This document shows positions 1 through 64,000 of a stretch of 64,000 nucleotides of DNA, in pieces (the first letter of the stretch is position 1; each line of letters opens with the position of its first letter). The notes beneath the pieces were generated by a model. The model did no database searches. It worked only from the letters and a program-made list of their open reading frames with translations, and was not told the origin of the DNA. A program made the position numbers and the translations under genes. This DNA is from an uncultured Spirochaetota bacterium (lineage in GTDB: Bacteria > Spirochaetota > UBA4802 > UBA5550), in the NCBI GenBank assembly GCA_937872225.1, contig CALMRZ010000078.1, positions 62,001 through 126,000 on the forward strand, read 5' to 3'.

Positions 1-1
1 T

Positions 2-295
2 GCGGAACAGCTGGCGATGATCCGGGACGTTGATCATGACGCGTCTCTCGATGAAATCCGTGAAAAATACGCCGGCGACGTGGACATCATAATCACCGAG
101 GGCTTCAAGCAGGAGCGGGCGCCCAAAATTGAAGTCTTTCGTGCCGGCGAGCACCCGTCCCCTGTCTTTGCCGATGGCCGTGACCTGGTCGCCCTGGTGA
201 CTGATACGGATTTCAGCCTGGGTGTTCCCTCCATCGGTATTGCTGAAATTGACAGGCTTGCCGATTTCATCGAAGATAAGTTTTTAAAACATTAG
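2..295 (+). CDS. mobB: MobB-like molybdopterin-guanine dinucleotide biosynthesis adapter, C-terminal part (cut by window start)
   Basis: The reading frame is open from the first bases of the window, so this is the C-terminal part of a longer protein. The visible ~97 residues carry the MobB signature IIITEGFKQERAPKIEVFR, followed by the C-terminal segment seen in MobB GTP-binding proteins (DLVALVTD...). MobB is a P-loop protein thought to assist attachment of GMP to molybdopterin when the Mo-bis-MGD cofactor of molybdoenzymes is made in the cytoplasm. The Walker A half lies outside the window. A first ATG at 17 is internal to the protein and is not the start. coaE follows 28 bp downstream on the same strand. 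I am fairly sure of the family, less so of a strict functional assignment. Confidence 0.75.
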   Translation, partial: AEQLAMIRDVDHDASLDEIREKYAGDVDIIITEGFKQERAPKIEVFRAGEHPSPVFADGRDLVALVTDTDFSLGVPSIGIAEIDRLADFIEDKFLKH

Positions 296-323
296 GAACA
301 GCCGTCCTGGAGGTTTTTTATAT

Positions 324-956
324 ATGTCCGGAACTGGAGATTTTCTGAAAAAATGTTTTGCCTTGACCGGCGCCATCGGCACCGGCAAATCGGCCGTTGC
401 CTCGATGCTGGCGGAAATGGGGGCCCATATCATAGATACCGATCTTATCGCCCGGGAGGTGGTTGAGCCAGGTCAGCCGGCGCTACGTGACATAGAGGAT
501 TATTTCGGCAAGGACGTGATACATGCGGACGGGACCCTGAACCGTGAAAAGGTCCGTGAACAGATAATCCGGGACCCTGAAAAGCGCAATAAGCTCAACA
601 GCTTCACCCACCCGCGCATCAACCGGATCGTGATGGAAAGAATCGGCAAGTTCAATGGCATGAATGACGGGATGCCCATCATCATCGATGTTCCGCTTCT
701 TTACGAATCGGGATGGGACAGGTTCTTCCCGGACGCCATCCTCGTCTATGTGCCGGTTGCATTACAGGTCGAGCGCCTCATGGCGCGGGACCGCCTTGAC
801 CGTCACACGGCCGAGCTTACCATAGCCGCCCAGATGAGCATCGAGGATAAAAAAGGCAGAGCTCGTTTTATTGTTGATAATTCCGGAACGTTAGAGGAAA
901 CCAGAAGGCAAGTGGCGGCCCTATTTGAAAAGCTTCGCGCTGCTGTTGAATGCTGA
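324..956 (+). CDS. coaE: Dephospho-CoA kinase
   Basis: CoaE phosphorylates the 3'-hydroxyl of dephospho-CoA, the last step of coenzyme A synthesis in the cytoplasm. The 210-residue length is normal for the family. Residues 16-23 (GAIGTGKS) are the Walker A P-loop. They are followed by the conserved IIDTDLIAREVV segment that binds the CoA moiety and by FTHPRI around residue 95. A TGGAGG ribosome-binding site at 308-313 supports the ATG at 324. The gene follows mobB closely and may share its transcript. CoA supply suits a chromosome segment with so many CoA-dependent enzymes, but coaE is a housekeeping gene and its position may be chance. Confidence 0.95.
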   Translation: MSGTGDFLKKCFALTGAIGTGKSAVASMLAEMGAHIIDTDLIAREVVEPGQPALRDIEDYFGKDVIHADGTLNREKVREQIIRDPEKRNKLNSFTHPRINRIVMERIGKFNGMNDGMPIIIDVPLLYESGWDRFFPDAILVYVPVALQVERLMARDRLDRHTAELTIAAQMSIEDKKGRARFIVDNSGTLEETRRQVAALFEKLRAAVEC

Positions 957-1001
957 TGCGCTGAGGCTGTCTTTTGCGGTGGTAACTACCGGTTCCCGCG
1001 A

Positions 1002-1217
1002 TCAGTACAAACCCTTCCAGATATTCTTTTCCGGGTCATCGTTGCATTTCCGGCAGAACACGTGGGGGTCCCCGCTGCCGCACCCGTTGCACCAGATGTC
1101 GAAGACGCGGCACTCCTGGCAGAGGGGCTTGTCGCACCCGTCGCATAGGACCACGGCCTCATTCCTGCCGCAGATCCCGCAGGTTTCTCCTTTATTGGCG
1201 AGTCGGATCCGGTTCAT
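1002..1217 (-). CDS. Small cysteine-rich putative zinc-binding protein
   Basis: A 71-residue protein with ten cysteines arranged mostly as CxxC pairs (CGICG, CDGC, CQEC, CNGCG, CRKC) and one histidine before the last pair. This pattern suggests two or three small zinc knuckles, similar in style to B-box or ring-like treble-clef folds. No catalytic domain is present and I do not recognise a named family. The gene lies directly downstream of the large GMC oxidoreductase gene on the minus strand, separated by a perfect GC-rich hairpin at 1230-1254. It may therefore be a read-through or separately transcribed companion. Function unknown. Confidence 0.65.
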   Translation of the reverse strand: MNRIRLANKGETCGICGRNEAVVLCDGCDKPLCQECRVFDIWCNGCGSGDPHVFCRKCNDDPEKNIWKGLY

Positions 1218-1229
1218 GGTTTCTCTGCA

Positions 1230-1254
1230 AGCCGCGCCGTCTGCCGGCGCGGCT
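1230..1254 (-). terminator. Intercistronic GC-rich hairpin
   Basis: Perfect inverted repeat with 10-bp arms (AGCCGCGCCG and CGGCGCGGCT) and a 5-base loop, just after the stop of the GMC oxidoreductase gene and before the start of the Cys-rich protein gene. There is no T-run on either side, so it may attenuate or stabilise the transcript rather than terminate it outright. Confidence 0.5.
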
Positions 1255-1266
1255 CAGTGAACTATC

Positions 1267-3549
1267 CTACTTCTCGTCAGGCCCCACCCAGGGTGTCTTC
1301 TCGCCTGACAGGACAAAGGGCATCGGATTGATGGTTCCCCCGCTGGCCGCCATGGCGCCCATGCCGAGGTAGAGATTGTCGTTGATTTTCCTGATCTCGT
1401 CGCGCATGGAATGAAGAAGGCCGCCGTTGAACGAGCTGTAGTCGAGGTGGAATGAATCCTTCCCGTCGTACTGCGATTTTCCGATGAAGGTCTTCATCTT
1501 TTTCGTGCGCTTGACGAGGTCTTTCTCGTCCCTGGTGCTCTTGAAAATATTGTAACCGAAACCGTCTTTCGGCGAGAATGCCTTTCCGTCCCATTTGCCG
1601 GGGCCGAACAGGAAGGCCACATAGAGGTTCGACGCCGGCCCCAGGATGCCGCCGCCGGCCATGCCCGCCTTGAACTCTCCGTCCATTTCATCGTAGAGGG
1701 GAGCCGGAGCGGCGTAGAACAGTTGCACAACCTGGGCGCGGGAAAGCTTCTCTATGTCCGCAACGGTTGCTTTTTCAGCAGGGACGCCTAGTATCTGTTC
1801 AACGGTCTGTCCCTGGTAACCGCCGCAACCCTTCTGGGCTATATTGATGCCGGTGAGGGAAATCGTGATAGCGGCAATGACCGCAAGGGCGATGAAGATT
1901 TTTTTCAATGCATTCATCAGACTACTCCTTTTTGTGATGGGTATATTGTTTTTTAAGAAATCCTTCGGTGCTTTTTTCTTTGCCGGGATGAGGCTCATGG
2001 CGCGCTCCGCCATGGCCGTTATGGTCAGGCTCGGATTCACTCCCACATTGGCCGATACCGCGGCGCCGTCAACCACATACAGCCCCGGATAGTTGAAAAC
2101 CTCGTGGCTGGTGTCGATGACGCCGTTTTCCGCCGATGAGCCGATATGACACCCGCCGAGGATGTGGGCCGTGGTGGACTGGTTCATCAGGCTTTCCATT
2201 ATGACGTTCATCGGCGTCCCCCCCATCACCTCGGCGAGGACCCGGGCCGCCTCGTTGGCGACGGGGAGGTTGGTGGGCGCTTCTTTTCCCGGGTACCGCT
2301 TTGACTTGAGTCGGCGGCCGAGAAAGAGCAACGCCAGGCTCCTGCCGTAGGTAAAGGATATGCGGTTATCGAGGTTCTGCATGACCGTGAGAATGGTCAC
2401 CCGCTTGTTCCAGTCCCTCGCGAACCAGTTCCTGAAAACAGTGGAGGGGCTGGTGATGATTTTTCCCAGGGCCTTCAGGCCGCGCCTGAAGGGGCGGTCG
2501 TCGTTGACCAGGGGGCCGGCATACCATTTCATGAAATTGTATCCCCGGGGGAAGCGGTTTTGCGTTATGTGCGTGTGCCGGTCCGGGTAGAAGTCCGTGG
2601 ATATGGTGGTGCCCCGGGACATGTCCATGTCCTTGTCCGGCGACAGGGCTCCGACGATCGCCTCGCTGTTGGTCCGGACCACCTTCCCCAGTTCCTTGGA
2701 GATGTGGGGCAGGGTCCGGGTTATTGTTTTACAGCGGAACAACAGCTCCAGTGTCCCCAGGACACCGGCGGCGATGACCACTTTTCTGGCCCTGACGCCG
2801 GGACAGCGCCTGAGCCTACGGGTCGGGTCCTTGACCGTAAGGTCGTACATGCCGTCTTTCCGGGGAATGATGTTGACGACCTTCCTGTTCGGCAGCACCG
2901 TTACGCCCAGCTTTTCCGCAAGGTAGAGGTAATTCTTGTCCAGGGTGTTTTTTGACCCGTGCTTGCACCCGGTGAGGCATTCGCCGCAGAGGTGGCACCC
3001 GTCGCGGGCGGGTCCAAGGCCGCCGAAGAAGGGGTCGGACCTCGTCACTTCCGGCGTGCCGAAGTAGATGCCGTTGTCGACCGGGCCGAAGGTCTTGAGG
3101 GCGCCCATTTTTTTCGCGGTCTTTTTAAGATAGTCGTCCATGATGTCCTGGTTCGGGTTTGTCTTCAAGCCGAGCATCCTGGACGCGGTGTCATAGTGGG
3201 GCTTCAGTTCCTTCTTCCAGTTGACGCCGAGGCCGTTCCATGAGGGGTCGTTGTAGAAGTCGTCCTTTGGCCGCAGAAGGACCGCGGCGTAGACGATGCT
3301 GCCGCCGCCGACGCCGACGCCCCCTACGATGTTGAGGTGCTTGTAGAATTGCTGCGTGAAGAAGCCCTTAATGCCGAGCAGCGGCATCCAGAGGAGTTTG
3401 AACAGGCTCCGGGACGCCTCTTCCATGTCGAGGGGCGTCACGCGGTTTCCCTGTTCGAGGACGACGACCTTGTAGCCTTTTTCCGCCAGGCGGAGGGCTG
3501 ACACGCTCCCGCCGAAGCCGCTGCCGATTACCGCGAAATCATATTCCAT
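1267..3549 (-). CDS. GMC-family FAD oxidoreductase (cholesterol-oxidase/ChoD-like) with in-frame C-terminal membrane-anchored extra domain
   Basis: 760 residues. Residues 1-~535 form a GMC oxidoreductase: N-terminal FAD-binding motif IGSGFGGSVSALRLAEKG at 8-25, NIVGGVGVGGGSIVYAA near 73-89, and C-terminal HILGGCHIGSS and VNPSLTITAMAERA. Cys185, 188, 191 and 195 make CxxCxxCxxxC, a layout shared with ChoD and long-chain alcohol oxidases and resembling a [4Fe-4S] ligand set. Such enzymes oxidise alcohols such as sterols using FAD. Residues 545-760 begin with MNALKK, a single membrane segment, then an unrecognised domain (YLGMG, SGGTINPMP). At the junction, Met545 (ATG at 1917) is preceded by a good AAAAGGAG site. 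This second part therefore looks like a formerly separate gene, its upstream stop lost by mutation or masked by an indel in a nearby A-run. RBS GAGAGG precedes the ATG at 3549. A marR gene lies 20 bp upstream. Confidence 0.85.
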   Translation of the reverse strand: MEYDFAVIGSGFGGSVSALRLAEKGYKVVVLEQGNRVTPLDMEEASRSLFKLLWMPLLGIKGFFTQQFYKHLNIVGGVGVGGGSIVYAAVLLRPKDDFYNDPSWNGLGVNWKKELKPHYDTASRMLGLKTNPNQDIMDDYLKKTAKKMGALKTFGPVDNGIYFGTPEVTRSDPFFGGLGPARDGCHLCGECLTGCKHGSKNTLDKNYLYLAEKLGVTVLPNRKVVNIIPRKDGMYDLTVKDPTRRLRRCPGVRARKVVIAAGVLGTLELLFRCKTITRTLPHISKELGKVVRTNSEAIVGALSPDKDMDMSRGTTISTDFYPDRHTHITQNRFPRGYNFMKWYAGPLVNDDRPFRRGLKALGKIITSPSTVFRNWFARDWNKRVTILTVMQNLDNRISFTYGRSLALLFLGRRLKSKRYPGKEAPTNLPVANEAARVLAEVMGGTPMNVIMESLMNQSTTAHILGGCHIGSSAENGVIDTSHEVFNYPGLYVVDGAAVSANVGVNPSLTITAMAERAMSLIPAKKKAPKDFLKNNIPITKRSSLMNALKKIFIALAVIAAITISLTGINIAQKGCGGYQGQTVEQILGVPAEKATVADIEKLSRAQVVQLFYAAPAPLYDEMDGEFKAGMAGGGILGPASNLYVAFLFGPGKWDGKAFSPKDGFGYNIFKSTRDEKDLVKRTKKMKTFIGKSQYDGKDSFHLDYSSFNGGLLHSMRDEIRKINDNLYLGMGAMAASGGTINPMPFVLSGEKTPWVGPDEK

Positions 3550-3569
3550 GAGGACCTCTCTTGGTAGTT

Positions 3570-4004
3570 TTATGAAACCTTCAGTATTTCGTGAAGGTGC
3601 ACCGCCGTTTTGTAGAATGAAGCTATATCTTCATCGTTATACGTGCTGAGATTTTTTGACAGTATCTGGAATGTCTGGTTTTCGACCTTGTTTACAACGT
3701 CCTTGCCTTTTTGCTCCAGGCTCACCAGGATGTTCCGCTTGTCCCGGGGGTCTTTTTTCCGCGAGAGGAGTTTTTTTTCCTCGAGGCGGTCCACCACCCG
3801 CGTTGCGGTGCTTATGGGTATCCCCATTTCATCGGCGATCTCGCCCATGCGCGACGGGGTATGATTTCTGAGTAATTGCAAAAGATAGATGTCTTCGTAG
3901 TCCAGGCCGAAGGCCGTCATCTTTGCCTGCTGAAATTTATATATGGCTCGCAGGGCGTTGAACAGAATCGGATCCAGCTGATCCCGCGGTATGTCTTCCA
4001 GCAT
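3570..4004 (-). CDS. MarR-family transcriptional regulator
   Basis: 144-residue MarR-type winged helix protein. The recognition-helix region reads MGEIADEMGIPISTATRVVDRLEEKKLLSRK (residues ~57-87) and is followed by the wing DPRDKRNILVSL. MarR proteins bind DNA as dimers and usually repress neighbouring genes until a small aromatic or acyl ligand binds. The gene is the first of a minus-strand pair with the GMC oxidoreductase (20-bp gap), which is the obvious target, and is divergent from the membrane protein at 4214. An inverted repeat overlaps its leader at 4013-4029. The ATG at 4004 has a G-rich ribosome-binding site. Confidence 0.9.
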   Translation of the reverse strand: MLEDIPRDQLDPILFNALRAIYKFQQAKMTAFGLDYEDIYLLQLLRNHTPSRMGEIADEMGIPISTATRVVDRLEEKKLLSRKKDPRDKRNILVSLEQKGKDVVNKVENQTFQILSKNLSTYNDEDIASFYKTAVHLHEILKVS

Positions 4005-4012
4005 AGCAATCC

Positions 4013-4029
4013 CCCCATATGTGATGGGG
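4013..4029. promoter_or_regulatory. Inverted repeat in marR leader (possible autoregulatory site)
   Basis: CCCCAT and ATGGGG separated by five bases, placed 9-25 bp upstream of the marR start codon and overlapping its G-rich ribosome-binding site. It could be a MarR operator or an RNA hairpin limiting translation. The divergent region 4030-4213 is AT-rich and presumably holds promoters for both directions, but I see no clear -35/-10 pair. Confidence 0.35.
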
Positions 4030-4213
4030 ACAATGTAGCAATAATATTTCCATTTTGCAAGTAATTTTCTTGATGCGCGGGAAATGTTGTTCGCCGATTT
4101 ATTTCCGGCAGCGCGGCATTATTTCTTTTAAATTTCCTGTTGCAATTTTTCCCGGTTTGAATATGATGCATATGCCGCATTATAGATTGTATCCTGTCCA
4201 ATGAGCAAGGGCC

Positions 4214-5308
4214 ATGAACCGTATTATTAAAAGTATAGTCTCTGATATTATCTTCGCTGCAGGGGAAGCGGGCGGACTCGCGGTCATCCTTGCGACATTT
4301 GCCGCGGTGGCCCTCATGTGTATGCGGGAGCAGCTGGCCATGGCCGTCGCGGTTTATGACAGCGGCTCCTTTTCTCCGGCGGCTGCGCTTTTTGAGAACC
4401 TTGCCACGCCCTATGCCCTGGTGACGGTGCCGCTCCTGGGCCTTATTTTCTATCTGCCGATCAGATTTTTCGCCGTGGACCGGGCCCGGACCTTCGGCGT
4501 GAACACATCGAAGAAAAACTACCTTGCTGCCGCTCGGGACTATGTTTCGGTGGTTCTGGTGACCTTCACGGCATGCGCCTCCATCTGGCCCCTTCTCACG
4601 GGGGGATACTTCATCCCGGTGGCGACGATGACCGGGATTATCCTGGCCTGGTATGTGTACTCCATCATCGTCAATTTCGGCGGATACGGCGAACCGGTCA
4701 GGGATACGGTTAAGGACCTGGCCGTGGTCATGGCGGTCCTCCTCGTCGGCAAGATCGTTCCCGCGGTCTTCAGAGGTTTTACCTACGAGTCGGTGATGGA
4801 ATATTTCATGGAAATCGGCCTCGTGTATGCCCTGGGGGCCGGCATCGGCATTGTCGTCTATCCCGGGAAGGGTATAGTCCTTCCCCTGAGCCGCACTAAG
4901 GCCGTTGCCCTCCTGCAGTCTTACGCCATAGCGGTATTCGCCTATTTCGCCGGGATCTTCGTGGCGCTGCTGCCGGTCATCGCCCTTCTCGTCCCGGTAG
5001 TGCTTGTCCTTCTCGTCGCCATGGCGTACTTCGCCTCCACGGGCCACTTCGGCAGGATGGAGGATTTCGCCGCCCGGGTTTTTTTCTCAACCATTTTTCC
5101 CCGGGGGAACGGGCACTTCCTTGTGGCGGTTTATTCTCCCATCCTTTATATCCTGGCATTTTTCAGGAGGATGGTCATTACGGCGATGAGCCACTGGACC
5201 GGGGTCGTTGAGCTAGCCTCCTTCTTCCTTTCCCTCCACTACAGCCTCTGGAAATACCGGAAAAGGCTCAAGGACGTCGGCCCTGTCGAGGGGAAAGACG
5301 CGTCATGA
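4214..5308 (+). CDS. Polytopic membrane protein of unknown function
   Basis: 364 residues with about eight hydrophobic segments (for example AVILATFAAVALMCM near 23-37 and FVALLPVIALLVPVVLVLLVAMAYF near 248-272) and a short charged C-terminus. No signature of a known transporter or enzyme is visible. It is the first of three consecutive + strand genes (membrane protein, CPBP-like protease, membrane-bound AraC regulator) with small gaps, so it is likely part of one unit. The start at 4214 has only a weak ribosome-binding site (AAGGG). Function unknown. Confidence 0.7.
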   Translation: MNRIIKSIVSDIIFAAGEAGGLAVILATFAAVALMCMREQLAMAVAVYDSGSFSPAAALFENLATPYALVTVPLLGLIFYLPIRFFAVDRARTFGVNTSKKNYLAAARDYVSVVLVTFTACASIWPLLTGGYFIPVATMTGIILAWYVYSIIVNFGGYGEPVRDTVKDLAVVMAVLLVGKIVPAVFRGFTYESVMEYFMEIGLVYALGAGIGIVVYPGKGIVLPLSRTKAVALLQSYAIAVFAYFAGIFVALLPVIALLVPVVLVLLVAMAYFASTGHFGRMEDFAARVFFSTIFPRGNGHFLVAVYSPILYILAFFRRMVITAMSHWTGVVELASFFLSLHYSLWKYRKRLKDVGPVEGKDAS

Positions 5309-5400
5309 TTAAAATTTAGCTTGATAAATAATGAGTGATGGCTTACGGATTGAGACGGCGATGCCCTGCCGCGCCGGATAATCTGAAACTGCGAGAATGT

Positions 5401-6087
5401 ATGCCTGATATAAAAGAAAAGATATCATCCTTTTTTTCCCCTTTCATGGTCATTGTTTTCACCGTCATTGCGGCACAGCTCATAGGGACCTATCACGCGA
5501 AATCGCTTATCGTGGGCGGCTATTTCTACCTGCTCTGGGTGATCCTCCGTATCGTCCTTCCCGCCGCGGTGCTTATCGCCCTCAGGGTGCCGCTGTCGAA
5601 GATAGGGCTCGGCCTGCCGCAGTTTGACCGCCTGACGCGTAACCTTGTCGCTGCCGCCGTGGTGATACTGGTTGCGGCCTTTGCGGGGATATTTTTTCTG
5701 AAGGGCTACTTCAGCCACTATTCCTCCTCCTTCGCGGGTCCCGGTGACGGCAGCCTGGATCGCTTCCTCAATTTCATGGTCTTCACCGGCTCGACCCTCA
5801 CCGGGTGGGAGTTCATCCACCGGGGGTTCCTCCTCATGGGCCTGTACTACGTGCTGGGCGAGCGGGAGGGCATCCCATCGGAAAAGGCGGCAATGATCGC
5901 CATCGCCGTGGTATGGGTCTTCGAGGTCGTGTTCCATTTCATCAAGCCGGAACTGGAGGCGCTGGGGCTCCTCGTCGGTTCACCCCTCCTTTCCTGGCTT
6001 GCCCTGAGACTGCGGAGCATCTGGGTCCCGTTCCTGCTTCATTTCCTGGTTGAGCTGCTGTTTATCGCGACACTGATATTGCAGTGA
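5401..6087 (+). CDS. CPBP-like intramembrane metalloprotease (degenerate motifs)
   Basis: About 228 residues and six or so membrane segments. The sequence GWEFIHRGFLLMGLYYVLGE near residue 138 matches the first CPBP/Abi motif (EExxxR), but with Trp before a single Glu. VFEVVFHF and LLHFLVELLF near the C-terminus correspond to the second and third motifs (FxxxH, HxxxN), with Glu in place of the final Asn. CPBP proteins are integral-membrane proteases used for prenyl-protein processing or bacteriocin self-immunity. The altered motifs make activity uncertain. I place the start at ATG 5401, where the hydrophobic N-terminus begins; an in-frame GTG at 5335 would add 22 atypical residues. The regulator gene follows after 7 bp. 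Confidence 0.65.
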   Translation: MPDIKEKISSFFSPFMVIVFTVIAAQLIGTYHAKSLIVGGYFYLLWVILRIVLPAAVLIALRVPLSKIGLGLPQFDRLTRNLVAAAVVILVAAFAGIFFLKGYFSHYSSSFAGPGDGSLDRFLNFMVFTGSTLTGWEFIHRGFLLMGLYYVLGEREGIPSEKAAMIAIAVVWVFEVVFHFIKPELEALGLLVGSPLLSWLALRLRSIWVPFLLHFLVELLFIATLILQ

Positions 6088-6094
6088 CGGCGTC

Positions 6095-7198
6095 ATGGAC
6101 ATACTCAGCATTGAATTCATATCGGCCGCCTTCATCTTCTTCTCGGCCGGCCTGTCGTTCCTTCTCTGCGTCGGCCAGCTGGGGGGGAGGGTGCGCTATT
6201 TCGAGAATTACGTTCTCGCGGCCTACCTCTTCTGTCTGAGCCTGTTCCTGTTCCAGATATGCCTGATCGTCAACGACATGCAGTACGCGCACCCGCGGCT
6301 TCTCGCCTTTCACGTGACGGCGCTCTACTTCATGGCGCCCATCATCTACTGCGCCGATTGCCTGGTCATCCTTCCGGTCGAGGCCATGCCGCGGAGGATG
6401 GCCTTTCTGTTCCTCCCGGTGGCGATCGGCCTCGGGACTGACATCGCCTACCTCGCCATGTCCGATGACGCCAAAATCGCCCTTCTGCGGAATCTCTTCA
6501 GCGGCGCTGCCGGAGGCGGCGCGGCCGCGGCCCGCGCCCTCATTGCCGGCGCCGGCGTCCAGATGGTCATCTACCTCGGTTTCCTCTTTAGGAAGTTCAT
6601 GACGACCCGGCAGGCCGGGGAGAACCTGGTTATATTCTACGTCATGACCTCGAGCATCGTGGTCATAGCCGGCCTCACGACGGCCACCATACTGGGATAT
6701 ATCACCGGCTCCTATTCACTGCTCCGGTGGGGGGCGAACCTGGCCGGGCTCCTGGTCATCTGCGCCTACCTGGTGAGCCTCCGGTACCCCAAGATACTCC
6801 AGCTGCTGATGTTCGAAGCGGAGAAGAAATACGCGGGCCGGTCGCTCCTCGACCAGGTGAACGTGCCGTCCATTATCAAGGCGCTGGACCGCCTCATGGA
6901 TGATGAGCGCGTCTACACCGACGACCAGCTCACCCTGAGGGACCTGGCGGACGAGCTTGCCATCACGCCGCACCAGCTTTCGCAGCTCCTGAACGACCGG
7001 CTGAACACGAATTTCAACACCTTCGTCAACCAGTACCGGATCCGCGACGCCAAGGACATGCTGCTCCGGCAGCCTGAAAAAACGGTCCTGGCCATATCGC
7101 TCGAGGTGGGCTTCAACTCGAAATCGGCCTTTTACGAGGCCTTTGCGCGCTTCACCGGTATGTCACCGCAGAACTTCAGGAAGCAGGGAGGAAAATAA
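6095..7198 (+). CDS. Membrane-embedded AraC-family transcriptional regulator
   Basis: 367 residues. The first ~230 form about seven hydrophobic segments (ISAAFIFFSAGLSFLLCVG at the N-terminus). The last ~100 are an AraC-type double helix-turn-helix: LTLRDLADELAITPHQLSQLLND around 285-307 and AISLEVGFNSKSAFYEAFARFTGMSPQNFRK around 332-362. Regulators of this layout sense an envelope or lipid-soluble signal with the membrane part and bind DNA with the cytoplasmic part. It ends a + strand trio starting at 4214 and lies upstream of the second GMC oxidoreductase gene set (7310-9801), a plausible target. The ligand is unknown. Confidence 0.85.
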   Translation: MDILSIEFISAAFIFFSAGLSFLLCVGQLGGRVRYFENYVLAAYLFCLSLFLFQICLIVNDMQYAHPRLLAFHVTALYFMAPIIYCADCLVILPVEAMPRRMAFLFLPVAIGLGTDIAYLAMSDDAKIALLRNLFSGAAGGGAAAARALIAGAGVQMVIYLGFLFRKFMTTRQAGENLVIFYVMTSSIVVIAGLTTATILGYITGSYSLLRWGANLAGLLVICAYLVSLRYPKILQLLMFEAEKKYAGRSLLDQVNVPSIIKALDRLMDDERVYTDDQLTLRDLADELAITPHQLSQLLNDRLNTNFNTFVNQYRIRDAKDMLLRQPEKTVLAISLEVGFNSKSAFYEAFARFTGMSPQNFRKQGGK

Positions 7199-7309
7199 AA
7201 AAATATATCCGGAATTATCTTTCCAGACGACAGGTTGTTGCAAGTCAAATTATACTTCTATTATAACGTCACGCACGTCGCGTCGGAATGATGTGGAAAA
7301 AGGGGGGGC

Positions 7310-7759
7310 GTGGGGCTTAAAGAAATTTTTTGCGGGGGAACGACGCCTCGCCCGGAGGAGCTCAGAGGCTATTACGAGGTCCGTCTTGTGACGCCTCTGC
7401 TCCCGGAAATACGCTTTTTCGGCCACCGGAAATTTTTTCCGGATAACGCGGCCGTTGAGGACGGCGGTCCCGGGGGCTACAACGAATTTTTCGGGATGAT
7501 CCGCATCGGCAGCTTCAAGATCAGCGCCAGGGATTCCGTGCTGGGAGACGGACAGAAGGTGCTTCATATCAATTACAACCGCAGGGGCAACAGCTTTCTC
7601 CTGAAAACGCTCAATGACGAGGTAAAGCGGATAGGGGACGGCCATTACCTGGGCCGCGGCGTCTTCAGGATCGGCCGCCTGGTGTTCAGTTCATTTTACT
7701 TCTCGGTACGAAAGTCTATAGGCCCCCCTGTACCCCCGAGGGGGCATGATAACAAGTAA
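7310..7759 (+). CDS. Small protein sharing a domain with the C-terminus of the first GMC oxidoreductase
   Basis: 149 residues with a GTG start at 7310, preceded by a G-rich AGGGGGGG stretch. I do not recognise a named family. Residues ~84-114 (INYNRRGNSFLLKT..., LNDEVKRIGDGHYLGRG) align by eye with the tail of the fused GMC protein at 1267-3549 (LDYSSFNGGLLHSM, RDEIRKINDNLYLGMG). The upstream GGYNEF...DGQKVLHI also matches GYNIF...DGKDSFHL there. Both therefore seem to carry the same, perhaps lipocalin-like, domain. The last residues (GPPVPPRGHDNK) are encoded by a dispersed CCCCCCTG-type repeat at 7721-7744, so the native C-terminus may have been shorter. It sits upstream of the second GMC gene. 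Confidence 0.6.
   Translation: MGLKEIFCGGTTPRPEELRGYYEVRLVTPLLPEIRFFGHRKFFPDNAAVEDGGPGGYNEFFGMIRIGSFKISARDSVLGDGQKVLHINYNRRGNSFLLKTLNDEVKRIGDGHYLGRGVFRIGRLVFSSFYFSVRKSIGPPVPPRGHDNK
7721..7744. repeat. Dispersed CCCCCCTG-NCCCCC repeat copy
   Basis: A CCCCCCTGTACCCCCGAGGG stretch resembles copies at 47759-47910 and 59110-59134. Here it overlaps the 3' end of the small GMC-associated gene and supplies its last codons. Confidence 0.4.
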
Positions 7760-7766
7760 TCTCCTA

Positions 7767-7793
7767 CACGCCCCTCCGGGGGACGGGGGCGTG
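7767..7793. terminator. GC-rich hairpin after the small GMC-associated gene
   Basis: CACGCCCC pairs with GGGGCGTG around a 10-11 base loop just after the stop at 7759. There is no strong T-run. It may separate this gene from the following pair (7869 and 8284). Confidence 0.4.
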
Positions 7794-7868
7794 ATGTAAT
7801 GGATGGATACCGGGTATGATTTTTTTTATTGAGCTGCATGAAATAATTTCTATCTTCAGGGGGCGGAT

Positions 7869-8282
7869 ATGAACGATCTAAAAATCCTCAAAGGAAGAAA
7901 TGGCAGGATTTTCAGGGCGGTGATGAACGCCATAATACCGCGGGGAGGCGTATTCAGGGAGGGGGCCGCGGATTTCGACCTCCTGCCGCGGGCTGACCAA
8001 CTGCTGATGAGTTACGACCCGTCCATCAGGGGCCTTTTTCCCCTTATGCTGAACTATATCCAGTTCAGCTCGATTCTCCGGAACGGCAGGGTCTTCACGA
8101 GCCTGAGCGTGGACAGCGGCACCCGTGTGCTGGAGGCCATGGAACAGAGTCCCTTCTTCTACCGGAGGATGATCATGCTCCTGATGAAGCTCCTGACCAT
8201 GCTCACCTTTTACGAAAGCGATGAAAACGCGCGCCTCACCGGTTACGAGCACGGGTGCCATGGGAAGCAAAAAGGTGAATGA
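7869..8282 (+). CDS. Putative small subunit/partner of GMC oxidoreductase
   Basis: 137 residues with no signal peptide or membrane span. The pattern FRAVMNAIIPRGG...FDLLPRADQLLMSYDPSIRGLFPLML followed by MLLMKLLTMLTFYESDENARL resembles the small helical partners encoded next to GMC dehydrogenases (gluconate 2-dehydrogenase subunit 3 style), which help fold or export the flavoprotein. This likeness is by pattern only. The start ATG has GGGGGCGG just upstream. The stop overlaps the leader of the GMC gene that starts one base later at 8284, so the two are translationally coupled. Lack of a Tat signal suggests the complex is cytoplasmic. Confidence 0.65.
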   Translation: MNDLKILKGRNGRIFRAVMNAIIPRGGVFREGAADFDLLPRADQLLMSYDPSIRGLFPLMLNYIQFSSILRNGRVFTSLSVDSGTRVLEAMEQSPFFYRRMIMLLMKLLTMLTFYESDENARLTGYEHGCHGKQKGE

Positions 8283-8283
8283 C

Positions 8284-9801
8284 ATGATTAAAACCATAAA
8301 AGACTACGGCGGCGATATCAAGGAATCATGTGACATTTGCGTGATCGGCAGCGGTCCCGGCGGCGGCGTCGCGGCAAAGGAGCTTGCCGAGAAAGGGCTC
8401 TCGGTGGTGCTCCTCGAGGAGGGCGGCCACTTCACCGTGAAGGAATGGGACGGCAAACCGGTGAAGGGGCTCATCGACATGTACCGCCACGGAGGCGCCA
8501 CCGGGACCATGGGAAATCCCTTCATATCCCTCACCCTGGGAAAATGCATCGGCGGCACCAGCACCGTCAACTCCGCCACCTGTTTCCGCACGCCGGCGCC
8601 CGTTCTCAGGAAATGGCGCGACGAGCTTGGCCTGGGCGCCATGACCGAGGAGACCCTGAACCCCTACTTTGACAGGGTCGAGAAGATCATCAATGTCACG
8701 GAGCTCCCCTGGGACGTGCTGGGCAACAACGCGAAAATCGTAAGGCGCGGATGCGAGAAGCTCGGCTATACCTGCAGGCCCCTGCGGCACAACGTGAAGG
8801 ACTGCAAGGGGTGCGGGCCCTGCCAGTTCGGGTGCCAGGAGAACGCCAAGCAGAGCGTCAACGTGACCTACGTCCCGAAGGCGGAGGCAGCCGGCGCGCG
8901 AATATACTCCAACTGCCGCGCCGAGGGGATCATGGTGAAGAACGGCGCCGCGGAAGGCGTGGAAGGCTCCGTCGTTGAACCGAAATCGGGGAAGCGCGTC
9001 TACGGCGTGTCCGTCAGGGCGAAGGCAGTCGTGGTCTCCTGCGGCGCCATGATCACGCCGTCGTTCCTGATGTGGAGCGGCCTGAAAAACTGGCACATCG
9101 GCAGGCACCTGCAGATCCACCCGGCCGGCAGGGTGGTGGCGCTGATGAACGAAACCGTCAGGGGATGGCAGGGGGTTTCCCAGGGCGCCTATATCGATGA
9201 TTTCGAGGACGAAGGGATCGTGATGGAGGGCATCATGGTCCATCCCTCGCTTCTCCTGGCGGCCCTTCCCGGCGTGGGGCACAGGCACAAGGAAATGGCG
9301 GTGAAGTACAACAACCTCGCGGCCTTCGGCGTCATGGTCCACGACGAGACCGAAGGGCGCGTGCTCAAGGGCTACAGCCCGAAGCGGAACCGGGGAATAG
9401 TGGCGACCTACATGATCAAGAGGTCCGACGCGGACAAGCTCAAGCGGGCCGTCGCCTACCTGTCGAAAATATTCTTCGCGGCCGGCGCGCTCCGCGTCTA
9501 CACCGCCATATCAAAAATGCCGTACCTGGATTCCGTCGAGGACGCCGACCGTCTGCTGGACCTGCGCGTGAAGCCGAACCAGATGGAGATCATGGCCTTT
9601 CATCCCCTGGGTTCCTGCAGGATGGCTTCGGGTCCGAAGCAGGGCGCGGTGGACTGCGGCGGCGAGTCTTTCGAGGTGAGGAACCTTTTCGTGGCCGACG
9701 CGAGCCTCATCCCCACCTCCCTGGGGGTGAACCCGCAGATCACCATCATGGCCCTGTCGAACTACGTGGCCGACGGGATCGCGCGGCGCTTCGGGAAATG
9801 A
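8284..9801 (+). CDS. GMC-family FAD-dependent oxidoreductase with CxxCxxCxxxC insert
   Basis: 505 residues from the ATG at 8284, which has AAAGGTG 6 bp upstream; an in-frame ATG at 8221 would run inside the preceding gene. The FAD-binding motif is VIGSGPGGGVAAKELAEKG at 20-38 and the second GMC signature GKCIGGTSTVNSATCFR is at 87-102. The C-terminal catalytic region contains HPLGSCRMASG and NPQITIMALSNYVADGIA. Cys174, 177, 180 and 184 (CKGCGPCQFGC) repeat the spacing seen in the other GMC protein at 1267-3549 and could hold an iron-sulfur cluster. The enzyme should oxidise an alcohol to an aldehyde or ketone. The substrate is unknown; the neighbouring acyl-CoA island suggests a lipid or sterol alcohol. 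It pairs with the 137-residue partner gene. Confidence 0.88.
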   Translation: MIKTIKDYGGDIKESCDICVIGSGPGGGVAAKELAEKGLSVVLLEEGGHFTVKEWDGKPVKGLIDMYRHGGATGTMGNPFISLTLGKCIGGTSTVNSATCFRTPAPVLRKWRDELGLGAMTEETLNPYFDRVEKIINVTELPWDVLGNNAKIVRRGCEKLGYTCRPLRHNVKDCKGCGPCQFGCQENAKQSVNVTYVPKAEAAGARIYSNCRAEGIMVKNGAAEGVEGSVVEPKSGKRVYGVSVRAKAVVVSCGAMITPSFLMWSGLKNWHIGRHLQIHPAGRVVALMNETVRGWQGVSQGAYIDDFEDEGIVMEGIMVHPSLLLAALPGVGHRHKEMAVKYNNLAAFGVMVHDETEGRVLKGYSPKRNRGIVATYMIKRSDADKLKRAVAYLSKIFFAAGALRVYTAISKMPYLDSVEDADRLLDLRVKPNQMEIMAFHPLGSCRMASGPKQGAVDCGGESFEVRNLFVADASLIPTSLGVNPQITIMALSNYVADGIARRFGK

Positions 9802-9806
9802 TGCGC

Positions 9807-9827
9807 AGCGGCGGGCATCCCGCCGCT
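9807..9827. terminator. Bidirectional terminator-like hairpin between convergent genes
   Basis: Perfect inverted repeat AGCGGCGGG-CAT-CCCGCCGCT between the GMC gene (+) and the PilJ-domain gene (-); it overlaps the last bases of the latter. No long T-run is present. Confidence 0.5.
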
Positions 9828-10677
9828 ATTCCTTCTTCGTGCCGTCCTTGAACATGCCGGGATAGAGCTTCATCATGCAGTCGGGGCAGATGCTGTGGGT
9901 GAAGACCATGTCCTTCTTGTCGCGCAGGTATTCATCTATCGATGTCCATGACCGCGGGTTCTCCGGGTGGTCGTTGTCGGTCCGTATCTTCTTGCAGCTG
10001 GAACAGATGGGGAGGAGCTGCTCGATTTCTGCCAGGCGGGCCTCGGCCCTTCGGTATCTCTTCACCTGGCGGACCATGGCCGTGAGAACCGCTCCGGCAA
10101 CAAGCAGTATCGCGGATATGATGATGAGCCACAGGTTCCGCAGGTCGCTGTCCGAATGTTTTTGAATCGTCATGACCGTGCGGTCGATGGTATTGATAAG
10201 GTGCTCGTTGTTTTCGTGGATATACCGCAGCGAAACGGGGTTCCCGTCCTTGAGAAACTGCGCCACGTGATGTTTAAAGGGGATCCATTCCTTTATCACT
10301 TCCTCCAGGCGGGCCCGGCTTTCCTGGTCATCGATGGCGGGAAGCCGCGACGACAGGGTCAGGTTCATGTCAAGGGGGACCGACCCGCCGCGGGTGATGC
10401 CGTATATGGTCGCGTTGAAAACAACGGTTGAATTCACAACATTGCTTTTCGGCAGGACGCCGTCCTGGTAGAGCAGTATCTCCTTCGTTATCTTCTGCGT
10501 GAGCATGCGCAGGCGACCGGCAGCGTTAATCCGGGCATTGTCGCTTACCTGCATGCGGACATAGGAGTAGATGGTCATCGAATACGCCGCGATGACCATA
10601 CCGGTTAACGCGTATATGAAGATGAACCGGAGCGCGCTGTTTGTTCTTGTGTGTTGTTTTTCCTGCAATGCATCCAT
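9826..10677 (-). CDS. Membrane sensor protein with PilJ-type periplasmic domain and Cys-rich C-terminal motif
   Basis: 283 residues. An N-terminal membrane segment (RFIFIYALTGMVIAAYSM, ~17-34) is followed by a periplasmic domain with INAAGRLRMLTQKITKE (~55-71), typical of type IV pili methyl-accepting (PilJ) N-terminal domains. A second membrane segment lies near 185-203. The cytoplasmic tail has LPICSSCKKIRTD...SWTSIDEYL...FTHSICPDCMMKLYP. This two-Cys-pair motif is usually found at the ends of PAS or GGDEF sensor proteins, but no output domain follows here. It may therefore sense signals and pass them to a separate partner. The start codon has no obvious ribosome-binding site. Confidence 0.7.
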   Translation of the reverse strand: MDALQEKQHTRTNSALRFIFIYALTGMVIAAYSMTIYSYVRMQVSDNARINAAGRLRMLTQKITKEILLYQDGVLPKSNVVNSTVVFNATIYGITRGGSVPLDMNLTLSSRLPAIDDQESRARLEEVIKEWIPFKHHVAQFLKDGNPVSLRYIHENNEHLINTIDRTVMTIQKHSDSDLRNLWLIIISAILLVAGAVLTAMVRQVKRYRRAEARLAEIEQLLPICSSCKKIRTDNDHPENPRSWTSIDEYLRDKKDMVFTHSICPDCMMKLYPGMFKDGTKKE

Positions 10678-10740
10678 AATGTACTATGTAATCTGTAAAG
10701 AAGCTTGGTTACCGTTTATATGATCAAAATACCCCTATGT

Positions 10741-11583
10741 CTATTTCACTTCGATGAATTTGTTTCCCGTCCAGGACAGGGCGGTCTTCTTCGTTTCCTT
10801 GAGTGCATAGCTCTTTTTGCCATCGTCGAAATTCTCCAGGGTCTGCACCAGCACGAGGCCGTTTTGTATCCCGCCCTTTTCGTCGGGGTAAATGAATTTT
10901 GACAGACTGTGGAATACGCCGCTCTCGACCGTGCTGATCGCGGTGGAGCCGTACATGATATCCGAACCGTTGTACATCAGGACGATCGCGCCGAAGGGAT
11001 AGCCGCACGCCCCGTAGCTGAATTCCAGGGTCAGTATGTTGGATATCCCGGAGAAGCCCCGAGGGCCGTGGAGCTCCGCGGATACGCTGTAGCCGAAGGA
11101 CCGGTCTTCGGAGAGGACCCCTATGGCGTCAAAAACCGCGGCTGATACGATTTTCCCGCCGCTGGCGATCATCGCATGAACCGGTATGGCACCTGAATTT
11201 TTAGCGCTCTTTATGGTGAAGAGGAAGAGGGCGGGGTTCCCCCGGTACTGCACCGGCAGCGCGGCGATTGAAAGGAACCCTCCCCAGACATAGCCTTTAA
11301 CCGGGCCCCTGGTGCTGTCATGGCTGACCAGGTACCAGGGCGCCTTGAGGCCGTCCACGATATAGGCGGAATCGCTCTTCTTCTCGATCCTGACCTGGTA
11401 GCCGACCGGCAGGTTGTCTATGATGTTGTTGCCGATGACCGGGGCGCTTCGGATATTGACCGTGTCCGCCGCGAGAAAAACCAGCGCGCCGTTTTCAAAG
11501 GCATCCATGTTGTAAAGCCGGAGTTTGATGCCCGCATGGGCATTGACGGTCATCAGGACAAGGATGGCCATGGTTCTTTTCAT
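10741..11583 (-). CDS. Secreted SH3b-domain protein
   Basis: 280 residues with a short signal peptide (MKRTMAILVLMTVNAHAG). Residues ~35-105 resemble a bacterial SH3 domain (AADTVNIRSAPVIGNNIIDNLPVGYQVRI...WYLVS...GYVWGGFL), a fold that commonly binds cell-wall peptides. The remaining ~170 residues are unrecognised. A GGAG site lies about 9 bp before the ATG at 11583. It follows the PilJ-domain gene in the same direction but upstream of it, with a 63-bp gap, so co-transcription is possible. Likely periplasmic or surface-located. Confidence 0.7.
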   Translation of the reverse strand: MKRTMAILVLMTVNAHAGIKLRLYNMDAFENGALVFLAADTVNIRSAPVIGNNIIDNLPVGYQVRIEKKSDSAYIVDGLKAPWYLVSHDSTRGPVKGYVWGGFLSIAALPVQYRGNPALFLFTIKSAKNSGAIPVHAMIASGGKIVSAAVFDAIGVLSEDRSFGYSVSAELHGPRGFSGISNILTLEFSYGACGYPFGAIVLMYNGSDIMYGSTAISTVESGVFHSLSKFIYPDEKGGIQNGLVLVQTLENFDDGKKSYALKETKKTALSWTGNKFIEVK

Positions 11584-11758
11584 CGTGCGTCTCCGTGTCG
11601 GGTATTTCCAGAATTCACGGGGAAACAGTACCGGTGGTGTTTCTGCCGGTAAAGAATAAATAAAGCGGGAAGGGAAAAAAGTATTGAACTTGTACCTCGA
11701 TGAGTCATAGGCTGCTTATCAATTATAATTATATATGTACCACCAATGGAGAACCCCC

Positions 11759-12319
11759 ATGAACCATGTGAAGGTCAGCACGAACACGTTTATACCCATG
11801 CCCATGAGCATTGTCGGGACCATATATAACGGCAAGGAAAACTTCATGGCTGTGGGATGGGTTGCGCGGGTCAACGCGAAGCCCCCCATGATAGCCGTTG
11901 GCATCGGCAAAAACCATGCGACCTGCGGCGGCATCATTGCGACGAAGGCCTTCAGCGTGAACATTCCCGGAAAAGATCTCCTGGTCAAAACCGATTACGT
12001 GGGGATCGTCTCGGGCCATGGCGCCGATAAGTCGCGGGTGTTTGACCTGTTCTATGGCGACGTGCCCGGCGCGCCCCTGATCCGCGAGGCGTCGGTCTGC
12101 CTTGAGTGCCTTCTGGTCCATTCCGTCGATCTCCCGACCAACATGCTCTTTGTCGGCGAAATCAGGGGGGCATGGTGCGATGAAGGTTGTCTCGACGGAA
12201 AAAGCCCGGATTATAACCGCATCGGCTCGTTTTTTCTCACCATGCCGGACAACCGGTACTGGGCCTTCGGTGAAAATGTCGGCACGGCCTGGTCCGATGG
12301 ACGGCGGTATGGGGAATAA
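11759..12319 (+). CDS. Flavin reductase-like FMN-binding split-barrel protein
   Basis: About 186 residues from ATG 11759, which has GGAGA 6 bp upstream; an in-frame ATG at 11735 lacks a site. The sequence FIPMPMSIVGTIYNGKENFMAVGWVARVNAKPPMIAVGIGKNHATCGGI matches the N-terminal half of the flavin reductase (DIM6/NTAB) fold, and KAFSVNIPGKDLLVKTDYVG continues it. These proteins bind FMN and either reduce free flavin with NAD(P)H or act as flavin-dependent reductases. It stands alone between minus-strand genes, 3 bp before the end of a broken kinase gene. Substrate unknown. Confidence 0.8.
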   Translation: MNHVKVSTNTFIPMPMSIVGTIYNGKENFMAVGWVARVNAKPPMIAVGIGKNHATCGGIIATKAFSVNIPGKDLLVKTDYVGIVSGHGADKSRVFDLFYGDVPGAPLIREASVCLECLLVHSVDLPTNMLFVGEIRGAWCDEGCLDGKSPDYNRIGSFFLTMPDNRYWAFGENVGTAWSDGRRYGE

Positions 12320-12322
12320 TGT

Positions 12323-14083
12323 TCAGCCGATTGTCGCCGGGAATATAATTTCCCATCGGGTCCAGCCGTTGGGCTGGATGGCATATGTCCCCCTGAACTG
12401 CCTGACCAGGATGGATATAGGTTGGATTCCCAGGGTTTTAACATTCTGCGGTTCTCTGTGGTCCGGCAGACCGATCCCGTTGTCTGATACGCTCAGCATG
12501 ATCTCGTCATCCCCTTTGCGCCTGATCGAGATTGAGATTTCGCCGGGTCCGGTCCCGCCGGGAAGGGCGAATTTCAGAGCATTGATGACCATTTCATTGA
12601 CGGTGGGGCCGCAGGGTATTGCCGTATCGATGGCGCAGAATGTCGGTTCCATGTCAAAGGCCAACCTCGCGCTGCCGGACGGGAGCGACATGGTCTTGCA
12701 GAGTTCCGAGGCCGGGACCTGAAGCTGGTGTGACATGTCTATGCGGGAAAAAATGTTGGACCGGTACAGCTGTTCATGGATCAACGTCATGGAATAAATC
12801 CTGTTATTTGCTTCTCGAAAACCTTCCGTCAGTACCAGGCTCCGCTTGTTATCGGCCTGAAGATTGAGGAGGCTGGTTGTCAGCTGCAGGTTGTTCTTTA
12901 CCCGGTGGTGGATCTCCTTCAGTAAAACCTCTTTTTCCCGGAGCGAAGAGATGATTTCCTCTTCGGCATGCTTGCGTTCCGTAATGTCGATATCCATGCA
13001 CGCGTATTCCTTGCTGCCGCCCACTCCGGGGATGGGAAAAGTTTACGGTAGCAGGATTTTCTCTGTTCCGTCTTTTCCGGTATGGCGCCACTCCCTCGGT
13101 TCGCCGGGCCTGTCGGCCGCGTCCAGTGCCGCGAAGGAGCTGTTGAAAACGGACGCCTGGTCCCGGGACAGGATGATCCGCTCCAGGTTTTACCGATAGC
13201 TTCGTCTGTACCGATGCCGAAGGGCCCCTCCGGCGCCCGGTTCCAGCTGATGATCCTTCCGTCCCGATCGAAGGTCTGAATGGCGACAAAGGGCATGTAA
13301 TCGGCCACGGCGTTGAACCGGGCTTCGTGCTGCTTCCGGATCTCTTCGGCCATGGTCAGCTTACGGGTCTCTTCCTCGAGGGCGGCGTACGCATGGCTGA
13401 GCTCAGGGTTGCGTTTGTCCAGCGCCATGACCAATGAATCAAGGAAGCTGCGGATCCGGGATATGGTGAGGATGACGGCGGCAATGATGATCCCCACGCC
13501 GATGATCTGGTCTATCCGCGATGAGGCAGACGTCAGGTGCTTCCAGACGTCGAAATCCCACTGGATGGCGCCCGTCAAGGCAAGGATTCCCATGACGCTC
13601 ATGACCGTCATCCCGGCCCCAAGGGTCATGAGCCCGGCGTTCTTGCCGATGATGGAGGCGCTGATAAGGGGGTGCGGGGGCAAGGAGGAACATCTTGCCG
13701 CCTCTTACCAGGCCGAAATTGAGGGGCCCGACCATGGCGAGGGCCAGCACCCATGATACGAATATAACGCTGCCCGGGTGGAATGATAGTTTTCCCCGGA
13801 ACAGGTAGAGGGCCAGAACAATCGGAATCGTGGCGGACTGCAGTGCCATGATGGGTTTAAAACCGATTGTCGGTATCCGGATGAGGGAAGATATGACTGC
13901 CGGCACAATGATAATGAGGCTGACTTTCAAGATCGTGTCAGAAAGCTTTTTAGCGGATTTCGGGCAGCGATTCGACTCTATCTTCGCCTGATGGTGGACC
14001 GGCGCTATCGGGGCTGAAGATCTTTCTAAAAAATATACCCGGGTCGGCCATGCTCTCCTCCCTCTCTCAATGGAGCGGATCAT
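12323..14083 (-). pseudogene. Broken sensor histidine kinase (HWE/HisKA_2 type), two frameshifts and one in-frame stop
   Basis: Three overlapping frames together encode one kinase. Residues from 14083 downward give several membrane segments (ILKVSLIIIVPAVISSL, IVLALYLFRG, VIFVSWVLALAMVGPLNFG). The frame shifts near 13665-13685 within a C-rich run, then continues with more membrane segments and a PAS domain (GRIISWNRAPEGPFGIGTDEAIGKT). It shifts again near 13188, where one missing base restores ERIILSRDQASVFNSS. An in-frame TAA at 13043-13045 then interrupts the end of the PAS domain. The intact 3' part (12323-13024) has LLKEIHHRVKNNLQL, the H-box of HisKA_2 kinases, and NGIGLP of the ATPase domain. 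Three lesions in one gene, with neighbours intact, favour a real pseudogene over sequencing error. The C-terminal piece could still be expressed from ATG 13024. Confidence 0.8.
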
Positions 14084-14331
14084 GTGTCGCAGTATGATTG
14101 TATTGTGCCGGCTGAATAAATGATGTCAACATCTTCTTGACCCGGCATATTCCGTGGGCCGGGCAGGTAACATGCACCCGGCACCGGCAGTTGAAATATA
14201 CGGCCGGGTCAGCATAATAATTGACAGGTAACCGTCGGTATGATACTGTATCGGTGCTTCACCCAATCCTTCCTGGATCATATGCGGATGGGTCCGGCGA
14301 GGCACTATCATCTTCCAGAGGTCAGACCACC

Positions 14332-14973
14332 ATGAAACAATCAGGGAAAAGGTTTATCGGCACCACTTTCATTGCGGCCACCGCGCTTGCTGTTATCTCC
14401 TGCTCGACGTCAAAAATATCACTTAACAGGGCCGAGATGGACAAGGTTACCACCGTTGCGATTATGCGCTTCGATTCGTCGCCGGGGATACAGGACGTCG
14501 TCGTGACGGAGTGCGAGGAGGCCTTCCGGGGCCATTTCATAGACGCCGGCAAGAATGTCGTTGAGCGGTCGAAACTGAAGTCAATCCTGAAGGAGGTCGA
14601 GCGGTCCCAGTCCGGAATGGTGAGCAGCTCCGAGGAGATAGGCCGTCTCAGCGGGGCCCAGGCGCTCCTCTTCGGCACGATTACCCGGAACGAGGAAGAA
14701 GTGAAATGGGTCGAGTATATTGAGTATGTGAAAAATCCGGCCACCAAGGAGACAGAGAAAATCAAAAAGTCGAAGCGGAAAAAGTTTTTCAGGTTCCAGA
14801 TCCAGGCCCGCCTGGTTTCAACATCGAGCGGCGCCACCATCATGACGATTAAGAACGAGTATCCCGAGCGGTCATACGAAATTACCGATTCCATGACGCT
14901 GAACCGTTTCAGGGAAAATATCCTTGAACAGATGGGTAAGGATTTAAAGAAGTACTTGGAAGAAAGAAAATAG
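14332..14973 (+). CDS. CsgG/LpoB-like lipoprotein
   Basis: 213 residues from ATG 14332 (AGAGG upstream). The lipoprotein signal ends in AVISC with Cys24 as the lipidated residue. The mature part contains VTTVAIMRFDSSPGIQDVV...ERSKLKSILKEVERSQSGM...SGAQALLFGTIT, matching the CsgG-like fold used by curli secretion channels and penicillin-binding-protein activators (LpoB). No curli genes are nearby, so an envelope-stress or cell-wall role is as likely as export. An in-frame ATG at 14221 would hide the signal peptide and is unlikely. A strong terminator follows at 14990. Confidence 0.8.
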   Translation: MKQSGKRFIGTTFIAATALAVISCSTSKISLNRAEMDKVTTVAIMRFDSSPGIQDVVVTECEEAFRGHFIDAGKNVVERSKLKSILKEVERSQSGMVSSSEEIGRLSGAQALLFGTITRNEEEVKWVEYIEYVKNPATKETEKIKKSKRKKFFRFQIQARLVSTSSGATIMTIKNEYPERSYEITDSMTLNRFRENILEQMGKDLKKYLEERK

Positions 14974-14989
14974 CGTTTGACTCTTCACG

Positions 14990-15033
14990 CCGGTGCCCGG
15001 GGTGTTAGGGCACCGGTGCCCCGTTGTTTTTTT
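14990..15033 (+). terminator. Rho-independent terminator
   Basis: CCGGTGCCC pairs with GGGCACCGG (14990-14998 with 15008-15016) and a T-run follows at 15027-15033. It ends the CsgG-like lipoprotein transcript and isolates the acyl-CoA island to the right. Confidence 0.75.
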
Positions 15034-15055
15034 GGAAAAAATTAATCTTTTTTTA

Positions 15056-15112
15056 TTGACAATAATGCGTCCGATGATTAATTTCATATCAGATTTGGTT
15101 GGTCGTCCAATT
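15056..15112 (+). promoter_or_regulatory. Promoter with operator-like inverted repeat (site A)
   Basis: TTGACA at 15056-15061, a 17-base spacer and TAATTT at 15079-15084 form a good sigma-70-type promoter. Starting about 6 bases after the predicted start point, GGTTGGTCGTCCAATT (15097-15112) has the form GGTTGR-N4-YCAAYY. That is the same form as site B (15221) and the perfect repeat at 30738 beside the tetR gene. Binding there would block transcription. The 335-bp gap 14974-15308 holds the terminator, this promoter, site B and nothing else I can name. Confidence 0.55.
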
Positions 15113-15220
15113 TAAAAGTTGGACATTAATTAAAATATTCAATGTTAAAAGTTTATGCGGTTTTATTTGGATATCCGCAGAGGGATGTCCGTGGGACGGC
15201 TTTTTGCAACAATCAATGTT

Positions 15221-15236
15221 GGTTGGCCGTCCAATC
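15221..15236. promoter_or_regulatory. Operator-like inverted repeat (site B)
   Basis: GGTTGGCCGTCCAATC. The surrounding 17 bases, TTGGTTGGCCGTCCAAT at 15219-15235, differ from the site A region by one base. It lies 73 bp before the PHP-domain gene. Probable second binding site of the same repressor. Confidence 0.5.
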
Positions 15237-15308
15237 AAGAACCTGGCTGGTGATCGAAAGTGGATGAATCAGCCGGCGCTCTTTTGAATTTTTTACCGGT
15301 TGGTATCT

Positions 15309-15857
15309 ATGCTGCTCAAAGGTTGTCTCCACACTCACACCACCTGCTCCGACGGCAAGTTGACCCCGCAGGAGGTCGCCAGTGCCTACGAGGCCAAGGG
15401 GTATGATTTTGTAGCTTTTACGGACCATGACTACCTGCTGAAGCCGAATTACCGTGAGCTGTACGATCAGGTCAGGACCGACATGATCATTTTCCACGGC
15501 ATTGAGATCACGGCGTTTGTAAGAGGTTATGTCCATGTCAACAGGATCGAAGGCGACAGCGAGACGCTCCACATTTTCAACCATATCGGCGAGTACGATA
15601 TGACGCCGGAACAGGTGCTGGAACGGCTGGCTGAACTGGAGAAGATGTATCGCCTTGACGCGGTGGAGATAACGACCAAGGGGTTCCGCGACACGCTATT
15701 TGAGTCGCTGAACATACGGTATCCCAAGATCGCTTCCGACGATTCCCACACGATGGTGGGTATCGGGCGGGCCTGGATCGAGCTCGATGCGAAGCGCGAC
15801 AAGGATTCAATACTGAGGGCGATCAGGCAGGGGACGTTCTGGAACTGTTACGTATGA
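15309..15857 (+). CDS. PHP-domain metal-dependent hydrolase
   Basis: 182 residues from ATG 15309; an in-frame TTG lies at 15300. The N-terminal motif LHTHTTCSDGKLTPQEV has the paired histidines (His8, His10) of PHP phosphoesterases. AFTDHDYL near residue 35, HGIEIT near 64 and ASDDSHTMVGIG near 143 supply further metal ligands. PHP domains bind two or three metal ions and hydrolyse phosphoesters such as histidinol phosphate or nucleotides. The protein is shorter than most stand-alone PHP enzymes but the core motifs are present. It is the first gene after sites A and B, and its relation to the acyl-CoA genes is unclear. Confidence 0.8.
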   Translation: MLLKGCLHTHTTCSDGKLTPQEVASAYEAKGYDFVAFTDHDYLLKPNYRELYDQVRTDMIIFHGIEITAFVRGYVHVNRIEGDSETLHIFNHIGEYDMTPEQVLERLAELEKMYRLDAVEITTKGFRDTLFESLNIRYPKIASDDSHTMVGIGRAWIELDAKRDKDSILRAIRQGTFWNCYV

Positions 15858-15890
15858 CGGTCCGGAGCGGGACAAGCCTCATCATTCCAT

Positions 15891-15918
15891 CCCCCCTCTC
15901 CGTTGAATTGGGAGGGGG
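15891..15918. repeat. CCCCTCTCC/GGAGAGGGG-type dispersed hairpin repeat
   Basis: CCCCCTCTCC, a short spacer, then GGGAGGGGG, followed by GGTGAGGTTGG. It resembles copies at 33246, 33786 and 45565. It lies in the gap between the PHP gene and the first thiolase-like gene. Confidence 0.5.
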
Positions 15919-16030
15919 CGCGGAGCGCGGGTGAGGTTGGTGTGAATCAGAAAATAAATAGTAATAAGGAAACAATGCAGGAGGTTTATTGTGATCCTTT
16001 ATCATTTCAGTAACAACAGGAGGATTGGTG

Positions 16031-17176
16031 ATGGGTAAAAGAATAGCGATCTGTGCCGTAGCGCAGATCAAAAACGAGCCGGCATACGACCATATGCGGT
16101 TCCAGAACATGCTCCTCGAGTGCTTCGAGCCGATCATGGAACAGACCAAGGTCACCTATGACATGGAGAAGGGCATCAGGACTGTTATATCCTGCTCGGA
16201 TGACGTGTTTGACGCGCGGACCATATCCAACAACGGGGTGACGGACGTGCTGGGCGCCCACTTCCGCGGGGAAGAGAAGATGGCGCAGGAAAGCTTGAAC
16301 GGCCTCGGCTATGCGATGGCCAGCATCCTTTCGGGCCATGATGACGTGATATTGTTCATGGGCCACTGCAAGGAATCCCAGGGAGAGAGCCGGCGCATGG
16401 CGACCAACCTCGCCTATGATCCCTTCTACTGCAGGCCCCTCGGCATGGACTTCCAGAACGCCGACGCCCTGCAGGCCAGGGCGTACATGGAAAAATCGGG
16501 CGTCACGGACGAGCATCTCGCGAAAATAGTCGTCCGTTCCAGGAAGAACGCGAAGAAGAACCCCTATGCCCGCGAAAATAAAATGGTGGATGAAAAAGAA
16601 GTCATGAGTTCGCCGATGTATCTCGATCCGCTGCGCGAGATGCACGTGTACCCGGTCACCGACTGGGCATACGGCATGCTCCTCTGCTGCGAAGAGCGGG
16701 TGAAAGAGTTCTGCAAAAACCCGGTCTGGATAACCGGGTACGGCAGCTGCATGGACCGCTATTTCCTCGGCGACAGGGACCTTGCGGGCAATTTCTCCCT
16801 CAAGAACGCGGCCCAGCGCGCCTATGAGAAAGCCGGCATCAAGGACCCGAGAAAAGAAATACAGGTGTTTGAACTGAGCGATCACGCCGCTTACCAGCTT
16901 CCGATGTGGGCTGAAGGCGTCGGCATTGCCGATGAAGGCAAGGGCGGGGCATGGATCGACGGCGGCGGCATGGACACGTTCAACGTGAACCTGTCGGGGG
17001 GCCAGCTCAACGGGAATCCGCTCCTCCTCGGGGGCGCGGCCCGGGCCATCGAATGCTACTATCAGCTTGCCGGACAGGCGGGGGACCGCCAGGTCAAGGG
17101 CGCCAAGAAGGCCCTCGCACAGGCCGCAACCGGCGGGGCGGGCCAGCACCAGGCCGTCATAGTAATGGAAGCGTAG
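16031..17176 (+). CDS. Thiolase-superfamily protein, type A (SCP2-thiolase-like), lacking the usual catalytic residues
   Basis: 381 residues from ATG 16031 with AGGAGG 6 bp upstream. The fold markers of SCP2-type thiolases are present (AYEKAGIKDPRKEIQVFELSDHAAYQL, NVNLSGGQLNGNPLLLGGAARAIE). Compared with its paralogue at 26244, the segment holding the nucleophile (SCVEG there) reads AQESL here. The HDCF-type site reads ELSDHAAY, so neither Cys nor His is present. It cannot be an ordinary thiolase. It may be a structural subunit or use other residues, as in the Ltp2-type retro-aldolases of steroid side-chain degradation. It opens the cassette type A (16031), type B (17189), SCP2-SCP2-DUF35 (18399), with 11-12 bp gaps. 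Confidence 0.85.
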   Translation: MGKRIAICAVAQIKNEPAYDHMRFQNMLLECFEPIMEQTKVTYDMEKGIRTVISCSDDVFDARTISNNGVTDVLGAHFRGEEKMAQESLNGLGYAMASILSGHDDVILFMGHCKESQGESRRMATNLAYDPFYCRPLGMDFQNADALQARAYMEKSGVTDEHLAKIVVRSRKNAKKNPYARENKMVDEKEVMSSPMYLDPLREMHVYPVTDWAYGMLLCCEERVKEFCKNPVWITGYGSCMDRYFLGDRDLAGNFSLKNAAQRAYEKAGIKDPRKEIQVFELSDHAAYQLPMWAEGVGIADEGKGGAWIDGGGMDTFNVNLSGGQLNGNPLLLGGAARAIECYYQLAGQAGDRQVKGAKKALAQAATGGAGQHQAVIVMEA

Positions 17177-17188
17177 GGAGGTTTGACA

Positions 17189-18388
17189 ATGGCACATAGA
17201 AAAAAGAACAGAAATGTAGGCATAATCGGCATCGGGCAGACTAAGCATTCCAGCCACCGCGAAGATGTCAACCAGCCTGAAATGATACATGAAGCGGTCA
17301 GCCTTGCCCTGAAGGACGCGGGCCTGACCATGAAAGACATCGACTGCATCGTCCATGGCAACATGGAGCTCTTCGAAATGGTGCACCAGCCCGATATGTG
17401 GCACGTTCTGGGAACCGGCGCTTACGGCAAGGACTGCATAAGGATCACCACCGGCGGCACCGTCGGAGCGACGATCTCCTGCGCCGCCGACAACCTGGTG
17501 GCCTCGGGCATGTACGACATCGTCATGGCCATCGGCTTCGAGAAGCTGCAGGAAGGCCACACCACGGGCGGCATCACCAACATGGCCGACCCCCTCTGGT
17601 TCCGCAAGATCCAGGCGGGGGCCCTCACCGGCTCCGCGGCCTATGACGTCATCGACACGATCGGCCTGGAACGCGCCAACAGGGCGTCGATGACCTACCG
17701 GATCATAATGGACAAGCACGCGGGCTTGAATCCCAACGCGCACCGCGCATTCGGCCTTGATTTCAGCCAGATAGACGACCTCGTCCGGACGTCGCCGCGC
17801 CTTGTCGGCGACCTGAAGCTCATCGAGATGTGCTCCCAGTCCGACGGAGCCTGCTGCGTCATCTACGCCTGCGAGAAGAAGGCAAAAGAGCTTTCCAAGC
17901 ACCCGGTCTGGATACGGGACCACATCACGGTGCACAAGGAAGAGACCTTCACCATCTTCGGATACAACAAGAAATATCCCTGGCTCAGGACACATAAATT
18001 TGCTGCCGAACAGCTTTTTAAACGCAACAATATAACCAATCCGCTGGAATATTTCGACGTGTTCGAGATGTACGATCCGGCGACGTGGTGGGCTCTTGAC
18101 TGGATCAAGGATTTCTTTAATCTGGAGGGTGACGAACATATCAAGCTCGTGGAAAACCACGAGATTATGATCGGCGGCACAATGCCCATCAACCCCTCGG
18201 GCGGCGTTATCGGGTCGAACCCGATCGGCGCGACGGCCCTGATCCGCGTGGCGGAGGCCGCGCTGCAGGTGCGCGGCAATGCCGGGCCGCACCAGATCCC
18301 GACCCCGGTCAATCACGCGCTCGCTTCCGGCTTCGGCGGCACCATGTGGACGGTGCTCACGATGCTCGAGAAGGAACTTAACTGGTAG
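17189..18388 (+). CDS. Thiolase-superfamily protein, type B (SCP2-thiolase-like)
   Basis: 399 residues from ATG 17189 with GGGAGG upstream. It starts VGIIGIGQTKHSSHREDVNQPE, the usual beta-strand of lipid-transfer thiolases. The nucleophile region is ITTGGTVGATI, with Thr where Cys is expected. The HDCF-type site is EMYDPATW, with Tyr in the His position. The MPINPSGGVIGSNPIGATALIR loop is intact. It is a close paralogue of the protein at 27401 (matching N-terminus, TTGGT, PINPSGGVI). Tyr-containing, Cys-less thiolase homologues paired with DUF35 proteins cleave beta-hydroxy acyl-CoA thioesters by retro-aldol reaction in Actinobacteria; that role here is inference. Confidence 0.85.
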   Translation: MAHRKKNRNVGIIGIGQTKHSSHREDVNQPEMIHEAVSLALKDAGLTMKDIDCIVHGNMELFEMVHQPDMWHVLGTGAYGKDCIRITTGGTVGATISCAADNLVASGMYDIVMAIGFEKLQEGHTTGGITNMADPLWFRKIQAGALTGSAAYDVIDTIGLERANRASMTYRIIMDKHAGLNPNAHRAFGLDFSQIDDLVRTSPRLVGDLKLIEMCSQSDGACCVIYACEKKAKELSKHPVWIRDHITVHKEETFTIFGYNKKYPWLRTHKFAAEQLFKRNNITNPLEYFDVFEMYDPATWWALDWIKDFFNLEGDEHIKLVENHEIMIGGTMPINPSGGVIGSNPIGATALIRVAEAALQVRGNAGPHQIPTPVNHALASGFGGTMWTVLTMLEKELNW

Positions 18389-18398
18389 GAGGAAAACC

Positions 18399-19589
18399 AT
18401 GGCAGAATACTGGGGAGTAAAAGTAGAAGATATATTCAATTCAATGAAGGAGCGTTTCCGTCCCGAGGGCGCCAAGGGCGTCGACGCCGTTTTTGGCTAC
18501 GACATCCAGGGCGAGGGCAAGTGGAAGCTTACGGTCAAGAACGACGGCATGACGCTGGAGAAGACCGATGACCTGTCGGGCTGTGTGGCAACGATGAAGG
18601 CCGACGGCGAGACCTTCGTGGGCGTGAACACCGGCAAGGTGGACGCGGCGAACGCTTTCATGGGCGGCAAGGTCAAGGTCGACGGCGACATGGGCGCCTT
18701 CGGCAAGACCGGCAAGCTTTTCCGCAAGTATGTCATCGGACCGAAAGCGATGTCCACAAAGGACTATCTCAAGGACATGTTCGCGACGATGATACCGCGC
18801 TTTAAGGCCGAAGCATCCGACGGCGTCGATGCCTCCTTCGCCTTTGACCTGGGAGGGCCTGAAGGCGGCAAGTGGACCGTGTTCGTAAAGGACAAAAAGT
18901 GCACGATAACAGAGACCATAGAGGGGAAACCGACGGTTACCCTTGAATTCAGCGATGCCAAGGATTACGTCGACTTCATCCTGGGCAAGATTGACGCCCA
19001 GAGCCTCATGGCTTCCGGCAAGGCCGGCGCCAAGGGCGATATCAACATGATGGCGACGAAATGGCCCGTCCTGTTTGAGAAATACAAGGATCCCAATGCG
19101 GGTGCTGTTCCGGAGCAGGAGCTCCTGGTGCTCAAGCGGACCATATCGGTAAACCAGCGGTTTGCCACCGGCCCCGTCATGGGCAAGTTCCTCAAGGGAT
19201 TGAAGGACAAAAAGATCATCGCCAACAAGTGCCCCCAGTGCGGCCGCCTGCAGCTTCCGCCCCGGGAAGTATGCGCCGAGTGCCGCGTGCGCGTCACTGA
19301 ATACGTCGAGGTCGGGCCCAAGGGCGAGGTCCGCTACATGGATACCGTTTACTATGCCATGCCCGACCCGCTCACCGGCGTGGCCCGGGAAACCCCGTAC
19401 GGTTCGATCAATATCCTCCTGGACGGCTGCAAGGGTAACGAGACCCTGCCGCATTTTATCCGGAGGGACCAGATAGAAAAGATCCAGATGGGCTGGGATG
19501 ACAAGAAGGGAACGAGAGTCCGCCCCGTCTGGGAGGAAAACCGTATCGGCGATATCTGGGACATCAAATACTTCGAGATAGATGAATAA
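18399..19589 (+). CDS. SCP2-SCP2-DUF35 fusion protein
   Basis: 396 residues from ATG 18399 with GGAGG 7 bp upstream. Residues ~5-115 and ~120-228 are two sterol-carrier-protein-2 (SCP2) domains, each with a lipid-binding pattern such as GKWKLTVKNDG...FVGVNTGKVDAANAFMGGKVKVDG. Residues ~255-396 are a DUF35 protein. Its rubredoxin-like zinc ribbon is Cys278, 281, 292 and 295 with the standard LPPREVC linker, and an OB fold follows. DUF35 subunits bind thiolase-superfamily partners and accept the CoA thioester. Joining two hydrophobic-cargo domains to the DUF35 partner could keep a bulky lipid substrate at the thiolase complex. In animals SCP2 is fused to the thiolase itself (SCPx), so this is the mirror arrangement. 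It directly follows the type A and type B genes. Confidence 0.88.
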   Translation: MAEYWGVKVEDIFNSMKERFRPEGAKGVDAVFGYDIQGEGKWKLTVKNDGMTLEKTDDLSGCVATMKADGETFVGVNTGKVDAANAFMGGKVKVDGDMGAFGKTGKLFRKYVIGPKAMSTKDYLKDMFATMIPRFKAEASDGVDASFAFDLGGPEGGKWTVFVKDKKCTITETIEGKPTVTLEFSDAKDYVDFILGKIDAQSLMASGKAGAKGDINMMATKWPVLFEKYKDPNAGAVPEQELLVLKRTISVNQRFATGPVMGKFLKGLKDKKIIANKCPQCGRLQLPPREVCAECRVRVTEYVEVGPKGEVRYMDTVYYAMPDPLTGVARETPYGSINILLDGCKGNETLPHFIRRDQIEKIQMGWDDKKGTRVRPVWEENRIGDIWDIKYFEIDE

Positions 19590-19600
19590 GGAGCAGGGAT

Positions 19601-21028
19601 ATGACAACGAAACCATTACAAGGGTATGAAGACAGCTTCATCGTAGAAGGCAAGATGGCGCTCCCGTATACCTATTTCGCCGGCCGGGTCGGCAGCAAGT
19701 TCATCACGACCATCCGTGACCAGAAGAAGATCATGGGAGTCAAATGCCCCGCCTGCAATACGGTATACCTTCCGCCGCGGCAGGTATGCGACACCGACTT
19801 CACCGATATCCGCGAGAACTGGGTCGAGGTGGGGAACAAGGGCACGGTGACGAATTTCACGGTGGTGCGCTATGACGACAAGCACCTGCCGCGGAAGGCG
19901 CCCTTTGTCCTGGCCCTTATCAAGCTGGAAGGAGCGACCACGCCCTTCATGCATATCCTCGAGGAATGCAAGATCGAGGACGTGAAGACAGGGATGAAGG
20001 TGGAGGCGGTGTTCGCCAAGGAAACCACGAGCACCATCCTCGATATAGATCATTTCAAGCCCGCCATTGAGACTCTGTCAGTCCACGAGCGCAATGCGGC
20101 GCGGAAGCAATGGGTTCCTGAAGATGAACCTGAAACTCAAGAAAAACGAAGAGGGGGAAAACCAGATATGTCAAAACCAGCAATTCTCACCGCGGCACTC
20201 ACCGGAGCCGCCACCATGAAGAACCAGAACCCGAACGTGCCGTACACACCGGCGGAGTTCGCGGAGGAAGCGTACAAGTGCTACAAGGCGGGAGCCGCCA
20301 TGGTGCACGTTCACGCGCGGATGGACAACGGCATGGCAACCCACGAGCATGACCGGATCAGGGCGACCCATGACGCGATCAAGGACAAGTGCCCGGACCT
20401 CATCGTCAACCTGAGCTCCGCCGTCGGCATGGGCAAGACCCCCGAGCAGCGGATCAGCCAGATCGTGGCGATCAAGCCGGAAATGGCCTCTCTGAACACC
20501 AACACGATGAACTTCAGCATCATCGACCGGAAGACCGGCAAGATCTTCATCGACTTCGTGTTCGAGAACACCTTCACCATGCTGCAGGATTTCGGCAAGG
20601 CCATGGAAGAGAACGGCGTCAAGCCCGAGATCGAAGTGTACGACATGGGCGGCCTTGACAACACCATGCTCATCGCCAAGCAGGGCATCTTCAGCGACCC
20701 GATGAACTTCAACTTCGTCTGGGGCGTCGCCGGCGGCCAGGCGTTCAGGGCCGATGCCTTCATAGCCCTCATGAACGCGCTGCCTCCGAAGGCGAACTTC
20801 ACCACCTGCGGCGTCGGCACGGACGAGTTCCCGGCCATCATGCAGTCATGCCTCTTGGGCGGCCACCTGCGGGTCGGCCTCGAGGACAACATACGGATGC
20901 CCAACGGCGAGCTTGCCAAGGGAAGCTACGAGCTCGTTGAAGTCGCCGCGCGGATGTGCGAGTGCCTCGGCAGGCCGATAGCGACGCCGGCCGAAGCCCG
21001 CGCGATCATGGGTCTCAAGAAGAAGTAG
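19601..21028 (+). CDS. DUF35 protein fused in frame to a beta-keto acid cleavage enzyme (BKACE, DUF849)
   Basis: 475 residues. Residues 1-~155 form a DUF35 acyl-CoA-associated protein, with ribbon positions Cys49, 52 and 63 but Asp66 instead of the fourth Cys. Residues 190-475 form a complete BKACE of ordinary length (286 residues). Its metal-binding His-x-His (VHVHAR, His47 and 49 of that domain) and LTAALTGA start are typical. BKACE enzymes convert a beta-keto acid plus acetyl-CoA into acetoacetate plus a new acyl-CoA. The ATG of Met190 (20168) still has AAGAGGGGG about 10 bp upstream, so BKACE may also be made alone. The linker is polar and low in structure. The gene lies 11 bp after the SCP2-DUF35 gene. 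Confidence 0.85.
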   Translation: MTTKPLQGYEDSFIVEGKMALPYTYFAGRVGSKFITTIRDQKKIMGVKCPACNTVYLPPRQVCDTDFTDIRENWVEVGNKGTVTNFTVVRYDDKHLPRKAPFVLALIKLEGATTPFMHILEECKIEDVKTGMKVEAVFAKETTSTILDIDHFKPAIETLSVHERNAARKQWVPEDEPETQEKRRGGKPDMSKPAILTAALTGAATMKNQNPNVPYTPAEFAEEAYKCYKAGAAMVHVHARMDNGMATHEHDRIRATHDAIKDKCPDLIVNLSSAVGMGKTPEQRISQIVAIKPEMASLNTNTMNFSIIDRKTGKIFIDFVFENTFTMLQDFGKAMEENGVKPEIEVYDMGGLDNTMLIAKQGIFSDPMNFNFVWGVAGGQAFRADAFIALMNALPPKANFTTCGVGTDEFPAIMQSCLLGGHLRVGLEDNIRMPNGELAKGSYELVEVAARMCECLGRPIATPAEARAIMGLKKK

Positions 21029-21037
21029 ATTTATGTC

Positions 21038-21068
21038 TTTGCCGCGGCGCATTCCGCGCCGCGGCAAA
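21038..21068. terminator. Strong intercistronic hairpin
   Basis: Perfect 13-bp arms TTTGCCGCGGCGC and GCGCCGCGGCAAA with a 5-base loop, between the BKACE fusion and the enoyl-CoA hydratase. The 3' side has only a few A/T bases, so it probably attenuates or protects the upstream mRNA. Confidence 0.55.
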
Positions 21069-21104
21069 ACGCTAGTATAAAAATTGATGCAGAGGAAATG
21101 ATCA

Positions 21105-21884
21105 ATGAGCGCGAAATGCAGTTATGAAGTCAATGAGCGGGGCGTGGCCCTCATGAAGATAAACAATCCGCCGATGAACGCCCTGGACGAGCAGACCATG
21201 CTCGAGCTGGAGTTCTGTCTCCACAAGATCCAGGTGGATGACGCGGTAAAGGTCGTGGTCATAACCGGCGAAGGCGGTACCTTTGTCGTGGGCGCGGACA
21301 TCAACAAGGTGCAGAACGTCAATACCCGCGAGGCGGGCGAGACCCTTACCGGCCGGGCCCATGAAATTATGAACCTTATAGAATTTTCGCCGAAACCGAT
21401 GATAGCCGCCATCAACGGCCTCTGCCTGGGCGGCGGCACCGAGCTGTCCATGGCGTGCCATATACGCTTCATCAGCGACCAGGCGCAGATGGGACTTCCG
21501 GAAATCATGCTGGGGATCATGCCGGCCTTCGGCGGGACCCAGCGCGCGGTTCGCATACTGGGCAAGGCCCGCGCCATGGAGATCATGCTCTCCGGCAAGT
21601 TCCTGCCCGCGGCGGAATGCGACAGGATCGGCCTGGTAAACCGGGTCATCCCCCATGCAACGCTGCTTGAAGAGGCGATGAAGTTCGCCAAGGACCTGTC
21701 GTTCAAGGGCGGTGTCGCCATGGGCGCCATCATTGAGGCCGTGACGAAAGGCGGGGACATGACGCTTGAAGAGGGGCTCAAACTCGAGAGCCGTCTCTTC
21801 GGGAAGCTGGCGGAGACGGAGGACAAGAAGGAGGGTATCGCGGCATTTCTGGAAAAACGCAAACCGGGCTTCAAGGGAAAATAG
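21105..21884 (+). CDS. Enoyl-CoA hydratase (crotonase family)
   Basis: 259 residues of crotonase fold. The oxyanion-hole region VVGADINKVQ (61-70) and both catalytic glutamates are present, Glu113 (GGGTELSMACH) and Glu133 (MGLPEIMLG). The protein should add water to 2-enoyl-CoA in a beta-oxidation-type pathway. It resembles the second crotonase at 53138 from end to end (same MGLPEI.LGI.P.FGGTQR and FLEKR tail), so the two are paralogues. A strong hairpin separates it from the BKACE gene, and the acyl-CoA synthetase follows after 116 bp. Confidence 0.9.
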   Translation: MSAKCSYEVNERGVALMKINNPPMNALDEQTMLELEFCLHKIQVDDAVKVVVITGEGGTFVVGADINKVQNVNTREAGETLTGRAHEIMNLIEFSPKPMIAAINGLCLGGGTELSMACHIRFISDQAQMGLPEIMLGIMPAFGGTQRAVRILGKARAMEIMLSGKFLPAAECDRIGLVNRVIPHATLLEEAMKFAKDLSFKGGVAMGAIIEAVTKGGDMTLEEGLKLESRLFGKLAETEDKKEGIAAFLEKRKPGFKGK

Positions 21885-22000
21885 CAGGGCAGTGTTGTCC
21901 CGATACGGGAATATGAGAATAATGCGGTTTGTTGAAGAACCCGCATGATGACCTGAAAGGCGTGGTATAAACGATTGGTATTAAAAAGAGGGGGAGTTAC

Positions 22001-23848
22001 ATGGAATTTTTAGAAAAGACTATGAATGATGTGTTCCGCAATCGTGTTAAAAAATACGGGGACAGGCTTGCGGTCGAGAAAAAGCTGGCCGGAAAATGGG
22101 AGACCGCTTCCTGGAACGAATATTACGACCGGGCCCGCGCCGTGGGATTGGGTCTGTATTCGCTCGGGGTAAGAAAAGGGCAGATGGTCGCGATCCTGTC
22201 CGAGAACAGGCTGGAGTGGTGCTACTCGGATATGGGGACCCTGGGCATAGGCGGCGTCGTCATACCGGTGTATCCCACCCTGGTGTCCGAGGAAGTGGAA
22301 TACATACTTCAGAATTCCGGCTCAAAGGTCATCATCACTGAAGATGCAAACCAGCTCAAAAAGGCGCTCGAGGTCATGGACAAGTGCCCCGACCTCGAAA
22401 AGATCGTTGTCATGCAGGATGCCGATGCAGACAAAACGAACCCCAAAATCATGACCTTCAGGGAACTCATGGAGCTTGGGCGCAAAAAGCACGCCGAGGA
22501 TCCGTCCCTGTTCGAAAAGCTCGCGTCCGAGGTCACGCAGGATGATCTTGCGACCCTGGTGTACACCTCGGGGACCACGGGACTCCCCAAGGGCGCCATG
22601 ATATCCCACGGCAATATTTTCTGGGTCGTCCAGTCCCTCGACAGGATCGAGCCGCATTTCGCCTCCGACAAGGACGTCCTGGTCGCGTTCCTGCCGCTGT
22701 CGCACGTGTTCCAGAGGATAGCCGGGCATTTCTATGCCATGTACTGCGGCATATGGACTTCCTACGCGGAAAGCATAGACACCCTCCTTGCCGATTTCGC
22801 CGAGAAGCGGCCCACCATGATCCTGGCCGTGCCCCGCGTGTGCGAGAAAGTGTACCAGAAGATCATGGCGCAGGTGCAGGAACAGTCCCCGTTCAAGCAG
22901 AAGGTGTTCCGGTGGGGCCAAAAGGTCGGCAACCGCATCAGCGAGCTCAGGGAAAATCACATGACCATTCCCGTCACCCTTAAACTGAAATACAAGATAG
23001 CCTATGCCATCATTTTCAAGAAGCTCCAGGAAAAACTGGGAGGCCGCGTTTCCTGGATGACGGCGTCCGGCGCCCCCACGGCCGAGGAGATCATACGGTT
23101 CTTCAATGCCGCCGGCATCACCGTCATATCGGGATACGGCATGACCGAGACCACGGCCCCGGCGACCATGCAGTCCCTGGCCGATTACCGGATCGGGACT
23201 GCGGGCAAGCCGATGCCCGGACAGGACATTAAGATAGCCGACGACGGCGAAATTCTGATCAAGGGCGGCAACGTCATCAAGGGATACTGGAAGCTGCCGG
23301 AAGAGACGGCCGAGGCCTTCACGCCCGACGGGTATTTCATGTCCGGCGATATCGGGATGTTTGATGACGAGGGGAACCTCCTCATCACGGACCGGAAGAA
23401 GGACCTGATTATCACATCGGGCGGCAAGAACGTGGCGCCCCAGAAGATCGAAAACCTCTTTAAGTCTGACCCGCTCTTCACGCAGTTCATCGTCATCGGC
23501 GAGAAGAAGAAGTATCTCACCGGTTTGTGCAACATCAACCTGGAAGAGGTGGAGCGCTTCGCCAAGCAGGAAGGAATAACGTACGGAAAACCGGCGGAAC
23601 TGCTGGATAACCCGAAAGTGCTCGATATGATCAAGCAGCACGTGGAGGAGCGGAACAAGCACCTGGCCAAGTACGAATCGATCAAGAATTACCGTATCGT
23701 CAAGACGGACTTCTCGCAGGAAGGCGGCGAGCTGACGCCTTCGCTCAAGGTAAAGCGGAAGGTCGTGCAGCAGAAATACAAGGACCTCATCGACCAGATG
23801 TACGAGAAGGAAGCGGTCGACGAGCTGTATGCTCAAAGCAAGAATTAA
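22001..23848 (+). CDS. Long-chain acyl-CoA synthetase (AMP-forming)
   Basis: 615 residues, the usual length for FAA1/FadD15-type ligases. Motifs include the ATP-binding TLVYTSGTTGLPKGAMISHG (~185-204), VISGYGMTETTAPATM (~375), YFMSGDIGMFDDEGNLLITDRKKDLIITSGGKN (~445-477) and the C-terminal lysine region. It activates a carboxylic acid to its CoA thioester through an acyl-adenylate, at the cytoplasmic side of the membrane. As the only AMP-dependent ligase in the island, it is the likely entry point of the pathway. GGGGGAG precedes the ATG at 22001. Substrate chain length cannot be read from sequence. Confidence 0.92.
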   Translation: MEFLEKTMNDVFRNRVKKYGDRLAVEKKLAGKWETASWNEYYDRARAVGLGLYSLGVRKGQMVAILSENRLEWCYSDMGTLGIGGVVIPVYPTLVSEEVEYILQNSGSKVIITEDANQLKKALEVMDKCPDLEKIVVMQDADADKTNPKIMTFRELMELGRKKHAEDPSLFEKLASEVTQDDLATLVYTSGTTGLPKGAMISHGNIFWVVQSLDRIEPHFASDKDVLVAFLPLSHVFQRIAGHFYAMYCGIWTSYAESIDTLLADFAEKRPTMILAVPRVCEKVYQKIMAQVQEQSPFKQKVFRWGQKVGNRISELRENHMTIPVTLKLKYKIAYAIIFKKLQEKLGGRVSWMTASGAPTAEEIIRFFNAAGITVISGYGMTETTAPATMQSLADYRIGTAGKPMPGQDIKIADDGEILIKGGNVIKGYWKLPEETAEAFTPDGYFMSGDIGMFDDEGNLLITDRKKDLIITSGGKNVAPQKIENLFKSDPLFTQFIVIGEKKKYLTGLCNINLEEVERFAKQEGITYGKPAELLDNPKVLDMIKQHVEERNKHLAKYESIKNYRIVKTDFSQEGGELTPSLKVKRKVVQQKYKDLIDQMYEKEAVDELYAQSKN

Positions 23849-23917
23849 TTATTTGGAAACTGCAGTAGCGTTACACGTTACAGCGATATAAATCCGGGAG
23901 GATTAAGGAGATACGTT

Positions 23918-24913
23918 ATGAACAAGGCAGTTGAACTGAAACAGGGCCAAAACCAACTGTTTTCCGATCCTGATGCCGACAAGGCTCGGGAATTTTTCAG
24001 GCATAAGTCCCGTGCCATGGTGAACAAGGTCACTACCGCAGAAGACGCGGTTAAGAGGCTCTTGAAAGACGGCGATTATCTGACCATAGGCGGGTTTGGC
24101 GCGAACAGGATCCCCACGGCCATTCTACATGAGATATGCCGGCAGGGGAAGAAAAACCTGGCCTTCGCGGGTCATACGGCGACCCATGACATGCAGATAC
24201 TGATCGCAGGCGAGTGCATCGATCGGCTGGATATAGCCTACATCATAGGCCTGGAGGCGCGGGGGCTTTCCCCCAGCTCGCGGCGCGCCGTCGAAAGCGG
24301 CAAGATCAAGCTCACCGAGTGGACCAACGCGACGCTTTCCTGGCGGATCAAGGCCGCGGCGATGGGCCTTTCATTTCTGCCGGCGCGGAACATCATGGGT
24401 ACCGACACCTTCAAGTACAGCGCCGACAAGGAAATCGTGTGCCCCTTTACCGGACAGAAGTATGTGGCGCACCCCGCGCTTTATCCGGACTTCGCCGCCA
24501 TCCACGTGCACGAGTGCGACGTGTATGGCAACGCCCACGTGTTCGGATCATCGGTGTCCGACCAGGACCTGGCCAAGGCGGCCAAGCGGGTCGTGCTCAC
24601 CACCGAACGGATCATCCCCAACGAAGAGATCAGGCGCCAGCCCCACGCGACTTTCATTCCCTTCTGGTGCGTCGACGCCGTCGTCGAGGTGCCCTACGGC
24701 AGCTATCCGGGCAACATGCCCTATGAGTATTTCTCGGACGAGGCATACCTGAAAGAATGGCTGAACATCGAGAAGGACCCCGAGGAATTCAAGAAGTTCT
24801 TCAAAAAGCAGGTCCTCGACACGAAGAACTTCAACGAGTACCTGGAGTTGAACGGCGGCATCGAAAAGATGATCAAGCTGCGCGCCATCGAGCATCTGAC
24901 TGACAAGAAATAA
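23918..24913 (+). CDS. CoA-transferase family I alpha subunit (GctA/IpdA-like)
   Basis: 331 residues. The glycine-rich start DYLTIGGFGANRIPTAILHEICRQGKKNLAFAGHT (~52-86) and LDIAYIIGLEARGLSPSSRRAVESGKI (~104-130) are typical of alpha subunits of glutaconate-type CoA-transferases. The same fold includes IpdAB, which opens the last steroid ring in cholesterol catabolism. The beta subunit gene follows 11 bp downstream. The family moves CoA between acids or, in IpdAB, hydrolyses a cyclic keto-acyl-CoA; sequence alone does not decide which. A GGGAGG site stands a little upstream of the ATG at 23918. Confidence 0.88.
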   Translation: MNKAVELKQGQNQLFSDPDADKAREFFRHKSRAMVNKVTTAEDAVKRLLKDGDYLTIGGFGANRIPTAILHEICRQGKKNLAFAGHTATHDMQILIAGECIDRLDIAYIIGLEARGLSPSSRRAVESGKIKLTEWTNATLSWRIKAAAMGLSFLPARNIMGTDTFKYSADKEIVCPFTGQKYVAHPALYPDFAAIHVHECDVYGNAHVFGSSVSDQDLAKAAKRVVLTTERIIPNEEIRRQPHATFIPFWCVDAVVEVPYGSYPGNMPYEYFSDEAYLKEWLNIEKDPEEFKKFFKKQVLDTKNFNEYLELNGGIEKMIKLRAIEHLTDKK

Positions 24914-24924
24914 GGAGAATTACC

Positions 24925-25695
24925 ATGGCAGATTATAATCCAATGGAATTAATGATATGTGTTGCGGCGCGTAACCTCGAGGACGGGGCCACCGTCGTCG
25001 TGGGCACCGGCGCACCCTGCGCGGCGGCCATGCTGGCGCAAAAGACGCACTCGCCGAACCTGTGCATCATGTTTGAAGCGGGCGGCATCGCGCCGATCCT
25101 GCCCTCGATGCCGATATCGGTGGGCGACTCCCGGACCTTCCACAGGGCCATCTTGGCCAGTTCCATGCCGGACGTCATGGAGACCTGCCAGCGCGGGATG
25201 GTCGACTACACGTTCCTGGGCGGAGCGCAGATAGACATGTACGGGAACATCAACTCCACGATGATCGGCGACGATCACGCGAAGCCGAAAGTCCGTTTCC
25301 CGGGATCGGGCGGGGCGAACGACCTGGCCTCACTCTGCTGGAGGACCATGATGATGACGCCGCAGGACGCCAAGCGTTTCACGGACAAGATCAACTTTAT
25401 AACGTCCCCCGGTTATCTGCAGGGAGGCAACACGCGCTACGAAGCGGGCCTTCCCAAGGGAACGGGCCCCTACCGGATCATCACCAACATGGCGATCATG
25501 GGCTTCGACGAGGAGACCAAGTGGATGAAGGTGCTCAATGTCAACCCCGGCTACAGCCGGAAGGACATCCAGGACAACTGCGGCTTCGAACTGAAGTGGG
25601 CGGACAAGCTTGTCGATACCGATCCTCCCCACGCGGACGAACTGCGCATTCTCCGCGAAGAGGTGGATCCGCACCGGTATATAATAGGAAGATAA
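24925..25695 (+). CDS. CoA-transferase family I beta subunit (GctB/IpdB-like)
   Basis: 256 residues, partner of the gene just upstream. ATVVVGTGAPCAAAMLAQKTHSPNLCIMFEAGGIAP (~22-57) contains the FEAGG segment where family I enzymes carry a Glu; AGG replaces the SENG or ENG of classical transferases. DYTFLGGAQIDMYGNINSTMIGD and RFPGSGGANDLA are further family signatures. Strong ribosome-binding site AAGGAG. The altered Glu loop is seen in IpdB-like proteins too, so a hydrolase role is possible. A 30-bp perfect palindrome follows the stop codon. Confidence 0.87.
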   Translation: MADYNPMELMICVAARNLEDGATVVVGTGAPCAAAMLAQKTHSPNLCIMFEAGGIAPILPSMPISVGDSRTFHRAILASSMPDVMETCQRGMVDYTFLGGAQIDMYGNINSTMIGDDHAKPKVRFPGSGGANDLASLCWRTMMMTPQDAKRFTDKINFITSPGYLQGGNTRYEAGLPKGTGPYRIITNMAIMGFDEETKWMKVLNVNPGYSRKDIQDNCGFELKWADKLVDTDPPHADELRILREEVDPHRYIIGR

Positions 25696-25702
25696 TGCCC
25701 CA

Positions 25703-25732
25703 TGAAGGCGGGGTCACGTGACCCCGCCTTCA
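25703..25732. terminator. 30-bp perfect palindrome between CoA-transferase and DUF35 genes
   Basis: 15-bp arms with no spacer, centred on CACGTG (arm TGAAGGCGGGGTCAC), eight bases after the stop of the CoA-transferase beta gene. No T-run follows, only CGGGGGG. It may attenuate transcription into the second thiolase cassette or bind a dimeric protein. Confidence 0.5.
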
Positions 25733-25760
25733 CGGGGGGATTTTAACAAGGAGACCAATC

Positions 25761-26228
25761 ATGTCCGATCAATTCAAAGGCATTGAGCCGATGGTGTACA
25801 ACAGCAAGATCAACGTCCCGTATTCATGGTGGGCCGGCGATACCGCGAGCAAATTCTTCATAACCCTGCGGGACGAAAAGAAGATTATCGGAACGAAATG
25901 CGGGGCCTGCAAGAAAGTATTTGTCCCTCCCCGCAAGGCGTGCCCGACCTGTTTCACCGAAAACACGGAATGGGTGAGCGTGTCCGACGAGGGGACGGTG
26001 CTCAGCTATGCAGTGGCGCGGCGCCAGTTTGCCGCGATCCCGGGCGATAAAAAAGCGCCGGTGGTATGGGGGCTGATAAAGCTGGACGGGGCCGATACCG
26101 CCATGCTGCATTACCTCGATGAAGTAAAACCGGAAGACGTGACCATCGGCATGCGGGTGAAGGCGGTGTTCTCGAATGAACGAAAGGGGACCGTCCGCGA
26201 CATCTCGCATTTCAAACCGGTGAAATAA
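25761..26228 (+). CDS. DUF35 (zinc ribbon plus OB fold) thiolase-partner protein
   Basis: 155 residues. The zinc ribbon ligands are Cys47, 50, 61 and 64 (CGACKKVFVPPRKACPTC) and the rest is the OB-fold domain (GTVLSYAVARRQF...VVWGLIKLDGADTAMLHYL). Its N-terminus (VPYSWWAGDTASKFFITLRDEKKIIGTKC) is close to that of the DUF35 half of the BKACE fusion and to 28578, so these three are one subfamily. DUF35 proteins complex with the thiolase encoded next to them and present the CoA substrate. It opens the second cassette (DUF35, type A, type B, DUF35), with AAGGAG upstream. Confidence 0.88.
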   Translation: MSDQFKGIEPMVYNSKINVPYSWWAGDTASKFFITLRDEKKIIGTKCGACKKVFVPPRKACPTCFTENTEWVSVSDEGTVLSYAVARRQFAAIPGDKKAPVVWGLIKLDGADTAMLHYLDEVKPEDVTIGMRVKAVFSNERKGTVRDISHFKPVK

Positions 26229-26243
26229 GGAAGGAGCGCAGAT

Positions 26244-27389
26244 ATGGATAGAGCAGCGATAATCGGCGTAGGAATGACGAAAATAGAAAAGGCCAAGGTC
26301 GGCGAGACCTTTGCCGACATGGCGTGGGAGGCCGTGAACAAGGCCCTGGCCGATGCGGGGATGACCATAGACGATATCGACAACGTGGTCACCACCTCCA
26401 GCGACTTCTGGGACGGAAGGACCATTTCCTGCATGGCCGTGGGGGACGCCAGCGGCGCGGCGCACAAGAACGTTTCCTGCGTCGAGGGCGACGGCACCTA
26501 TGGCGCGTTTTACGGCATGACCAGGAGCATCTCCGGGTCGTACAAGACCACCCTGGTTACGGGGCACTCCAAGGGATCCCAGAGCGTATCGAGCCTTATC
26601 ACCAACGCCGCCTTTGACCCTATCTACGAGCGGGGCCTGGGCATGGACATGGTGACGGCGTGCGCCATGCAGGCCAGAGCCTACATGCACCGCACGAAGA
26701 CGACTCCCGAACAGGTGGCCATGGTGTCGGTGAAGAACCACGGCAACGCGCAGAAGAACCCCCTGTCGCAGCTTCCCATGAAGCTCACCGTGAACGATGT
26801 CCTTAAATCAGAGATGGTGGCGGACCCGCTCCACAAGCTGGACTGCTCGCCGGTATCGGACGGCTGCGCGGCGGTCATCATCGCCCACGAGTCGGTGGCG
26901 GCGAAATTCAAACAGAAACCGGTGTGGATCAAGGGAGTGTCCTTCTGCGCCGACAGCTTCTTCTTCGGCGACCGGGACCTTTCCCGCGCAAAATCCCTTA
27001 CCGAGGCGGCGCAGAAAGCGTACGCCATGGCCGGCATAAAGGACCCGAAAAAAGAAATCGATCTCGCGGAAGTATACGACGCGTTTACATACCAGGAACT
27101 CATGTGGCTCGAGGAAATGGGTCTCGCCGATGACGCGACGGCGGGAAAGCTCCTCGAAAAGGGAGAATTCAACATCGACGGAAGGCTGCCGGTGAACGCA
27201 TCCGGCGGGCTCCTGTCCGGGCATCCCGTTATCGCGGCCGGCCTCTACAGCATGGCGGCGGTGGTGAAGCAGCTCCGGGGAGACGCCGGCGGTTACCAGG
27301 TCAAAAAGGCGAAAACCGGCCTGGTGCATGGCGTGAACGGTCTCGGCGGCCAGTCCCACTGCGTGTGGATTCTTGACAAGGACAAGTAG
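26244..27389 (+). CDS. Thiolase-superfamily protein, type A, with Cys79 and Tyr278
   Basis: 381 residues, paralogue of the protein at 16031 (shared FDPIYERGLGMD versus YDPFYCRPLGMD, and FFGDRDLSRAKSL versus FLGDRDLAGNFSL). The nucleophile region KNVSCVEGDGTYG keeps a cysteine, Cys79. The HDCF-type site is EVYDAFTYQE, with Tyr278 in place of His. LPVNASGGLLSGHPVIAAGL is the substrate loop. It retains more of the thiolase chemistry than its paralogue, so it could be the catalytic subunit of an A-B complex with 27401 and a DUF35 protein. Gaps of 15 and 11 bp to its neighbours and strong ribosome-binding sites indicate one operon. Confidence 0.86.
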   Translation: MDRAAIIGVGMTKIEKAKVGETFADMAWEAVNKALADAGMTIDDIDNVVTTSSDFWDGRTISCMAVGDASGAAHKNVSCVEGDGTYGAFYGMTRSISGSYKTTLVTGHSKGSQSVSSLITNAAFDPIYERGLGMDMVTACAMQARAYMHRTKTTPEQVAMVSVKNHGNAQKNPLSQLPMKLTVNDVLKSEMVADPLHKLDCSPVSDGCAAVIIAHESVAAKFKQKPVWIKGVSFCADSFFFGDRDLSRAKSLTEAAQKAYAMAGIKDPKKEIDLAEVYDAFTYQELMWLEEMGLADDATAGKLLEKGEFNIDGRLPVNASGGLLSGHPVIAAGLYSMAAVVKQLRGDAGGYQVKKAKTGLVHGVNGLGGQSHCVWILDKDK

Positions 27390-27400
27390 GAGGAAGAACC

Positions 27401-28558
27401 ATGGCTAAACGAGTTGCAATTGTAGGAACCGGACAGACGTTCCATAAGAGCCACCGCCCTGACGTGAACGGCCAGGAGCTTATCAATGAGGCCGTCGTGC
27501 GGGCGCTCAATGACGCGAATCTCAAGATGAAGGACATCGACGCGATAGTTATCGGCAACATGGACCACTTCGAGGGGATCAACTATGTCGACTGCTGGAG
27601 CGTGGACGGCTCCGGCGGGACCATGAAGCCGATCATAAAGCTGACCACCGGCGGGACCACGGGCTGTACTGTCGCCATCGGCGGCTACCACCTGGTCGGG
27701 TCGGGGATGTTCGATAGGGTCCTCGTCATAGGCTGGGAGAAGAACTCCGAGTCGGACACCACGGGAGCCATTACCACGGCCTTCGACCCCATCTGGGACC
27801 GGCTGGTCTTCGCCGGGGCCATCTCGGGTCTTGCGGCGGAAGCGCAGGCCTACATGGCGCGCTATGGCGCGACCGACCGGGACGGCGCCCGGGTCTCCGT
27901 GCGCGACCGGAAGCACGCGATGAACAATCCCCACGCGCAGCTCCGGAAGGAAGTTACCCTTGAGGAGGTGCTCGCGTCGCCGATGCTTGCTGACCCTATC
28001 CACCTGCTGGACGTGTGCCCCCGCACCGACGGCGCCTGCGCGGTCATCATGGCAAGCGAAGACGTCGCGGAAAAGATATGCCCGAAACCCGACTGGATCT
28101 GGGCCACGGCGGTGCGCCACAGCTATTCGTACCTGGGGGACGCCGATTACGGCCGTCTTACCAGCATGCGCGAAGGGTCGCAGGAGATGTTTAAAAAGGC
28201 GGGCATCAAGGAGCCACGGAAAGAGCTTGACGTAATAGAACTGTACCAGCCGTATTCTTTTGGCGGGCTTATATGGATCGAGGACATGGGCATTGTCGGC
28301 CCCGGCGAAGCGCCCCAGTACATCTGGGACGGCAACACCGACATGGGCGGCGAACTCCCCATCAATCCTTCGGGCGGTGTCATATCGTGCAATCCGATCG
28401 GCGCGACCGGCCTTATCCGCTGCGCCGAGGCTGCGATGCAGGTAATGGGCAAGGCCGAGGGCCGTCAGGTGCCGGACGTCAATTTCGCCTTCAGCAGCGG
28501 CTTCGGCGGGTGCTGGTGGACCGACATGATTCTGCACGGCAAGAAAAAGCCGAAGTGA
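27401..28558 (+). CDS. Thiolase-superfamily protein, type B, Cys replaced by Thr
   Basis: 385 residues, paralogue of the protein at 17189. The nucleophile region KLTTGGTTGCTVA has Thr at 82-83 and no Cys in place. The HDCF-type site is ELYQPYSF, with Tyr282. GELPINPSGGVISCNPIGATGLIR is the conserved loop and GFGGCWWTDMIL ends the core. As with 17189, the substitutions fit a non-Claisen (retro-aldol or structural) role. AGGAGG lies 6-7 bp before the ATG at 27401. Confidence 0.86.
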   Translation: MAKRVAIVGTGQTFHKSHRPDVNGQELINEAVVRALNDANLKMKDIDAIVIGNMDHFEGINYVDCWSVDGSGGTMKPIIKLTTGGTTGCTVAIGGYHLVGSGMFDRVLVIGWEKNSESDTTGAITTAFDPIWDRLVFAGAISGLAAEAQAYMARYGATDRDGARVSVRDRKHAMNNPHAQLRKEVTLEEVLASPMLADPIHLLDVCPRTDGACAVIMASEDVAEKICPKPDWIWATAVRHSYSYLGDADYGRLTSMREGSQEMFKKAGIKEPRKELDVIELYQPYSFGGLIWIEDMGIVGPGEAPQYIWDGNTDMGGELPINPSGGVISCNPIGATGLIRCAEAAMQVMGKAEGRQVPDVNFAFSSGFGGCWWTDMILHGKKKPK

Positions 28559-28577
28559 CCGATAAGGAGGAATGACC

Positions 28578-29042
28578 ATGGCAGACAAGGAACATATAAT
28601 CATAGAATCAGGGGACGCGGTGCAGCCCTTCAAGTATTCGGTCGGGATGCATGGAAGCAAGTTCTTTACCGAGTTGCGGGACAACAGGCGCTTCATGGGC
28701 CTCAAGTGTCACAAGTGCGGCAAGGTCTATGTCCCGCCCCGCGGCGTGTGCGGCGAGTGCTTCGTGGAGATGAAGGACTGGATCGAGGTGGGTCCTCTAG
28801 GCGTTATAGGCACCTTCACCATCCTCCGCTTCGCCTTCATCGATCCGGAGACGGGACACCAGAAACCTGTTCCGTACGGTTACGGATTTATTAAGTTTGA
28901 CGGCGCGGACACCCTGTTTCAGCATTATATCAGCGTCGAAGACGAGAAGAAGATCAAGGTCGGTGCCCGGGTCGAGCCGGTGTTCTCGAAGAACCCCAAG
29001 GGGAGCATCCGGGACATCGAGTATTTTAAAGTCATAGATTGA
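28578..29042 (+). CDS. DUF35 (zinc ribbon plus OB fold) thiolase-partner protein
   Basis: 154 residues from ATG 28578, which has AAGGAGG 7 bp upstream; an ATG at 28572 is too close to that site. Zinc ribbon ligands are Cys44, 47, 58 and 61 (CHKCGKVYVPPRGVCGEC), then the OB fold (GVIGTFTILRFAFIDPETG, YGYGFIKFDGADTLFQHYI). It closes the second cassette. Two DUF35 genes flank one type A/type B pair here, whereas the first cassette has an SCP2-fused DUF35 and the BKACE-fused DUF35 in series. Each pair may therefore use two DUF35 subunits. Confidence 0.88.
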   Translation: MADKEHIIIESGDAVQPFKYSVGMHGSKFFTELRDNRRFMGLKCHKCGKVYVPPRGVCGECFVEMKDWIEVGPLGVIGTFTILRFAFIDPETGHQKPVPYGYGFIKFDGADTLFQHYISVEDEKKIKVGARVEPVFSKNPKGSIRDIEYFKVID

Positions 29043-29051
29043 AGCGGCAGC

Positions 29052-29087
29052 GGCATTCACACCGCCGCCTGCGGCGGGGAGAATGCC
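29052..29087 (+). promoter_or_regulatory. Hairpin burying the ribosome-binding site and start of the PP2C-like gene
   Basis: GGCATTC (29052-29058) pairs with GAATGCC (29081-29087) and CCGCCGC with GCGGCGG inside. The right arm contains the GGGGAG site and the ATG at 29083. Translation of the phosphatase gene would need this stem to open, for example by ribosomes ending the preceding DUF35 gene. Confidence 0.45.
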
Positions 29088-30021
29088 ATTGTCCGGTTAC
29101 AGGGAGGAGTCACTGAAGGTTGAGATAAATCCTTCAAAGAGGATTTTAAAGGCGGCAGGGGCGGTGTGCGGCGGAATCAGCACCGGCACCGAAAAAATAC
29201 GGAGCGGCTACGGCAACGGCGACTGCCTCTATTTTGATTTTGAGCACATGGTGTTTGCCGTGGCCGACGCAACGGAACGCTTCCCCTGGGCGTCCCGGGA
29301 TCTTTTAAATCGATTATCGGAGAGCCTGGCGAAGTCCGGCGCCCCTGATTCGGCAAAGGGCTGGAAGGAGATGATCAACACGGAGGTTTACTCCGTCCAG
29401 AAGTTCCAGCATAAGACGACTTTCAGCTGCATTGCCGTACGGAGCGACCCGGAAGGTCTATCCCTGGTTATTTCCCACGGCGGCGACAGCGTGGTGACGG
29501 TCATGGACAGCGTCACCGGCGGAATAAGCCACCAGACCGGGCGGGACATGTATTTCGCCGGGAGGAGCAGGGAGATAGCCGACGTGATCGAATACCGCGT
29601 GGCGGACCGGAACAGCAGGGTGCTTGTCTCGTCCGACGGGTTTGATGACGTGTGGCGGTTCTGCATCCGGCGGTCGCTCCTCGGCGGCGCCCGGGAGGTA
29701 TTTGAACGGTACGCGGTGGATTCCATCTGCGAAATGATCCACGGCATACTGGAGGAGAACCGGGGCGCCTTTGAACACGATGATATCGGTTTTATCATAC
29801 TCGACCCCTTCAGGCTGGAGCGTATCGATGGAACGGCGGTGGTAATGGGCGGAACGCGGCCCGGCGAAGAGCATCGCTACCTGACGGAATACGCCTCGCG
29901 GCGGAATGACCGGTGGGTGCCCGGCGAGGAGTGGGGCGCTTCAGCGGAAGAATTCGATGGAGCGGGGATCAGGATACTGGCACATGGCGGCAAGTGGGGG
30001 AGCGGAAGGAAGCCGGCATGA
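29083..30021 (+). CDS. PP2C-family (PPM) protein phosphatase-like protein
   Basis: 312 residues. The pattern GNGDCLYFDFEHMVFAVADATERFPWASRDLLNRL (~46-80), TTFSCIAVRS (~108), LVISHGGDSVVTVMDSVTG, RVLVSSDGFDDVW (~180) and EHDDIGFIILD (~230) matches PPM Ser/Thr phosphatases. ADAT stands where DGMG-like metal motifs normally occur, and DGFDD and HDD supply further Asp ligands. It may be a phosphatase acting on a regulator of the island; no kinase gene is adjacent. A hairpin covers its start. The tetR gene follows 59 bp later. Confidence 0.7.
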   Translation: MPLSGYREESLKVEINPSKRILKAAGAVCGGISTGTEKIRSGYGNGDCLYFDFEHMVFAVADATERFPWASRDLLNRLSESLAKSGAPDSAKGWKEMINTEVYSVQKFQHKTTFSCIAVRSDPEGLSLVISHGGDSVVTVMDSVTGGISHQTGRDMYFAGRSREIADVIEYRVADRNSRVLVSSDGFDDVWRFCIRRSLLGGAREVFERYAVDSICEMIHGILEENRGAFEHDDIGFIILDPFRLERIDGTAVVMGGTRPGEEHRYLTEYASRRNDRWVPGEEWGASAEEFDGAGIRILAHGGKWGSGRKPA

Positions 30022-30080
30022 CCGCCGCAATAGCGGGGGACGGAAGGTGCACATTAAACGAATGGAGAGATTGAGCAGCC

Positions 30081-30689
30081 ATGAATGAACGGAGCAAGAG
30101 TGACATCATAAACCTGAGGCGGAACCAGCTGACCAGGGCGGCGTACAAGGTTGTCGGCCAGAAGGGGTACTACGATTTCACAATACGTGACATCGCCCGG
30201 GAGGCCGGTCTGTCAACGGGGCTTGTTCACTATTATTTCAAGAACAAGGAGGACCTTCTGTTGAACCTGCTTAAGGAGATCAACAAGAACATGCTGATCA
30301 TCCTCAATCGGTCAATCAGCACGGCCGATGATCCCCGGGACAAGCTGAACATCTTCATGAAGCAGGCCTTTGACCTGGTCGAAAACGAGAAAGACTATTT
30401 CTATATAGTCATAGATTTCTGGACGCAGGTGAACAAAAACGACCGCATGAAGCGCGCGAACATCAAGCTTTTCAAGAGCTATCGCGACGAGGTTTCCAAG
30501 ATACTCAAGGAAGGAGTTGACTGCGGCGTGTTCGTTAAGATGGATGTCGAGTTCACCTCGGCGGTCATCATATCGATAATACAGGGACTGATCATACAGT
30601 ACGTTATCGACAACAACGCCTTCAATTACGATGAATTTTCAAAAAAGGTCATGAAGCATGTCAATGATCTGGTGTACAAAAAGAAATAA
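30081..30689 (+). CDS. TetR-family transcriptional regulator
   Basis: 202 residues. The N-terminal helix-turn-helix is YYDFTIRDIAREAGLSTGLVHYYFKNKEDLLL (~29-60), followed by an all-helical ligand domain. Many TetR proteins of this type bind acyl-CoAs and repress fatty-acid or sterol catabolic genes. The perfect inverted repeat 49 bp downstream (30738-30753) lies between it and the first acyl-CoA dehydrogenase gene. Related half-sites occur at 15097 and 15221, so it may control both ends of the island. Confidence 0.9.
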   Translation: MNERSKSDIINLRRNQLTRAAYKVVGQKGYYDFTIRDIAREAGLSTGLVHYYFKNKEDLLLNLLKEINKNMLIILNRSISTADDPRDKLNIFMKQAFDLVENEKDYFYIVIDFWTQVNKNDRMKRANIKLFKSYRDEVSKILKEGVDCGVFVKMDVEFTSAVIISIIQGLIIQYVIDNNAFNYDEFSKKVMKHVNDLVYKKK

Positions 30690-30737
30690 TGTCAGAGGGC
30701 GGCGTCCCCGGTGAGGGCTCTGCTGTGGCATCATATT

Positions 30738-30753
30738 GGTTGATTGGTCAACC
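30738..30753. promoter_or_regulatory. Probable TetR operator (site C)
   Basis: GGTTGATTGGTCAACC: perfect 6-bp arms with a 4-bp spacer, about 100 bp before the first acyl-CoA dehydrogenase and directly behind the tetR gene. Sites A and B share its arm pattern (GGTTGR-N4-YCAAYY). Confidence 0.6.
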
Positions 30754-30854
30754 GAAAGTTTGATCATCCGCCAGAACTAATGCCGTATGGACAAAAGATT
30801 AAGGGAAAGAGGGATACCCTCGCAAGATTTTTACATGGTTAACAGGAGGAAGCA

Positions 30855-32006
30855 ATGGAGTTTGGATTTACTGAAGAACAAATGATGTTTCGAGACACGG
30901 TGTACCGTTTCGCCAAGAAAGAAATCGCGCCGCTCGTCGAGCAGGCCGATCTTAAATCAGAGTTCTCGAAAGAAATATGGGGAAAACTGGGCGGCATGGG
31001 CCTTCTGGGCCTGCCGTTTCCTGAAGAGCTGGGCGGCGGCGGCGCCGATGTCGTGACCTGCTGTCTCTCGGGCGAGGCCCTCGGGCACGCCGGCGTTGAC
31101 CAGGGTCACCTGCTGGCCCTCGGCGCTCACACCTATCTCTGCACGGACACCCTGTACAAGAACGGGAACGATGCCCAGAGAAAGAAATACGTGCCGAAGC
31201 TCGCGTCAGGGGAATGGATCGGCTGCATGGGCCTGACGGAGCCCGGAGCAGGGTCCGATGCGGGGTCCCTGCAGACCTCGGCGGTGAAGAAAGGCGACCG
31301 GTGGGTCCTCAACGGCTCCAAGACCTTCATCACCAACGCGCCGGTGTGCGACGTGTGCGTGGTCTACGCGACCGTCGACAAGAAGCTGAAGCAGAACGGC
31401 ATAACCGCTTTTATCGTGGAGAAGGGATTCAAGGGTTTTTCCACCGGCGAGCCTTTCCATAAGATGGGCGTGCGGGCCTCCACCACGTCTGAAGTGTTCC
31501 TGGACAACTGCGAAGTCCCCGATGAGAACCTTCTCGGGGAAGTCGGCAAGGGCATGGCGTACACCCACGAGACCCTGTCCTGGGACCGGAGCGCCCTCCT
31601 GGCCCCCTTCATCGGCGGCATGCAGTTCGCCATCGAGGAGTGCACCAAGTATTCCCAGGAGCGGGTGCAGTTCGAAAAGCCGATCAACTCGTTCCAGGCG
31701 ATCCAGCACAAGCTGGCTGACCTGAAGATCATCAAGGAGGCGGCGAAGATGGCGGTCTACCGCGTCGCCCACGATAAAGACACGGGCAAGCCCCTCAACC
31801 ACATGCACACCTCCATAGCGAAAGCCGTGGTGGGCGACTGGGGCCTGAAGGCGGCCAGCGACGCTGTCCAGGTGTTCGGAGGCTACGGCTTCATCCATGA
31901 TTACCCGATCGAGCGGTTCCTCCGTGACGCGAAGCTGGCGCAGATCGGCGGCGGAACCTCCGAGATACAGCGGTTTATCATTTCCCGTATCCTGAGCATG
32001 TTTTAG
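30855..32006 (+). CDS. Acyl-CoA dehydrogenase with displaced catalytic acid
   Basis: 383 residues with the standard family layout: MGLTEPGAGSDAGSL (~125-139), RWVLNGSKTFITNAPVCD, ERVQFEKPINSFQAIQHKLAD and the C-terminal YGGYGFIHDYPIERFLRD. The catalytic Glu normally in the I-x-E-G-T motif is Gly366 (QIGGGTSEIQ). Asp244 in LSWDRSALLA stands where isovaleryl- and long-chain acyl-CoA dehydrogenases place their catalytic Glu. This suggests a branched-chain or bulky acyl-CoA. FAD-bound, it would introduce the alpha-beta double bond and pass electrons to ETF (not in this window). AGGAGG precedes ATG 30855. Confidence 0.9.
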   Translation: MEFGFTEEQMMFRDTVYRFAKKEIAPLVEQADLKSEFSKEIWGKLGGMGLLGLPFPEELGGGGADVVTCCLSGEALGHAGVDQGHLLALGAHTYLCTDTLYKNGNDAQRKKYVPKLASGEWIGCMGLTEPGAGSDAGSLQTSAVKKGDRWVLNGSKTFITNAPVCDVCVVYATVDKKLKQNGITAFIVEKGFKGFSTGEPFHKMGVRASTTSEVFLDNCEVPDENLLGEVGKGMAYTHETLSWDRSALLAPFIGGMQFAIEECTKYSQERVQFEKPINSFQAIQHKLADLKIIKEAAKMAVYRVAHDKDTGKPLNHMHTSIAKAVVGDWGLKAASDAVQVFGGYGFIHDYPIERFLRDAKLAQIGGGTSEIQRFIISRILSMF

Positions 32007-32057
32007 CTCAATGACCGGAAATCGGGCAACCATACACAAGACAGGAGAATGACAACA

Positions 32058-33230
32058 ATGAACTACGATATGACACCGGAACAATTGTCCATAAAAGAGA
32101 ACTTCGCGAAGTTCTGCGCCAAGGAGATCGAGCCGCGGGCACAGCTCCTTGACCAGGCCACCCATGAAGAAGTGAACAAACTTATCAAACAGAACATAAA
32201 GATGCTGGCCGACCTGGGCTATCTGGGCATGGGCCACGAGGAAGCCTACGGCGGAACGAACCTCGACCTCATCAGTCAGGCCATTGCCGGCGAGGAAGTG
32301 GCAAAGGCGTGCGCTTCCACGTTCCTTTCCTGCGGCGCCTCCTGCGGACTCTTCGGCGTACCGGTCAAGCTCTTCGGCACCCCGGAGCAGAAGAAGAAAT
32401 ACCTCCCCGGCATCATCAAGGGCGAGCTCATCGGCTGCTTCGGCCTTACCGAGCCGGAAGCCGGCTCCGACGCCGCCTCCATCAAGACAAACGCGGTCAA
32501 GAAGGGCGACAGGTGGGTCCTGAACGGGACCAAGACCTTCATCACGAACGCGACCATAGCCGATGTCGCCCTGGTCTTCGCCTACAACGACCGGGAGAAA
32601 GGACCCGGCGCGGGTGTCACCTGTTTCCTGGTCGACAGGGGAACGAAGGGTTTCTCCGTGAGCAAGCCCTTTGACAAGATGGGATTCCGCGGCTCCCCCA
32701 CGGCGGAGCTGATCTTCGAAGACTGCGAAGTGCCGGAAAGCGCGGTCCTCGGAGAGGTGGGCAGGGGATTCATCCAGGCGATGCAGACCCTGGAATACGG
32801 ACGGATCGGCATGGCGACCGTGTGCCTCGGCATTGCGGTCAAGTGCCTTGAACTGGCCAACAAGTATTCGAAGGAGCGCAAGTGCTTCGGAAAGCCGATC
32901 AACCGGTACCAGGAAATTTCGTTCAAGATAGCCGACATGATGATCATGTCCGACACGGCGCGCCTCCTCATCTGGCAGGCGGCCTGGGCGAAAGACACGA
33001 AGAACCCCGAAGCGGCCATATTCGCATCGGTGGCCAAGGTATGGGCCTCCGAAGCGGCGACGCAGATATCGAGCATGGCGGTGCAGGTACATGGCGGCTA
33101 CGGATACATCAAGGAATTCCCGGTGGAGCGCCTCTACCGCGACGCGAAGCTGGGTGAGATCGGCGAAGGCACCTCCGAGATCCAGCGGGTGCTGATAGCC
33201 AAGGATCTGATCAAGAAGTACGCGTCGTAA
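32058..33230 (+). CDS. Acyl-CoA dehydrogenase
   Basis: 390 residues from ATG 32058, with AGGAGA 9 bp upstream; the ATG at 32049 touches that site. Motifs: FGLTEPEAGSDAASIKTNA (~128-146), RWVLNGTKTFITNATIAD, MQTLEYGRIGMATVCLGIA and the C-terminal YGGYGYIKEFPVERLYRD. Catalytic Glu370 is in the normal place (EIGEGTSEIQ). It follows the other dehydrogenase by 51 bp and is followed by the MaoC hydratase, giving an oxidise-then-hydrate order. Confidence 0.92.
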   Translation: MNYDMTPEQLSIKENFAKFCAKEIEPRAQLLDQATHEEVNKLIKQNIKMLADLGYLGMGHEEAYGGTNLDLISQAIAGEEVAKACASTFLSCGASCGLFGVPVKLFGTPEQKKKYLPGIIKGELIGCFGLTEPEAGSDAASIKTNAVKKGDRWVLNGTKTFITNATIADVALVFAYNDREKGPGAGVTCFLVDRGTKGFSVSKPFDKMGFRGSPTAELIFEDCEVPESAVLGEVGRGFIQAMQTLEYGRIGMATVCLGIAVKCLELANKYSKERKCFGKPINRYQEISFKIADMMIMSDTARLLIWQAAWAKDTKNPEAAIFASVAKVWASEAATQISSMAVQVHGGYGYIKEFPVERLYRDAKLGEIGEGTSEIQRVLIAKDLIKKYAS

Positions 33231-33245
33231 TATCCTCATCCCCAA

Positions 33246-33268
33246 CCCCTCTCCAACAGGGAGAGGGG
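33246..33268. repeat. CCCCTCTCC/GGAGAGGGG hairpin repeat
   Basis: Perfect 9-bp arms with a 5-base loop between the second dehydrogenase and the MaoC gene. Copy of the dispersed family also at 15891, 33786 and 45565. Confidence 0.6.
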
Positions 33269-33326
33269 AGGGATGATAGGTAAGGGCATAGCATGCTGTG
33301 CCCCATCAAAAACAAAGGAGACACAC

Positions 33327-33761
33327 ATGGAATACGAACTCGGTAAATCTTACGATGAAATCAACATAGGCGACACGGCGTCTTTCTCAAAGACCATCAC
33401 GGAGACCGACATCGCCCTGTTCGCGGCAATAACCGGGGACTTCAACCCGATGCACATGAACGAGGAGTTCGCGAAGAAGACCCCGTTCAAGACACGCATA
33501 GCCCATGGCGGACTGCCCCACGGCCTTATCGCGCCGGTCTGGGGAACGAAGCTGCCGGGCCTGGGCACCATTGCCCTCGAGATCAAGACCCGCTTCAAGG
33601 CCCCCACTTATCCCGGCGACACGATAACCGCCACGACTGAGGTCATCGAGAAGCTCGAGGAAAGAAAGTGGCTCAGGATGAAGCTGACTTGGACGAACCA
33701 GAAAGGAGAGATCGTGGGCACGGGCGAGGGCCTGGTAATGCCGCCCCCGAAATTGAAGTAA
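33327..33761 (+). CDS. MaoC-like (R)-specific enoyl-CoA hydratase
   Basis: 144 residues from ATG 33327 with AAAGGAG 6 bp upstream; an in-frame ATG at 33273 is less likely. The hot-dog fold active-site motif is ITGDFNPMHMNEEFAKKTPF with Asp38 and His43, then RIAHGGLPHGLIAP. It should hydrate trans-2-enoyl-CoA to the (R)-3-hydroxyacyl-CoA, as PhaJ does. The substrate opening is not readable, and MaoC relatives also serve steroid side-chain pathways. It is the last gene before the AT-rich regulatory region. Confidence 0.88.
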   Translation: MEYELGKSYDEINIGDTASFSKTITETDIALFAAITGDFNPMHMNEEFAKKTPFKTRIAHGGLPHGLIAPVWGTKLPGLGTIALEIKTRFKAPTYPGDTITATTEVIEKLEERKWLRMKLTWTNQKGEIVGTGEGLVMPPPKLK

Positions 33762-33785
33762 TAAGATTTACATTCAGTAACGAAT

Positions 33786-33866
33786 CCCTCTCCCTTGATG
33801 GGGGAGGTCAGGTGGGGGTGAAATATTATAGATATCCCTCCCTGGCCCCCTCCCATCGCGGGAGGC
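33786..33866. repeat. Two more C/G-rich hairpin repeats
   Basis: CCCTCTCCC...GGGGGAGG at 33786-33807 and CCTCCC...GGGAGG at 33850-33866, separated by a GGTGGGGGTG stretch. Members or relics of the dispersed family, located after the MaoC gene. Confidence 0.45.
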
Positions 33867-33985
33867 GAACCCTGTATATCCTGCCAAAAAACCTCAAACC
33901 TGAGGGCATATCTTTTTTACTCAAAAAAAAACATACAATACTTTAAAAACAGTATATTTTTTTAAAAAAAATTTTACGTTTTTAC

Positions 33986-34059
33986 TTGACTTGTGTTATT
34001 AATATTTATTATTTGTAAATATTAACATTTAGTAAATAATTTTAAATAGTAAATATTAA
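33986..34059 (+). promoter_or_regulatory. AT-rich promoter with inverted and direct TAAATATTAA repeats
   Basis: TTGACT at 33986-33991 could be a -35 box, with an AT-rich -10 about 17-18 bases on. TTAATATTTA (33999-34008) and TAAATATTAA (34016-34025) are perfect 10-bp arms, and a third TAAATATTAA is at 34050-34059. This is a plausible binding array for the XRE-cupin regulator encoded at 34204. The 442-bp gap 33762-34203 otherwise holds only the C/G-rich repeats and long A and T runs. Confidence 0.5.
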
Positions 34060-34203
34060 TTTTAACGAAATGTTAAGTATGGTCATGTAATCCGCAGACA
34101 TCAAACAAAGAAATAACGGAGGAGTTGTCTGCAGTCATTACAAAACGGTGTGTCATGTATAACAGGCGCCTGGAATCATGAAAATATACATAGGGTATGC
34201 GCA

Positions 34204-34743
34204 ATGAACCTTGGCTCGATTTTGCGGAAACACAGGAAGGAACTCAAGTTGACCATGAAGGAAGTGGCGGAAAAGGCCCATATTTCCGAAGGGTTCTTAA
34301 GCCAGATAGAGAATAATGTAAACACTCCTTCCGTGGATACCCTTATGAATATCTGCGGAGCCATGGGCGTCAATGCCGGCGATATCCTGAACCAGGTCGA
34401 ACGTCAGGTCAAGTTCGTGGTGATACGCAAGAGCGATTGGAACGATATTGACGTGCCTAAATCGGGATTTGCGACAAAGCGCTTTTTCCCTCCGGATAAC
34501 CGCACCGTCATCGACACGGCGATCCTCGTCATCAATGAGGGAAAATCGATCCCGGTGCGCAAGAACATCAGGAACAGCCAGGAACTGCTCACGGTCCTGA
34601 AGGGAACGGTCGAGCTGGAGCTCGGCGATGAAAAGATCATTCTTTCGGAAGGGGACTCGATCCATTACTGGTCCATACCGGGGAAGGAGATGATCTTCGG
34701 GAAAAGTCCCGCGTCCATCGTGGTGTGGGTCGGTACCATTTAA
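34204..34743 (+). CDS. XRE-family regulator with C-terminal cupin domain
   Basis: 179 residues from ATG 34204; an in-frame ATG at 34150 would add 18 atypical residues. The helix-turn-helix LTMKEVAEKAHISEGFLSQIENNVNTPSVDTLMNIC (~16-51) is followed by a cupin fold (SQELLTVLKGTVELELGDEKIILSEGDSIHYWS, ~121-153) that would bind a small ligand. XRE-cupin proteins commonly control catabolic operons. An array of TAAATATTAA repeats lies upstream, and the third thiolase/DUF35 pair starts 55 bp after its stop, so it probably controls itself and 34799-38108. Confidence 0.85.
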   Translation: MNLGSILRKHRKELKLTMKEVAEKAHISEGFLSQIENNVNTPSVDTLMNICGAMGVNAGDILNQVERQVKFVVIRKSDWNDIDVPKSGFATKRFFPPDNRTVIDTAILVINEGKSIPVRKNIRNSQELLTVLKGTVELELGDEKIILSEGDSIHYWSIPGKEMIFGKSPASIVVWVGTI

Positions 34744-34798
34744 ATGCATCACATTAGAAGGATTATATAAGATTCTTAAAAAAAGAGGTGTTTCGTTT

Positions 34799-36235
34799 AT
34801 GATTAAATTCAGTGACAAACAATTGGCAATTCCGAAATTGATGAGGCCGGTGTACCTGGTAACGGCCGGTCAATCGAAGTTCGACAGGGCCTTCCCCGAC
34901 AAGCGGACGGAAGAGCTCTGCGTCGACGCCCTCACGCAGGCGGCCGAGATGATCAATCTGTCCCCGGCCGAGCTGAAAAGCTACATCCACACATGTTACT
35001 ACGGCCACTTCGCCGACCACTTCGGCGATCAGCTCCTCGGCGAAGCGGTGATCCATGACCGCCTGGGCCTGGATCCCCTCGGCAACATCGGTGTCAAGAC
35101 CGGCGGGGCCACCGGCGGCTCGACCCTGTGGGAAGCCGTCAAGGCCGTGGCCTCCGGTTATTCCGACTGCGTCCTGGCCATGGGATGGGAGCGAATGGAC
35201 GAGGTCCCCACGGACGAGGGCAACTTCTACATCTCCTGCGCCGCAGACAAGGACTGGGAAGGCCCCCTGGGCCACATCTACACCGGCTACTACGCCGTCA
35301 TGGCCCAGAAGTACTGGAAGGTTTTCGGCAAGGAAGAGGAATCCTTCCGGCGGACACTGGCGGAGATTTCCGTCAAGCATCACGGCTACGCCCGCATGAA
35401 TCCCTATGCCCAGGCGCCGATGAAAATTACCGTTGAAGACGTATTGAATTCACCGGTAGTGGCGTACCCGCTTCGCGCGCTGGATTGCTGCGTCATGAGC
35501 GTCGGCGCGGCCTGCGCGATCATCTGCGACGAAGCCACGGCGATGAAGCTGACCAAGAACACGAAGAACAAGCCGCTCCGGATATGGGTCACCGCAGGAT
35601 CGCACACCCTCCGTCCCGCCGACCGGCGCGACATGGAAATCCCGCTCCTGCCGAACGAAACCAAGGAGCAGTACAAAGACCTCGGGAAGAATTTCCCCGG
35701 CGGGGAGCGCTATCCGGGCTTTACCGGTTTCCTCGCGGCCCGCATGGCCGCCTATTACGCCTACAACCAGGTCGGCATCAAGGACCCGACCGAAGACCTG
35801 GACGTCATCGAGCTCCACGACGCCTTCACCATCAGCGACGTGCAGACCTATGAGGATATCGGACTGCGCCCCTATGGATACGGCCGCGACTACGTTGAAT
35901 CGGGAGACTGCTACCATACGAACCCGAAGACCGGCAAGCCGGGAAAGCTACCCTCGAACCTTTCCGGCGGACTCATCGGATGCATGCACTCCGTCGGCGC
36001 GACGGGCATCATGCAGGTATTCGAAATCGCTTGCCACATCTGGAACCGCTGGGCCGAGATCCACGGCGACGAGAAGATCTGGAAGAAATTCAACCGTCAG
36101 AAACCGTCAGACTGGACCGACCTGCAGGTAAAGGGCGCCAAGCGGGCCCTGGCCATCAGCCACGCCGGTGTCGGTTCGCACGTAACATGTACGATCCTGC
36201 AGGATCCGGACAATCTCATTAAAAAGGACGCGTAG
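34799..36235 (+). CDS. Thiolase-superfamily protein, longer type (SCP2-thiolase-like), His retained
   Basis: 478 residues, about 90 longer than the other four homologues, with extra segments around 260-320 and near the C-terminus (IWNRWAEIHGDEKIWKKF). VKTGGATGGSTLWEAVKAVASG (~99-120) has no Cys at the nucleophile position. The ELHDAFTISD site keeps the classical His, and GVGSHVTCTIL near the end has a Cys. It therefore differs from types A and B in which residues are lost. Its DUF35 partner follows after 13 bp. It may act in a separate thiolytic or acyl-transfer step. Confidence 0.85.
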   Translation: MIKFSDKQLAIPKLMRPVYLVTAGQSKFDRAFPDKRTEELCVDALTQAAEMINLSPAELKSYIHTCYYGHFADHFGDQLLGEAVIHDRLGLDPLGNIGVKTGGATGGSTLWEAVKAVASGYSDCVLAMGWERMDEVPTDEGNFYISCAADKDWEGPLGHIYTGYYAVMAQKYWKVFGKEEESFRRTLAEISVKHHGYARMNPYAQAPMKITVEDVLNSPVVAYPLRALDCCVMSVGAACAIICDEATAMKLTKNTKNKPLRIWVTAGSHTLRPADRRDMEIPLLPNETKEQYKDLGKNFPGGERYPGFTGFLAARMAAYYAYNQVGIKDPTEDLDVIELHDAFTISDVQTYEDIGLRPYGYGRDYVESGDCYHTNPKTGKPGKLPSNLSGGLIGCMHSVGATGIMQVFEIACHIWNRWAEIHGDEKIWKKFNRQKPSDWTDLQVKGAKRALAISHAGVGSHVTCTILQDPDNLIKKDA

Positions 36236-36248
36236 AGGAGGAATAATT

Positions 36249-36839
36249 ATGAGCCAGATAGGACAAGTATCCGTTAAAAACGGACAGTATAAAATTAAAG
36301 GGGACTTTCACCATCTCGAGCTGGGACAGCCGATCCGCAGCGCGGATGAGAACTGGAAGCTGGTCGGGATCACCAATCCGCGGCAGCTGACGCACATGCA
36401 CTCCTATGGCGGGGAAGCGCTGTTTTTCGAGTCCCTGAGCCAGGGAAAGCTGATGGCGACCCGGTGCGACAATCCCAAATGCGAAACCAAGGGCTCCATC
36501 TACCAGCCCTTCCGGATCCACTGCCCGGATTGCCTGGCCAAGATGACGCCGATCGACATGACCGACATCGCGAAGAAAACCGCGAAGATCCATACCTTCA
36601 TGGTGTGCGAGCGTTCCGGGGCCTTCAACTTCCTGGACAAGCCGATCAAGTTCATCAACATTGAATTCGAAGGCGTCGTCACGATCCTGATGAGCTACCT
36701 GGCGGTGGGCGAGCCCAAGATGGGCATGAGGGTCGTCCCCTGTTTCAAGAGGCAGGATCCGACCTTTACGATCCTTGACCTTTGCTTTGTCCCTGAAGGG
36801 ACGAAGGCGGAGCAGCTGCCCAGGGGCTTTTCGTTTTAA
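36249..36839 (+). CDS. DUF35 protein, longer variant with CxxxxC zinc pair
   Basis: 196 residues. Zinc ligands Cys73, 78, 92 and 95 (CDNPKCETKGS...HCPDC) have a four-residue gap in the first pair instead of two. The N-terminus is extended by about 40 residues compared with the other DUF35 proteins. The OB-fold part runs from ~105 (AKIHTFMVCERSG) to the end. GAGGAGG precedes the ATG. It pairs with the long thiolase homologue just upstream, and the two look co-evolved because both are longer than their relatives. Confidence 0.83.
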   Translation: MSQIGQVSVKNGQYKIKGDFHHLELGQPIRSADENWKLVGITNPRQLTHMHSYGGEALFFESLSQGKLMATRCDNPKCETKGSIYQPFRIHCPDCLAKMTPIDMTDIAKKTAKIHTFMVCERSGAFNFLDKPIKFINIEFEGVVTILMSYLAVGEPKMGMRVVPCFKRQDPTFTILDLCFVPEGTKAEQLPRGFSF

Positions 36840-36883
36840 CAACGAGACCTCCATTTCCCCATAGGGGGGAAGTGAGCTTTTAT

Positions 36884-36914
36884 TTCCCGGGTCTCCGCGG
36901 GGAGGCCCGGGGAA
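36884..36914. terminator. Hairpin before the third acyl-CoA dehydrogenase
   Basis: TTCCCGGG-T-CTCC pairs with GGAG-G-CCCGGGGAA around a GCGG loop (one T-G pair). No T-run. It separates the DUF35 gene from the dehydrogenase at 36951. Confidence 0.45.
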
Positions 36915-36950
36915 CCTTAATGCAAGGTTGGGAAAATTTGGAGGAACACA

Positions 36951-38108
36951 ATGGATTTCTGGTTGAATGACGAACAAAAAATGCTCCGATACAACGTCAG
37001 GGAGTTCGCAGAGAAGGAGATAAAACCCCGGGCGCAGGAGCTGGATGAAAAAGAAGAATTCTCATACGATTTAACGAAAAAGATGGCCGAGCTGGGCCTC
37101 TTCGGCATTTACGTCCCGGAAAAGTGGGGCGGTGCCGGCATGGACTACCTGTCATATTGCATAGCTGTTGAGGAGATATGCCGCATCGACGGATCCCACG
37201 GCGCCACCGTTGCTGCCGCCAATTCCCTGGGCATAGGCCCGATCTACTACTATGGAAGCGACAAGCAGAAGGAGGAATGGCTCCCCCGACTCTGCAAGGG
37301 CGAGATACTGGCTTCCTTCGGCCTCACCGAACCGGAGGCCGGTTCAGACGCCGGCGCCAGCAAGACCAACGCCAAGCTTGACAACGGCCAGTGGGTGATC
37401 AATGGCAGCAAGATCTTTATCACCAACTCCACCAACAAGATGGCCGGCGTGTGTACGGTCCAGGCCATAACCGGCACCAAACCGGACGGCAAGAAGGAGG
37501 TCTCCTGCATCCTGGTGCCCAACGGCACCAAGGGCTTTACGCAGAAGAAAATGACGAAGAAGATGATGTGGCGAGCATCGGACACCGGCGAGCTCTATTT
37601 CGACGACTGCCGCGTGCCCGAAGAAAACCTCCTGGGCAAGCGGGGCGAGGGGTTCCACCAGATGCTCCAGACCCTGGACAACGGCCGGCTTGCGATCGCG
37701 GCCATGGGTCTGGGCGGCGCTCAGGGAGCCTACGAGCTGGCCCTGAAGTACGCCAAGGAGCGGAAACAGTTCGGCAAGCCCATATCGACCTTCCAGATCA
37801 ACGCCTTCAAACTGGCCGACATGGCCACGGAGATCGAGGCGGCGCGGAACCTTCTGTACAAGGCATGCCTGCTGAAAGACCAGAAGAAGCCCTTCGGCAA
37901 GGAAGCGGCCATGGCGAAGCTTTACTGCTCCGAGGTGATGGGACGCGTCGTTGACGAAGCTGTCCAGATCCACGGCGGCTATGGGCTTATGAAGGAGTAT
38001 AACGTTGAACGCTTCTTCCGTGACTATAAGCTCCTCACCATCGGCGAGGGGACATCGGAAGTCCAGCGCATCGTTATTTCAAGAAAGATCGGATGTTATG
38101 ATGAATGA
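36951..38108 (+). CDS. Acyl-CoA dehydrogenase
   Basis: 385 residues with complete motifs: FGLTEPEAGSDAGASKTNA (~123-141), WVINGSKIFITNSTNK, LQTLDNGRLAIAAMGLGGAQG and YGLMKEYNVERFFRDYK. Catalytic Glu366 lies in TIGEGTSEVQ. Short-chain or glutaryl-type dehydrogenases look similar. The ribosome-binding site is GGAGG about 10 bp before the ATG at 36951. It is the last gene of the island and a strong terminator follows. Confidence 0.92.
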   Translation: MDFWLNDEQKMLRYNVREFAEKEIKPRAQELDEKEEFSYDLTKKMAELGLFGIYVPEKWGGAGMDYLSYCIAVEEICRIDGSHGATVAAANSLGIGPIYYYGSDKQKEEWLPRLCKGEILASFGLTEPEAGSDAGASKTNAKLDNGQWVINGSKIFITNSTNKMAGVCTVQAITGTKPDGKKEVSCILVPNGTKGFTQKKMTKKMMWRASDTGELYFDDCRVPEENLLGKRGEGFHQMLQTLDNGRLAIAAMGLGGAQGAYELALKYAKERKQFGKPISTFQINAFKLADMATEIEAARNLLYKACLLKDQKKPFGKEAAMAKLYCSEVMGRVVDEAVQIHGGYGLMKEYNVERFFRDYKLLTIGEGTSEVQRIVISRKIGCYDE

Positions 38109-38181
38109 CGCAGGGGCCTTGCGGCCCCGTGTGTCTGAATAATCACTGATACTATACGCCACGATAAACCTCATTCCCGCT

Positions 38182-38210
38182 ATGGCGCATTCACTGCGCC
38201 ATGTTTTTTT
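38182..38210 (+). terminator. Rho-independent terminator at the end of the acyl-CoA island
   Basis: ATGGCGCA-TTCAC-TGCGCCAT (8-bp perfect arms) followed by GTTTTTTT. Confidence 0.85.
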
Positions 38211-38233
38211 ACTCCGGTTATGGACTTGGCCTG

Positions 38234-38270
38234 CTGCCGATAGTTATCGGTAACCGATAACCATCGGCAG
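38234..38270. repeat. Near-perfect 37-base palindrome containing a repeated 19-base core
   Basis: Outer arms CTGCCGAT and ATCGGCAG enclose GTTATCGGTAACCGATAAC (38243-38261). The identical 19-base core recurs at 40088-40106. Both lie just 3' of minus-strand genes. No T-run follows, so it is more likely a protein-binding or REP-like element than a terminator. Confidence 0.6.
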
Positions 38271-38297
38271 GACGGCATCCTGATGGGTGGGTACGCC

Positions 38298-38325
38298 GCA
38301 GGGGCGTCTTTACCGGCGCCCCTGC
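38298..38325 (-). terminator. Hairpin after the C45-hydrolase gene
   Basis: GCAGGGGCG and CGCCCCTGC (9-bp arms, 10-base loop) directly after the stop at 38332 on the minus strand. T-run weak or absent. Confidence 0.5.
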
Positions 38326-38331
38326 ACGGTT

Positions 38332-39756
38332 TCATTGTAGTTTAAAAATCACCCAGGGGTCAGAGTAAAGGCCGTACAGGCTTGACGCCTCCAGGTTGGT
38401 GAGATCGAACATCGATATGGATGATTCAACCGGCAGGTCAGGGTCAGGGGCATAGTATCCGTAGTTGGGCGGATGGAGAAAGTCGATGAGCACCCGTGCC
38501 CTCGCATTATCTATGGCCCCGTATTCATTGAGACAGAGATCGGTAAGGGTCTCATACCGCCATGTTGAGTCGGGGATGGCCCCGCCCAGGGTCATATACA
38601 TGTCTGGGTTGAAATAGTGGTTTGTGGCGACAATGAGGTCGCTCCTGGTCTCGATTTGAGAGGGAATCTTGAATAGTTTTGCCCATGCCGGCTGGCGGTA
38701 GTCATCATACCTAACCCGCTTCATGTTGGCGGACACCTCAACCACGGCGCCGCCGGTTTCCGCGCCACGGCCGTCGCCGATGGGAAAGAGCCAGGACACG
38801 CCTAGTTTCTTCGAAGTGAGGATTTTAACTCCCTGGCTCAGTTCGCTGGCGTATTGCAGCACGTAGCGGTTGATGAGCAGGCCGCCCATGCCCAGTGCGT
38901 TCACGTTGCAGTTGGCTGACGGGACCATGTCTATGCCGATGCCGATACCCTTGTCGTTCATGCCGGCTGCAGTGCCCACGAAGGATGGCGCCATGACGCT
39001 CACCAGGCGGTTCCCCCTGTCCGGCACATATTCGATGAGGAGTCCGTATTTGTAATACGCGCCGTTGCCGAACATGAAGTCCCTGCCCATGAGGGTCCTG
39101 CCGTCGACGGTGGCGCCCCCGGTGGCGACAAAGGCGTTGCAGGCATGGGGCACCGGCATGGCCGGTATGGCCAGGGGGATCAGGGGGGATATGATCGGAT
39201 AACCGATCCCCAGGATTGCGTCAAAGGCCATGTTGTTCATCATTACGCTCTTATAGTCCACCGGGTAGCCGGCGTCATTGGCGCCGGCCACGATACCGTT
39301 GACCTCATCAAGAAATTCAACCGGTATGTCTCCATTTTTAATGGCCCTGTCGATGGGCAGGTAAAGGAGATTGACGAGGGACCTGACGCCTTTTTCTCCC
39401 CCGACCAGGGAAACAAGCTGGTCCACCGTCAATGTAAGACCGGTCATGCTGATAATCAGACCGCCCCAGAATTCAACGGATGCCATGTGGAAAACGCCTT
39501 CGGCGCAGAGATAGCCGTGCTGGTAGCCCATTTCATAGGGGGACCCTTCAACGTGAAGCAGTTTTTTACCCTCGCTGTTGACGCCAAGGTATCCCCTTCC
39601 GTCCGGAGAAAAGGTTTTATCCGCAAGATCATTAAGATTGGAGTAAGTATAGTTTTGTTCCTGTGGTTCCACCCATGCGTATTTTTCATCACAGGCGGTG
39701 ATTGCCACGAGAATGAAGATGATAAAAAGAAGAGCAGTGATTCGTTTACCTATCAT
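38332..39756 (-). CDS. C45-type autoproteolytic acyltransferase/hydrolase lipoprotein
   Basis: 474 residues from ATG 39756, which has GGAGGG 5 bp upstream; an in-frame TTG at 39771 overlaps that site. The lipoprotein signal ends in ITAC with Cys22. EGSPYEMGYQHGYL (~70-83) and VPHACNAFVATGGATVDGRTLMGRDFMF (~202-229) are typical of the acyl-CoA:6-aminopenicillanate acyltransferase (C45) Ntn-hydrolase family, with Cys206 as the expected nucleophile exposed by self-cleavage. Such enzymes hydrolyse or transfer amide-linked acyl groups. Being a surface lipoprotein next to a fatty-acid-type island, it could release acyl chains from N-acyl compounds (inference). Confidence 0.82.
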   Translation of the reverse strand: MIGKRITALLFIIFILVAITACDEKYAWVEPQEQNYTYSNLNDLADKTFSPDGRGYLGVNSEGKKLLHVEGSPYEMGYQHGYLCAEGVFHMASVEFWGGLIISMTGLTLTVDQLVSLVGGEKGVRSLVNLLYLPIDRAIKNGDIPVEFLDEVNGIVAGANDAGYPVDYKSVMMNNMAFDAILGIGYPIISPLIPLAIPAMPVPHACNAFVATGGATVDGRTLMGRDFMFGNGAYYKYGLLIEYVPDRGNRLVSVMAPSFVGTAAGMNDKGIGIGIDMVPSANCNVNALGMGGLLINRYVLQYASELSQGVKILTSKKLGVSWLFPIGDGRGAETGGAVVEVSANMKRVRYDDYRQPAWAKLFKIPSQIETRSDLIVATNHYFNPDMYMTLGGAIPDSTWRYETLTDLCLNEYGAIDNARARVLIDFLHPPNYGYYAPDPDLPVESSISMFDLTNLEASSLYGLYSDPWVIFKLQ

Positions 39757-39854
39757 GATTACCCTCCGCAATTGAGTTGTTATTTATGAAGCGATTTTAA
39801 AGTGATACCTGAACACGCGAAAAAGTTTGAGAAATACAACGTTTTTTAAGAATG

Positions 39855-39872
39855 ATTGACATATCAGTCAAT
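39855..39872. promoter_or_regulatory. Operator-like inverted repeat upstream of the C45-hydrolase gene
   Basis: ATTGAC-ATATCA-GTCAAT, about 100 bp before the start of the lipoprotein gene. On the minus strand its TTGACT can serve as -35, with TAAAAA 17 bases on. The 385-bp gap 39757-40141 otherwise shows only AT-rich sequence and the palindrome at 40088. Confidence 0.45.
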
Positions 39873-40087
39873 TTAGTTGAAGGATGGCACTTTTGTCAAT
39901 TAAAAACCGTCTGGACGTATTAAAAAATGGTATTATAATCTTTATTTATAGATATCAATAGATTTTGCTCTGACACCTTGTCAGTATTTTTTGGTTAAAC
40001 AAAAAGATATAGAATTACAAAAAACTATAGAATTTTGCCCGATGTCTGATGGGTTGTTTTTTCGCGGGCGAGGGTCACATTATATCA

Positions 40088-40106
40088 GTTATCGGTAACC
40101 GATAAC
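40088..40106. repeat. 19-base palindrome, second copy
   Basis: GTTATCGGTAACCGATAAC, identical to the core at 38243-38261. It sits 36 bp after the stop of the beta-barrel gene at 40142-40897. Confidence 0.6.
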
Positions 40107-40141
40107 TATCGGTGTTCGCTTCCCGCAAAAACCCGGCGGGA

Positions 40142-40897
40142 TTATTCCTGGTATGTGTCCACAAACCGGAACATGAAGGCAAAGGAACCGTATCCCTCAA
40201 TCCCATGCTCTGTGAGCCTGTCGCTCTTGAACCTGTTATAGGGGATGAAGGGATTTCCGGTGTAGTAGAGCTCCCGGTCCTGGGACCCGATGTTGTAGCC
40301 GTACTTCACGCCTGCTTCCAGGCCAAGGGTCACGTAGTCGCCCAGGTTCAGGTTCACGCCGAAGGAGAGGCCGCCGTCTACCCCGTATATGCTGTACTTG
40401 TTCCGTTCCTTGAAAATACCGAAGTTAACAAGGTTTGGTGTCGGAACTGTTGCAATATAATATAAAGAGCTGACCATGTCCGTTCCGATGAAGTACCGGT
40501 CGCTGCTTCCCCTCCGGTAGCTGAAGCCTATCTGCGGCCCTATCCAGAACTTGACATAGTCGTTCTTTACGGCAGCAAAGGCGAAGGTATGGCTCATGTA
40601 GAAGCCGTTGTAATCGGTCTTCGACTGTAAATCAGCCCATGACATGCCGCCGCCCAGCTTGAGGCGGTAGCTGAAGTCGCTGTCGCAGGCGGCGCAGGTT
40701 TCAAAGATAAGGCCCGCCCTGAACCCGTAGCCGGTAAGCTTGCCGCCGGTGCTGTCGAAAGACTTGCTCTTGACGCTCCGGTAGGTTTCGCCCCCGGCGG
40801 CGTCGATATAGGCGCCGATGCCCAGGGCGGAGGCGGATGACGCGGTCCAGAGCATGACCGTTACGGCCAGACAGGATAGAAGAAAATATTTTATCAT
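40142..40897 (-). CDS. Predicted outer-membrane beta-barrel protein
   Basis: 251 residues with a signal peptide (MIKYFLLSCLAVTVMLWTASSASA) and alternating polar/hydrophobic strands ending in an aromatic-rich stretch (FAFMFRFVDTYQE), typical of small outer-membrane barrels. The segment SHTFAFAAVKNDYVKFWIGPQIGFSY resembles THTFGFGVARTEMVRFWIGPKIGLHY of the next gene at 41125, so the two are paralogues. Two Cys (CAACDSD) near residue 67 may form a disulfide. Function unknown; a porin, adhesin or lipid-binding barrel is possible. Confidence 0.72.
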   Translation of the reverse strand: MIKYFLLSCLAVTVMLWTASSASALGIGAYIDAAGGETYRSVKSKSFDSTGGKLTGYGFRAGLIFETCAACDSDFSYRLKLGGGMSWADLQSKTDYNGFYMSHTFAFAAVKNDYVKFWIGPQIGFSYRRGSSDRYFIGTDMVSSLYYIATVPTPNLVNFGIFKERNKYSIYGVDGGLSFGVNLNLGDYVTLGLEAGVKYGYNIGSQDRELYYTGNPFIPYNRFKSDRLTEHGIEGYGSFAFMFRFVDTYQE

Positions 40898-41036
40898 AGT
40901 AAGTCCTCCATCAAGATCATGGTATTTATTTGATCGATGAAAAAGATGCCGGTTCTCCTTTTTTTTAGGGAGCCTGAAATTATTGCAAGTTTACATATAG
41001 TGAAAAATATACCGGATATTGTATGATAAGTAAAGT

Positions 41037-41066
41037 AAAAAAAGCAGGCATGGGGAACATGCCTGC
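41037..41066 (-). terminator. Rho-independent terminator of the second beta-barrel gene
   Basis: GCAGGCATG and CATGCCTGC (9-bp perfect arms, 5-base loop). On the minus strand the stem is followed by seven T. Confidence 0.85.
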
Positions 41067-41124
41067 CGGATGTGTTCAATGACCTTTTTCTATATCAATG
41101 AAAGACCACGGATCTCCTTCGTTG

Positions 41125-41727
41125 TTAACCTTTATAACTGTCGTTAATCCTGAACATGAATCCCAGTTTTGCGTCAGCGCCAAAGGAATTACCCACGCCG
41201 GAACCCTTGAGGTTGTATACCCCCATATATCCCACGCCTATGTCGAAGAAGAAGGTGAAGACTTTCCCGGCATTGACATTGAGGCCAAGGGCAAGAAGGG
41301 CGTCGGCGCCAATGGCATCATAGGAATAACCGTTATCATGCTTGTAGAGATAATGAAGACCAATCTTTGGACCAATCCAGAAACGGACCATTTCCGTCCT
41401 GGCAACGCCGAATCCGAAGGTGTGGGTCATGGAAAAGCGGTGTATCGGATCACTCTTCGCGTCCGAACCCGGATCTGTTAAGACATACTGTTCATAACCC
41501 GCTGTGAAGCGGTAGCCGAACAGCTCGTTCCGGGCGACGTTCGAATCAACCGCCAGGCCTCCGCCGTAGAAATAATCGGTAGAGCTCCCCACTTTGGTTC
41601 CGTTGTACTGCCAATTCATCATTGCTACGCCCCCCGTGCCATACACGCCGATCCCCGCGGCCTGCGCCGATTGCGCGATAACCATGCTGATGGCGCACAT
41701 GACGATGAACATCAGAACTTTTTTCAT
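41125..41727 (-). CDS. Predicted outer-membrane beta-barrel protein, paralogue of the 40142 gene
   Basis: 200 residues from the ATG at 41727, where GGAGG lies 7 bp upstream; the longer frame to 41826 is unlikely. Signal peptide MKKVLMFIVMCAISMVIAQSAQA. The mature protein has repeated amphipathic strands (GVYGTGGVAMMNWQYNG, FGYRFTAGYEQYVL) and the FWIGPKIGLHYLYKH segment shared with the neighbouring barrel. A perfect terminator follows, so the two barrel genes are transcribed separately. Confidence 0.72.
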   Translation of the reverse strand: MKKVLMFIVMCAISMVIAQSAQAAGIGVYGTGGVAMMNWQYNGTKVGSSTDYFYGGGLAVDSNVARNELFGYRFTAGYEQYVLTDPGSDAKSDPIHRFSMTHTFGFGVARTEMVRFWIGPKIGLHYLYKHDNGYSYDAIGADALLALGLNVNAGKVFTFFFDIGVGYMGVYNLKGSGVGNSFGADAKLGFMFRINDSYKG

Positions 41728-41961
41728 TAAAAATCCTCCAAAAATAATTTTTAATCGCATACGGATACTGATTCTCCCAAACCATGACCTTTTGTGCACT
41801 TCAGACGCGCAAATCATCCTCCGCACAGGGTGATTTGTGAATATTTTATATTCCGTTCCGCTTTATCTATATAGTGTCGAAAGGTGATGGTGATTAACAA
41901 TAAAAACCCTGGAAATGCTTAAAATCAATAAAAAAATTATGTCCCCTGGGCAAAAAATGCT

Positions 41962-41987
41962 TAAAGTATTTAAGAATAAGCCGATCT
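41962..41987 (+). promoter_or_regulatory. Possible sigma-28 (FliA)-type promoter before flgB
   Basis: TAAAGTAT, 10 bases, then GCCGATCT, compared with the enterobacterial consensus TAAAGTTT-N11-GCCGATAA. Spacing is one base short and the right half has two mismatches. Located 40 bp before flgB in the 300-bp gap 41728-42027, which also holds the promoter side of the beta-barrel gene. Confidence 0.35.
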
Positions 41988-42027
41988 GGATAACAGGGAC
42001 AAATTCTGCATTGATAAGGATTGGGTT

Positions 42028-42456
42028 ATGTTTGAGAACAGCAAAATGATGACGACCAACTATCTCCTTGAAAAGGGGCTCGATATCGAGTCGCTCCGAA
42101 GGAAGGTCATCGCCAACAACATGGCCAATGTCGACGTGCCTCACTTCAAGAGGAGCGAGGTCAATTTCGAGAGCGAATTGAAGCGGGCCATCATGGACAG
42201 GGAAGAGAAGGAAAACAAGCTCCCGGCCCTCATGACCGACGACCGGCACATACCCTTTTTCGTGCCCCGGGACATCAAGACCGTGCATCCCCGCATAAAC
42301 CTTGACTACAATTCCACTTCCCGGAACGACGGGAACAACGTGGACCCTGAAAAAGAGATGGTGGACGCGGCGAAGAACCTGATGCGGTACAACGCCTTCA
42401 CCACCAGCCTGAACCATAACTTCAGGATGCTCAAGTCGGTCATGAGACCGGCGTAA
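42028..42456 (+). CDS. flgB: Flagellar basal-body rod protein FlgB
   Basis: 142 residues. The N-terminal rod signature is LEKGLDIESLRRKVIANNMANVDVPHFKR (~14-42), and a C-terminal helix (DAAKNLMRYNAFTTSLNHNFRMLKSVMR) completes the rod fold. FlgB builds the proximal rod between the MS-ring and the distal rod. In spirochaetes the filament turns in the periplasm, but the rod is conserved. AAGGA precedes the ATG. It is the first gene of the flagellar block, as in Borrelia and Treponema. Confidence 0.95.
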   Translation: MFENSKMMTTNYLLEKGLDIESLRRKVIANNMANVDVPHFKRSEVNFESELKRAIMDREEKENKLPALMTDDRHIPFFVPRDIKTVHPRINLDYNSTSRNDGNNVDPEKEMVDAAKNLMRYNAFTTSLNHNFRMLKSVMRPA

Positions 42457-42467
42457 GGAGATAGACC

Positions 42468-42932
42468 ATGGGAATGTTCGACAGCTTTAACATATCGTCC
42501 ACGGGCCTCACGGCGCAGCGGCTCCGGATGGACCTGATCAGCAACAATATCGCCAACGCGAACACCACGCGGACGCCCGAGGGCGGGCCCTACCGCCGGA
42601 AGCGGGCGATCTTCGCGCCGGTGAACATCCGGCCGAACTACAAGTCGCCCCTGGTGCCGGAGCGGATCGAGCACGGCATCGGCAAGGGCGTGCGCGTGGT
42701 CAGGCTGGAGGAGGACAAGGCCCCTTTCAGGCTGGTCTATGACCCGACCCACCCGGACGCGATCAAGACCGGCCCCAAGACCGGGTATGTCGAGATGCCG
42801 AACATCAACATCGTCACGGAGATGACGGACCTGATATCGGCGTCGAGGTCCTACGAGGCCAACGTGCAGATGATCAACAACGAGAAGGCGATGTTCAACA
42901 AGGCCCTGGAAATAGGGCGGGGCGGAGTATAA
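42468..42932 (+). CDS. flgC: Flagellar basal-body rod protein FlgC
   Basis: 154 residues. The N-terminal FNISSTGLTAQRLRMDLISNNIANANTTRTPEGGPYRRK (~6-44) is the classic rod/hook signature, and MTDLISASRSYEANVQMINNEKAMFNKALEIGR forms the C-terminal helix. It assembles with FlgB, FlgF and FlgG into the rod. The gap to flgB is 11 bp, with an AAGGAG site. Confidence 0.96.
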   Translation: MGMFDSFNISSTGLTAQRLRMDLISNNIANANTTRTPEGGPYRRKRAIFAPVNIRPNYKSPLVPERIEHGIGKGVRVVRLEEDKAPFRLVYDPTHPDAIKTGPKTGYVEMPNINIVTEMTDLISASRSYEANVQMINNEKAMFNKALEIGRGGV

Positions 42933-42943
42933 GGAGGTAGGAT

Positions 42944-43105
42944 ATGTACCGGGAACTGGCGACCAACACCGAGATACACGTTTCGCATAACATATCGAAG
43001 CGTTTCCAGCTGAAGCGGGGGGAGCGGATAGGGAACCATATCAATGACCTCAATTTCAACTCGAAGATCGAGCTGCGGTATGATAGCGTAAAAGGAGTGC
43101 AATAA
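42944..43105 (+). CDS. Small 53-residue protein between flgC and fliE
   Basis: A 53-codon frame with a near-ideal AGGAGG (42932-42937) 6 bp before the ATG, whose stop codon overlaps the fliE start (TAATG). The product starts MYRELATNTEIHVSHN, has ten Lys/Arg residues, and contains FQLKRGERIGNHINDL. No membrane segment or Cys is present. Position and coupling to fliE suggest it is really translated and has a flagellar role. The Borrelia fla operon has no gene in this place that I know of. Confidence 0.6.
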   Translation: MYRELATNTEIHVSHNISKRFQLKRGERIGNHINDLNFNSKIELRYDSVKGVQ

Positions 43106-43434
43106 TGAACACCATCAATGACGGCCCCGTCGGCCACATCGTGAACATGAAGACCACGAGCCCCCTCCACTATGACAACAGGGAAAAGCGCGAGCCGGCC
43201 CTGGACGACGTGTCCACGTCCTTCGCGGATTCCCTCATGAAGGCCCTGGGGAAGGTCAACGACCTCCAGGTGGATTCCGAGGACATGAACGAGAAGATGA
43301 TCCATTCGCCGGAGTCGGTCGACATCCACACGGTGATGATCGCCATGCAGAAGGCGGAGGTGGCCCTCAGCTTCACCAAGGCCGTCCGTGACGAGGCGAT
43401 CCGGGCCTACCGCGAGCTGATTAACCTGAGGTAA
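43105..43434 (+). CDS. fliE: Flagellar hook-basal body complex protein FliE
   Basis: 109 residues. The C-terminal helices FADSLMKALGKVNDLQVDSEDM and VDIHTVMIAMQKAEVALSFTKAVRDEAIRAYRELINLR are the conserved FliE region that joins the MS-ring to the rod. The start ATG overlaps the stop of the 53-residue gene, with AAAGGAG upstream. A long hairpin with a short T-run follows directly, so flgB-flgC-orf-fliE seems to be a unit of its own. Confidence 0.92.
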   Translation: MNTINDGPVGHIVNMKTTSPLHYDNREKREPALDDVSTSFADSLMKALGKVNDLQVDSEDMNEKMIHSPESVDIHTVMIAMQKAEVALSFTKAVRDEAIRAYRELINLR

Positions 43435-43440
43435 TTACGC

Positions 43441-43487
43441 GGGCGTTGAAGGGTAACGGCAACCGTACCCCTGCAACGCCCTGTTTT
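43441..43487 (+). terminator. Terminator after fliE
   Basis: GGGCGTTG (43441-43448) pairs with CAACGCCC (43474-43481). An inner stem AGGGTA/TACCCCT and TGTTTT follow. Confidence 0.65.
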
Positions 43488-43550
43488 ATATGATGTATTT
43501 TTTTATGGGGTTAAGGGGCGAAGACCCTAAAAAAAAACAACGCTTCGAAT

Positions 43551-43625
43551 CAATTAATTTTCATGTATATTTTAATTGATATTTTTAGAAAAATTAATTG
43601 ACATTTTTTTTTGTCCTGGTAAACT
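43551..43625 (+). promoter_or_regulatory. Promoter with inverted repeat upstream of fliF
   Basis: TTGACA at 43598-43603 and TAAACT at 43620-43625 (16-base spacer) form a likely promoter. CAATTAATTTT (43551-43561) and AAAATTAATTG (43590-43600) are 11-bp inverted arms whose right half overlaps the -35 box. fliF onward may thus be regulated apart from flgB-fliE. Confidence 0.5.
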
Positions 43626-43707
43626 GCATTATGTCTCATTATGTTTTGAGATTTTGCCCATACCCGTAACGATTGCCGTTCCCCCATGGCGATCAGAGGA
43701 GGAACAT

Positions 43708-45408
43708 ATGATGGAATTCCTGAAAAAACTGCTCGGCCAGATGAAGGAAGTTTTCGGCAAACTGGACCGGACCAAGAAGATAATCATCGGAGTGGTCACC
43801 GGGGTGGTCGTGGTCGCCTTCATCGTGCTCTTCTCCGTGTCGAGCGGCCAGCCGAACGTGGTCCTGTTCTCCGACCTCCCGGCCGATGATTTCGGCCAAG
43901 TGACGAAGAAGCTGGACGAGATGGGCTACCACTACCAGACATCGGGGCAGACCAACATCCTGGTCAAGCCCACCGACCGCGAGGTTATCCTCACCAAGCT
44001 GGCCCAGGAGAAGATGATCCCCAAGGGCATCCCCGGGTGGAAGCTCTTCGACATGACCAAGTGGACAGAAACCGAGCGCGAGCTTGACGTGAAATACATG
44101 CGGGCGGTGCGGGACGAGATCAAGCGCCATATCGAGTCCCTGGCAAGCATCGACAAGGCCGACGTGGACATCGCCATCACCGAGGACAGCATCTACTCCG
44201 AGACCGAGGCGCCGTACACGGCGGCCGTGACGGTCCACCTCAAGTCGGGCTACGAGAAGCTCTCCAAGAAGGAGATCAAGGGGATCATGTACCTGGTGGC
44301 CCGCGGCGTGGGACCGCGGTTGAAACCCGAGAACATCACGGTGACCGACGAAACCGGCGCCATCATATCCGATTTCGACGACGAGCTCGACAAGGCCAAG
44401 ACCGAATACACCATCCTTGAATACCGGCACAAGCTGGAGGAGCGCGCCCGGGTCAGGATGCTGAAGGACATCCGCGCCGGCCTTGAGCGGATCTACTCCG
44501 CGGACCGGATACAGATCCTCCGCCTCAACATGGAATTCAACTGGGACAAGATATCGGAGGAGCAGGAGGAGTACACCCCCATAGAGCTGGAAAAGCAGGA
44601 CCCCTCCAAGCCGTATAATACGAGGAAAATAAAGGATTCCCTGGTCATCTCGGAAAAGTCGACCCGGGAGAAATTCCAGGGCCATGGCTGGAACCCCGAG
44701 GGGCCGGCCGGCACCGAGGGCAACACTCCTCCGGGCTACAAGGCCAGCGACGACCAGTTCGCCAAGTATAGCAAAAAAGAAGACATCCGCAACCACGCGG
44801 TCAACAAGACGAACAGGAAAATCGAGCGCGATCCCTATGACATTTCGAAGGTCTCCGTGGCCATTGCCATTGACGGCCAGCAGAACCTGCCGAAGCTCCC
44901 CAGCGGCGATTACGACCTTGACCCGCAGAAGGAGCCGGTCCAGACCCCGCTCACTCAGGAAGAGCTGAAAAAAGCAGAGAACATAGTCAAGAAATCCATC
45001 AACTTCAACGAGGGCAGGGGCGATCAGGTCGCCGTGGAGAACATCATGTTCGACCGGAGCAAGTACTGGGAATCGCTGCGGGCTGAATTCCGCAAGAAGG
45101 AGCAGATCAAGAAGATCCTCCTTGCGGCCCTCATCGGCGTCATCGTCCTCTTTGTCGGCTTTATCCTGTTCCGGGCCATTTCCAAGGAACTGGAGCGCCG
45201 TCGCCGGGCCAAAGAGGAGGCCCTTGCCCTGGAGCAGCAGCGCATGAGGGAGGCTGCCCTCCGGGCCGCGGAAGAGGAGGGCATCGACGTGGAGCTCTCC
45301 CTGGAGGAACGGGCGCGCCTGGAGCTCCAGGAAAACGCCATCAACCTGGCCCGGGAGAGGCCGGACGATGTTGCCCAGCTCCTGCGCACCTGGCTGGCGG
45401 AGGAATAG
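43708..45408 (+). CDS. fliF: Flagellar MS-ring protein FliF
   Basis: 566 residues from the ATG pair at 43708/43711, which has AGAGGAGG upstream; the frame is open back to 43576 but without a start signal. Membrane segments lie near residues 23-45 (KIIIGVVTGVVVVAFIVLFSV) and ~465-485 (LLAALIGVIVLFVGFILFRA). Ring-building motifs are present (LVYLVARGV-type GIMYLVARGVGPRLKPENITV). FliF forms the MS-ring in the cytoplasmic membrane, the base of export gate and rotor. The C-terminal tail (QENAINLARERPDDVAQLLRTWLAEE) binds FliG. Length is normal for spirochaete FliF. Confidence 0.96.
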   Translation: MMEFLKKLLGQMKEVFGKLDRTKKIIIGVVTGVVVVAFIVLFSVSSGQPNVVLFSDLPADDFGQVTKKLDEMGYHYQTSGQTNILVKPTDREVILTKLAQEKMIPKGIPGWKLFDMTKWTETERELDVKYMRAVRDEIKRHIESLASIDKADVDIAITEDSIYSETEAPYTAAVTVHLKSGYEKLSKKEIKGIMYLVARGVGPRLKPENITVTDETGAIISDFDDELDKAKTEYTILEYRHKLEERARVRMLKDIRAGLERIYSADRIQILRLNMEFNWDKISEEQEEYTPIELEKQDPSKPYNTRKIKDSLVISEKSTREKFQGHGWNPEGPAGTEGNTPPGYKASDDQFAKYSKKEDIRNHAVNKTNRKIERDPYDISKVSVAIAIDGQQNLPKLPSGDYDLDPQKEPVQTPLTQEELKKAENIVKKSINFNEGRGDQVAVENIMFDRSKYWESLRAEFRKKEQIKKILLAALIGVIVLFVGFILFRAISKELERRRRAKEEALALEQQRMREAALRAAEEEGIDVELSLEERARLELQENAINLARERPDDVAQLLRTWLAEE

Positions 45409-45564
45409 CAGAGACTGGAGGCCCTCACCCGCGCTCTGTGTGCACTAATCGACAGGATGTCGCGCATGCAGCGTCGTACAAGGATGTACAAGATGCTGCC
45501 TCCCATTTAGCAGGGAAGAAAGGAGAGGGCTTCCTTGCAAATATCATGTTTTTATACAGTATCT

Positions 45565-45600
45565 CCCCTCTCCTTTTTTCAGTTTTTAATGGGAGAGGGG
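45565..45600. repeat. CCCCTCTCC/GGAGAGGGG hairpin repeat
   Basis: 9-bp perfect arms around an AT-rich loop, flanked by GCCCTCACCC near 45421 and GGGGGTGAGGGGC near 45603. The whole 45421-45616 block is a larger inverted-repeat element. It fills most of the 356-bp gap between fliF and fliG, in which I see no gene. Confidence 0.6.
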
Positions 45601-45764
45601 CCGGGGGTGAGGGGCAAAAGCCACACCCCAATTTTGGTTTGACTTTGATATATTAATAATGTTAATTACATATGAAAGCCGATAATTAATATGGTATTAA
45701 TCCGCCATATTACGGGCAAGTGTGCAAATGGCATACAGGCCTGGGCAATAGGATGGAATAACTG

Positions 45765-46781
45765 ATGCTTCAATCGAAAAAGTCACAATTGACAGGGCGC
45801 CAGAAGGCGGCGATTTTTCTCGTTTCTCTCGGTTCCGAGGTGTCGTCGGAGATATTCAAGCACCTGCGGGAAGACGAGATCGAGCAGCTGACCTTCGAGA
45901 TAGCCCGCCTGGACCGCATCGAGCCTGAAGACCGCGACAAGGTCCTCCAGGAGTTCCAGGAAATGATGATGGCCCAGGAATTCATCCAGAACGGCGGCAT
46001 CGATTATGCCCGGGACGTCCTGGAGCGGGCCCTGGGCACCCAGAAGGCAATCGATATCGTCAACCGCCTGACCTCGTCTCTCCAGGTGAGGCCCTTTGAC
46101 TTCATTCGACGCACCGACCCGAGCCACCTCCTGAACTTCATACAGGGCGAGCACCCCCAGACCATCGCCCTGATCCTGGCGTATCTTGATTCGCAGAAGG
46201 CCGCCCTGATCCTGTCGGGCCTGCCGCACCAGATACAGGCGGACGTCGCCAAGCGGATCGCCCAGATGGACCGTACCTCGCCGGACGTCCTCCGCGAGGT
46301 CGAGCGCGTTCTCGAGCGGAAGCTCTCCACCCTAGCCAGCGAGGATTTCACCTCGGCCGGCGGCATCGACGCCATCGTCGAGGTCCTGAACAACGTCGAC
46401 CGCGGGACGGAAAAGATCATCATCGAGGCCCTGGAGGAGGAAGACCCGGAGCTGGCGGAGGAGATCAAGAAGAGGATGTTCGTGTTCGAGGACATCGTGC
46501 TGCTTGACGACCGCTCGATCCAGAAGGTGCTCCGCGAGGTCGATACGCAGGACCTGGCCAAGGCGCTCAAGGGCGTCGACGCCGATGTGCAGGAGAAGAT
46601 CTACCGGAACATGTCGAAGCGGGCATCGGCCCTCCTCCGGGAGGACATGGATTTCATGGGACCGATACGGCTCCGTGACGTTGAGGAATCGCAGCAGAAG
46701 ATCGTCAATATAATCAGGAAGCTTGAAGAATCCGGCGATATCATAGTCGCGCGCGCCGGTGAGGAGGAACTGGTTGTCTAA
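45765..46781 (+). CDS. fliG: Flagellar motor switch protein FliG
   Basis: 338 residues, standard length. QKAAIFLVSLGSEVSSEIFKHLREDEIEQLTFEIARL at the N-terminus binds FliF. The EHPQTIALILAYLD motif (~125) is the central FliM-binding region. MFVFEDIVLLDDRSIQKVLREVDTQDLAKALKG (~242) is the torque-generating C-terminal helix with its charged residues. FliG couples stator ion flow to rotor rotation and switching. fliH overlaps its last codons. Confidence 0.97.
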   Translation: MLQSKKSQLTGRQKAAIFLVSLGSEVSSEIFKHLREDEIEQLTFEIARLDRIEPEDRDKVLQEFQEMMMAQEFIQNGGIDYARDVLERALGTQKAIDIVNRLTSSLQVRPFDFIRRTDPSHLLNFIQGEHPQTIALILAYLDSQKAALILSGLPHQIQADVAKRIAQMDRTSPDVLREVERVLERKLSTLASEDFTSAGGIDAIVEVLNNVDRGTEKIIIEALEEEDPELAEEIKKRMFVFEDIVLLDDRSIQKVLREVDTQDLAKALKGVDADVQEKIYRNMSKRASALLREDMDFMGPIRLRDVEESQQKIVNIIRKLEESGDIIVARAGEEELVV

Positions 46782-47700
46782 GTTAGTATTCAAGCCTGGC
46801 GAGATCCGCCAGATGAACATACCCAAGCAGATTGAGCTGCCGTCTAAGTACCAGAAGAACCTGATCGAGACCGAGGACTTCAAGGAGTTCGAGGTCGACG
46901 ACGAGGGCAACCCGATAGACGTGTATCAGGGGCCGTCCATCGAGGAGATGGAGGCGGAGCTCGAGCGCTACCGCCGGGAGACGGAAGAAGAAGTAAAAGA
47001 CATGCTCGAGCAGGCCCGCGCGCGGGCCAAGCAGATAGAAGAGGAGGGCCGCCAGGCCGCGTTCAACGAGCTCCAGTCTTCCAAGGAGCAGATCAACCTG
47101 GAGATGGAGCGCCTCAAAGTCGAGTCGGAGCGCGAGATCGAACGCGGCAAGTTCGAGGCCGAGAAGATGATCAAGGAGGCCGAGCTCAAGGTTTCCGAGA
47201 TCGAGCATGAGGCGTATAAGAAGGGATACGACGCCGGCCGCGAGGAAGGCTATAAGGAAGGCCAGGCGGAGGTCATGCGCCTCATCGACCGCCTCGGCAC
47301 CATCGTGTCCACGGCCGTCGACATCCGGGACGATATCATCAAGTCCTCCGAGAAGCTCATGACCGAGATGATCCTGATGATAGCGCGCAAGGTCATCAAG
47401 GACGAGATCGTGGAACGCCGCGAGGTCGTCATCAACAACATAAAGGAGGCGATCAAGCGCGTCAAGGACCGCGACCGTATCGACATACGGGTCAATTTCG
47501 CCGACCTCGACATGACCACGGCGCACAAGGACGAGCTGATCAAGATGATGGAATCGCTGAAGAAGGTCAACATATACGAAGATTCGCGGGTCGAGCGCGG
47601 CGGCTGCATCATCGAAACCGACGTCGGCGCCATCGACGCGAAGATCTCGACGCAGCTTGACGCCATCGAAGAGGCGATCAGGAGCACGACGGCGATATAA
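46774..47700 (+). CDS. fliH: Flagellar assembly protein FliH
   Basis: 308 residues. The start is most likely TTG 46774, which lies 7 bp after GAGGAGG and overlaps the end of fliG by eight bases; the frame stays open to 46759. The middle is a long charged coiled coil (IEEMEAELERYRRETEEEVKDMLEQARARAKQIEEEG). The C-terminal domain (EKLMTEMILMIARKVIKDEIVERREVVINNIKEAI) resembles V/F-ATPase subunit E. FliH is the peripheral stalk that holds FliI in check at the flagellar export gate. Confidence 0.9.
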   Translation: MSKLVFKPGEIRQMNIPKQIELPSKYQKNLIETEDFKEFEVDDEGNPIDVYQGPSIEEMEAELERYRRETEEEVKDMLEQARARAKQIEEEGRQAAFNELQSSKEQINLEMERLKVESEREIERGKFEAEKMIKEAELKVSEIEHEAYKKGYDAGREEGYKEGQAEVMRLIDRLGTIVSTAVDIRDDIIKSSEKLMTEMILMIARKVIKDEIVERREVVINNIKEAIKRVKDRDRIDIRVNFADLDMTTAHKDELIKMMESLKKVNIYEDSRVERGGCIIETDVGAIDAKISTQLDAIEEAIRSTTAI

Positions 47701-47758
47701 ACATGAACACGCTCGCATTGCGGGCGTTTTCAATGGAGCCGGATGAGACATAACGTAT

Positions 47759-47910
47759 TGACCCCCCTGTCCCCCCGATGGGGCACGAATCAGGGACGGC
47801 ACAATACATTGATGGCGCAAGAGATGAGTAACAACAGTGAAGATGGCGATGACAAAGGGATATACAACAGGATGCATGACGCATGCCCCCTCAGGAGGGC
47901 AGGGGGGTCA
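47759..47910. repeat. MITE-like element with 17-base inverted ends
   Basis: Left end TGACCCCCCTGTCCCCC (47759-47775) and right end GGAGGGCAGGGGGGTCA (47894-47910) are inverted copies with two mismatches. The ~118 bp between them code for nothing evident. It fills the fliH-fliI gap (47701-47922). Related C-rich stretches lie at 7721 and 59110. Confidence 0.5.
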
Positions 47911-47922
47911 TTAGAATAACCT

Positions 47923-49323
47923 ATGATACGGATACTCCCACATGAAAAGATCGATATCCTGTCCAAGTACAAGGATATCATCGAAGAGCTTGAGCTCATC
48001 AAGTACACCGGCACGGTGGAGCGCGTGGTGGGCCTCACCATCGAGTCGATCGGGCCCGACGTCGAGTACGGCGAGCTGTGCAAGATACGCCTCGACCGCG
48101 GCGGGTACCTCTTCGCCGAGGTCGTGGGCTTCAACAAGAACCGCGTCATCCTGATGCCCATCGGGGACATGAAGGGGATCATGCCCGGGGCCGACGTCAT
48201 AGCCGCCGGCACGGCGCTCATGGTGCCCGTGGGGGACGAACTCCTCGGCAGGGTCATTTCCGGCGTCGGCGCGCCCCTGGACGGAAAGGGCGAGATCTAT
48301 ACGAAGGGCCGGTACCCGGTCACGGCCGAGCCGATCAATCCCCTGGAGCGCACGGTCATCGACCGGCCGCTTTCCGTCGGCATCAGGGCCATCGACGGCC
48401 TGAACACCGTGGGACGCGGCCAGCGCATCGGCATCTTCTCCGGTTCCGGCGTCGGCAAGTCTACCCTCATCGCCATGATTTCGCGCTACACCGACGCGGA
48501 CGTGAACGTGGTGGCGCTCATCGGCGAGCGCGGCCGCGAAGTAAAGGATTTCGTCGAGAAGGAGCTCGGCCCCGAGGGGCTGCGCAAGTCGGTCGTGGTG
48601 GTGGCGACGTCAAACCAGCCGGCCATGATGCGCATCCGCGGCGCCTACCTGGCCCACGCCATAGCCGAGTATTTCAGGGACAAGGGGAAGCACGTCAACC
48701 TCCTGATGGATTCCATCACGCGGTTTTCCATGGCCCAGCGGGAAGTGGGCATCGCCGCGGGGGAGCCGTCGTCGATGCGGGGCTACCCGCCGTCGACCTT
48801 TTCACTCATGGCCAAGCTCATGGAGCGCGCCGGCACCATAGCCACCGGCGGCAGCATCACCGGGTTCTACTCGGTCCTGGTCGAGGCCGACGACATGAAT
48901 GAACCGATCGCGGACCATGCCCGGAGCATCCTGGACGGGCACATCGTGCTGGAGCGCCGTCTCGCGCACAAGGGCCATTACCCGGCAATCGACGTCCTCC
49001 AGTCCATATCACGCTGCATGAAGGACGTGGTGACGCCGGAGCACAACGCGGCGGCGAACAGGTTCAGGGAGCTCCTCGCGGCGTACACCGAACACGAGGA
49101 CGAAATCAGCCTGGGCGCCTACGCGAAGGGATCGGTCCCGGCGGTCGACCGGGCGCTGGAAATGATGGACCGGATGAACGCCTTTCTGAGGCAGGGCATA
49201 TACGAGCAGGATTATTTTGACGATATTGTTAAGAAGCTGATAGACATGTTCGCCGAGCGGAGGGCGCCGGTGAGGCCGGACATAATCACGCGGACCCCGG
49301 CGTTTGCGCGGATTGTAAGATGA
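47923..49323 (+). CDS. fliI: Flagellum-specific ATPase FliI
   Basis: 466 residues of the F1-type ATPase family. The P-loop GSGVGKST is at 174-181, the Walker B region VNLLMDSITRFSMAQREVG near 249, and PPSTFSLMAKLMERAG near 287. FliI forms a hexamer at the export gate and helps unload flagellar proteins from chaperones. Only a weak ribosome-binding site precedes ATG 47923, after a repeat element, which may set its expression apart from fliH. Confidence 0.97.
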   Translation: MIRILPHEKIDILSKYKDIIEELELIKYTGTVERVVGLTIESIGPDVEYGELCKIRLDRGGYLFAEVVGFNKNRVILMPIGDMKGIMPGADVIAAGTALMVPVGDELLGRVISGVGAPLDGKGEIYTKGRYPVTAEPINPLERTVIDRPLSVGIRAIDGLNTVGRGQRIGIFSGSGVGKSTLIAMISRYTDADVNVVALIGERGREVKDFVEKELGPEGLRKSVVVVATSNQPAMMRIRGAYLAHAIAEYFRDKGKHVNLLMDSITRFSMAQREVGIAAGEPSSMRGYPPSTFSLMAKLMERAGTIATGGSITGFYSVLVEADDMNEPIADHARSILDGHIVLERRLAHKGHYPAIDVLQSISRCMKDVVTPEHNAAANRFRELLAAYTEHEDEISLGAYAKGSVPAVDRALEMMDRMNAFLRQGIYEQDYFDDIVKKLIDMFAERRAPVRPDIITRTPAFARIVR

Positions 49324-49328
49324 TTTGC

Positions 49329-49399
49329 CACACGCGGATTTTAATCCGCGTGTGAAATGGTTGGGAAGAGTTCAGATAGGCGCGGATTTTAATCCGCGC
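49329..49399. repeat. Twin hairpins with the same CGCGGATT core
   Basis: Two palindromes 25 bp apart: one with 12-bp arms CACACGCGGATT/AATCCGCGTGTG (49329-49354) and one with 9-bp arms GCGCGGATT/AATCCGCGC (49380-49399), both with a TT centre. They sit between fliI and fliJ. No T-run. A REP-like pair or RNA-stability element. Confidence 0.6.
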
Positions 49400-49428
49400 A
49401 AGAGGGTGAGGGATACGGGGAGATTCGA

Positions 49429-49887
49429 ATGAAAAAATTCAAATTCAAGCTCCAGACGCTCCTCGATATACGGGAGGCCCGAGAGCGCGAGATACAGTAC
49501 GAACTGGCGCGGATCATCAGCCTGCAGAACCGAGAGCGGGAGAAGCAGGCCGAGCTCCGGCGCAGCATTGAAGAGCAGAAATCGTTCTTCGGCGACAAGC
49601 TGAAGCGCGGCGCATTTTCCGGGAACGAGGCGATACTCTTCGAGCGTTTTGTCGATGTTTCACTCAGGGCCATCGGCACGGCGGAAGAGCGCATCAGGAA
49701 CATGGAGCCGCAGATACAGGAAGTGCGGTCCCGCCTGGTGGAGGCGTCGCGGGCGCGCAAGGTGGTGGAAAAGCTCAGGGAGCGCAGGCGCGCCCAGCAC
49801 GCCTACGAGGTGAACCGCGAACTCAACAAGGAGAACGATGAGACGAACCAGAAGATATACGCGATGAGAAAAAAGGAAACGGCGTAG
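49429..49887 (+). CDS. fliJ: Flagellar export chaperone FliJ (FlbA)
   Basis: 152 residues, almost wholly charged coiled coil (FKFKLQTLLDIREAREREIQYELARIISLQ at the start, VEKLRERRRAQHAYEVNRELNKENDETNQ near the end). Size, start and place after fliI are typical of FliJ, called FlbA in Borrelia. FliJ sits in the FliI ring and links it to FlhA. GGGGAG lies 8 bp before ATG 49429. Confidence 0.88.
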   Translation: MKKFKFKLQTLLDIREAREREIQYELARIISLQNREREKQAELRRSIEEQKSFFGDKLKRGAFSGNEAILFERFVDVSLRAIGTAEERIRNMEPQIQEVRSRLVEASRARKVVEKLRERRRAQHAYEVNRELNKENDETNQKIYAMRKKETA

Positions 49888-49894
49888 GACTGCA

Positions 49895-50488
49895 ATGATA
49901 GATAACATGTACACGGTCATGAAACGCATCAACGAGATACGGGGCCGCTTCGGACTCAACCGGCGCCATGACGCCGGCGCGGCCGCGGCCCGGGAGGCCC
50001 GCAACGGCTACCGGGAACTCCAGGACAGGGCCGTCAATTCAGGGAAAACCGAAAAGGGCAGACCGGTTGACAGGGAAATAGCCGGGATCAGGGGAACCAC
50101 CGTCGAGGAGATACGGAAGCTCGCCGACCATTACGCGGCGAAAAAACACGTGCCTCCGGCGCTGGTCAGGGCGGTCATAGAGGCGGAATCGAACTTCAAT
50201 CCCAACGCGGTATCGCCGAAAGGGGCAAAGGGCCTCATGCAGCTCATGCCGTCGGTGATCAAGGACCTGGGCGTTCGGGACCCCTTCGACGCCAATGAGA
50301 ACATTGACGCCGGCGTTTCGCTGCTCAGGGACCTTCTCAGCGAGTACGGCGGCGACTATTCCAAGGCGCTGGCGGCGTACAATGCCGGAAGGCGCGCGGT
50401 CAATGAAAAGGGCGGGGTGCCCGATTATCCCGAGACGCGCGAGTATATAAAGAAAGTCATAGACTCATATATAAAGAACAGCGAGTGA
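49895..50488 (+). CDS. Lytic transglycosylase (SLT domain)
   Basis: 197 residues. The catalytic SLT domain covers ~75-190: VRAVIEAESNFNPNAVSPKGAKGLMQLMP with the predicted catalytic Glu98, and ALAAYNAGRRAVNEKGGVPDYPETREYIKKV near the C-terminus. The enzyme cleaves the glycan strands of peptidoglycan. No signal peptide is visible. It is placed between fliJ and flbB, only 7 bp after fliJ, so it is probably dedicated to opening the wall for the rod or periplasmic flagellum, like FlgJ or PleA in other bacteria. Export may go through the flagellar secretion system. Confidence 0.88.
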   Translation: MIDNMYTVMKRINEIRGRFGLNRRHDAGAAAAREARNGYRELQDRAVNSGKTEKGRPVDREIAGIRGTTVEEIRKLADHYAAKKHVPPALVRAVIEAESNFNPNAVSPKGAKGLMQLMPSVIKDLGVRDPFDANENIDAGVSLLRDLLSEYGGDYSKALAAYNAGRRAVNEKGGVPDYPETREYIKKVIDSYIKNSE

Positions 50489-50528
50489 AACGCGGCAGGG
50501 GGGCGACACCGCCTGCGGGAGGAGTGAC

Positions 50529-51134
50529 ATGGGCAACATTTCAAACAGGGCAAAAATCATATATCTGCTGCTGCTGATACTTTTTATATCGGCCTTCGGC
50601 GTTTTCTGGATGGATTACATCGGGCTCTTCAATATTTCCGGTTACATAAACCGCTTCAAGGGAGAACCGCCCCTGGTGACCGAGGCCGCTGACGATGAGC
50701 CGTCCCTGGTGGAACGGGAGGAATTCGAGAAGGAAAAGCAGAAGCTCTCTGAGAGGATCGAGGACCTCGACAAGCGGGAGGCCCTGATTGCCGAGAAGGA
50801 AAAGGACATGGATTCCCAGAAGGAGAAGATCGAGGAACTGAAAAAGGGCCTCGACCTGGAGAAAAAGAAGCTCGAGCAGGAGAAAAACCGCTATTCCGGA
50901 TACAAGAAGAACGTGAAGGTCCTGGCGACCAAGATGGTCAACATGCCTCCCGAAAGCACGGTCGATATCATGCTCAACTGGGAGGACCCGCTGATCATAG
51001 ATGTGCTCAGGCAGATTGATGCCGATGCCGCCGACGCGGGCCGCACCAGCATCACGCCCTATATCATACAGCTCATGTCGGCCAAAAAGGCTGAGCGGGC
51101 CAGCCGCATCATGTACCTGATGACGCAGATCTGA
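50529..51134 (+). CDS. flbB: Flagellar protein FlbB (periplasmic collar base)
   Basis: 201 residues. One membrane segment (IIYLLLLILFISAFGVFWMDY, ~9-29) is followed by a long coiled coil (EREEFEKEKQKLSERIEDLDKREALIAEKEKDM, ~60-92, and onward) and an MgtE-N-like C-terminal domain (ATKMVNMPPESTVDIMLNWEDPLIIDVLRQID). Size (~205 in Borrelia), layout and gene order after fliJ match FlbB, the base of the spirochaete-specific collar that recruits stators. GGAGGAG precedes the ATG. This is the strongest spirochaete marker here. Confidence 0.85.
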   Translation: MGNISNRAKIIYLLLLILFISAFGVFWMDYIGLFNISGYINRFKGEPPLVTEAADDEPSLVEREEFEKEKQKLSERIEDLDKREALIAEKEKDMDSQKEKIEELKKGLDLEKKKLEQEKNRYSGYKKNVKVLATKMVNMPPESTVDIMLNWEDPLIIDVLRQIDADAADAGRTSITPYIIQLMSAKKAERASRIMYLMTQI

Positions 51135-51190
51135 CCTGCCGAGGGGGCTCGGGCCCCGGCCCCGCCGGTGAATTTTGCAAATAAAAAAAC

Positions 51191-51219
51191 TTGACAACGG
51201 TTCATCTTCTGCGTTTTAA
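51191..51219 (+). promoter_or_regulatory. Promoter for the diguanylate cyclase gene
   Basis: TTGACA (51191-51196), 17-18 bases, then TTTTAA/TTTAAT around 51214-51220. Located about 95 bp before ATG 51311. Confidence 0.5.
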
Positions 51220-51310
51220 TTAACTGTCCGGTGAAGATGGAGGAATGCGGTCCAGGGGGTCCACTGAACCGGCAGGGGAACCTGCGCTGGGTCAGGGGCA
51301 ATCATAAACC

Positions 51311-52108
51311 ATGGGTACCAGGATGGGCGAGAAAGACGATCGCGATGAAAAAGAACGGGAGCTGGGAAGTTTCGACCTCAACGTCATTAACATCATGACC
51401 CACCTGTACCGGAGCGGTGCGGTCGAGGACGAGGTGATGGAAACCCTGAGGATGCTGAATTTCGAGTACCACACGCTCCTCGACAAGAACAGCATCCTCG
51501 AAGAAAAAGTCAATATCGATTGGAAAACCAACCTGCTCAAATACCGCGACGATTACTTCACCATGATCATCAAGTCAGCCTCGCGTACCCTGGACATCGT
51601 TCCCAACGACAAGTACAAGATCACCTATATCCGCTTCGACATAGATAATTTTTCCCTGCTCAACAACCGTTTCGGCCATGACAAGGGAGACATCGTCCTG
51701 GTCGACCTGGCGGAGATATTGAAGGCCCATTCGCGTCCCACTGATTACCTGATCCGCTTCGGCGGAGAGGAGTTCGACGTCATCCTCCCGTCGACAGACC
51801 TCAAGGGAGGCGTGACCTACCTGGACAAGATGTACCGCTATATCCGAAACCTCAAGTACAACTTTGACAATACCGACGTGGTGGTCACCGTCAGCGCCGG
51901 CATCGCGGTATTTTCCATGGACCTGAACAGGCTGAAGCGCATCAACCTCGATTCGACCAAGGACGAATACCTGAAGCTCCAGAAGGCCGCGGACGACGCC
52001 CTCTACGACGCAAAGCTTTCCGGCAAGAACCAGTACAAGATCTACAACGACAAGATAGACTACAAAGATGTCAGGGAGAGGTACGCGGCGGCGGGCGGCC
52101 GCGTCTAG
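51311..52108 (+). CDS. Diguanylate cyclase (GGDEF protein)
   Basis: 265 residues. Residues ~90-255 form a GGDEF domain: RFDIDNFSLLNNRFGHDKGD, active-site RFGGEEFDVILP, and KLQKAADDALYDAKLSGKNQYKIYN. An RxxD inhibitory site (RPTD) stands five residues before GGEEF, so c-di-GMP feedback is expected. The ~85-residue N-terminus is charged and helical with no known sensor. The enzyme makes c-di-GMP, which often controls motility; its place just after the flagellar genes fits that. It has its own promoter. Confidence 0.92.
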   Translation: MGTRMGEKDDRDEKERELGSFDLNVINIMTHLYRSGAVEDEVMETLRMLNFEYHTLLDKNSILEEKVNIDWKTNLLKYRDDYFTMIIKSASRTLDIVPNDKYKITYIRFDIDNFSLLNNRFGHDKGDIVLVDLAEILKAHSRPTDYLIRFGGEEFDVILPSTDLKGGVTYLDKMYRYIRNLKYNFDNTDVVVTVSAGIAVFSMDLNRLKRINLDSTKDEYLKLQKAADDALYDAKLSGKNQYKIYNDKIDYKDVRERYAAAGGRV

Positions 52109-52119
52109 CCGGTTAAGCC

Positions 52120-52707
52120 TTAGTCCATGGCCGAGTATTCGTTTATCAAGCCAAGGATTTCCTTTCTTCCATCCCCGGATTTCGCGGAGCTTATAAAGAA
52201 TGCGTCGCGCGATATGCCCAGGGCTTCGCTGATCTCGCGCACCCGCTGCGACCGCCGGTTGCGGGACAGCTTGTCGCTTTTCGTCAGGGTGATGGCGGCA
52301 GGGACCTTCTGGCCGGCAAGGAGCGAGAGTATCCCGGCTTCGAAATCGTCCGGCGTCCTCCTGATGTCTATCAGCAGAAAGGCGAGCTTCAGATTGGCGC
52401 GCGTGGTTATGTATTTTTTTATAAGGGGCAGAAAGGCCTTCCGCATATCCATGGGCAGCTTCGCGTAGCCGAAGCCGGGAAGATCCGCGATGGAAATGGA
52501 GTCGTTGAGGACGAAGAAGTTGATCGTCCTGGTTACGCCCGGCCGGGAGCCGGTCTTGACCAGGTCCTTTTTCCTCATCAGCATGTTGATCAGGGATGAT
52601 TTCCCCACGTTGGACCTTCCCAGGAAGGCGAATTCCGGGTATGCATGCCGCGGGAACTGCGACGGAGCGCTGCAGCTTTTGAGAAAATGGACCCCGTGTA
52701 TTTTCAT
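52120..52707 (-). CDS. engB: Ribosome biogenesis GTPase EngB (YsxC/YihA)
   Basis: 195 residues with G1 GRSNVGKSS at 30-38, G2 SRPGVTRTINFF, G3 DLPGFGYAKLP and G4 TKSDK. EngB helps assemble the 50S subunit. It overlaps the end of the acetyltransferase gene (ATGA), and both overlap the crotonase gene upstream, so 53914-52120 is one tightly coupled minus-strand operon. Confidence 0.95.
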   Translation of the reverse strand: MKIHGVHFLKSCSAPSQFPRHAYPEFAFLGRSNVGKSSLINMLMRKKDLVKTGSRPGVTRTINFFVLNDSISIADLPGFGYAKLPMDMRKAFLPLIKKYITTRANLKLAFLLIDIRRTPDDFEAGILSLLAGQKVPAAITLTKSDKLSRNRRSQRVREISEALGISRDAFFISSAKSGDGRKEILGLINEYSAMD

Positions 52708-53141
52708 CGCGCCAGCACCCGCTCCATGAGGATTGCGTCAACGTCGTCGTAATAGTTTTTGCGGCGGCCGGTTTCGATGAAACCGGCTTTCCGGTAGAAC
52801 GTTCGGGCCGCGGTGTTTAGCTCGCTTACCTCGAGAAAAATTTTAACCGGTCCATGGGCTTCCCGCGCGTCGCTGATGACGCGCTCCAGCAACCGAGAGC
52901 CCAGGCCCCGGAGCCGCCGGTCCTTCCTGACGCCGATGTTGTTGAGCTGGATCTCGTCGGCGACGATCCAGGCCACGGCAAAACCGACTATGTCGCTGTC
53001 TTCTTCCAGGACGTAGAAACGGGAAAAATTGAGGCCCAGCTCATCGGCGAACTGCCGCCGGTCCCACCGCGCGTGTCCTTCGCGCTCGATATCGTAAACG
53101 GCATCGATGTCTCCGGCGGCGGCTGTCCTGATCAATGTCAC
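52704..53141 (-). CDS. rimI: GNAT N-acetyltransferase (RimI-like)
   Basis: 145 residues with the GNAT core: VLEEDSDIVGFAVAWIVADEIQLNNIGVRKDRRLRGLGSRLLERVISDA (~47-95), including the acetyl-CoA-binding R-x-x-G-x-G/S (RRLRGLGSRLL), and NTAARTFYRKAGFIETGRRKNYY. RimI acetylates the N-terminus of ribosomal protein S18; many RimI-like enzymes have wider targets. The GTG start overlaps the stop of the crotonase gene (GTGA) and its end overlaps engB. Confidence 0.82.
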   Translation of the reverse strand: MTLIRTAAAGDIDAVYDIEREGHARWDRRQFADELGLNFSRFYVLEEDSDIVGFAVAWIVADEIQLNNIGVRKDRRLRGLGSRLLERVISDAREAHGPVKIFLEVSELNTAARTFYRKAGFIETGRRKNYYDDVDAILMERVLAR

Positions 53142-53914
53142 TTGTCTTTGGGCACCGGGTCGCGCTTTTCAAGGAAGGCGGCGACGCCTTCCCTCTTGTT
53201 TTCTGTTTCGCAAAGCGCTCCGAAGGCGTCCCGCTCCATTTTCAGGGCGGCGTTGAATTCCATCGTGAGCCCTTTTCGGATCACTTCCATGGCTGCCTTG
53301 ATGGCGGGCCTGCCGCGGAGGGCGATGGCCGCCGCGAGCTTCTTCGCTTCGTTGACGGCTTCGCCCTTGGGCACGCAGCGGTTGACGATACCGTATTCCG
53401 CCGCCTGTTTTCCGCTGATGAAATTGCCGGATAAAATAAGCTCGTAGGCGCGTCCGGTCCCGAAAAACCGCGGGGACCGCTGGGTCCCGCCGAAGCCGGG
53501 AATGATGCCGAGCTTTATCTCCGGGAGCCCCATCTGGGCCGTTTCATCGGCTATGCGTATATGGCAGGCCAGGGCGGTTTCGGTCCCTCCGCCCAGGGCA
53601 TATCCGTTGATGGCGGCGATAAAGGGCTTGTCGGCGTTCTCGATCAGGTTCATCAGCTCCTGGCCTGCCTTGAGCCAGTCGCTTCCCGCCTGCCGGGTGT
53701 TGAGGGAGGTGAATTCGCTGATGTCCGCCCCGGCGATGAAGGCCTTCCCTTCGCCGGTAAACACGACCGCGCGCACGGCATCGTCCTTGAGGGCCCTTTC
53801 CACGGCCTCCCGGATGTCCTTGATGACCGGGGTGCTGAGGGCGTTCATCGGCGGCTTGTTGATGACCATCAGGGCGACGCCCTGGCCGTCTACGGTATAA
53901 CTGCATGTTGACAT
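53138..53914 (-). CDS. Enoyl-CoA hydratase/isomerase (crotonase family)
   Basis: 258 residues. Oxyanion-hole region AFIAGADISEF (58-68), catalytic Glu112 (ALGGGTETALACH) and Glu132 (MGLPEIKLGIIPGFGGTQR). Paralogue of the island enzyme at 21105, with matching PPMNAL start and FLEKR end. AAGGAG precedes the ATG at 53914. It is unusual as the first gene of an operon with rimI and engB, whose roles are unrelated, and lies 15 kb from the acyl-CoA island. Confidence 0.9.
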   Translation of the reverse strand: MSTCSYTVDGQGVALMVINKPPMNALSTPVIKDIREAVERALKDDAVRAVVFTGEGKAFIAGADISEFTSLNTRQAGSDWLKAGQELMNLIENADKPFIAAINGYALGGGTETALACHIRIADETAQMGLPEIKLGIIPGFGGTQRSPRFFGTGRAYELILSGNFISGKQAAEYGIVNRCVPKGEAVNEAKKLAAAIALRGRPAIKAAMEVIRKGLTMEFNAALKMERDAFGALCETENKREGVAAFLEKRDPVPKDK

Positions 53915-54043
53915 GATAGGCTCCTTGTAAATTATAATAAAATTTCCATCGTCGCCGCGGGGATGAGCTTAATAAGCTTGATAATTTATAAAAATTGTTG
54001 GATATGTAATATTTGTAAACAACTTTTTGGTGATTGGCGAACG

Positions 54044-54159
54044 GATAATGTTTGCCAGGCAGGGAATTGCCCCGCGAGTAGGCGACAGGGATGTCGCCGA
54101 TTCCGCCGAGTCAACACGGACGTTATACGAGGCGGACGAGCGGGGCGGTTCCCTGCCTG
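54044..54159 (+). ncRNA. Candidate structured RNA with two CsrA-consensus hairpin loops
   Basis: A GATAAT box at 54044-54049 (poor -35) would start transcription near 54056. From there, bases 54056-54075 pair with 54140-54159 over 20 bp. Two of these pairs are U-G wobbles that work only in the + strand RNA. Inside are two hairpins: GGCGAC-AGGGAT-GTCGCC (54081-54098), and TCCGCC/GGCGGA (54102-54107 with 54131-54136) holding AAC-ACGGAC-GTT. The loops read ACAGGGATGT and ACACGGACGT, both fitting the ACANGGANGT motif bound by CsrA/RsmA. The layout resembles CsrA-sponge RNAs or the TwoAYGGAY motif. The 315-bp gap 53915-54229 holds this element and the crotonase promoter side. A weak TGCAT/ATGCA stem before TTTTT near 54208 may end it. 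Confidence 0.5.
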
Positions 54160-54229
54160 CTTTACTTTCATTCAATAAATCAGAAGGATGCATACCCAAT
54201 GCAGCCGGATTTTTCACCTGTCAGGAATA

Positions 54230-56335
54230 TTAAAAATGCGGCTCTTCCCCGGAACAGCCGTGAAAATACTTCACCAGGGTCACCTGGTTCCCTTTTTCGT
54301 TGAAGGTCATCACGTCAAAGGATTTCCGGGCCAGTATCAGGCCCCGCCCGTGGGTGAGAAGGTCCCGGTTCACATTGTCCGCGGTCATTGCCATGAAGCT
54401 CCGATGGTCAAAACCCTTGCCTTCATCGGTTATCCGGTAGGCCGCCATGGCGGGCGTCAGGGAATACTCGACTCTGACCCGCTTTTCGCGGTAAAGGGCG
54501 TCCTTGCGGCGGTCGCGAACGAACTGGAGATACTCATGTCCGGCCCCGGAACCGGATTTTTCATTGAACTGGATGTCCAGGTTCCCGTGCTCAATAGCAT
54601 TGATGATTATTTCAAGGAGGCCTGTTTTCACCGCCTGCACGCCGCCCTGGTCCAGGGACTTGCCGAGGTTTTTGATGAGGCGCTGGGTCAGCAGCTCGGC
54701 GTGGCTGAAATTGTTGTCGGTGTAATATACCTGGCGCTCTGTTTCCAAGAGGTCAAGGAGTATGTCATCGTTCACCGGCGAGGCGGTACCGAAGATGTTC
54801 GCGGTGCCTTCCGATTCAACATAATCAAGCTTGACCGAAAGGGAAACGGGCTCGCTGCCGTACTTGGCCTTGAAATCGCTCCTGAACGTTATGGTTGTCT
54901 TGTCCTTTCCGAGGCCTGACAGGTGTTCCCGGTAAATCTGGCGGAACATGTCGCCATCTTTTTCGCCCCGGCGGTCAATGTAGTCGAGAAAGGCCGTGGC
55001 AAGCACTTCCTCCGGCTCATACCCGAGCAGCTTCTTGATCGCCCTGTTGACCGTGGCAAAGCGGAACTGGTCGTCCAGGTTGAAAATGATATCATTGGAG
55101 CTTTCAATGAAATGGATGTATTTCTTCCGGGTCTCTTCGACCTGGAGCCTCATCATGTTCATGCGGTCGGCGAGGCCGAGGGAAAGAAGGATTACCATGG
55201 CCACCCAGCCGGCCTGCATGCTGTAGTTGGTAACGGGGTTTTCCGGGATGAGCCCGTAGGTTTTAAGGATATAGAGTATCACTCCGAGGATCAGTATGCC
55301 GACCGCGATGAGGAATGACCGCGCGGTCCGTGATTTTTTTATAAAGGTAAGGTTTACCAGGAGATAGAGGCTGTAGACCACGCTGATGAGGGTGATGGCC
55401 GTTATGGTCACGATGCTGAATCGGTAGTTCTGCAGTATGAGCGTTGAGAGGCCGGCGGCAAGGCCGAGAAGGATGAGGATCCTGACGGCAATGTCGGCGC
55501 GCGGCATATGCTTCCGCAGGTCGATGTAATACCTTCCGAATTGAAGGAAGAAGGCGTAGGTCAGGCCAATCATGAGCGGGTTGTTGTACCGTTCCCACCA
55601 CGGATTGCCGGGCCATAGGTGCTGGTAGGATGTGCCGTTAAGTCCCATGGCGAGGAAGAGCATAGCGGCGATCGACATCATGTAATACAGATAGCCGATA
55701 TCCCTCATGGAAAAAAAGAGGATCAGGTGGTACAGGAGCATGACCAGCAGGATGCCGTAGAACATCCAGAGGAAGGCTGATTCCTGCCCGTGCATTATTT
55801 TGAAAACATCGGGGGAATAGAGGTCAAGGTCGACGATGAGGGCGCTGTCCGAGCGGAACCGGAGATAACAGGTGACTTCACCCCGGGGTTGTACCGTCAG
55901 GGGAAACACAAAGGTCCGGAAATTCATCGGCCTCTGGGCGAAGGGGAAACTGTGGCCGGTCCTCATGTGCGTCACGGATGTCCCGTCATCGACATAACAG
56001 TCAAGGTGGCTGATGAGGGCGTAGTTCTGGTTGAGATAGCAATCAATGGCTTTTCCGGAATTGTTTTTCAACCGGAATCTCACCCAGTATGACGCCGTGC
56101 TGAAGCCGAACCCGAGGGATTCCTTTTCGGACTTCAGCCAGCGGAGGGGATGGCCGTTCCGGTCAAGCTGGGTGCTGCCGCGGATGTCTTCGATGGACAG
56201 GATGCTGGCCGGGTCCCGGAGGTATTCCACATGGGGCCCGAGGGACATGTTCCTGAAATCGCGGTCCACAACGACGGTTCCGGCCGATGCATCGGCTGCC
56301 AGGAAAAGGAAGATGATGAGGGCTGACAGCTTCAT
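54230..56335 (-). CDS. 7TMR-DISM sensor with PAS and GHKL-type ATPase domains
   Basis: About 701 residues from the ATG at 56335, which opens a signal peptide (MKLSALIIFLFLAADASAG); the frame is open to 56416. Residues ~25-175 form the periplasmic 7TMR-DISM extracellular domain (YWVRFRLKNNSGKAIDCYLNQN), then seven membrane segments (~190-385) and a PAS domain (FIESSNDIIFNLDDQFRFATVNRAIKKLLGYEPEEVL, ~408-444). An anti-sigma-like ATPase domain follows (LLEIIINAIEHGNLDI ... ITDEGKGFDHRSF ... HGRGLILARKSFD). No phosphoacceptor His box is seen, so it may act like RsbW rather than as a true histidine kinase. Ligand unknown. Confidence 0.82.
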   Translation of the reverse strand: MKLSALIIFLFLAADASAGTVVVDRDFRNMSLGPHVEYLRDPASILSIEDIRGSTQLDRNGHPLRWLKSEKESLGFGFSTASYWVRFRLKNNSGKAIDCYLNQNYALISHLDCYVDDGTSVTHMRTGHSFPFAQRPMNFRTFVFPLTVQPRGEVTCYLRFRSDSALIVDLDLYSPDVFKIMHGQESAFLWMFYGILLVMLLYHLILFFSMRDIGYLYYMMSIAAMLFLAMGLNGTSYQHLWPGNPWWERYNNPLMIGLTYAFFLQFGRYYIDLRKHMPRADIAVRILILLGLAAGLSTLILQNYRFSIVTITAITLISVVYSLYLLVNLTFIKKSRTARSFLIAVGILILGVILYILKTYGLIPENPVTNYSMQAGWVAMVILLSLGLADRMNMMRLQVEETRKKYIHFIESSNDIIFNLDDQFRFATVNRAIKKLLGYEPEEVLATAFLDYIDRRGEKDGDMFRQIYREHLSGLGKDKTTITFRSDFKAKYGSEPVSLSVKLDYVESEGTANIFGTASPVNDDILLDLLETERQVYYTDNNFSHAELLTQRLIKNLGKSLDQGGVQAVKTGLLEIIINAIEHGNLDIQFNEKSGSGAGHEYLQFVRDRRKDALYREKRVRVEYSLTPAMAAYRITDEGKGFDHRSFMAMTADNVNRDLLTHGRGLILARKSFDVMTFNEKGNQVTLVKYFHGCSGEEPHF

Positions 56336-56500
56336 GCGGATACAAGGCCTCCCTGGCGTTTGGTCCGGGCTTGAGGTCGCTTTATGCGGAAAGCGACGGT
56401 TCTGCCTGTAGTACATTCCCCGTTTGACATCCTGTCAATGACAAAAAGGGGCAACAGGCCCACTATTATCGATGAAAAATGTATGAATATGACCGGTGCA

Positions 56501-56842
56501 TTAACCTTTGAAGATGAAATAGACAGCCCCCATGAGGCAGAGACCGGCCCAGAGATAATTGAGCCGTATCGATTCCTTCATGTAAATGAGGGCGAAGGGG
56601 ACGAAGACGGACAGGGTGATTACCTCCTGGAGGATCTTGAGCTGCGGGAGGGACAACGCGGTGTATCCTATCCGGTTCGCCGGCACCTGGACCATGTATT
56701 CGAAGAGGGCTATGCCCCAGCTCGCGAAGGCCGCGACGTACCACGCTGTGCCTCCCAGGTTCCTCAGGTGGGAGTACCACGCGAAGGTCATGAAGACGTT
56801 GGAAATGGTAAGGAGAACGATTGTTTTTGCTATGACCGGCAT
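56501..56842 (-). CDS. DUF486 small membrane protein
   Basis: 113 residues from ATG 56842 (GGAG 6 bp upstream); the frame runs on to 56953 without a start site. TIVLLTISNVFMTFAWYSHLRNL at the start and four membrane helices are typical of DUF486, a family related to small drug/metabolite transporters. Function in the family is not established. It is a single gene transcribed away from the + strand gene at 56962. Confidence 0.8.
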   Translation of the reverse strand: MPVIAKTIVLLTISNVFMTFAWYSHLRNLGGTAWYVAAFASWGIALFEYMVQVPANRIGYTALSLPQLKILQEVITLSVFVPFALIYMKESIRLNYLWAGLCLMGAVYFIFKG

Positions 56843-56961
56843 CTCTGGCTCCAGAAACGGATAGATATAGGTTGTAGAAATTATTTGCGCTTTAAAAATC
56901 AAGAACATTTTTAAAATATTAATGACACCGTGAACGCGGTATGACATAATCAAAATGGATC

Positions 56962-57927
56962 ATGGCAGACATGATGAAAGAAGGATCATTTTTCCATAAA
57001 TATATCCTCCGCATCAACCGGGACGAGCTTCTCTTCGATATATTGCTCTATGCCTATACGGAATTTTTCCTGTACCGGTTCGTCACCGGAGGGAAATGGT
57101 TCGTGCAGGTCCTCTCGATGAAATCGCTCCTGGTCGCCGGGGTCTTCCTGGATTTCTTCATCATCTGGTACCTCGGCACGGTATTCCGGGAGTACCGCGC
57201 CTATTACCGGAATGCCGTCATCTATGTGGCGTACTGCATCGCGGCCCTTTGGATCGTGATCGCCCTCCACCTCGGCGTTGTCATGAATGTCTTCGATATC
57301 TTCGGCAGGGGTGATTTCATCGTCATGTCCGTGTTCGGATATCTCCTGGTCATGGTGGGCATCGCGGGGGGCGTCGTTTTCGCCGCGACGGAGGTCCAGC
57401 GGGGGAAGGGGAGGCCCGTCGCCGCGGCGCGCCTGAGGGCTCTCAAGATCGTGGTGCCCTTCGGCATGTGGGCCATGAACATCTATCTGGTGTATCATCT
57501 CCTTGAAAGCCTGAACATGAGGAGTTTTCTTGTCGGCATCCCCCTCTGGGTGCTGTTCACCTTCCTGGAATACTACCTCTTCTCGTTTTTCGAGAAGCGT
57601 GTCAAAAAAAAGGTTCCCGAAGAACCGCGGCCGTCACGGTTCGACCGGATCTTCCGGTCATACCTGTTCCCCGTCATTGTCGTGACATTGCTCTGCCTCT
57701 GGGACGAGATCTTTCTCTGGGGGAGCATCACCAGGGCCCTCAGCCGGGGAGAGACGATCTCCCTGGCCGGCACGATCGCCTACCTCACGCTGGCCGGTAT
57801 CGTGCCGATGCGGATCATCCTGGTCTTCCAGCCGCCCCTGAACCTGGTGAACCTTGCCGTCGGCGCAGGGAGCATGGGGTATTTCCTCTATTCCGTGGCC
57901 ATGCTCCTGAAGAGCGTCTTCGTTTAA
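56962..57927 (+). CDS. Polytopic membrane protein of unknown function
   Basis: 321 residues with about eight hydrophobic segments (SLLVAGVFLDFFIIWYLGTVF near 55, AVIYVAYCIAALWIVIALHLGVVM near 85, FIVMSVFGYLLVMVGIAGGVVFAA near 120) and a Lys/Arg-rich loop near 215-228. No transporter or enzyme motif recognised. The start at 56962 has a poor ribosome-binding site. It stands alone between the DUF486 gene and the ferredoxin-like gene. Confidence 0.65.
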   Translation: MADMMKEGSFFHKYILRINRDELLFDILLYAYTEFFLYRFVTGGKWFVQVLSMKSLLVAGVFLDFFIIWYLGTVFREYRAYYRNAVIYVAYCIAALWIVIALHLGVVMNVFDIFGRGDFIVMSVFGYLLVMVGIAGGVVFAATEVQRGKGRPVAAARLRALKIVVPFGMWAMNIYLVYHLLESLNMRSFLVGIPLWVLFTFLEYYLFSFFEKRVKKKVPEEPRPSRFDRIFRSYLFPVIVVTLLCLWDEIFLWGSITRALSRGETISLAGTIAYLTLAGIVPMRIILVFQPPLNLVNLAVGAGSMGYFLYSVAMLLKSVFV

Positions 57928-57939
57928 AACAAAAAATAC

Positions 57940-57968
57940 TTGCATTTAAACATAACACTGTTATGTTT
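57940..57968 (+). promoter_or_regulatory. Promoter overlapped by a perfect palindrome
   Basis: TTGCAT (57940-57945), 16 bases, TATGTT (57962-57967). AAACATAAC (57948-57956) and GTTATGTTT (57960-57968) are perfect 9-bp arms with a 3-base centre, covering the spacer and -10 box. A dimeric repressor binding here would shut off the ferredoxin-like gene at 58003. Confidence 0.6.
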
Positions 57969-58002
57969 GACCGATAATTCAAACTACCCAGCGAGGTGCG
58001 CC

Positions 58003-59088
58003 ATGGCAGACGATGTATACTACCGGTTACGGGACATTCTTGACAAAATGCCCAACGGCTATCCGGCGACGGAAGACGGGCTTGAGATAAAGATACTCAA
58101 GAAGATCTTTACCGAGGAAGAGGCGGAGGTCGCCACGAAGATGCGGATGAAATTCGAGACCGCGGAGGCCATGGCGGCCAGGACAGGCATGGACCCCGAA
58201 TATCTTAAGACGATGCTGCCCAAAATGGCGAACCAGGGACAGATCTGGGGCGTAACCATCGGGGGAGCGAAGATATACAAGCTGGCGCCCTTTGTTTTCG
58301 GCATCTACGAATGGCAGGTGTACCGCATGGACAGGGAGCTGGTCGACATGCTGGAGCTCTATTCCCACAGGGATTTCGGAAACGTTTTCTACAGCCAGTC
58401 GCCGGCTCTCCTGAAGGTGGTGCCTATAGAGAAGGAAATTCCTGCCGAATCGGTCATCGAGCCGTACGAGAGCATTTCGAGCCTTATCGAAAACGCGAAA
58501 TCATGGGCGGTCGGCGACTGCGTCTGCAAAAAAGAGAAAAGTATCCTCGGCGAAAGGTGCGACAAGCCCATGGAAGTCTGCATGGCCCTCTCCCCGATCG
58601 AGAACATGTTCGAAGGCTACTTCTGGGGGAGGCCCATCACCAAGGAAGAGGCCTATGCCGTGCTGAAGAAGGCCGAGGATTCCGGCCTGGTGCACATGAC
58701 ATCCAATACGAAAGAAGGTCATATCTACATCTGCAACTGCTGCGGCTGCTGCTGCGGCATTCTCAGGGGAGTGAACGAACTGGGTCTCGATTCAGCGCTG
58801 GCGCGCTCCAATTACCGGGCCGTGGTGGACGCGGACCTCTGCACCGCCTGCGGCGCCTGCCTTGACCGGTGCCAGGTGAAGGGTGTCATCGAACTAGGCG
58901 ACACGGCGGTTATAGGCGAGCGCTGCATCGGCTGCGGCCTCTGCGTGTCGGCCTGCCCGGTGGAGGCGATCAGGATGGCAAGAAAAGACGATGCCCACAT
59001 CGAGTATGTGCCGATAGATGAAAAAGAGTGGAACAGAAAACGGGCCGAGTTCCGCGGCAGGGACGATTACAAGGACCTGCTGAAATAA
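58003..59088 (+). CDS. Iron-sulfur protein with two C-terminal [4Fe-4S] ferredoxin motifs
   Basis: 361 residues from ATG 58003 (GAGGTG upstream). The N-terminal ~120 residues look like a winged-helix region (AMAARTGMDPEYLKTMLPKMANQGQIWGV). The middle holds a Cys-rich cluster (CVCKKEKSILGERC, CNCCGCCCGIL). The C-terminus has two ferredoxin motifs, CTACGACLDRCQVKG and CIGCGLCVSACPVEA. This arrangement is common in anaerobe proteins that link electron transfer to an unknown partner. The helix-turn-helix-like start hints at DNA or protein binding. A promoter palindrome lies just upstream. Confidence 0.75.
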   Translation: MADDVYYRLRDILDKMPNGYPATEDGLEIKILKKIFTEEEAEVATKMRMKFETAEAMAARTGMDPEYLKTMLPKMANQGQIWGVTIGGAKIYKLAPFVFGIYEWQVYRMDRELVDMLELYSHRDFGNVFYSQSPALLKVVPIEKEIPAESVIEPYESISSLIENAKSWAVGDCVCKKEKSILGERCDKPMEVCMALSPIENMFEGYFWGRPITKEEAYAVLKKAEDSGLVHMTSNTKEGHIYICNCCGCCCGILRGVNELGLDSALARSNYRAVVDADLCTACGACLDRCQVKGVIELGDTAVIGERCIGCGLCVSACPVEAIRMARKDDAHIEYVPIDEKEWNRKRAEFRGRDDYKDLLK

Positions 59089-59109
59089 CAGATCGACAGC
59101 CCTCATTCA

Positions 59110-59134
59110 GTCCCCCCTGGCCCCCCAGGGGGAC
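59110..59134. repeat. Dispersed CCCCCCTG-type repeat copy
   Basis: TCCCCCCTGGCCCCCCAGGG followed by GGAC, similar to copies at 7721 and 47759. A second C/G-rich stretch at 59162-59182 may be its other end. Confidence 0.45.
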
Positions 59135-59218
59135 TTCAGTGGCTAGTATTGTTTACAGTAGCCCCTCACGGCGCGGGGGGCTTGTGAGGGATGTACTACA
59201 GCCGCGAGGATATGCCAT

Positions 59219-60286
59219 ATGCGATTAAGAAAGCTGATCAGGGTCCTGCAGTCAAAGGGCCCGCTCCCCTACCTCGTAACCGACCTGGTGAACGTACGGT
59301 ACCTCACCGGTTTTACCGGCTCCTATGCAAGCCTGGTCGTCGACCGCGGCCGTTCCTACTTTATCTCGGATTCCCGCTACGAGGAATACGCCCGCTCCAT
59401 CATGCCGAAGGGCGTGGAGTTCGTCCTCCAGAAAGTCGATTTTCTGGATACGCTGAAATCGGTGCTGAAGACCATGGGCGCCCGTGAGCTGTACCTGGAA
59501 GAGCACTCAACCCCTTTTTCCGTGTACCGGAACATGAAGCGGAACCTGAAGGGGGTGAAGCTCCAGCCGGGCGGCGACGAGGTGAACGCCGTCCGCATGA
59601 TAAAGGACGAAGATGAGATCGCCGTCCTCAGGCAGGCGGCCAATATAACCGACGGCTGCGTGGAGCACCTGAAAAAGATCATCCGGCCCGGCGACGGGGA
59701 ATGGGACATCGCGACGGAGATCGAGCATTTCTACCGCCGGCACGGGTGCCGGAAGAGCTCCTTTGACTGCATTATCGCCTCCGGCCCGGGCTCGTCGATG
59801 CCCCATTACGCCACCTCCATGGAGAAGAAGGTGCGCGCGGGCGAGGTCATTCTCATCGACATGGGGTGCGAGTACCATGGCTATAATTCAGACTTGACAA
59901 GAACCATGTTCGTTTCTAGCATTGACCCCGCTCTTGAGCGGATATACCGCATCGTCCGTGAGGCCCAGGAAGCGGCCGTGAGGGCGGTGCGGCCCGGAAT
60001 CACCACCGGGAAGCTCGACGCGGTGGCGCGGGACATCATAACGGAGGCCGGCTACGGCGACCGCTTCGGCCACTCCCTCGGTCACGGGATCGGCATGGAA
60101 GTGCATGAACTGCCGGCCATAAAACCGGGCGACCTGAAGCTTAAAAAGAACATGGCCATCACGATCGAGCCCGGCATCTACGTACCGGGCGCCGGCGGCG
60201 TCCGGATCGAGGACATGGTCCTGGTCACCGCGAAGGGGCACGAGGTTCTGACCAAATCATCGAAAGACATCATTGTAATAGGATAG
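59219..60286 (+). CDS. Xaa-Pro aminopeptidase (M24 family)
   Basis: 355 residues. The N-terminal creatinase-like domain (~1-125) precedes the pita-bread catalytic domain. Metal ligands are Asp214 (LIDMG), Asp225 (NSDLTRT), His289 (SLGHGIGMEVHE), Glu317 (TIEPGIY) and Glu331 (RIEDMVLV); His196 (MPHYAT) is the substrate histidine. Two divalent metal ions activate water to remove an N-terminal residue before proline. GAGGAT precedes the ATG. efp follows 6 bp later, a common pairing since both concern proline sequences. Confidence 0.92.
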   Translation: MRLRKLIRVLQSKGPLPYLVTDLVNVRYLTGFTGSYASLVVDRGRSYFISDSRYEEYARSIMPKGVEFVLQKVDFLDTLKSVLKTMGARELYLEEHSTPFSVYRNMKRNLKGVKLQPGGDEVNAVRMIKDEDEIAVLRQAANITDGCVEHLKKIIRPGDGEWDIATEIEHFYRRHGCRKSSFDCIIASGPGSSMPHYATSMEKKVRAGEVILIDMGCEYHGYNSDLTRTMFVSSIDPALERIYRIVREAQEAAVRAVRPGITTGKLDAVARDIITEAGYGDRFGHSLGHGIGMEVHELPAIKPGDLKLKKNMAITIEPGIYVPGAGGVRIEDMVLVTAKGHEVLTKSSKDIIVIG

Positions 60287-60292
60287 CAGGAT

Positions 60293-60856
60293 ATGATATC
60301 AGTAAACGATCTCAGACGCGGGCACGTCATAATCATCGACAAGGAGCTCTTTTCGATCATCGAGCAGCAGCACCACAAGCCGGGCAAGGGAGGCGCCATC
60401 GTCCGGGCCAAGATGCGCAACGTCAGGAAGGGGAACGTCGTTGACCGGACCTGGAACGCCGGCGTCATGGTCGAGGACGTGCGCCTCGAGAAGCGGCCCA
60501 TGCAGTATCTCTATCGCGAGGGCGATTCGGTGGTCTTCATGGACACCGAGACCTACGACCAGGAGCATGTGCCGGCTGACGCCATCGGCGACGCGCTGCA
60601 GTTTATAAAGGAAGAGGACGTGGTCCAGATCGCCTTTTACGAGGGCGAGCCGATAACCATCGAGCCCCCGGCGTCCGTGGTGCTCAAGGTCACCTACGCC
60701 GAGCCGGGGCTGCGCGGCGACACCGCGACCAACGTGCGGAAGCCGGTCAAAGTGGAGACCGGGGCGGAGGTCAAGGTGCCCCTCTTCGTCAACGAGGGCG
60801 ATTACATCAAGATCAACACAGAGACCGGCGAATATATTGAGCGGGTGAAGATGTAG
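60293..60856 (+). CDS. efp: Elongation factor P
   Basis: 187 residues, normal length. The KOW-like N-terminal domain has HHKPGKGGAIVRAKMRNVRKGNVVDRTWNAG, with Lys32 at the tip of the loop that is modified in many bacteria. Two OB domains follow (YEGEPITIEPPASVVLKV ... INTETGEYIERV). EF-P frees ribosomes stalled at consecutive prolines. The modifying enzyme is not in this window. It is translated right after the aminopeptidase gene. Confidence 0.97.
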   Translation: MISVNDLRRGHVIIIDKELFSIIEQQHHKPGKGGAIVRAKMRNVRKGNVVDRTWNAGVMVEDVRLEKRPMQYLYREGDSVVFMDTETYDQEHVPADAIGDALQFIKEEDVVQIAFYEGEPITIEPPASVVLKVTYAEPGLRGDTATNVRKPVKVETGAEVKVPLFVNEGDYIKINTETGEYIERVKM

Positions 60857-60858
60857 GG

Positions 60859-61086
60859 ATGGATTTTTTCGATCAGATAGCCTCATGGATAAAGGAAAAC
60901 CCCGGAAAGACCGTCGGCGCAGCCATCGGGTTCATTCTGGGGATTCTCCTTTTCACCATCGGCTGGTGGAAGACCCTCATCATCCTCATCCTGGTCCTCG
61001 TCGGCTTCATCATCGGCAAGTCCCGCGACGAGAATATTTCAGTCATAGACCTCATATCCTCCTTTTTCAGGCGAAATCGTGATTGA
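60859..61086 (+). CDS. DUF2273 small membrane protein
   Basis: 75 residues with two membrane helices (TVGAAIGFILGILLFTIGWW and TLIILILVLVGFIIGKS), a pattern of the DUF2273 family often found with Asp23/alkaline-shock proteins in cell-envelope stress. The ATG at 60859 lies 2 bp after the efp stop, and its own stop overlaps the start of the next gene, so it is translationally coupled. Confidence 0.8.
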   Translation: MDFFDQIASWIKENPGKTVGAAIGFILGILLFTIGWWKTLIILILVLVGFIIGKSRDENISVIDLISSFFRRNRD

Positions 61087-62333
61087 CGGGCCGGCCGCGG
61101 TATCCCCATGATAAACCCGTGGATTCCGCAAAGGTAAATTACCGACTCATCAGGGACGCCTATCGCTCCCTCGACAGGAAGAAATTCCAGGAAGCCATAC
61201 TGGTGCTGGAGAAAGTGCTCTCCTCCGGCGCCGGCGACATCTATGTGCTTCTTCTACTCTCGGTGGCCTACCTTCATACCGACCAGTTCGGCAAGCTCGC
61301 GCGGTTCATCACGAAGATGCGGGAGATGAACCGGTCCTACATGCCGCTCATTCAGCTCGAGGCGTTTCTAAAGCTCAAGTCAGCCGCTTCAAAGGAGGAG
61401 GCCCTGAAGGTATACATCGACCTCATGGCGAAATATCCGGCCGACCCCCACATCCACCGGGGGCGGGGCCTCGTCAGCGGGGCCGCTGATTTCCGCGACT
61501 TCCAGAAGAACGCCCGGCTCCAGGATTTCGTTTCCATACCTGCCCCTCCGCGGAGCCTGAAGAAAACGGCCATAAAGTCGGTCTATACCGGCATGCTGGA
61601 CAGGAGGGGTGTCCGCATCATCCGCGACCGTCACTTCCCGTGGCGGCGCATCGGGCTGGTCATGCTCGCCACGGCGCTGGCGGTGTCGCTGGTCATGTTC
61701 GGGGTATGGCTCTTCACGGGCCCCGGCTTCCTGGCCGGCGCCGTGAGGCGGGCGGGGCTGTCGCGCGCCGATTACAGCGGGATTGACCGGGTCACCCTGG
61801 GCGGGACGGAATACGACCTGGTGAAAAACATGGCCCCGGAACGCGTTCCCGTCTATTACCAGTCGGTGCGGGACATGACGGCCGATTTCAACCGCGCCCG
61901 CACGCTCATCAAGGCGGGACAGCACAATGACGCCATCCTGCTGCTTAACGACCTTTACAACAGCAATGTCAATTTCGTCGTGAAGGAAAAGGTCGCGTTC
62001 CTCATCAAGTTCGTCACCGACCTCGAGGACCGGGATTATAGCGAGGTGCCCTACGCGAACGTTGAAAAAAACAGGTACCGGTACCGCGGCTTCGCCGTGC
62101 GCTGGAAAGGCCGCATAGGGAAGATCAAACAGCGCGGCGGGAGCCAGGTATTCACCATGAGTATCGACGCCCCGGGGGATAAATCCGGCGGCGCGGCGGA
62201 TGTCTATTCGCCGGGGGTGATGCCCGGCCTGTCGGACGGCACGCGGGTTCAGCTTGATGGCGTGATAATGGATTTTATCGGAAAAGAGAAGCGCGCCTAC
62301 GTCATGTCGAGGAACATCAGAATCCTTAAATAA
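61083..62333 (+). CDS. TPR-like protein with one membrane segment
   Basis: 416 residues. The N-terminal ~120 residues are TPR-like helices (YRSLDRKKFQEAILVLEKVLSSGAGDIYVLLLLSVAYLHTDQFGKLARFI). One membrane helix lies near 188-210 (IGLVMLATALAVSLVMFGVWLFTG). The outer part has another helical repeat (FNRARTLIKAGQHNDAILLLNDLYN) and a final beta-rich, OB-like segment. The likely start is TTG 61083, overlapping the stop of the DUF2273 gene. Function unknown; a scaffold linking cytoplasm and periplasm fits. Confidence 0.7.
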   Translation: MTGRPRYPHDKPVDSAKVNYRLIRDAYRSLDRKKFQEAILVLEKVLSSGAGDIYVLLLLSVAYLHTDQFGKLARFITKMREMNRSYMPLIQLEAFLKLKSAASKEEALKVYIDLMAKYPADPHIHRGRGLVSGAADFRDFQKNARLQDFVSIPAPPRSLKKTAIKSVYTGMLDRRGVRIIRDRHFPWRRIGLVMLATALAVSLVMFGVWLFTGPGFLAGAVRRAGLSRADYSGIDRVTLGGTEYDLVKNMAPERVPVYYQSVRDMTADFNRARTLIKAGQHNDAILLLNDLYNSNVNFVVKEKVAFLIKFVTDLEDRDYSEVPYANVEKNRYRYRGFAVRWKGRIGKIKQRGGSQVFTMSIDAPGDKSGGAADVYSPGVMPGLSDGTRVQLDGVIMDFIGKEKRAYVMSRNIRILK

Positions 62334-62367
62334 CAATCCCTCCCGGGATATTCCCGGAAATTCCGAT

Positions 62368-64000
62368 CTACTTTCTCTTTATGATGACCATGGTGACGTC
62401 ATCTATCAGCTCGTACCCGGCGAGTTCTTCCAGGATGGCGTCCCGAATCTCGCCGGGTGTCTTCGTGCTGACGCGGCAGAGGATGTCTGCCAGCCGGTCC
62501 TGGCCGAACATGTCAGTGCGCGGATTCCGGTGGTTGCGCCGGGTACCCTTCCTCCATGACTCGGTGATGCCGTCCGCGTGAAGGAGCATGATGTCGTTTT
62601 TCTTCAGGGCAAATTCCCTGTCGCCGGGCACATGTTCTATGACGTCCTTGAGGCCAAGGATTATCCCGCAGGTTTTAACGGTTTCAACCGCGTCCCGGGC
62701 GGAACGGTATACCAGGATGTCCTGGTGGAGCCCCGAGGCATAGAGGCTTCCGCTTCCCAGGCATGCGATCACCGTGATGGTCATGTACTTGTCTTCTTTG
62801 AGTTTCTGGATGTTGTCGGCGATCACCGTGTTGACCCGTTCCAGCAGGTCGGAGGGCCTGATGCGGGGATCGCCCGCCAGCACGGTATGGATGGCGGTCT
62901 GCACCATCATCATGATGATGCCGGCCGGGACGCCGTGCCCCGAGATGTCGCCGATAACGACCCAGTCCATACCGGCGGTGTTGATGATGTCATAGTAGTC
63001 GACGCCGACCATTTCGGCAGGGGCCATGTGGCCGGCGATCTCGTACCCTTCAATCCGGGGCCGTTCCGGTATCAGAATGGTCCGCATCTTTCGCGCCAGT
63101 TCCATCTCGCCCCAGACGGTGTCCCGCGCCTTCTCGAGTTCGATGGTGCGCTCTTCGACCATTTTCTGCAGGTTCTCGGAGTAATCCGACAGCGCTTCCC
63201 GGGACATTTCGAGGGTGCCTGCCATTTCGTTGAAGTTGTGCGTCATGAATCCGAGCTCGTCGTTCATCGTTATGGGGATTACCACGTCATAGTTTCCTTC
63301 CCGGACCTGCGTGATGCCGTTGAGAAGGCGCCGGAGGGGCCGGATGTATGCGCCGAGAAAAAAGATCCTGAAGCCGATGAAGGTCGCCATGAGGATTATG
63401 ATGAACATGATGATGAACTTGCGCGCCGTCCGGTGATGATACTCCCGGTAGTCGACATGGCTGAAACCGGCTTCGTGCGCCGCCTGGCGGTCGGGATCGA
63501 ACCTGGCGAAAGCGATGTAGTGGGTCATCCCGTCCACACCGGTCCGGTAGCGCCTCTGTTCCGCCGGGAGCATCGGCGCAACGAACTTGAGGGCTTCCCG
63601 CTTCAGGGCGGCACCGTCGATGTTCGCAGAAGCGGCGAGGGAGCGGATGGCCACGGCGAAATGCTCCATCGCGGGGTCGCTGCCGGCCAGGCATGATTCC
63701 ATGCTGGCCGCGAATTGCCGCTCGGGAAGTCGGGAGAGACAGGCCGACATGGCGGCGGTTTTTTTCCGGATCGCTTTCATGAAGGCGATGGTTTCGGCTG
63801 CGGGATCTTCGGTGTCGTCCCGCATGAGTTCCGCATGGGCCAGGATCGTGTCCCGGTATCCGTTGAAGTGGACGGCGCCGCCTTCCAGTATGTTCCCGAT
63901 TTCGGCGCGGAATTTTGCTACGGGCATTTTTCCCATGTTCCGGATCCGCTCGATGCGCGAGGTATTGCAGAGCTCGCCATGGAGGGCCGCGAAGTCCATG
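62368..64000 (-). CDS. Membrane sensor with HAMP and PP2C-type (SpoIIE/RsbU) phosphatase domain, N-terminus cut by window end
   Basis: At least 543 residues. A helical sensor domain (~1-190) is followed by a membrane segment (FIIMFIIILMATFIGFRIFFLG), a HAMP domain (RPLRRLLNGITQVREGNYDVVIPITMNDELGFMTHNFNEM), a coiled coil and a SpoIIE-type PP2C domain (VGVDYYDIINTAGMDWVVIGDISGHGVPAGIIMMMVQTAIHTVL, ending ELIDDVTMVIIKRK). Such proteins dephosphorylate anti-sigma-factor antagonists in partner-switching pathways. An ATG exists at 63999, but a sensor of this kind should have another membrane helix upstream, so the gene probably continues beyond the window. The 7TMR-DISM protein at 54230, with an RsbW-like domain, could be a pathway partner. 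Confidence 0.85.
   Translation of the reverse strand, partial: MDFAALHGELCNTSRIERIRNMGKMPVAKFRAEIGNILEGGAVHFNGYRDTILAHAELMRDDTEDPAAETIAFMKAIRKKTAAMSACLSRLPERQFAASMESCLAGSDPAMEHFAVAIRSLAASANIDGAALKREALKFVAPMLPAEQRRYRTGVDGMTHYIAFARFDPDRQAAHEAGFSHVDYREYHHRTARKFIIMFIIILMATFIGFRIFFLGAYIRPLRRLLNGITQVREGNYDVVIPITMNDELGFMTHNFNEMAGTLEMSREALSDYSENLQKMVEERTIELEKARDTVWGEMELARKMRTILIPERPRIEGYEIAGHMAPAEMVGVDYYDIINTAGMDWVVIGDISGHGVPAGIIMMMVQTAIHTVLAGDPRIRPSDLLERVNTVIADNIQKLKEDKYMTITVIACLGSGSLYASGLHQDILVYRSARDAVETVKTCGIILGLKDVIEHVPGDREFALKKNDIMLLHADGITESWRKGTRRNHRNPRTDMFGQDRLADILCRVSTKTPGEIRDAILEELAGYELIDDVTMVIIKRK

Follow-up and report, generated by a model that had tools for sequence, protein, structure and literature searches.

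The element and its surroundings

The window, meaning the whole stretch of 64,000 nucleotides analyzed, derived from an uncultured Spirochaetota bacterium, carries a 104-nt structure at positions 54056-54159 between two minus-strand genes. The next plus-strand gene begins at 56962, in agreement with the preliminary description, which placed no such gene within 2.8 kb. The locus comprises the following features.

53138-53914, minus strand: enoyl-CoA hydratase/isomerase gene (PF00378, 1.2e-59), with its start facing the element
54044-54049, plus strand: GATAAT, a -10-like hexamer ending 6 nt ahead of the stem
54056-54075, plus strand: 5' arm of P1, the 20-bp closing stem (from the fold)
54076-54080, plus strand: junction GAGTA, consensus GAGNA (alignment columns 20-21 invariant)
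54081-54098, plus strand: P2 hairpin, GGCGACA-GGGA-TGTCGCC, with loop ACAGGGATGT (from fold and alignment)
54103-54135, plus strand: P3 hairpin, CCGCC-GAG-TC-AAC-ACGGAC-GTT-ATA-CGA-GGCGG, with the hexaloop ACGGAC of ANGGAX form (from fold and alignment)
54140-54159, plus strand: 3' arm of the closing stem P1 (from the fold)
54230-56416, minus strand: gene for a 7TMR-DISM / PAS / histidine-kinase-like ATPase protein, ending 70 nt from the element

The 20-bp pairing of the P1 arms includes two G.U pairs and encloses two hairpins with the loops ACAGGGATGT (54085-54094) and ACACGGACGT (54114-54123), whose GGA motifs start 29 nt apart. The region 54030-54175 had a minimum free energy of -78.3 kcal/mol compared to a mean of -48.7 kcal/mol in 200 dinucleotide shuffles (z = -7.4; 0/200 as good), which confirmed the closing stem with its two U-G pairs and the two hairpins reported earlier. 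The accompanying claim that the stem is valid in plus-strand RNA only was too strong, because the minus strand of the window copy also folds strongly (-62.3 kcal/mol versus -69.4 kcal/mol for the plus strand). The GA of the junction and the GA of 54136-54139 can form tandem G.A pairs, a predicted interaction, and P1 is followed on its 3' side by the T-rich GCTTTACTTT, a weak terminator-like tail. The copy presents two hairpin loops with A(N)GGAX, and at least two such loops are the mark of a CsrA-binding RNA.

Dispersal and mobility of the family

BLAST against the own genome recovered more than a dozen clear copies, whose outer stems vary around a core that hardly changes. A first covariance model, built from 36 copies and counted at E ≤ 1e-3, found 22 copies in the own genome. 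Four congeners yielded 34, 15, 9, and 4 copies, a fifth congener yielded none, and two further genera of the family had 4 and 1. With a second model, trained on 81 matches, copies also turned up in other genera of the order (7 in G020 and 11 in G033, among others) and elsewhere in the phylum; in total, some eight spirochaete genera besides that of the window have the element. The element is accordingly no orphan, as it had been described, and the alternative offered at the time, one copy of a dispersed repeat, was borne out by the search of host and relatives. The core pattern was without any match in viral contigs, and a viral origin was set aside.

In the congener G004, the flanking genes are collinear and window positions 54039-54228, which hold the element, are replaced by 18 nt; for this single site, G004 might in principle have lost the element. 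Younger G004 copies are bordered by the repeats GGTAGCAGT...ACTGCTACC, which lie some 25-30 nt beyond the closing stem; a terminal-repeat pattern has 48 matches in G004 versus 2 for its reversed control. Terminal inverted repeats (TIRs) were seen in copies from G004 and G001 and in part of those from G000. Target duplications of 9 bp flank L066 (GTGAAATGA), L083 (ATTGATCGC), and L075 (TATAAAATA), and a near-perfect one flanks L064 in G001. The window copy has lost any TIR or target duplication that could be recognized. The hairpin family is mobile, as the empty orthologous site and the TIRs and 9-bp duplications of congener copies demonstrate; TIRs, a target duplication of fixed length, and an empty site characterize it, at the family level, as a miniature inverted-repeat transposable element (MITE).

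No intact autonomous partner with shared ends was found in six genomes. ORFs were read beside single TIR ends from three genomes (G004, G001, and G000), and only an ISKra4-family remnant on G004:C24 looked relevant. Its left end, GGTAGCAGATTAATTTTGGGGGTA, is 19/24 identical to the left end of the MITE and sits 85 bp ahead of a transposase ORF, and the following fragment matches NF033572 (3.2e-8). This locus (L193, G004:C24:50000-64542) contains, near record position 58700, a truncated and apparently frameshifted ISKra4-family transposase with an IS66-type transposase gene downstream. The truncated element is a plausible relative of the mobilizing element through its similar left end; the link to a parent is suggestive, not proven, because only a truncated copy, followed by the IS66-type gene, was found. 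Another NF033572 match, L195 in G002, was rejected as a partner by its nonmatching ends.

Known short, palindromic, dispersed, and intergenic repeats with TIRs and target duplications include ERIC, BOX, and Correia. The family resembles MITEs of this type in all these properties and differs from them in that its interior keeps RNA loops of a protein-binding type while the stems drift.

Conservation of the loops

The P1 arms are complementary in nearly all copies, with differing sequence. Family-wide, the top strand contains 36 G.T and 36 A.C pairs in P1, and strand-specific selection on this stem was rejected on these equal counts, which also leave a closing stem specific to plus-strand RNA unsupported. 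In the absence of strand preference, complementarity alone does not show selection at the RNA level, and palindrome correction or DNA-level effects would explain it. It is the loops, not the stems, that point to a plus-strand RNA.

A(N)GGA lies in or at the loop in 125 of the 169 predicted hairpins from 75 distinct copies, compared to 8/177 on the antisense strand and 30/594 (5%) in shuffles, and these loops stand on 47 different stem contexts, which argues that selection keeps the CsrA-type loop. In other genera the stems are new and the loops are kept, with GGCAACATGGATGTTGCC and CCCACGGATGGGG in G033 and GGCGTCAGGATGACGCC and TGGACAGGGATGTCCA in G201. The base between A and GGA can be any base or missing, and CsrA/RsmE recognition of A(N)GGAX, with the ANGGAX hexaloop, tolerates N in the same way (PMC4005645). 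In the window copy, ACAGGGATGT at the loop of P2 fits the SELEX core ACARGGAUGU (PMC7652899). At a site common to three species (L005, L075, and L063), the flanks are saturated with changes and the core is kept. GGA was lost from P3 in a minority of copies, for example in L013, L015, L064, and L068.

The match of the loops to the CsrA-binding consensus, noted before in a single copy, is a conserved feature of the whole RNA family. Because the loops are preserved and almost all else has changed, the mobile element seems to be a carrier of predicted CsrA-binding sites.

Relation to TwoAYGGAY and other RNA families

The preliminary description had proposed a comparison with TwoAYGGAY (RF01731), which turned out to be the right one. 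At the gathering threshold, the Rfam scan gave no match in the window. With a relaxed threshold, the window copy aligned to RF01731 on the right strand and over the full length (1-168) with 18.3 bits versus a gathering score of 43, and is a divergent relative whose score does not make it a member. Five divergent copies reached 28.0-35.3 bits, and four spirochaete copies exceeded 43 bits (49.4 and 46.6 in G033, 48.6 in G024, and 43.7 in G003), one of them in the genus of the window; several of these coincide with R1/R2 hits. The relaxed-threshold matches together with these four make the family continuous with TwoAYGGAY.

TwoAYGGAY is described as a family of unknown function with a predicted, untested CsrA binding, and tandem G.A pairs are reported in its stem (PMC4333381). 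The shared architecture consists of a long closing stem and two hairpins with (A)YGGAY-type loops in the same order and with the same junction; the window copy has AGGGAU and ACGGAC, and many sister copies have an AUGGAU loop. The families differ in that the hosts reported for TwoAYGGAY, human gut, Gammaproteobacteria, and Clostridiales (PMC2864571), do not include spirochaetes, and in that most copies here score below gathering. The accessible TwoAYGGAY text also leaves mobility, TIRs, and a multi-copy state unmentioned, all of which are present in the spirochaete family. The architecture is thus now placed in another phylum, and because its CsrA-type loop stays invariant while some nine genera have diverged, the family provides strong evidence for the CsrA-binding prediction made for TwoAYGGAY.

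The A(N)GGA hairpin loops, which would bind CsrA dimers, are shared with CsrB/CsrC and RsmX/Y/Z. Those RNAs have many hairpins, in contrast to two hairpins in tens of dispersed copies here, and their families were unmatched by the element in the Rfam scans, so that the suggested CsrB/RsmZ comparison came out negative. We know of no CsrA-catching RNA in spirochaetes. The literature search for CsrA, GGA motifs, and MITEs in combination found none beyond one database paper.

Presence of csrA and fliW

The own genome has a single csrA, downstream of fliW. Its product has L4, R6, V42, R44, and I47, all five known as RNA-contact positions of E. coli CsrA. Since csrA was found in 19 of the 20 genomes of the family, whether the element is present or not, co-occurrence neither supports nor refutes a connection, and the presence of csrA was discarded as a discriminator. 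The presence of fliW anticorrelates with the Gac/Csr-sRNA circuit, and the same source leaves it open whether FliW and CsrA-binding RNAs act jointly in any single species (PMC7652899). The lineage of the element has fliW; the genomes with csrA beside fliW represent organisms in which such joint action is testable.

Gene context and promoter motifs

The gene context was counted in 53 copies with usable context, with genes from a simple codon-usage caller. In tandem gene pairs, the GGA strand was antisense to both genes in 25 cases and sense in 6 (P = 0.0009); 20 further copies lie between divergent genes and 2 between convergent ones. The bias indicates that co-transcription of the GGA strand is disfavored, and the transcripts of the neighbors would rarely contain the loops. 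Either selection removes sense insertions, which would be expected of loops that bind something important, or insertion is strand-biased.

The GATAAT read as a -10 box is in place, but it has no -35 hexamer at a usable distance, is absent from the promoter scan listing, and is not conserved in the family. Among 15 own copies, no conserved promoter was found ahead of the stem, with -10-like hexamers in 3/15 versus 5/15 in a mirror control. The hexamer is probably a chance occurrence in an AT-rich flank.

A probable mobile carrier of CsrA-type RNA sites

We consider it probable that the locus is a mobile MITE insertion with a TwoAYGGAY-type interior, working as a CsrA decoy or as a site in a host transcript. 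The insertion would be one of a non-autonomous repeat, whose interior would form an RNA in which a closing stem leads into a three-way junction with two hairpins, each presenting A(N)GGA. If the plus strand is transcribed, one CsrA dimer could grip both loops across the 29-nt spacing, and the RNA would act as a decoy or as a CsrA site within whatever transcript holds the element. MITE behavior and a CsrA-type RNA are compatible and not mutually exclusive. From the sequences we infer CsrA binding, expression, and titration as the effect, with unequal confidence: an element transcript would likely bind CsrA, whereas titration by the copies is less likely than not. Equally tentative is the idea that transposition sets the CsrA decoy pool and, through this pool, the set point of the CsrA-FliW flagellar switch in FliW-using bacteria. 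If true, a global regulator would be rewired in a new way, by a mobile element that multiplies RNA sites for protein binding. The antisense bias, the strand-neutral P1, the unconserved promoter, the minority loss of GGA from P3, the 18.3 bits of the window copy against RF01731, its lack of a recognizable TIR or target duplication, and the equal presence of csrA in element-free genomes count against the decoy reading.

A purely selfish MITE, with hairpins serving transposition or recognition at the DNA level (as a cruciform or single strand) and a coincidental likeness to CsrA sites, would fit the TIRs, 9-bp duplications, and empty site, the strand symmetry of P1, the long forms with some reversed hairpins (TCC loops), and the avoidance by the GGA strand of the sense direction of neighboring genes. 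Such an element predicts terminal repeats as the best conserved part, whereas across genera A(N)GGA survives longer than any stem and longer than the TIRs, the core persists between saturated flanks at the site shared by L005, L075, and L063, and the tolerated loop changes match CsrA recognition in detail; we regard this account as unlikely.

The preliminary description had suggested a dedicated CsrA-titrating sRNA gene driven by GATAAT. The CsrA-type RNA in this proposal stands at the family level, and the hexamer 6 nt ahead of the stem and the T-rich tail behind P1 agree with it, but the dedicated promoter-driven gene does not stand: many MITE-like copies exist, the orthologous G004 site is empty, and the -10 motif has no -35 and is unconserved among copies. 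An orphan sRNA gene is ruled out by the many copies, and a dedicated gene at this locus is very unlikely. A cis-acting, CsrA-controlled leader of a downstream gene would accord with the Cis-reg type given to TwoAYGGAY in Rfam and with a right-hand gene on the plus strand in 26/53 copies, mostly about 90-250 nt downstream. It appears highly improbable considering the 2.8 kb to the next plus-strand gene at the window locus, the rarity of sense orientation in tandem pairs (6/31), and the lack of any common downstream gene noticed.

Variant copies and their neighbors

Long forms (L016, L018/L019, L020, L082, L101, and L111) contain additional hairpins, almost all of which have AGGA loops on differing stems, and have at least three CsrA-type sites; some inserted hairpins are reversed and show TCC loops. 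At the orthologous site L020 (G000) / L086 (G004), the long form in one species corresponds to the short form in the other, and the insert changes at a fixed position. Derivatives of 54-58 bp, apparently little beyond two terminal repeats, occur at G004:C18:36143-36196 and G004:C19:25886-25943. L199 (G079:C85) consists of two inverted copies inside a long palindrome that appears to be perfect and is probably an assembly artifact. On G005:C20, two copies (L141 / L158) lie about 160 nt apart and are flanked by two tRNA genes; L031 in G004 is close to a tRNA gene, and L148 in G015 is located about 75 nt upstream of tmRNA.
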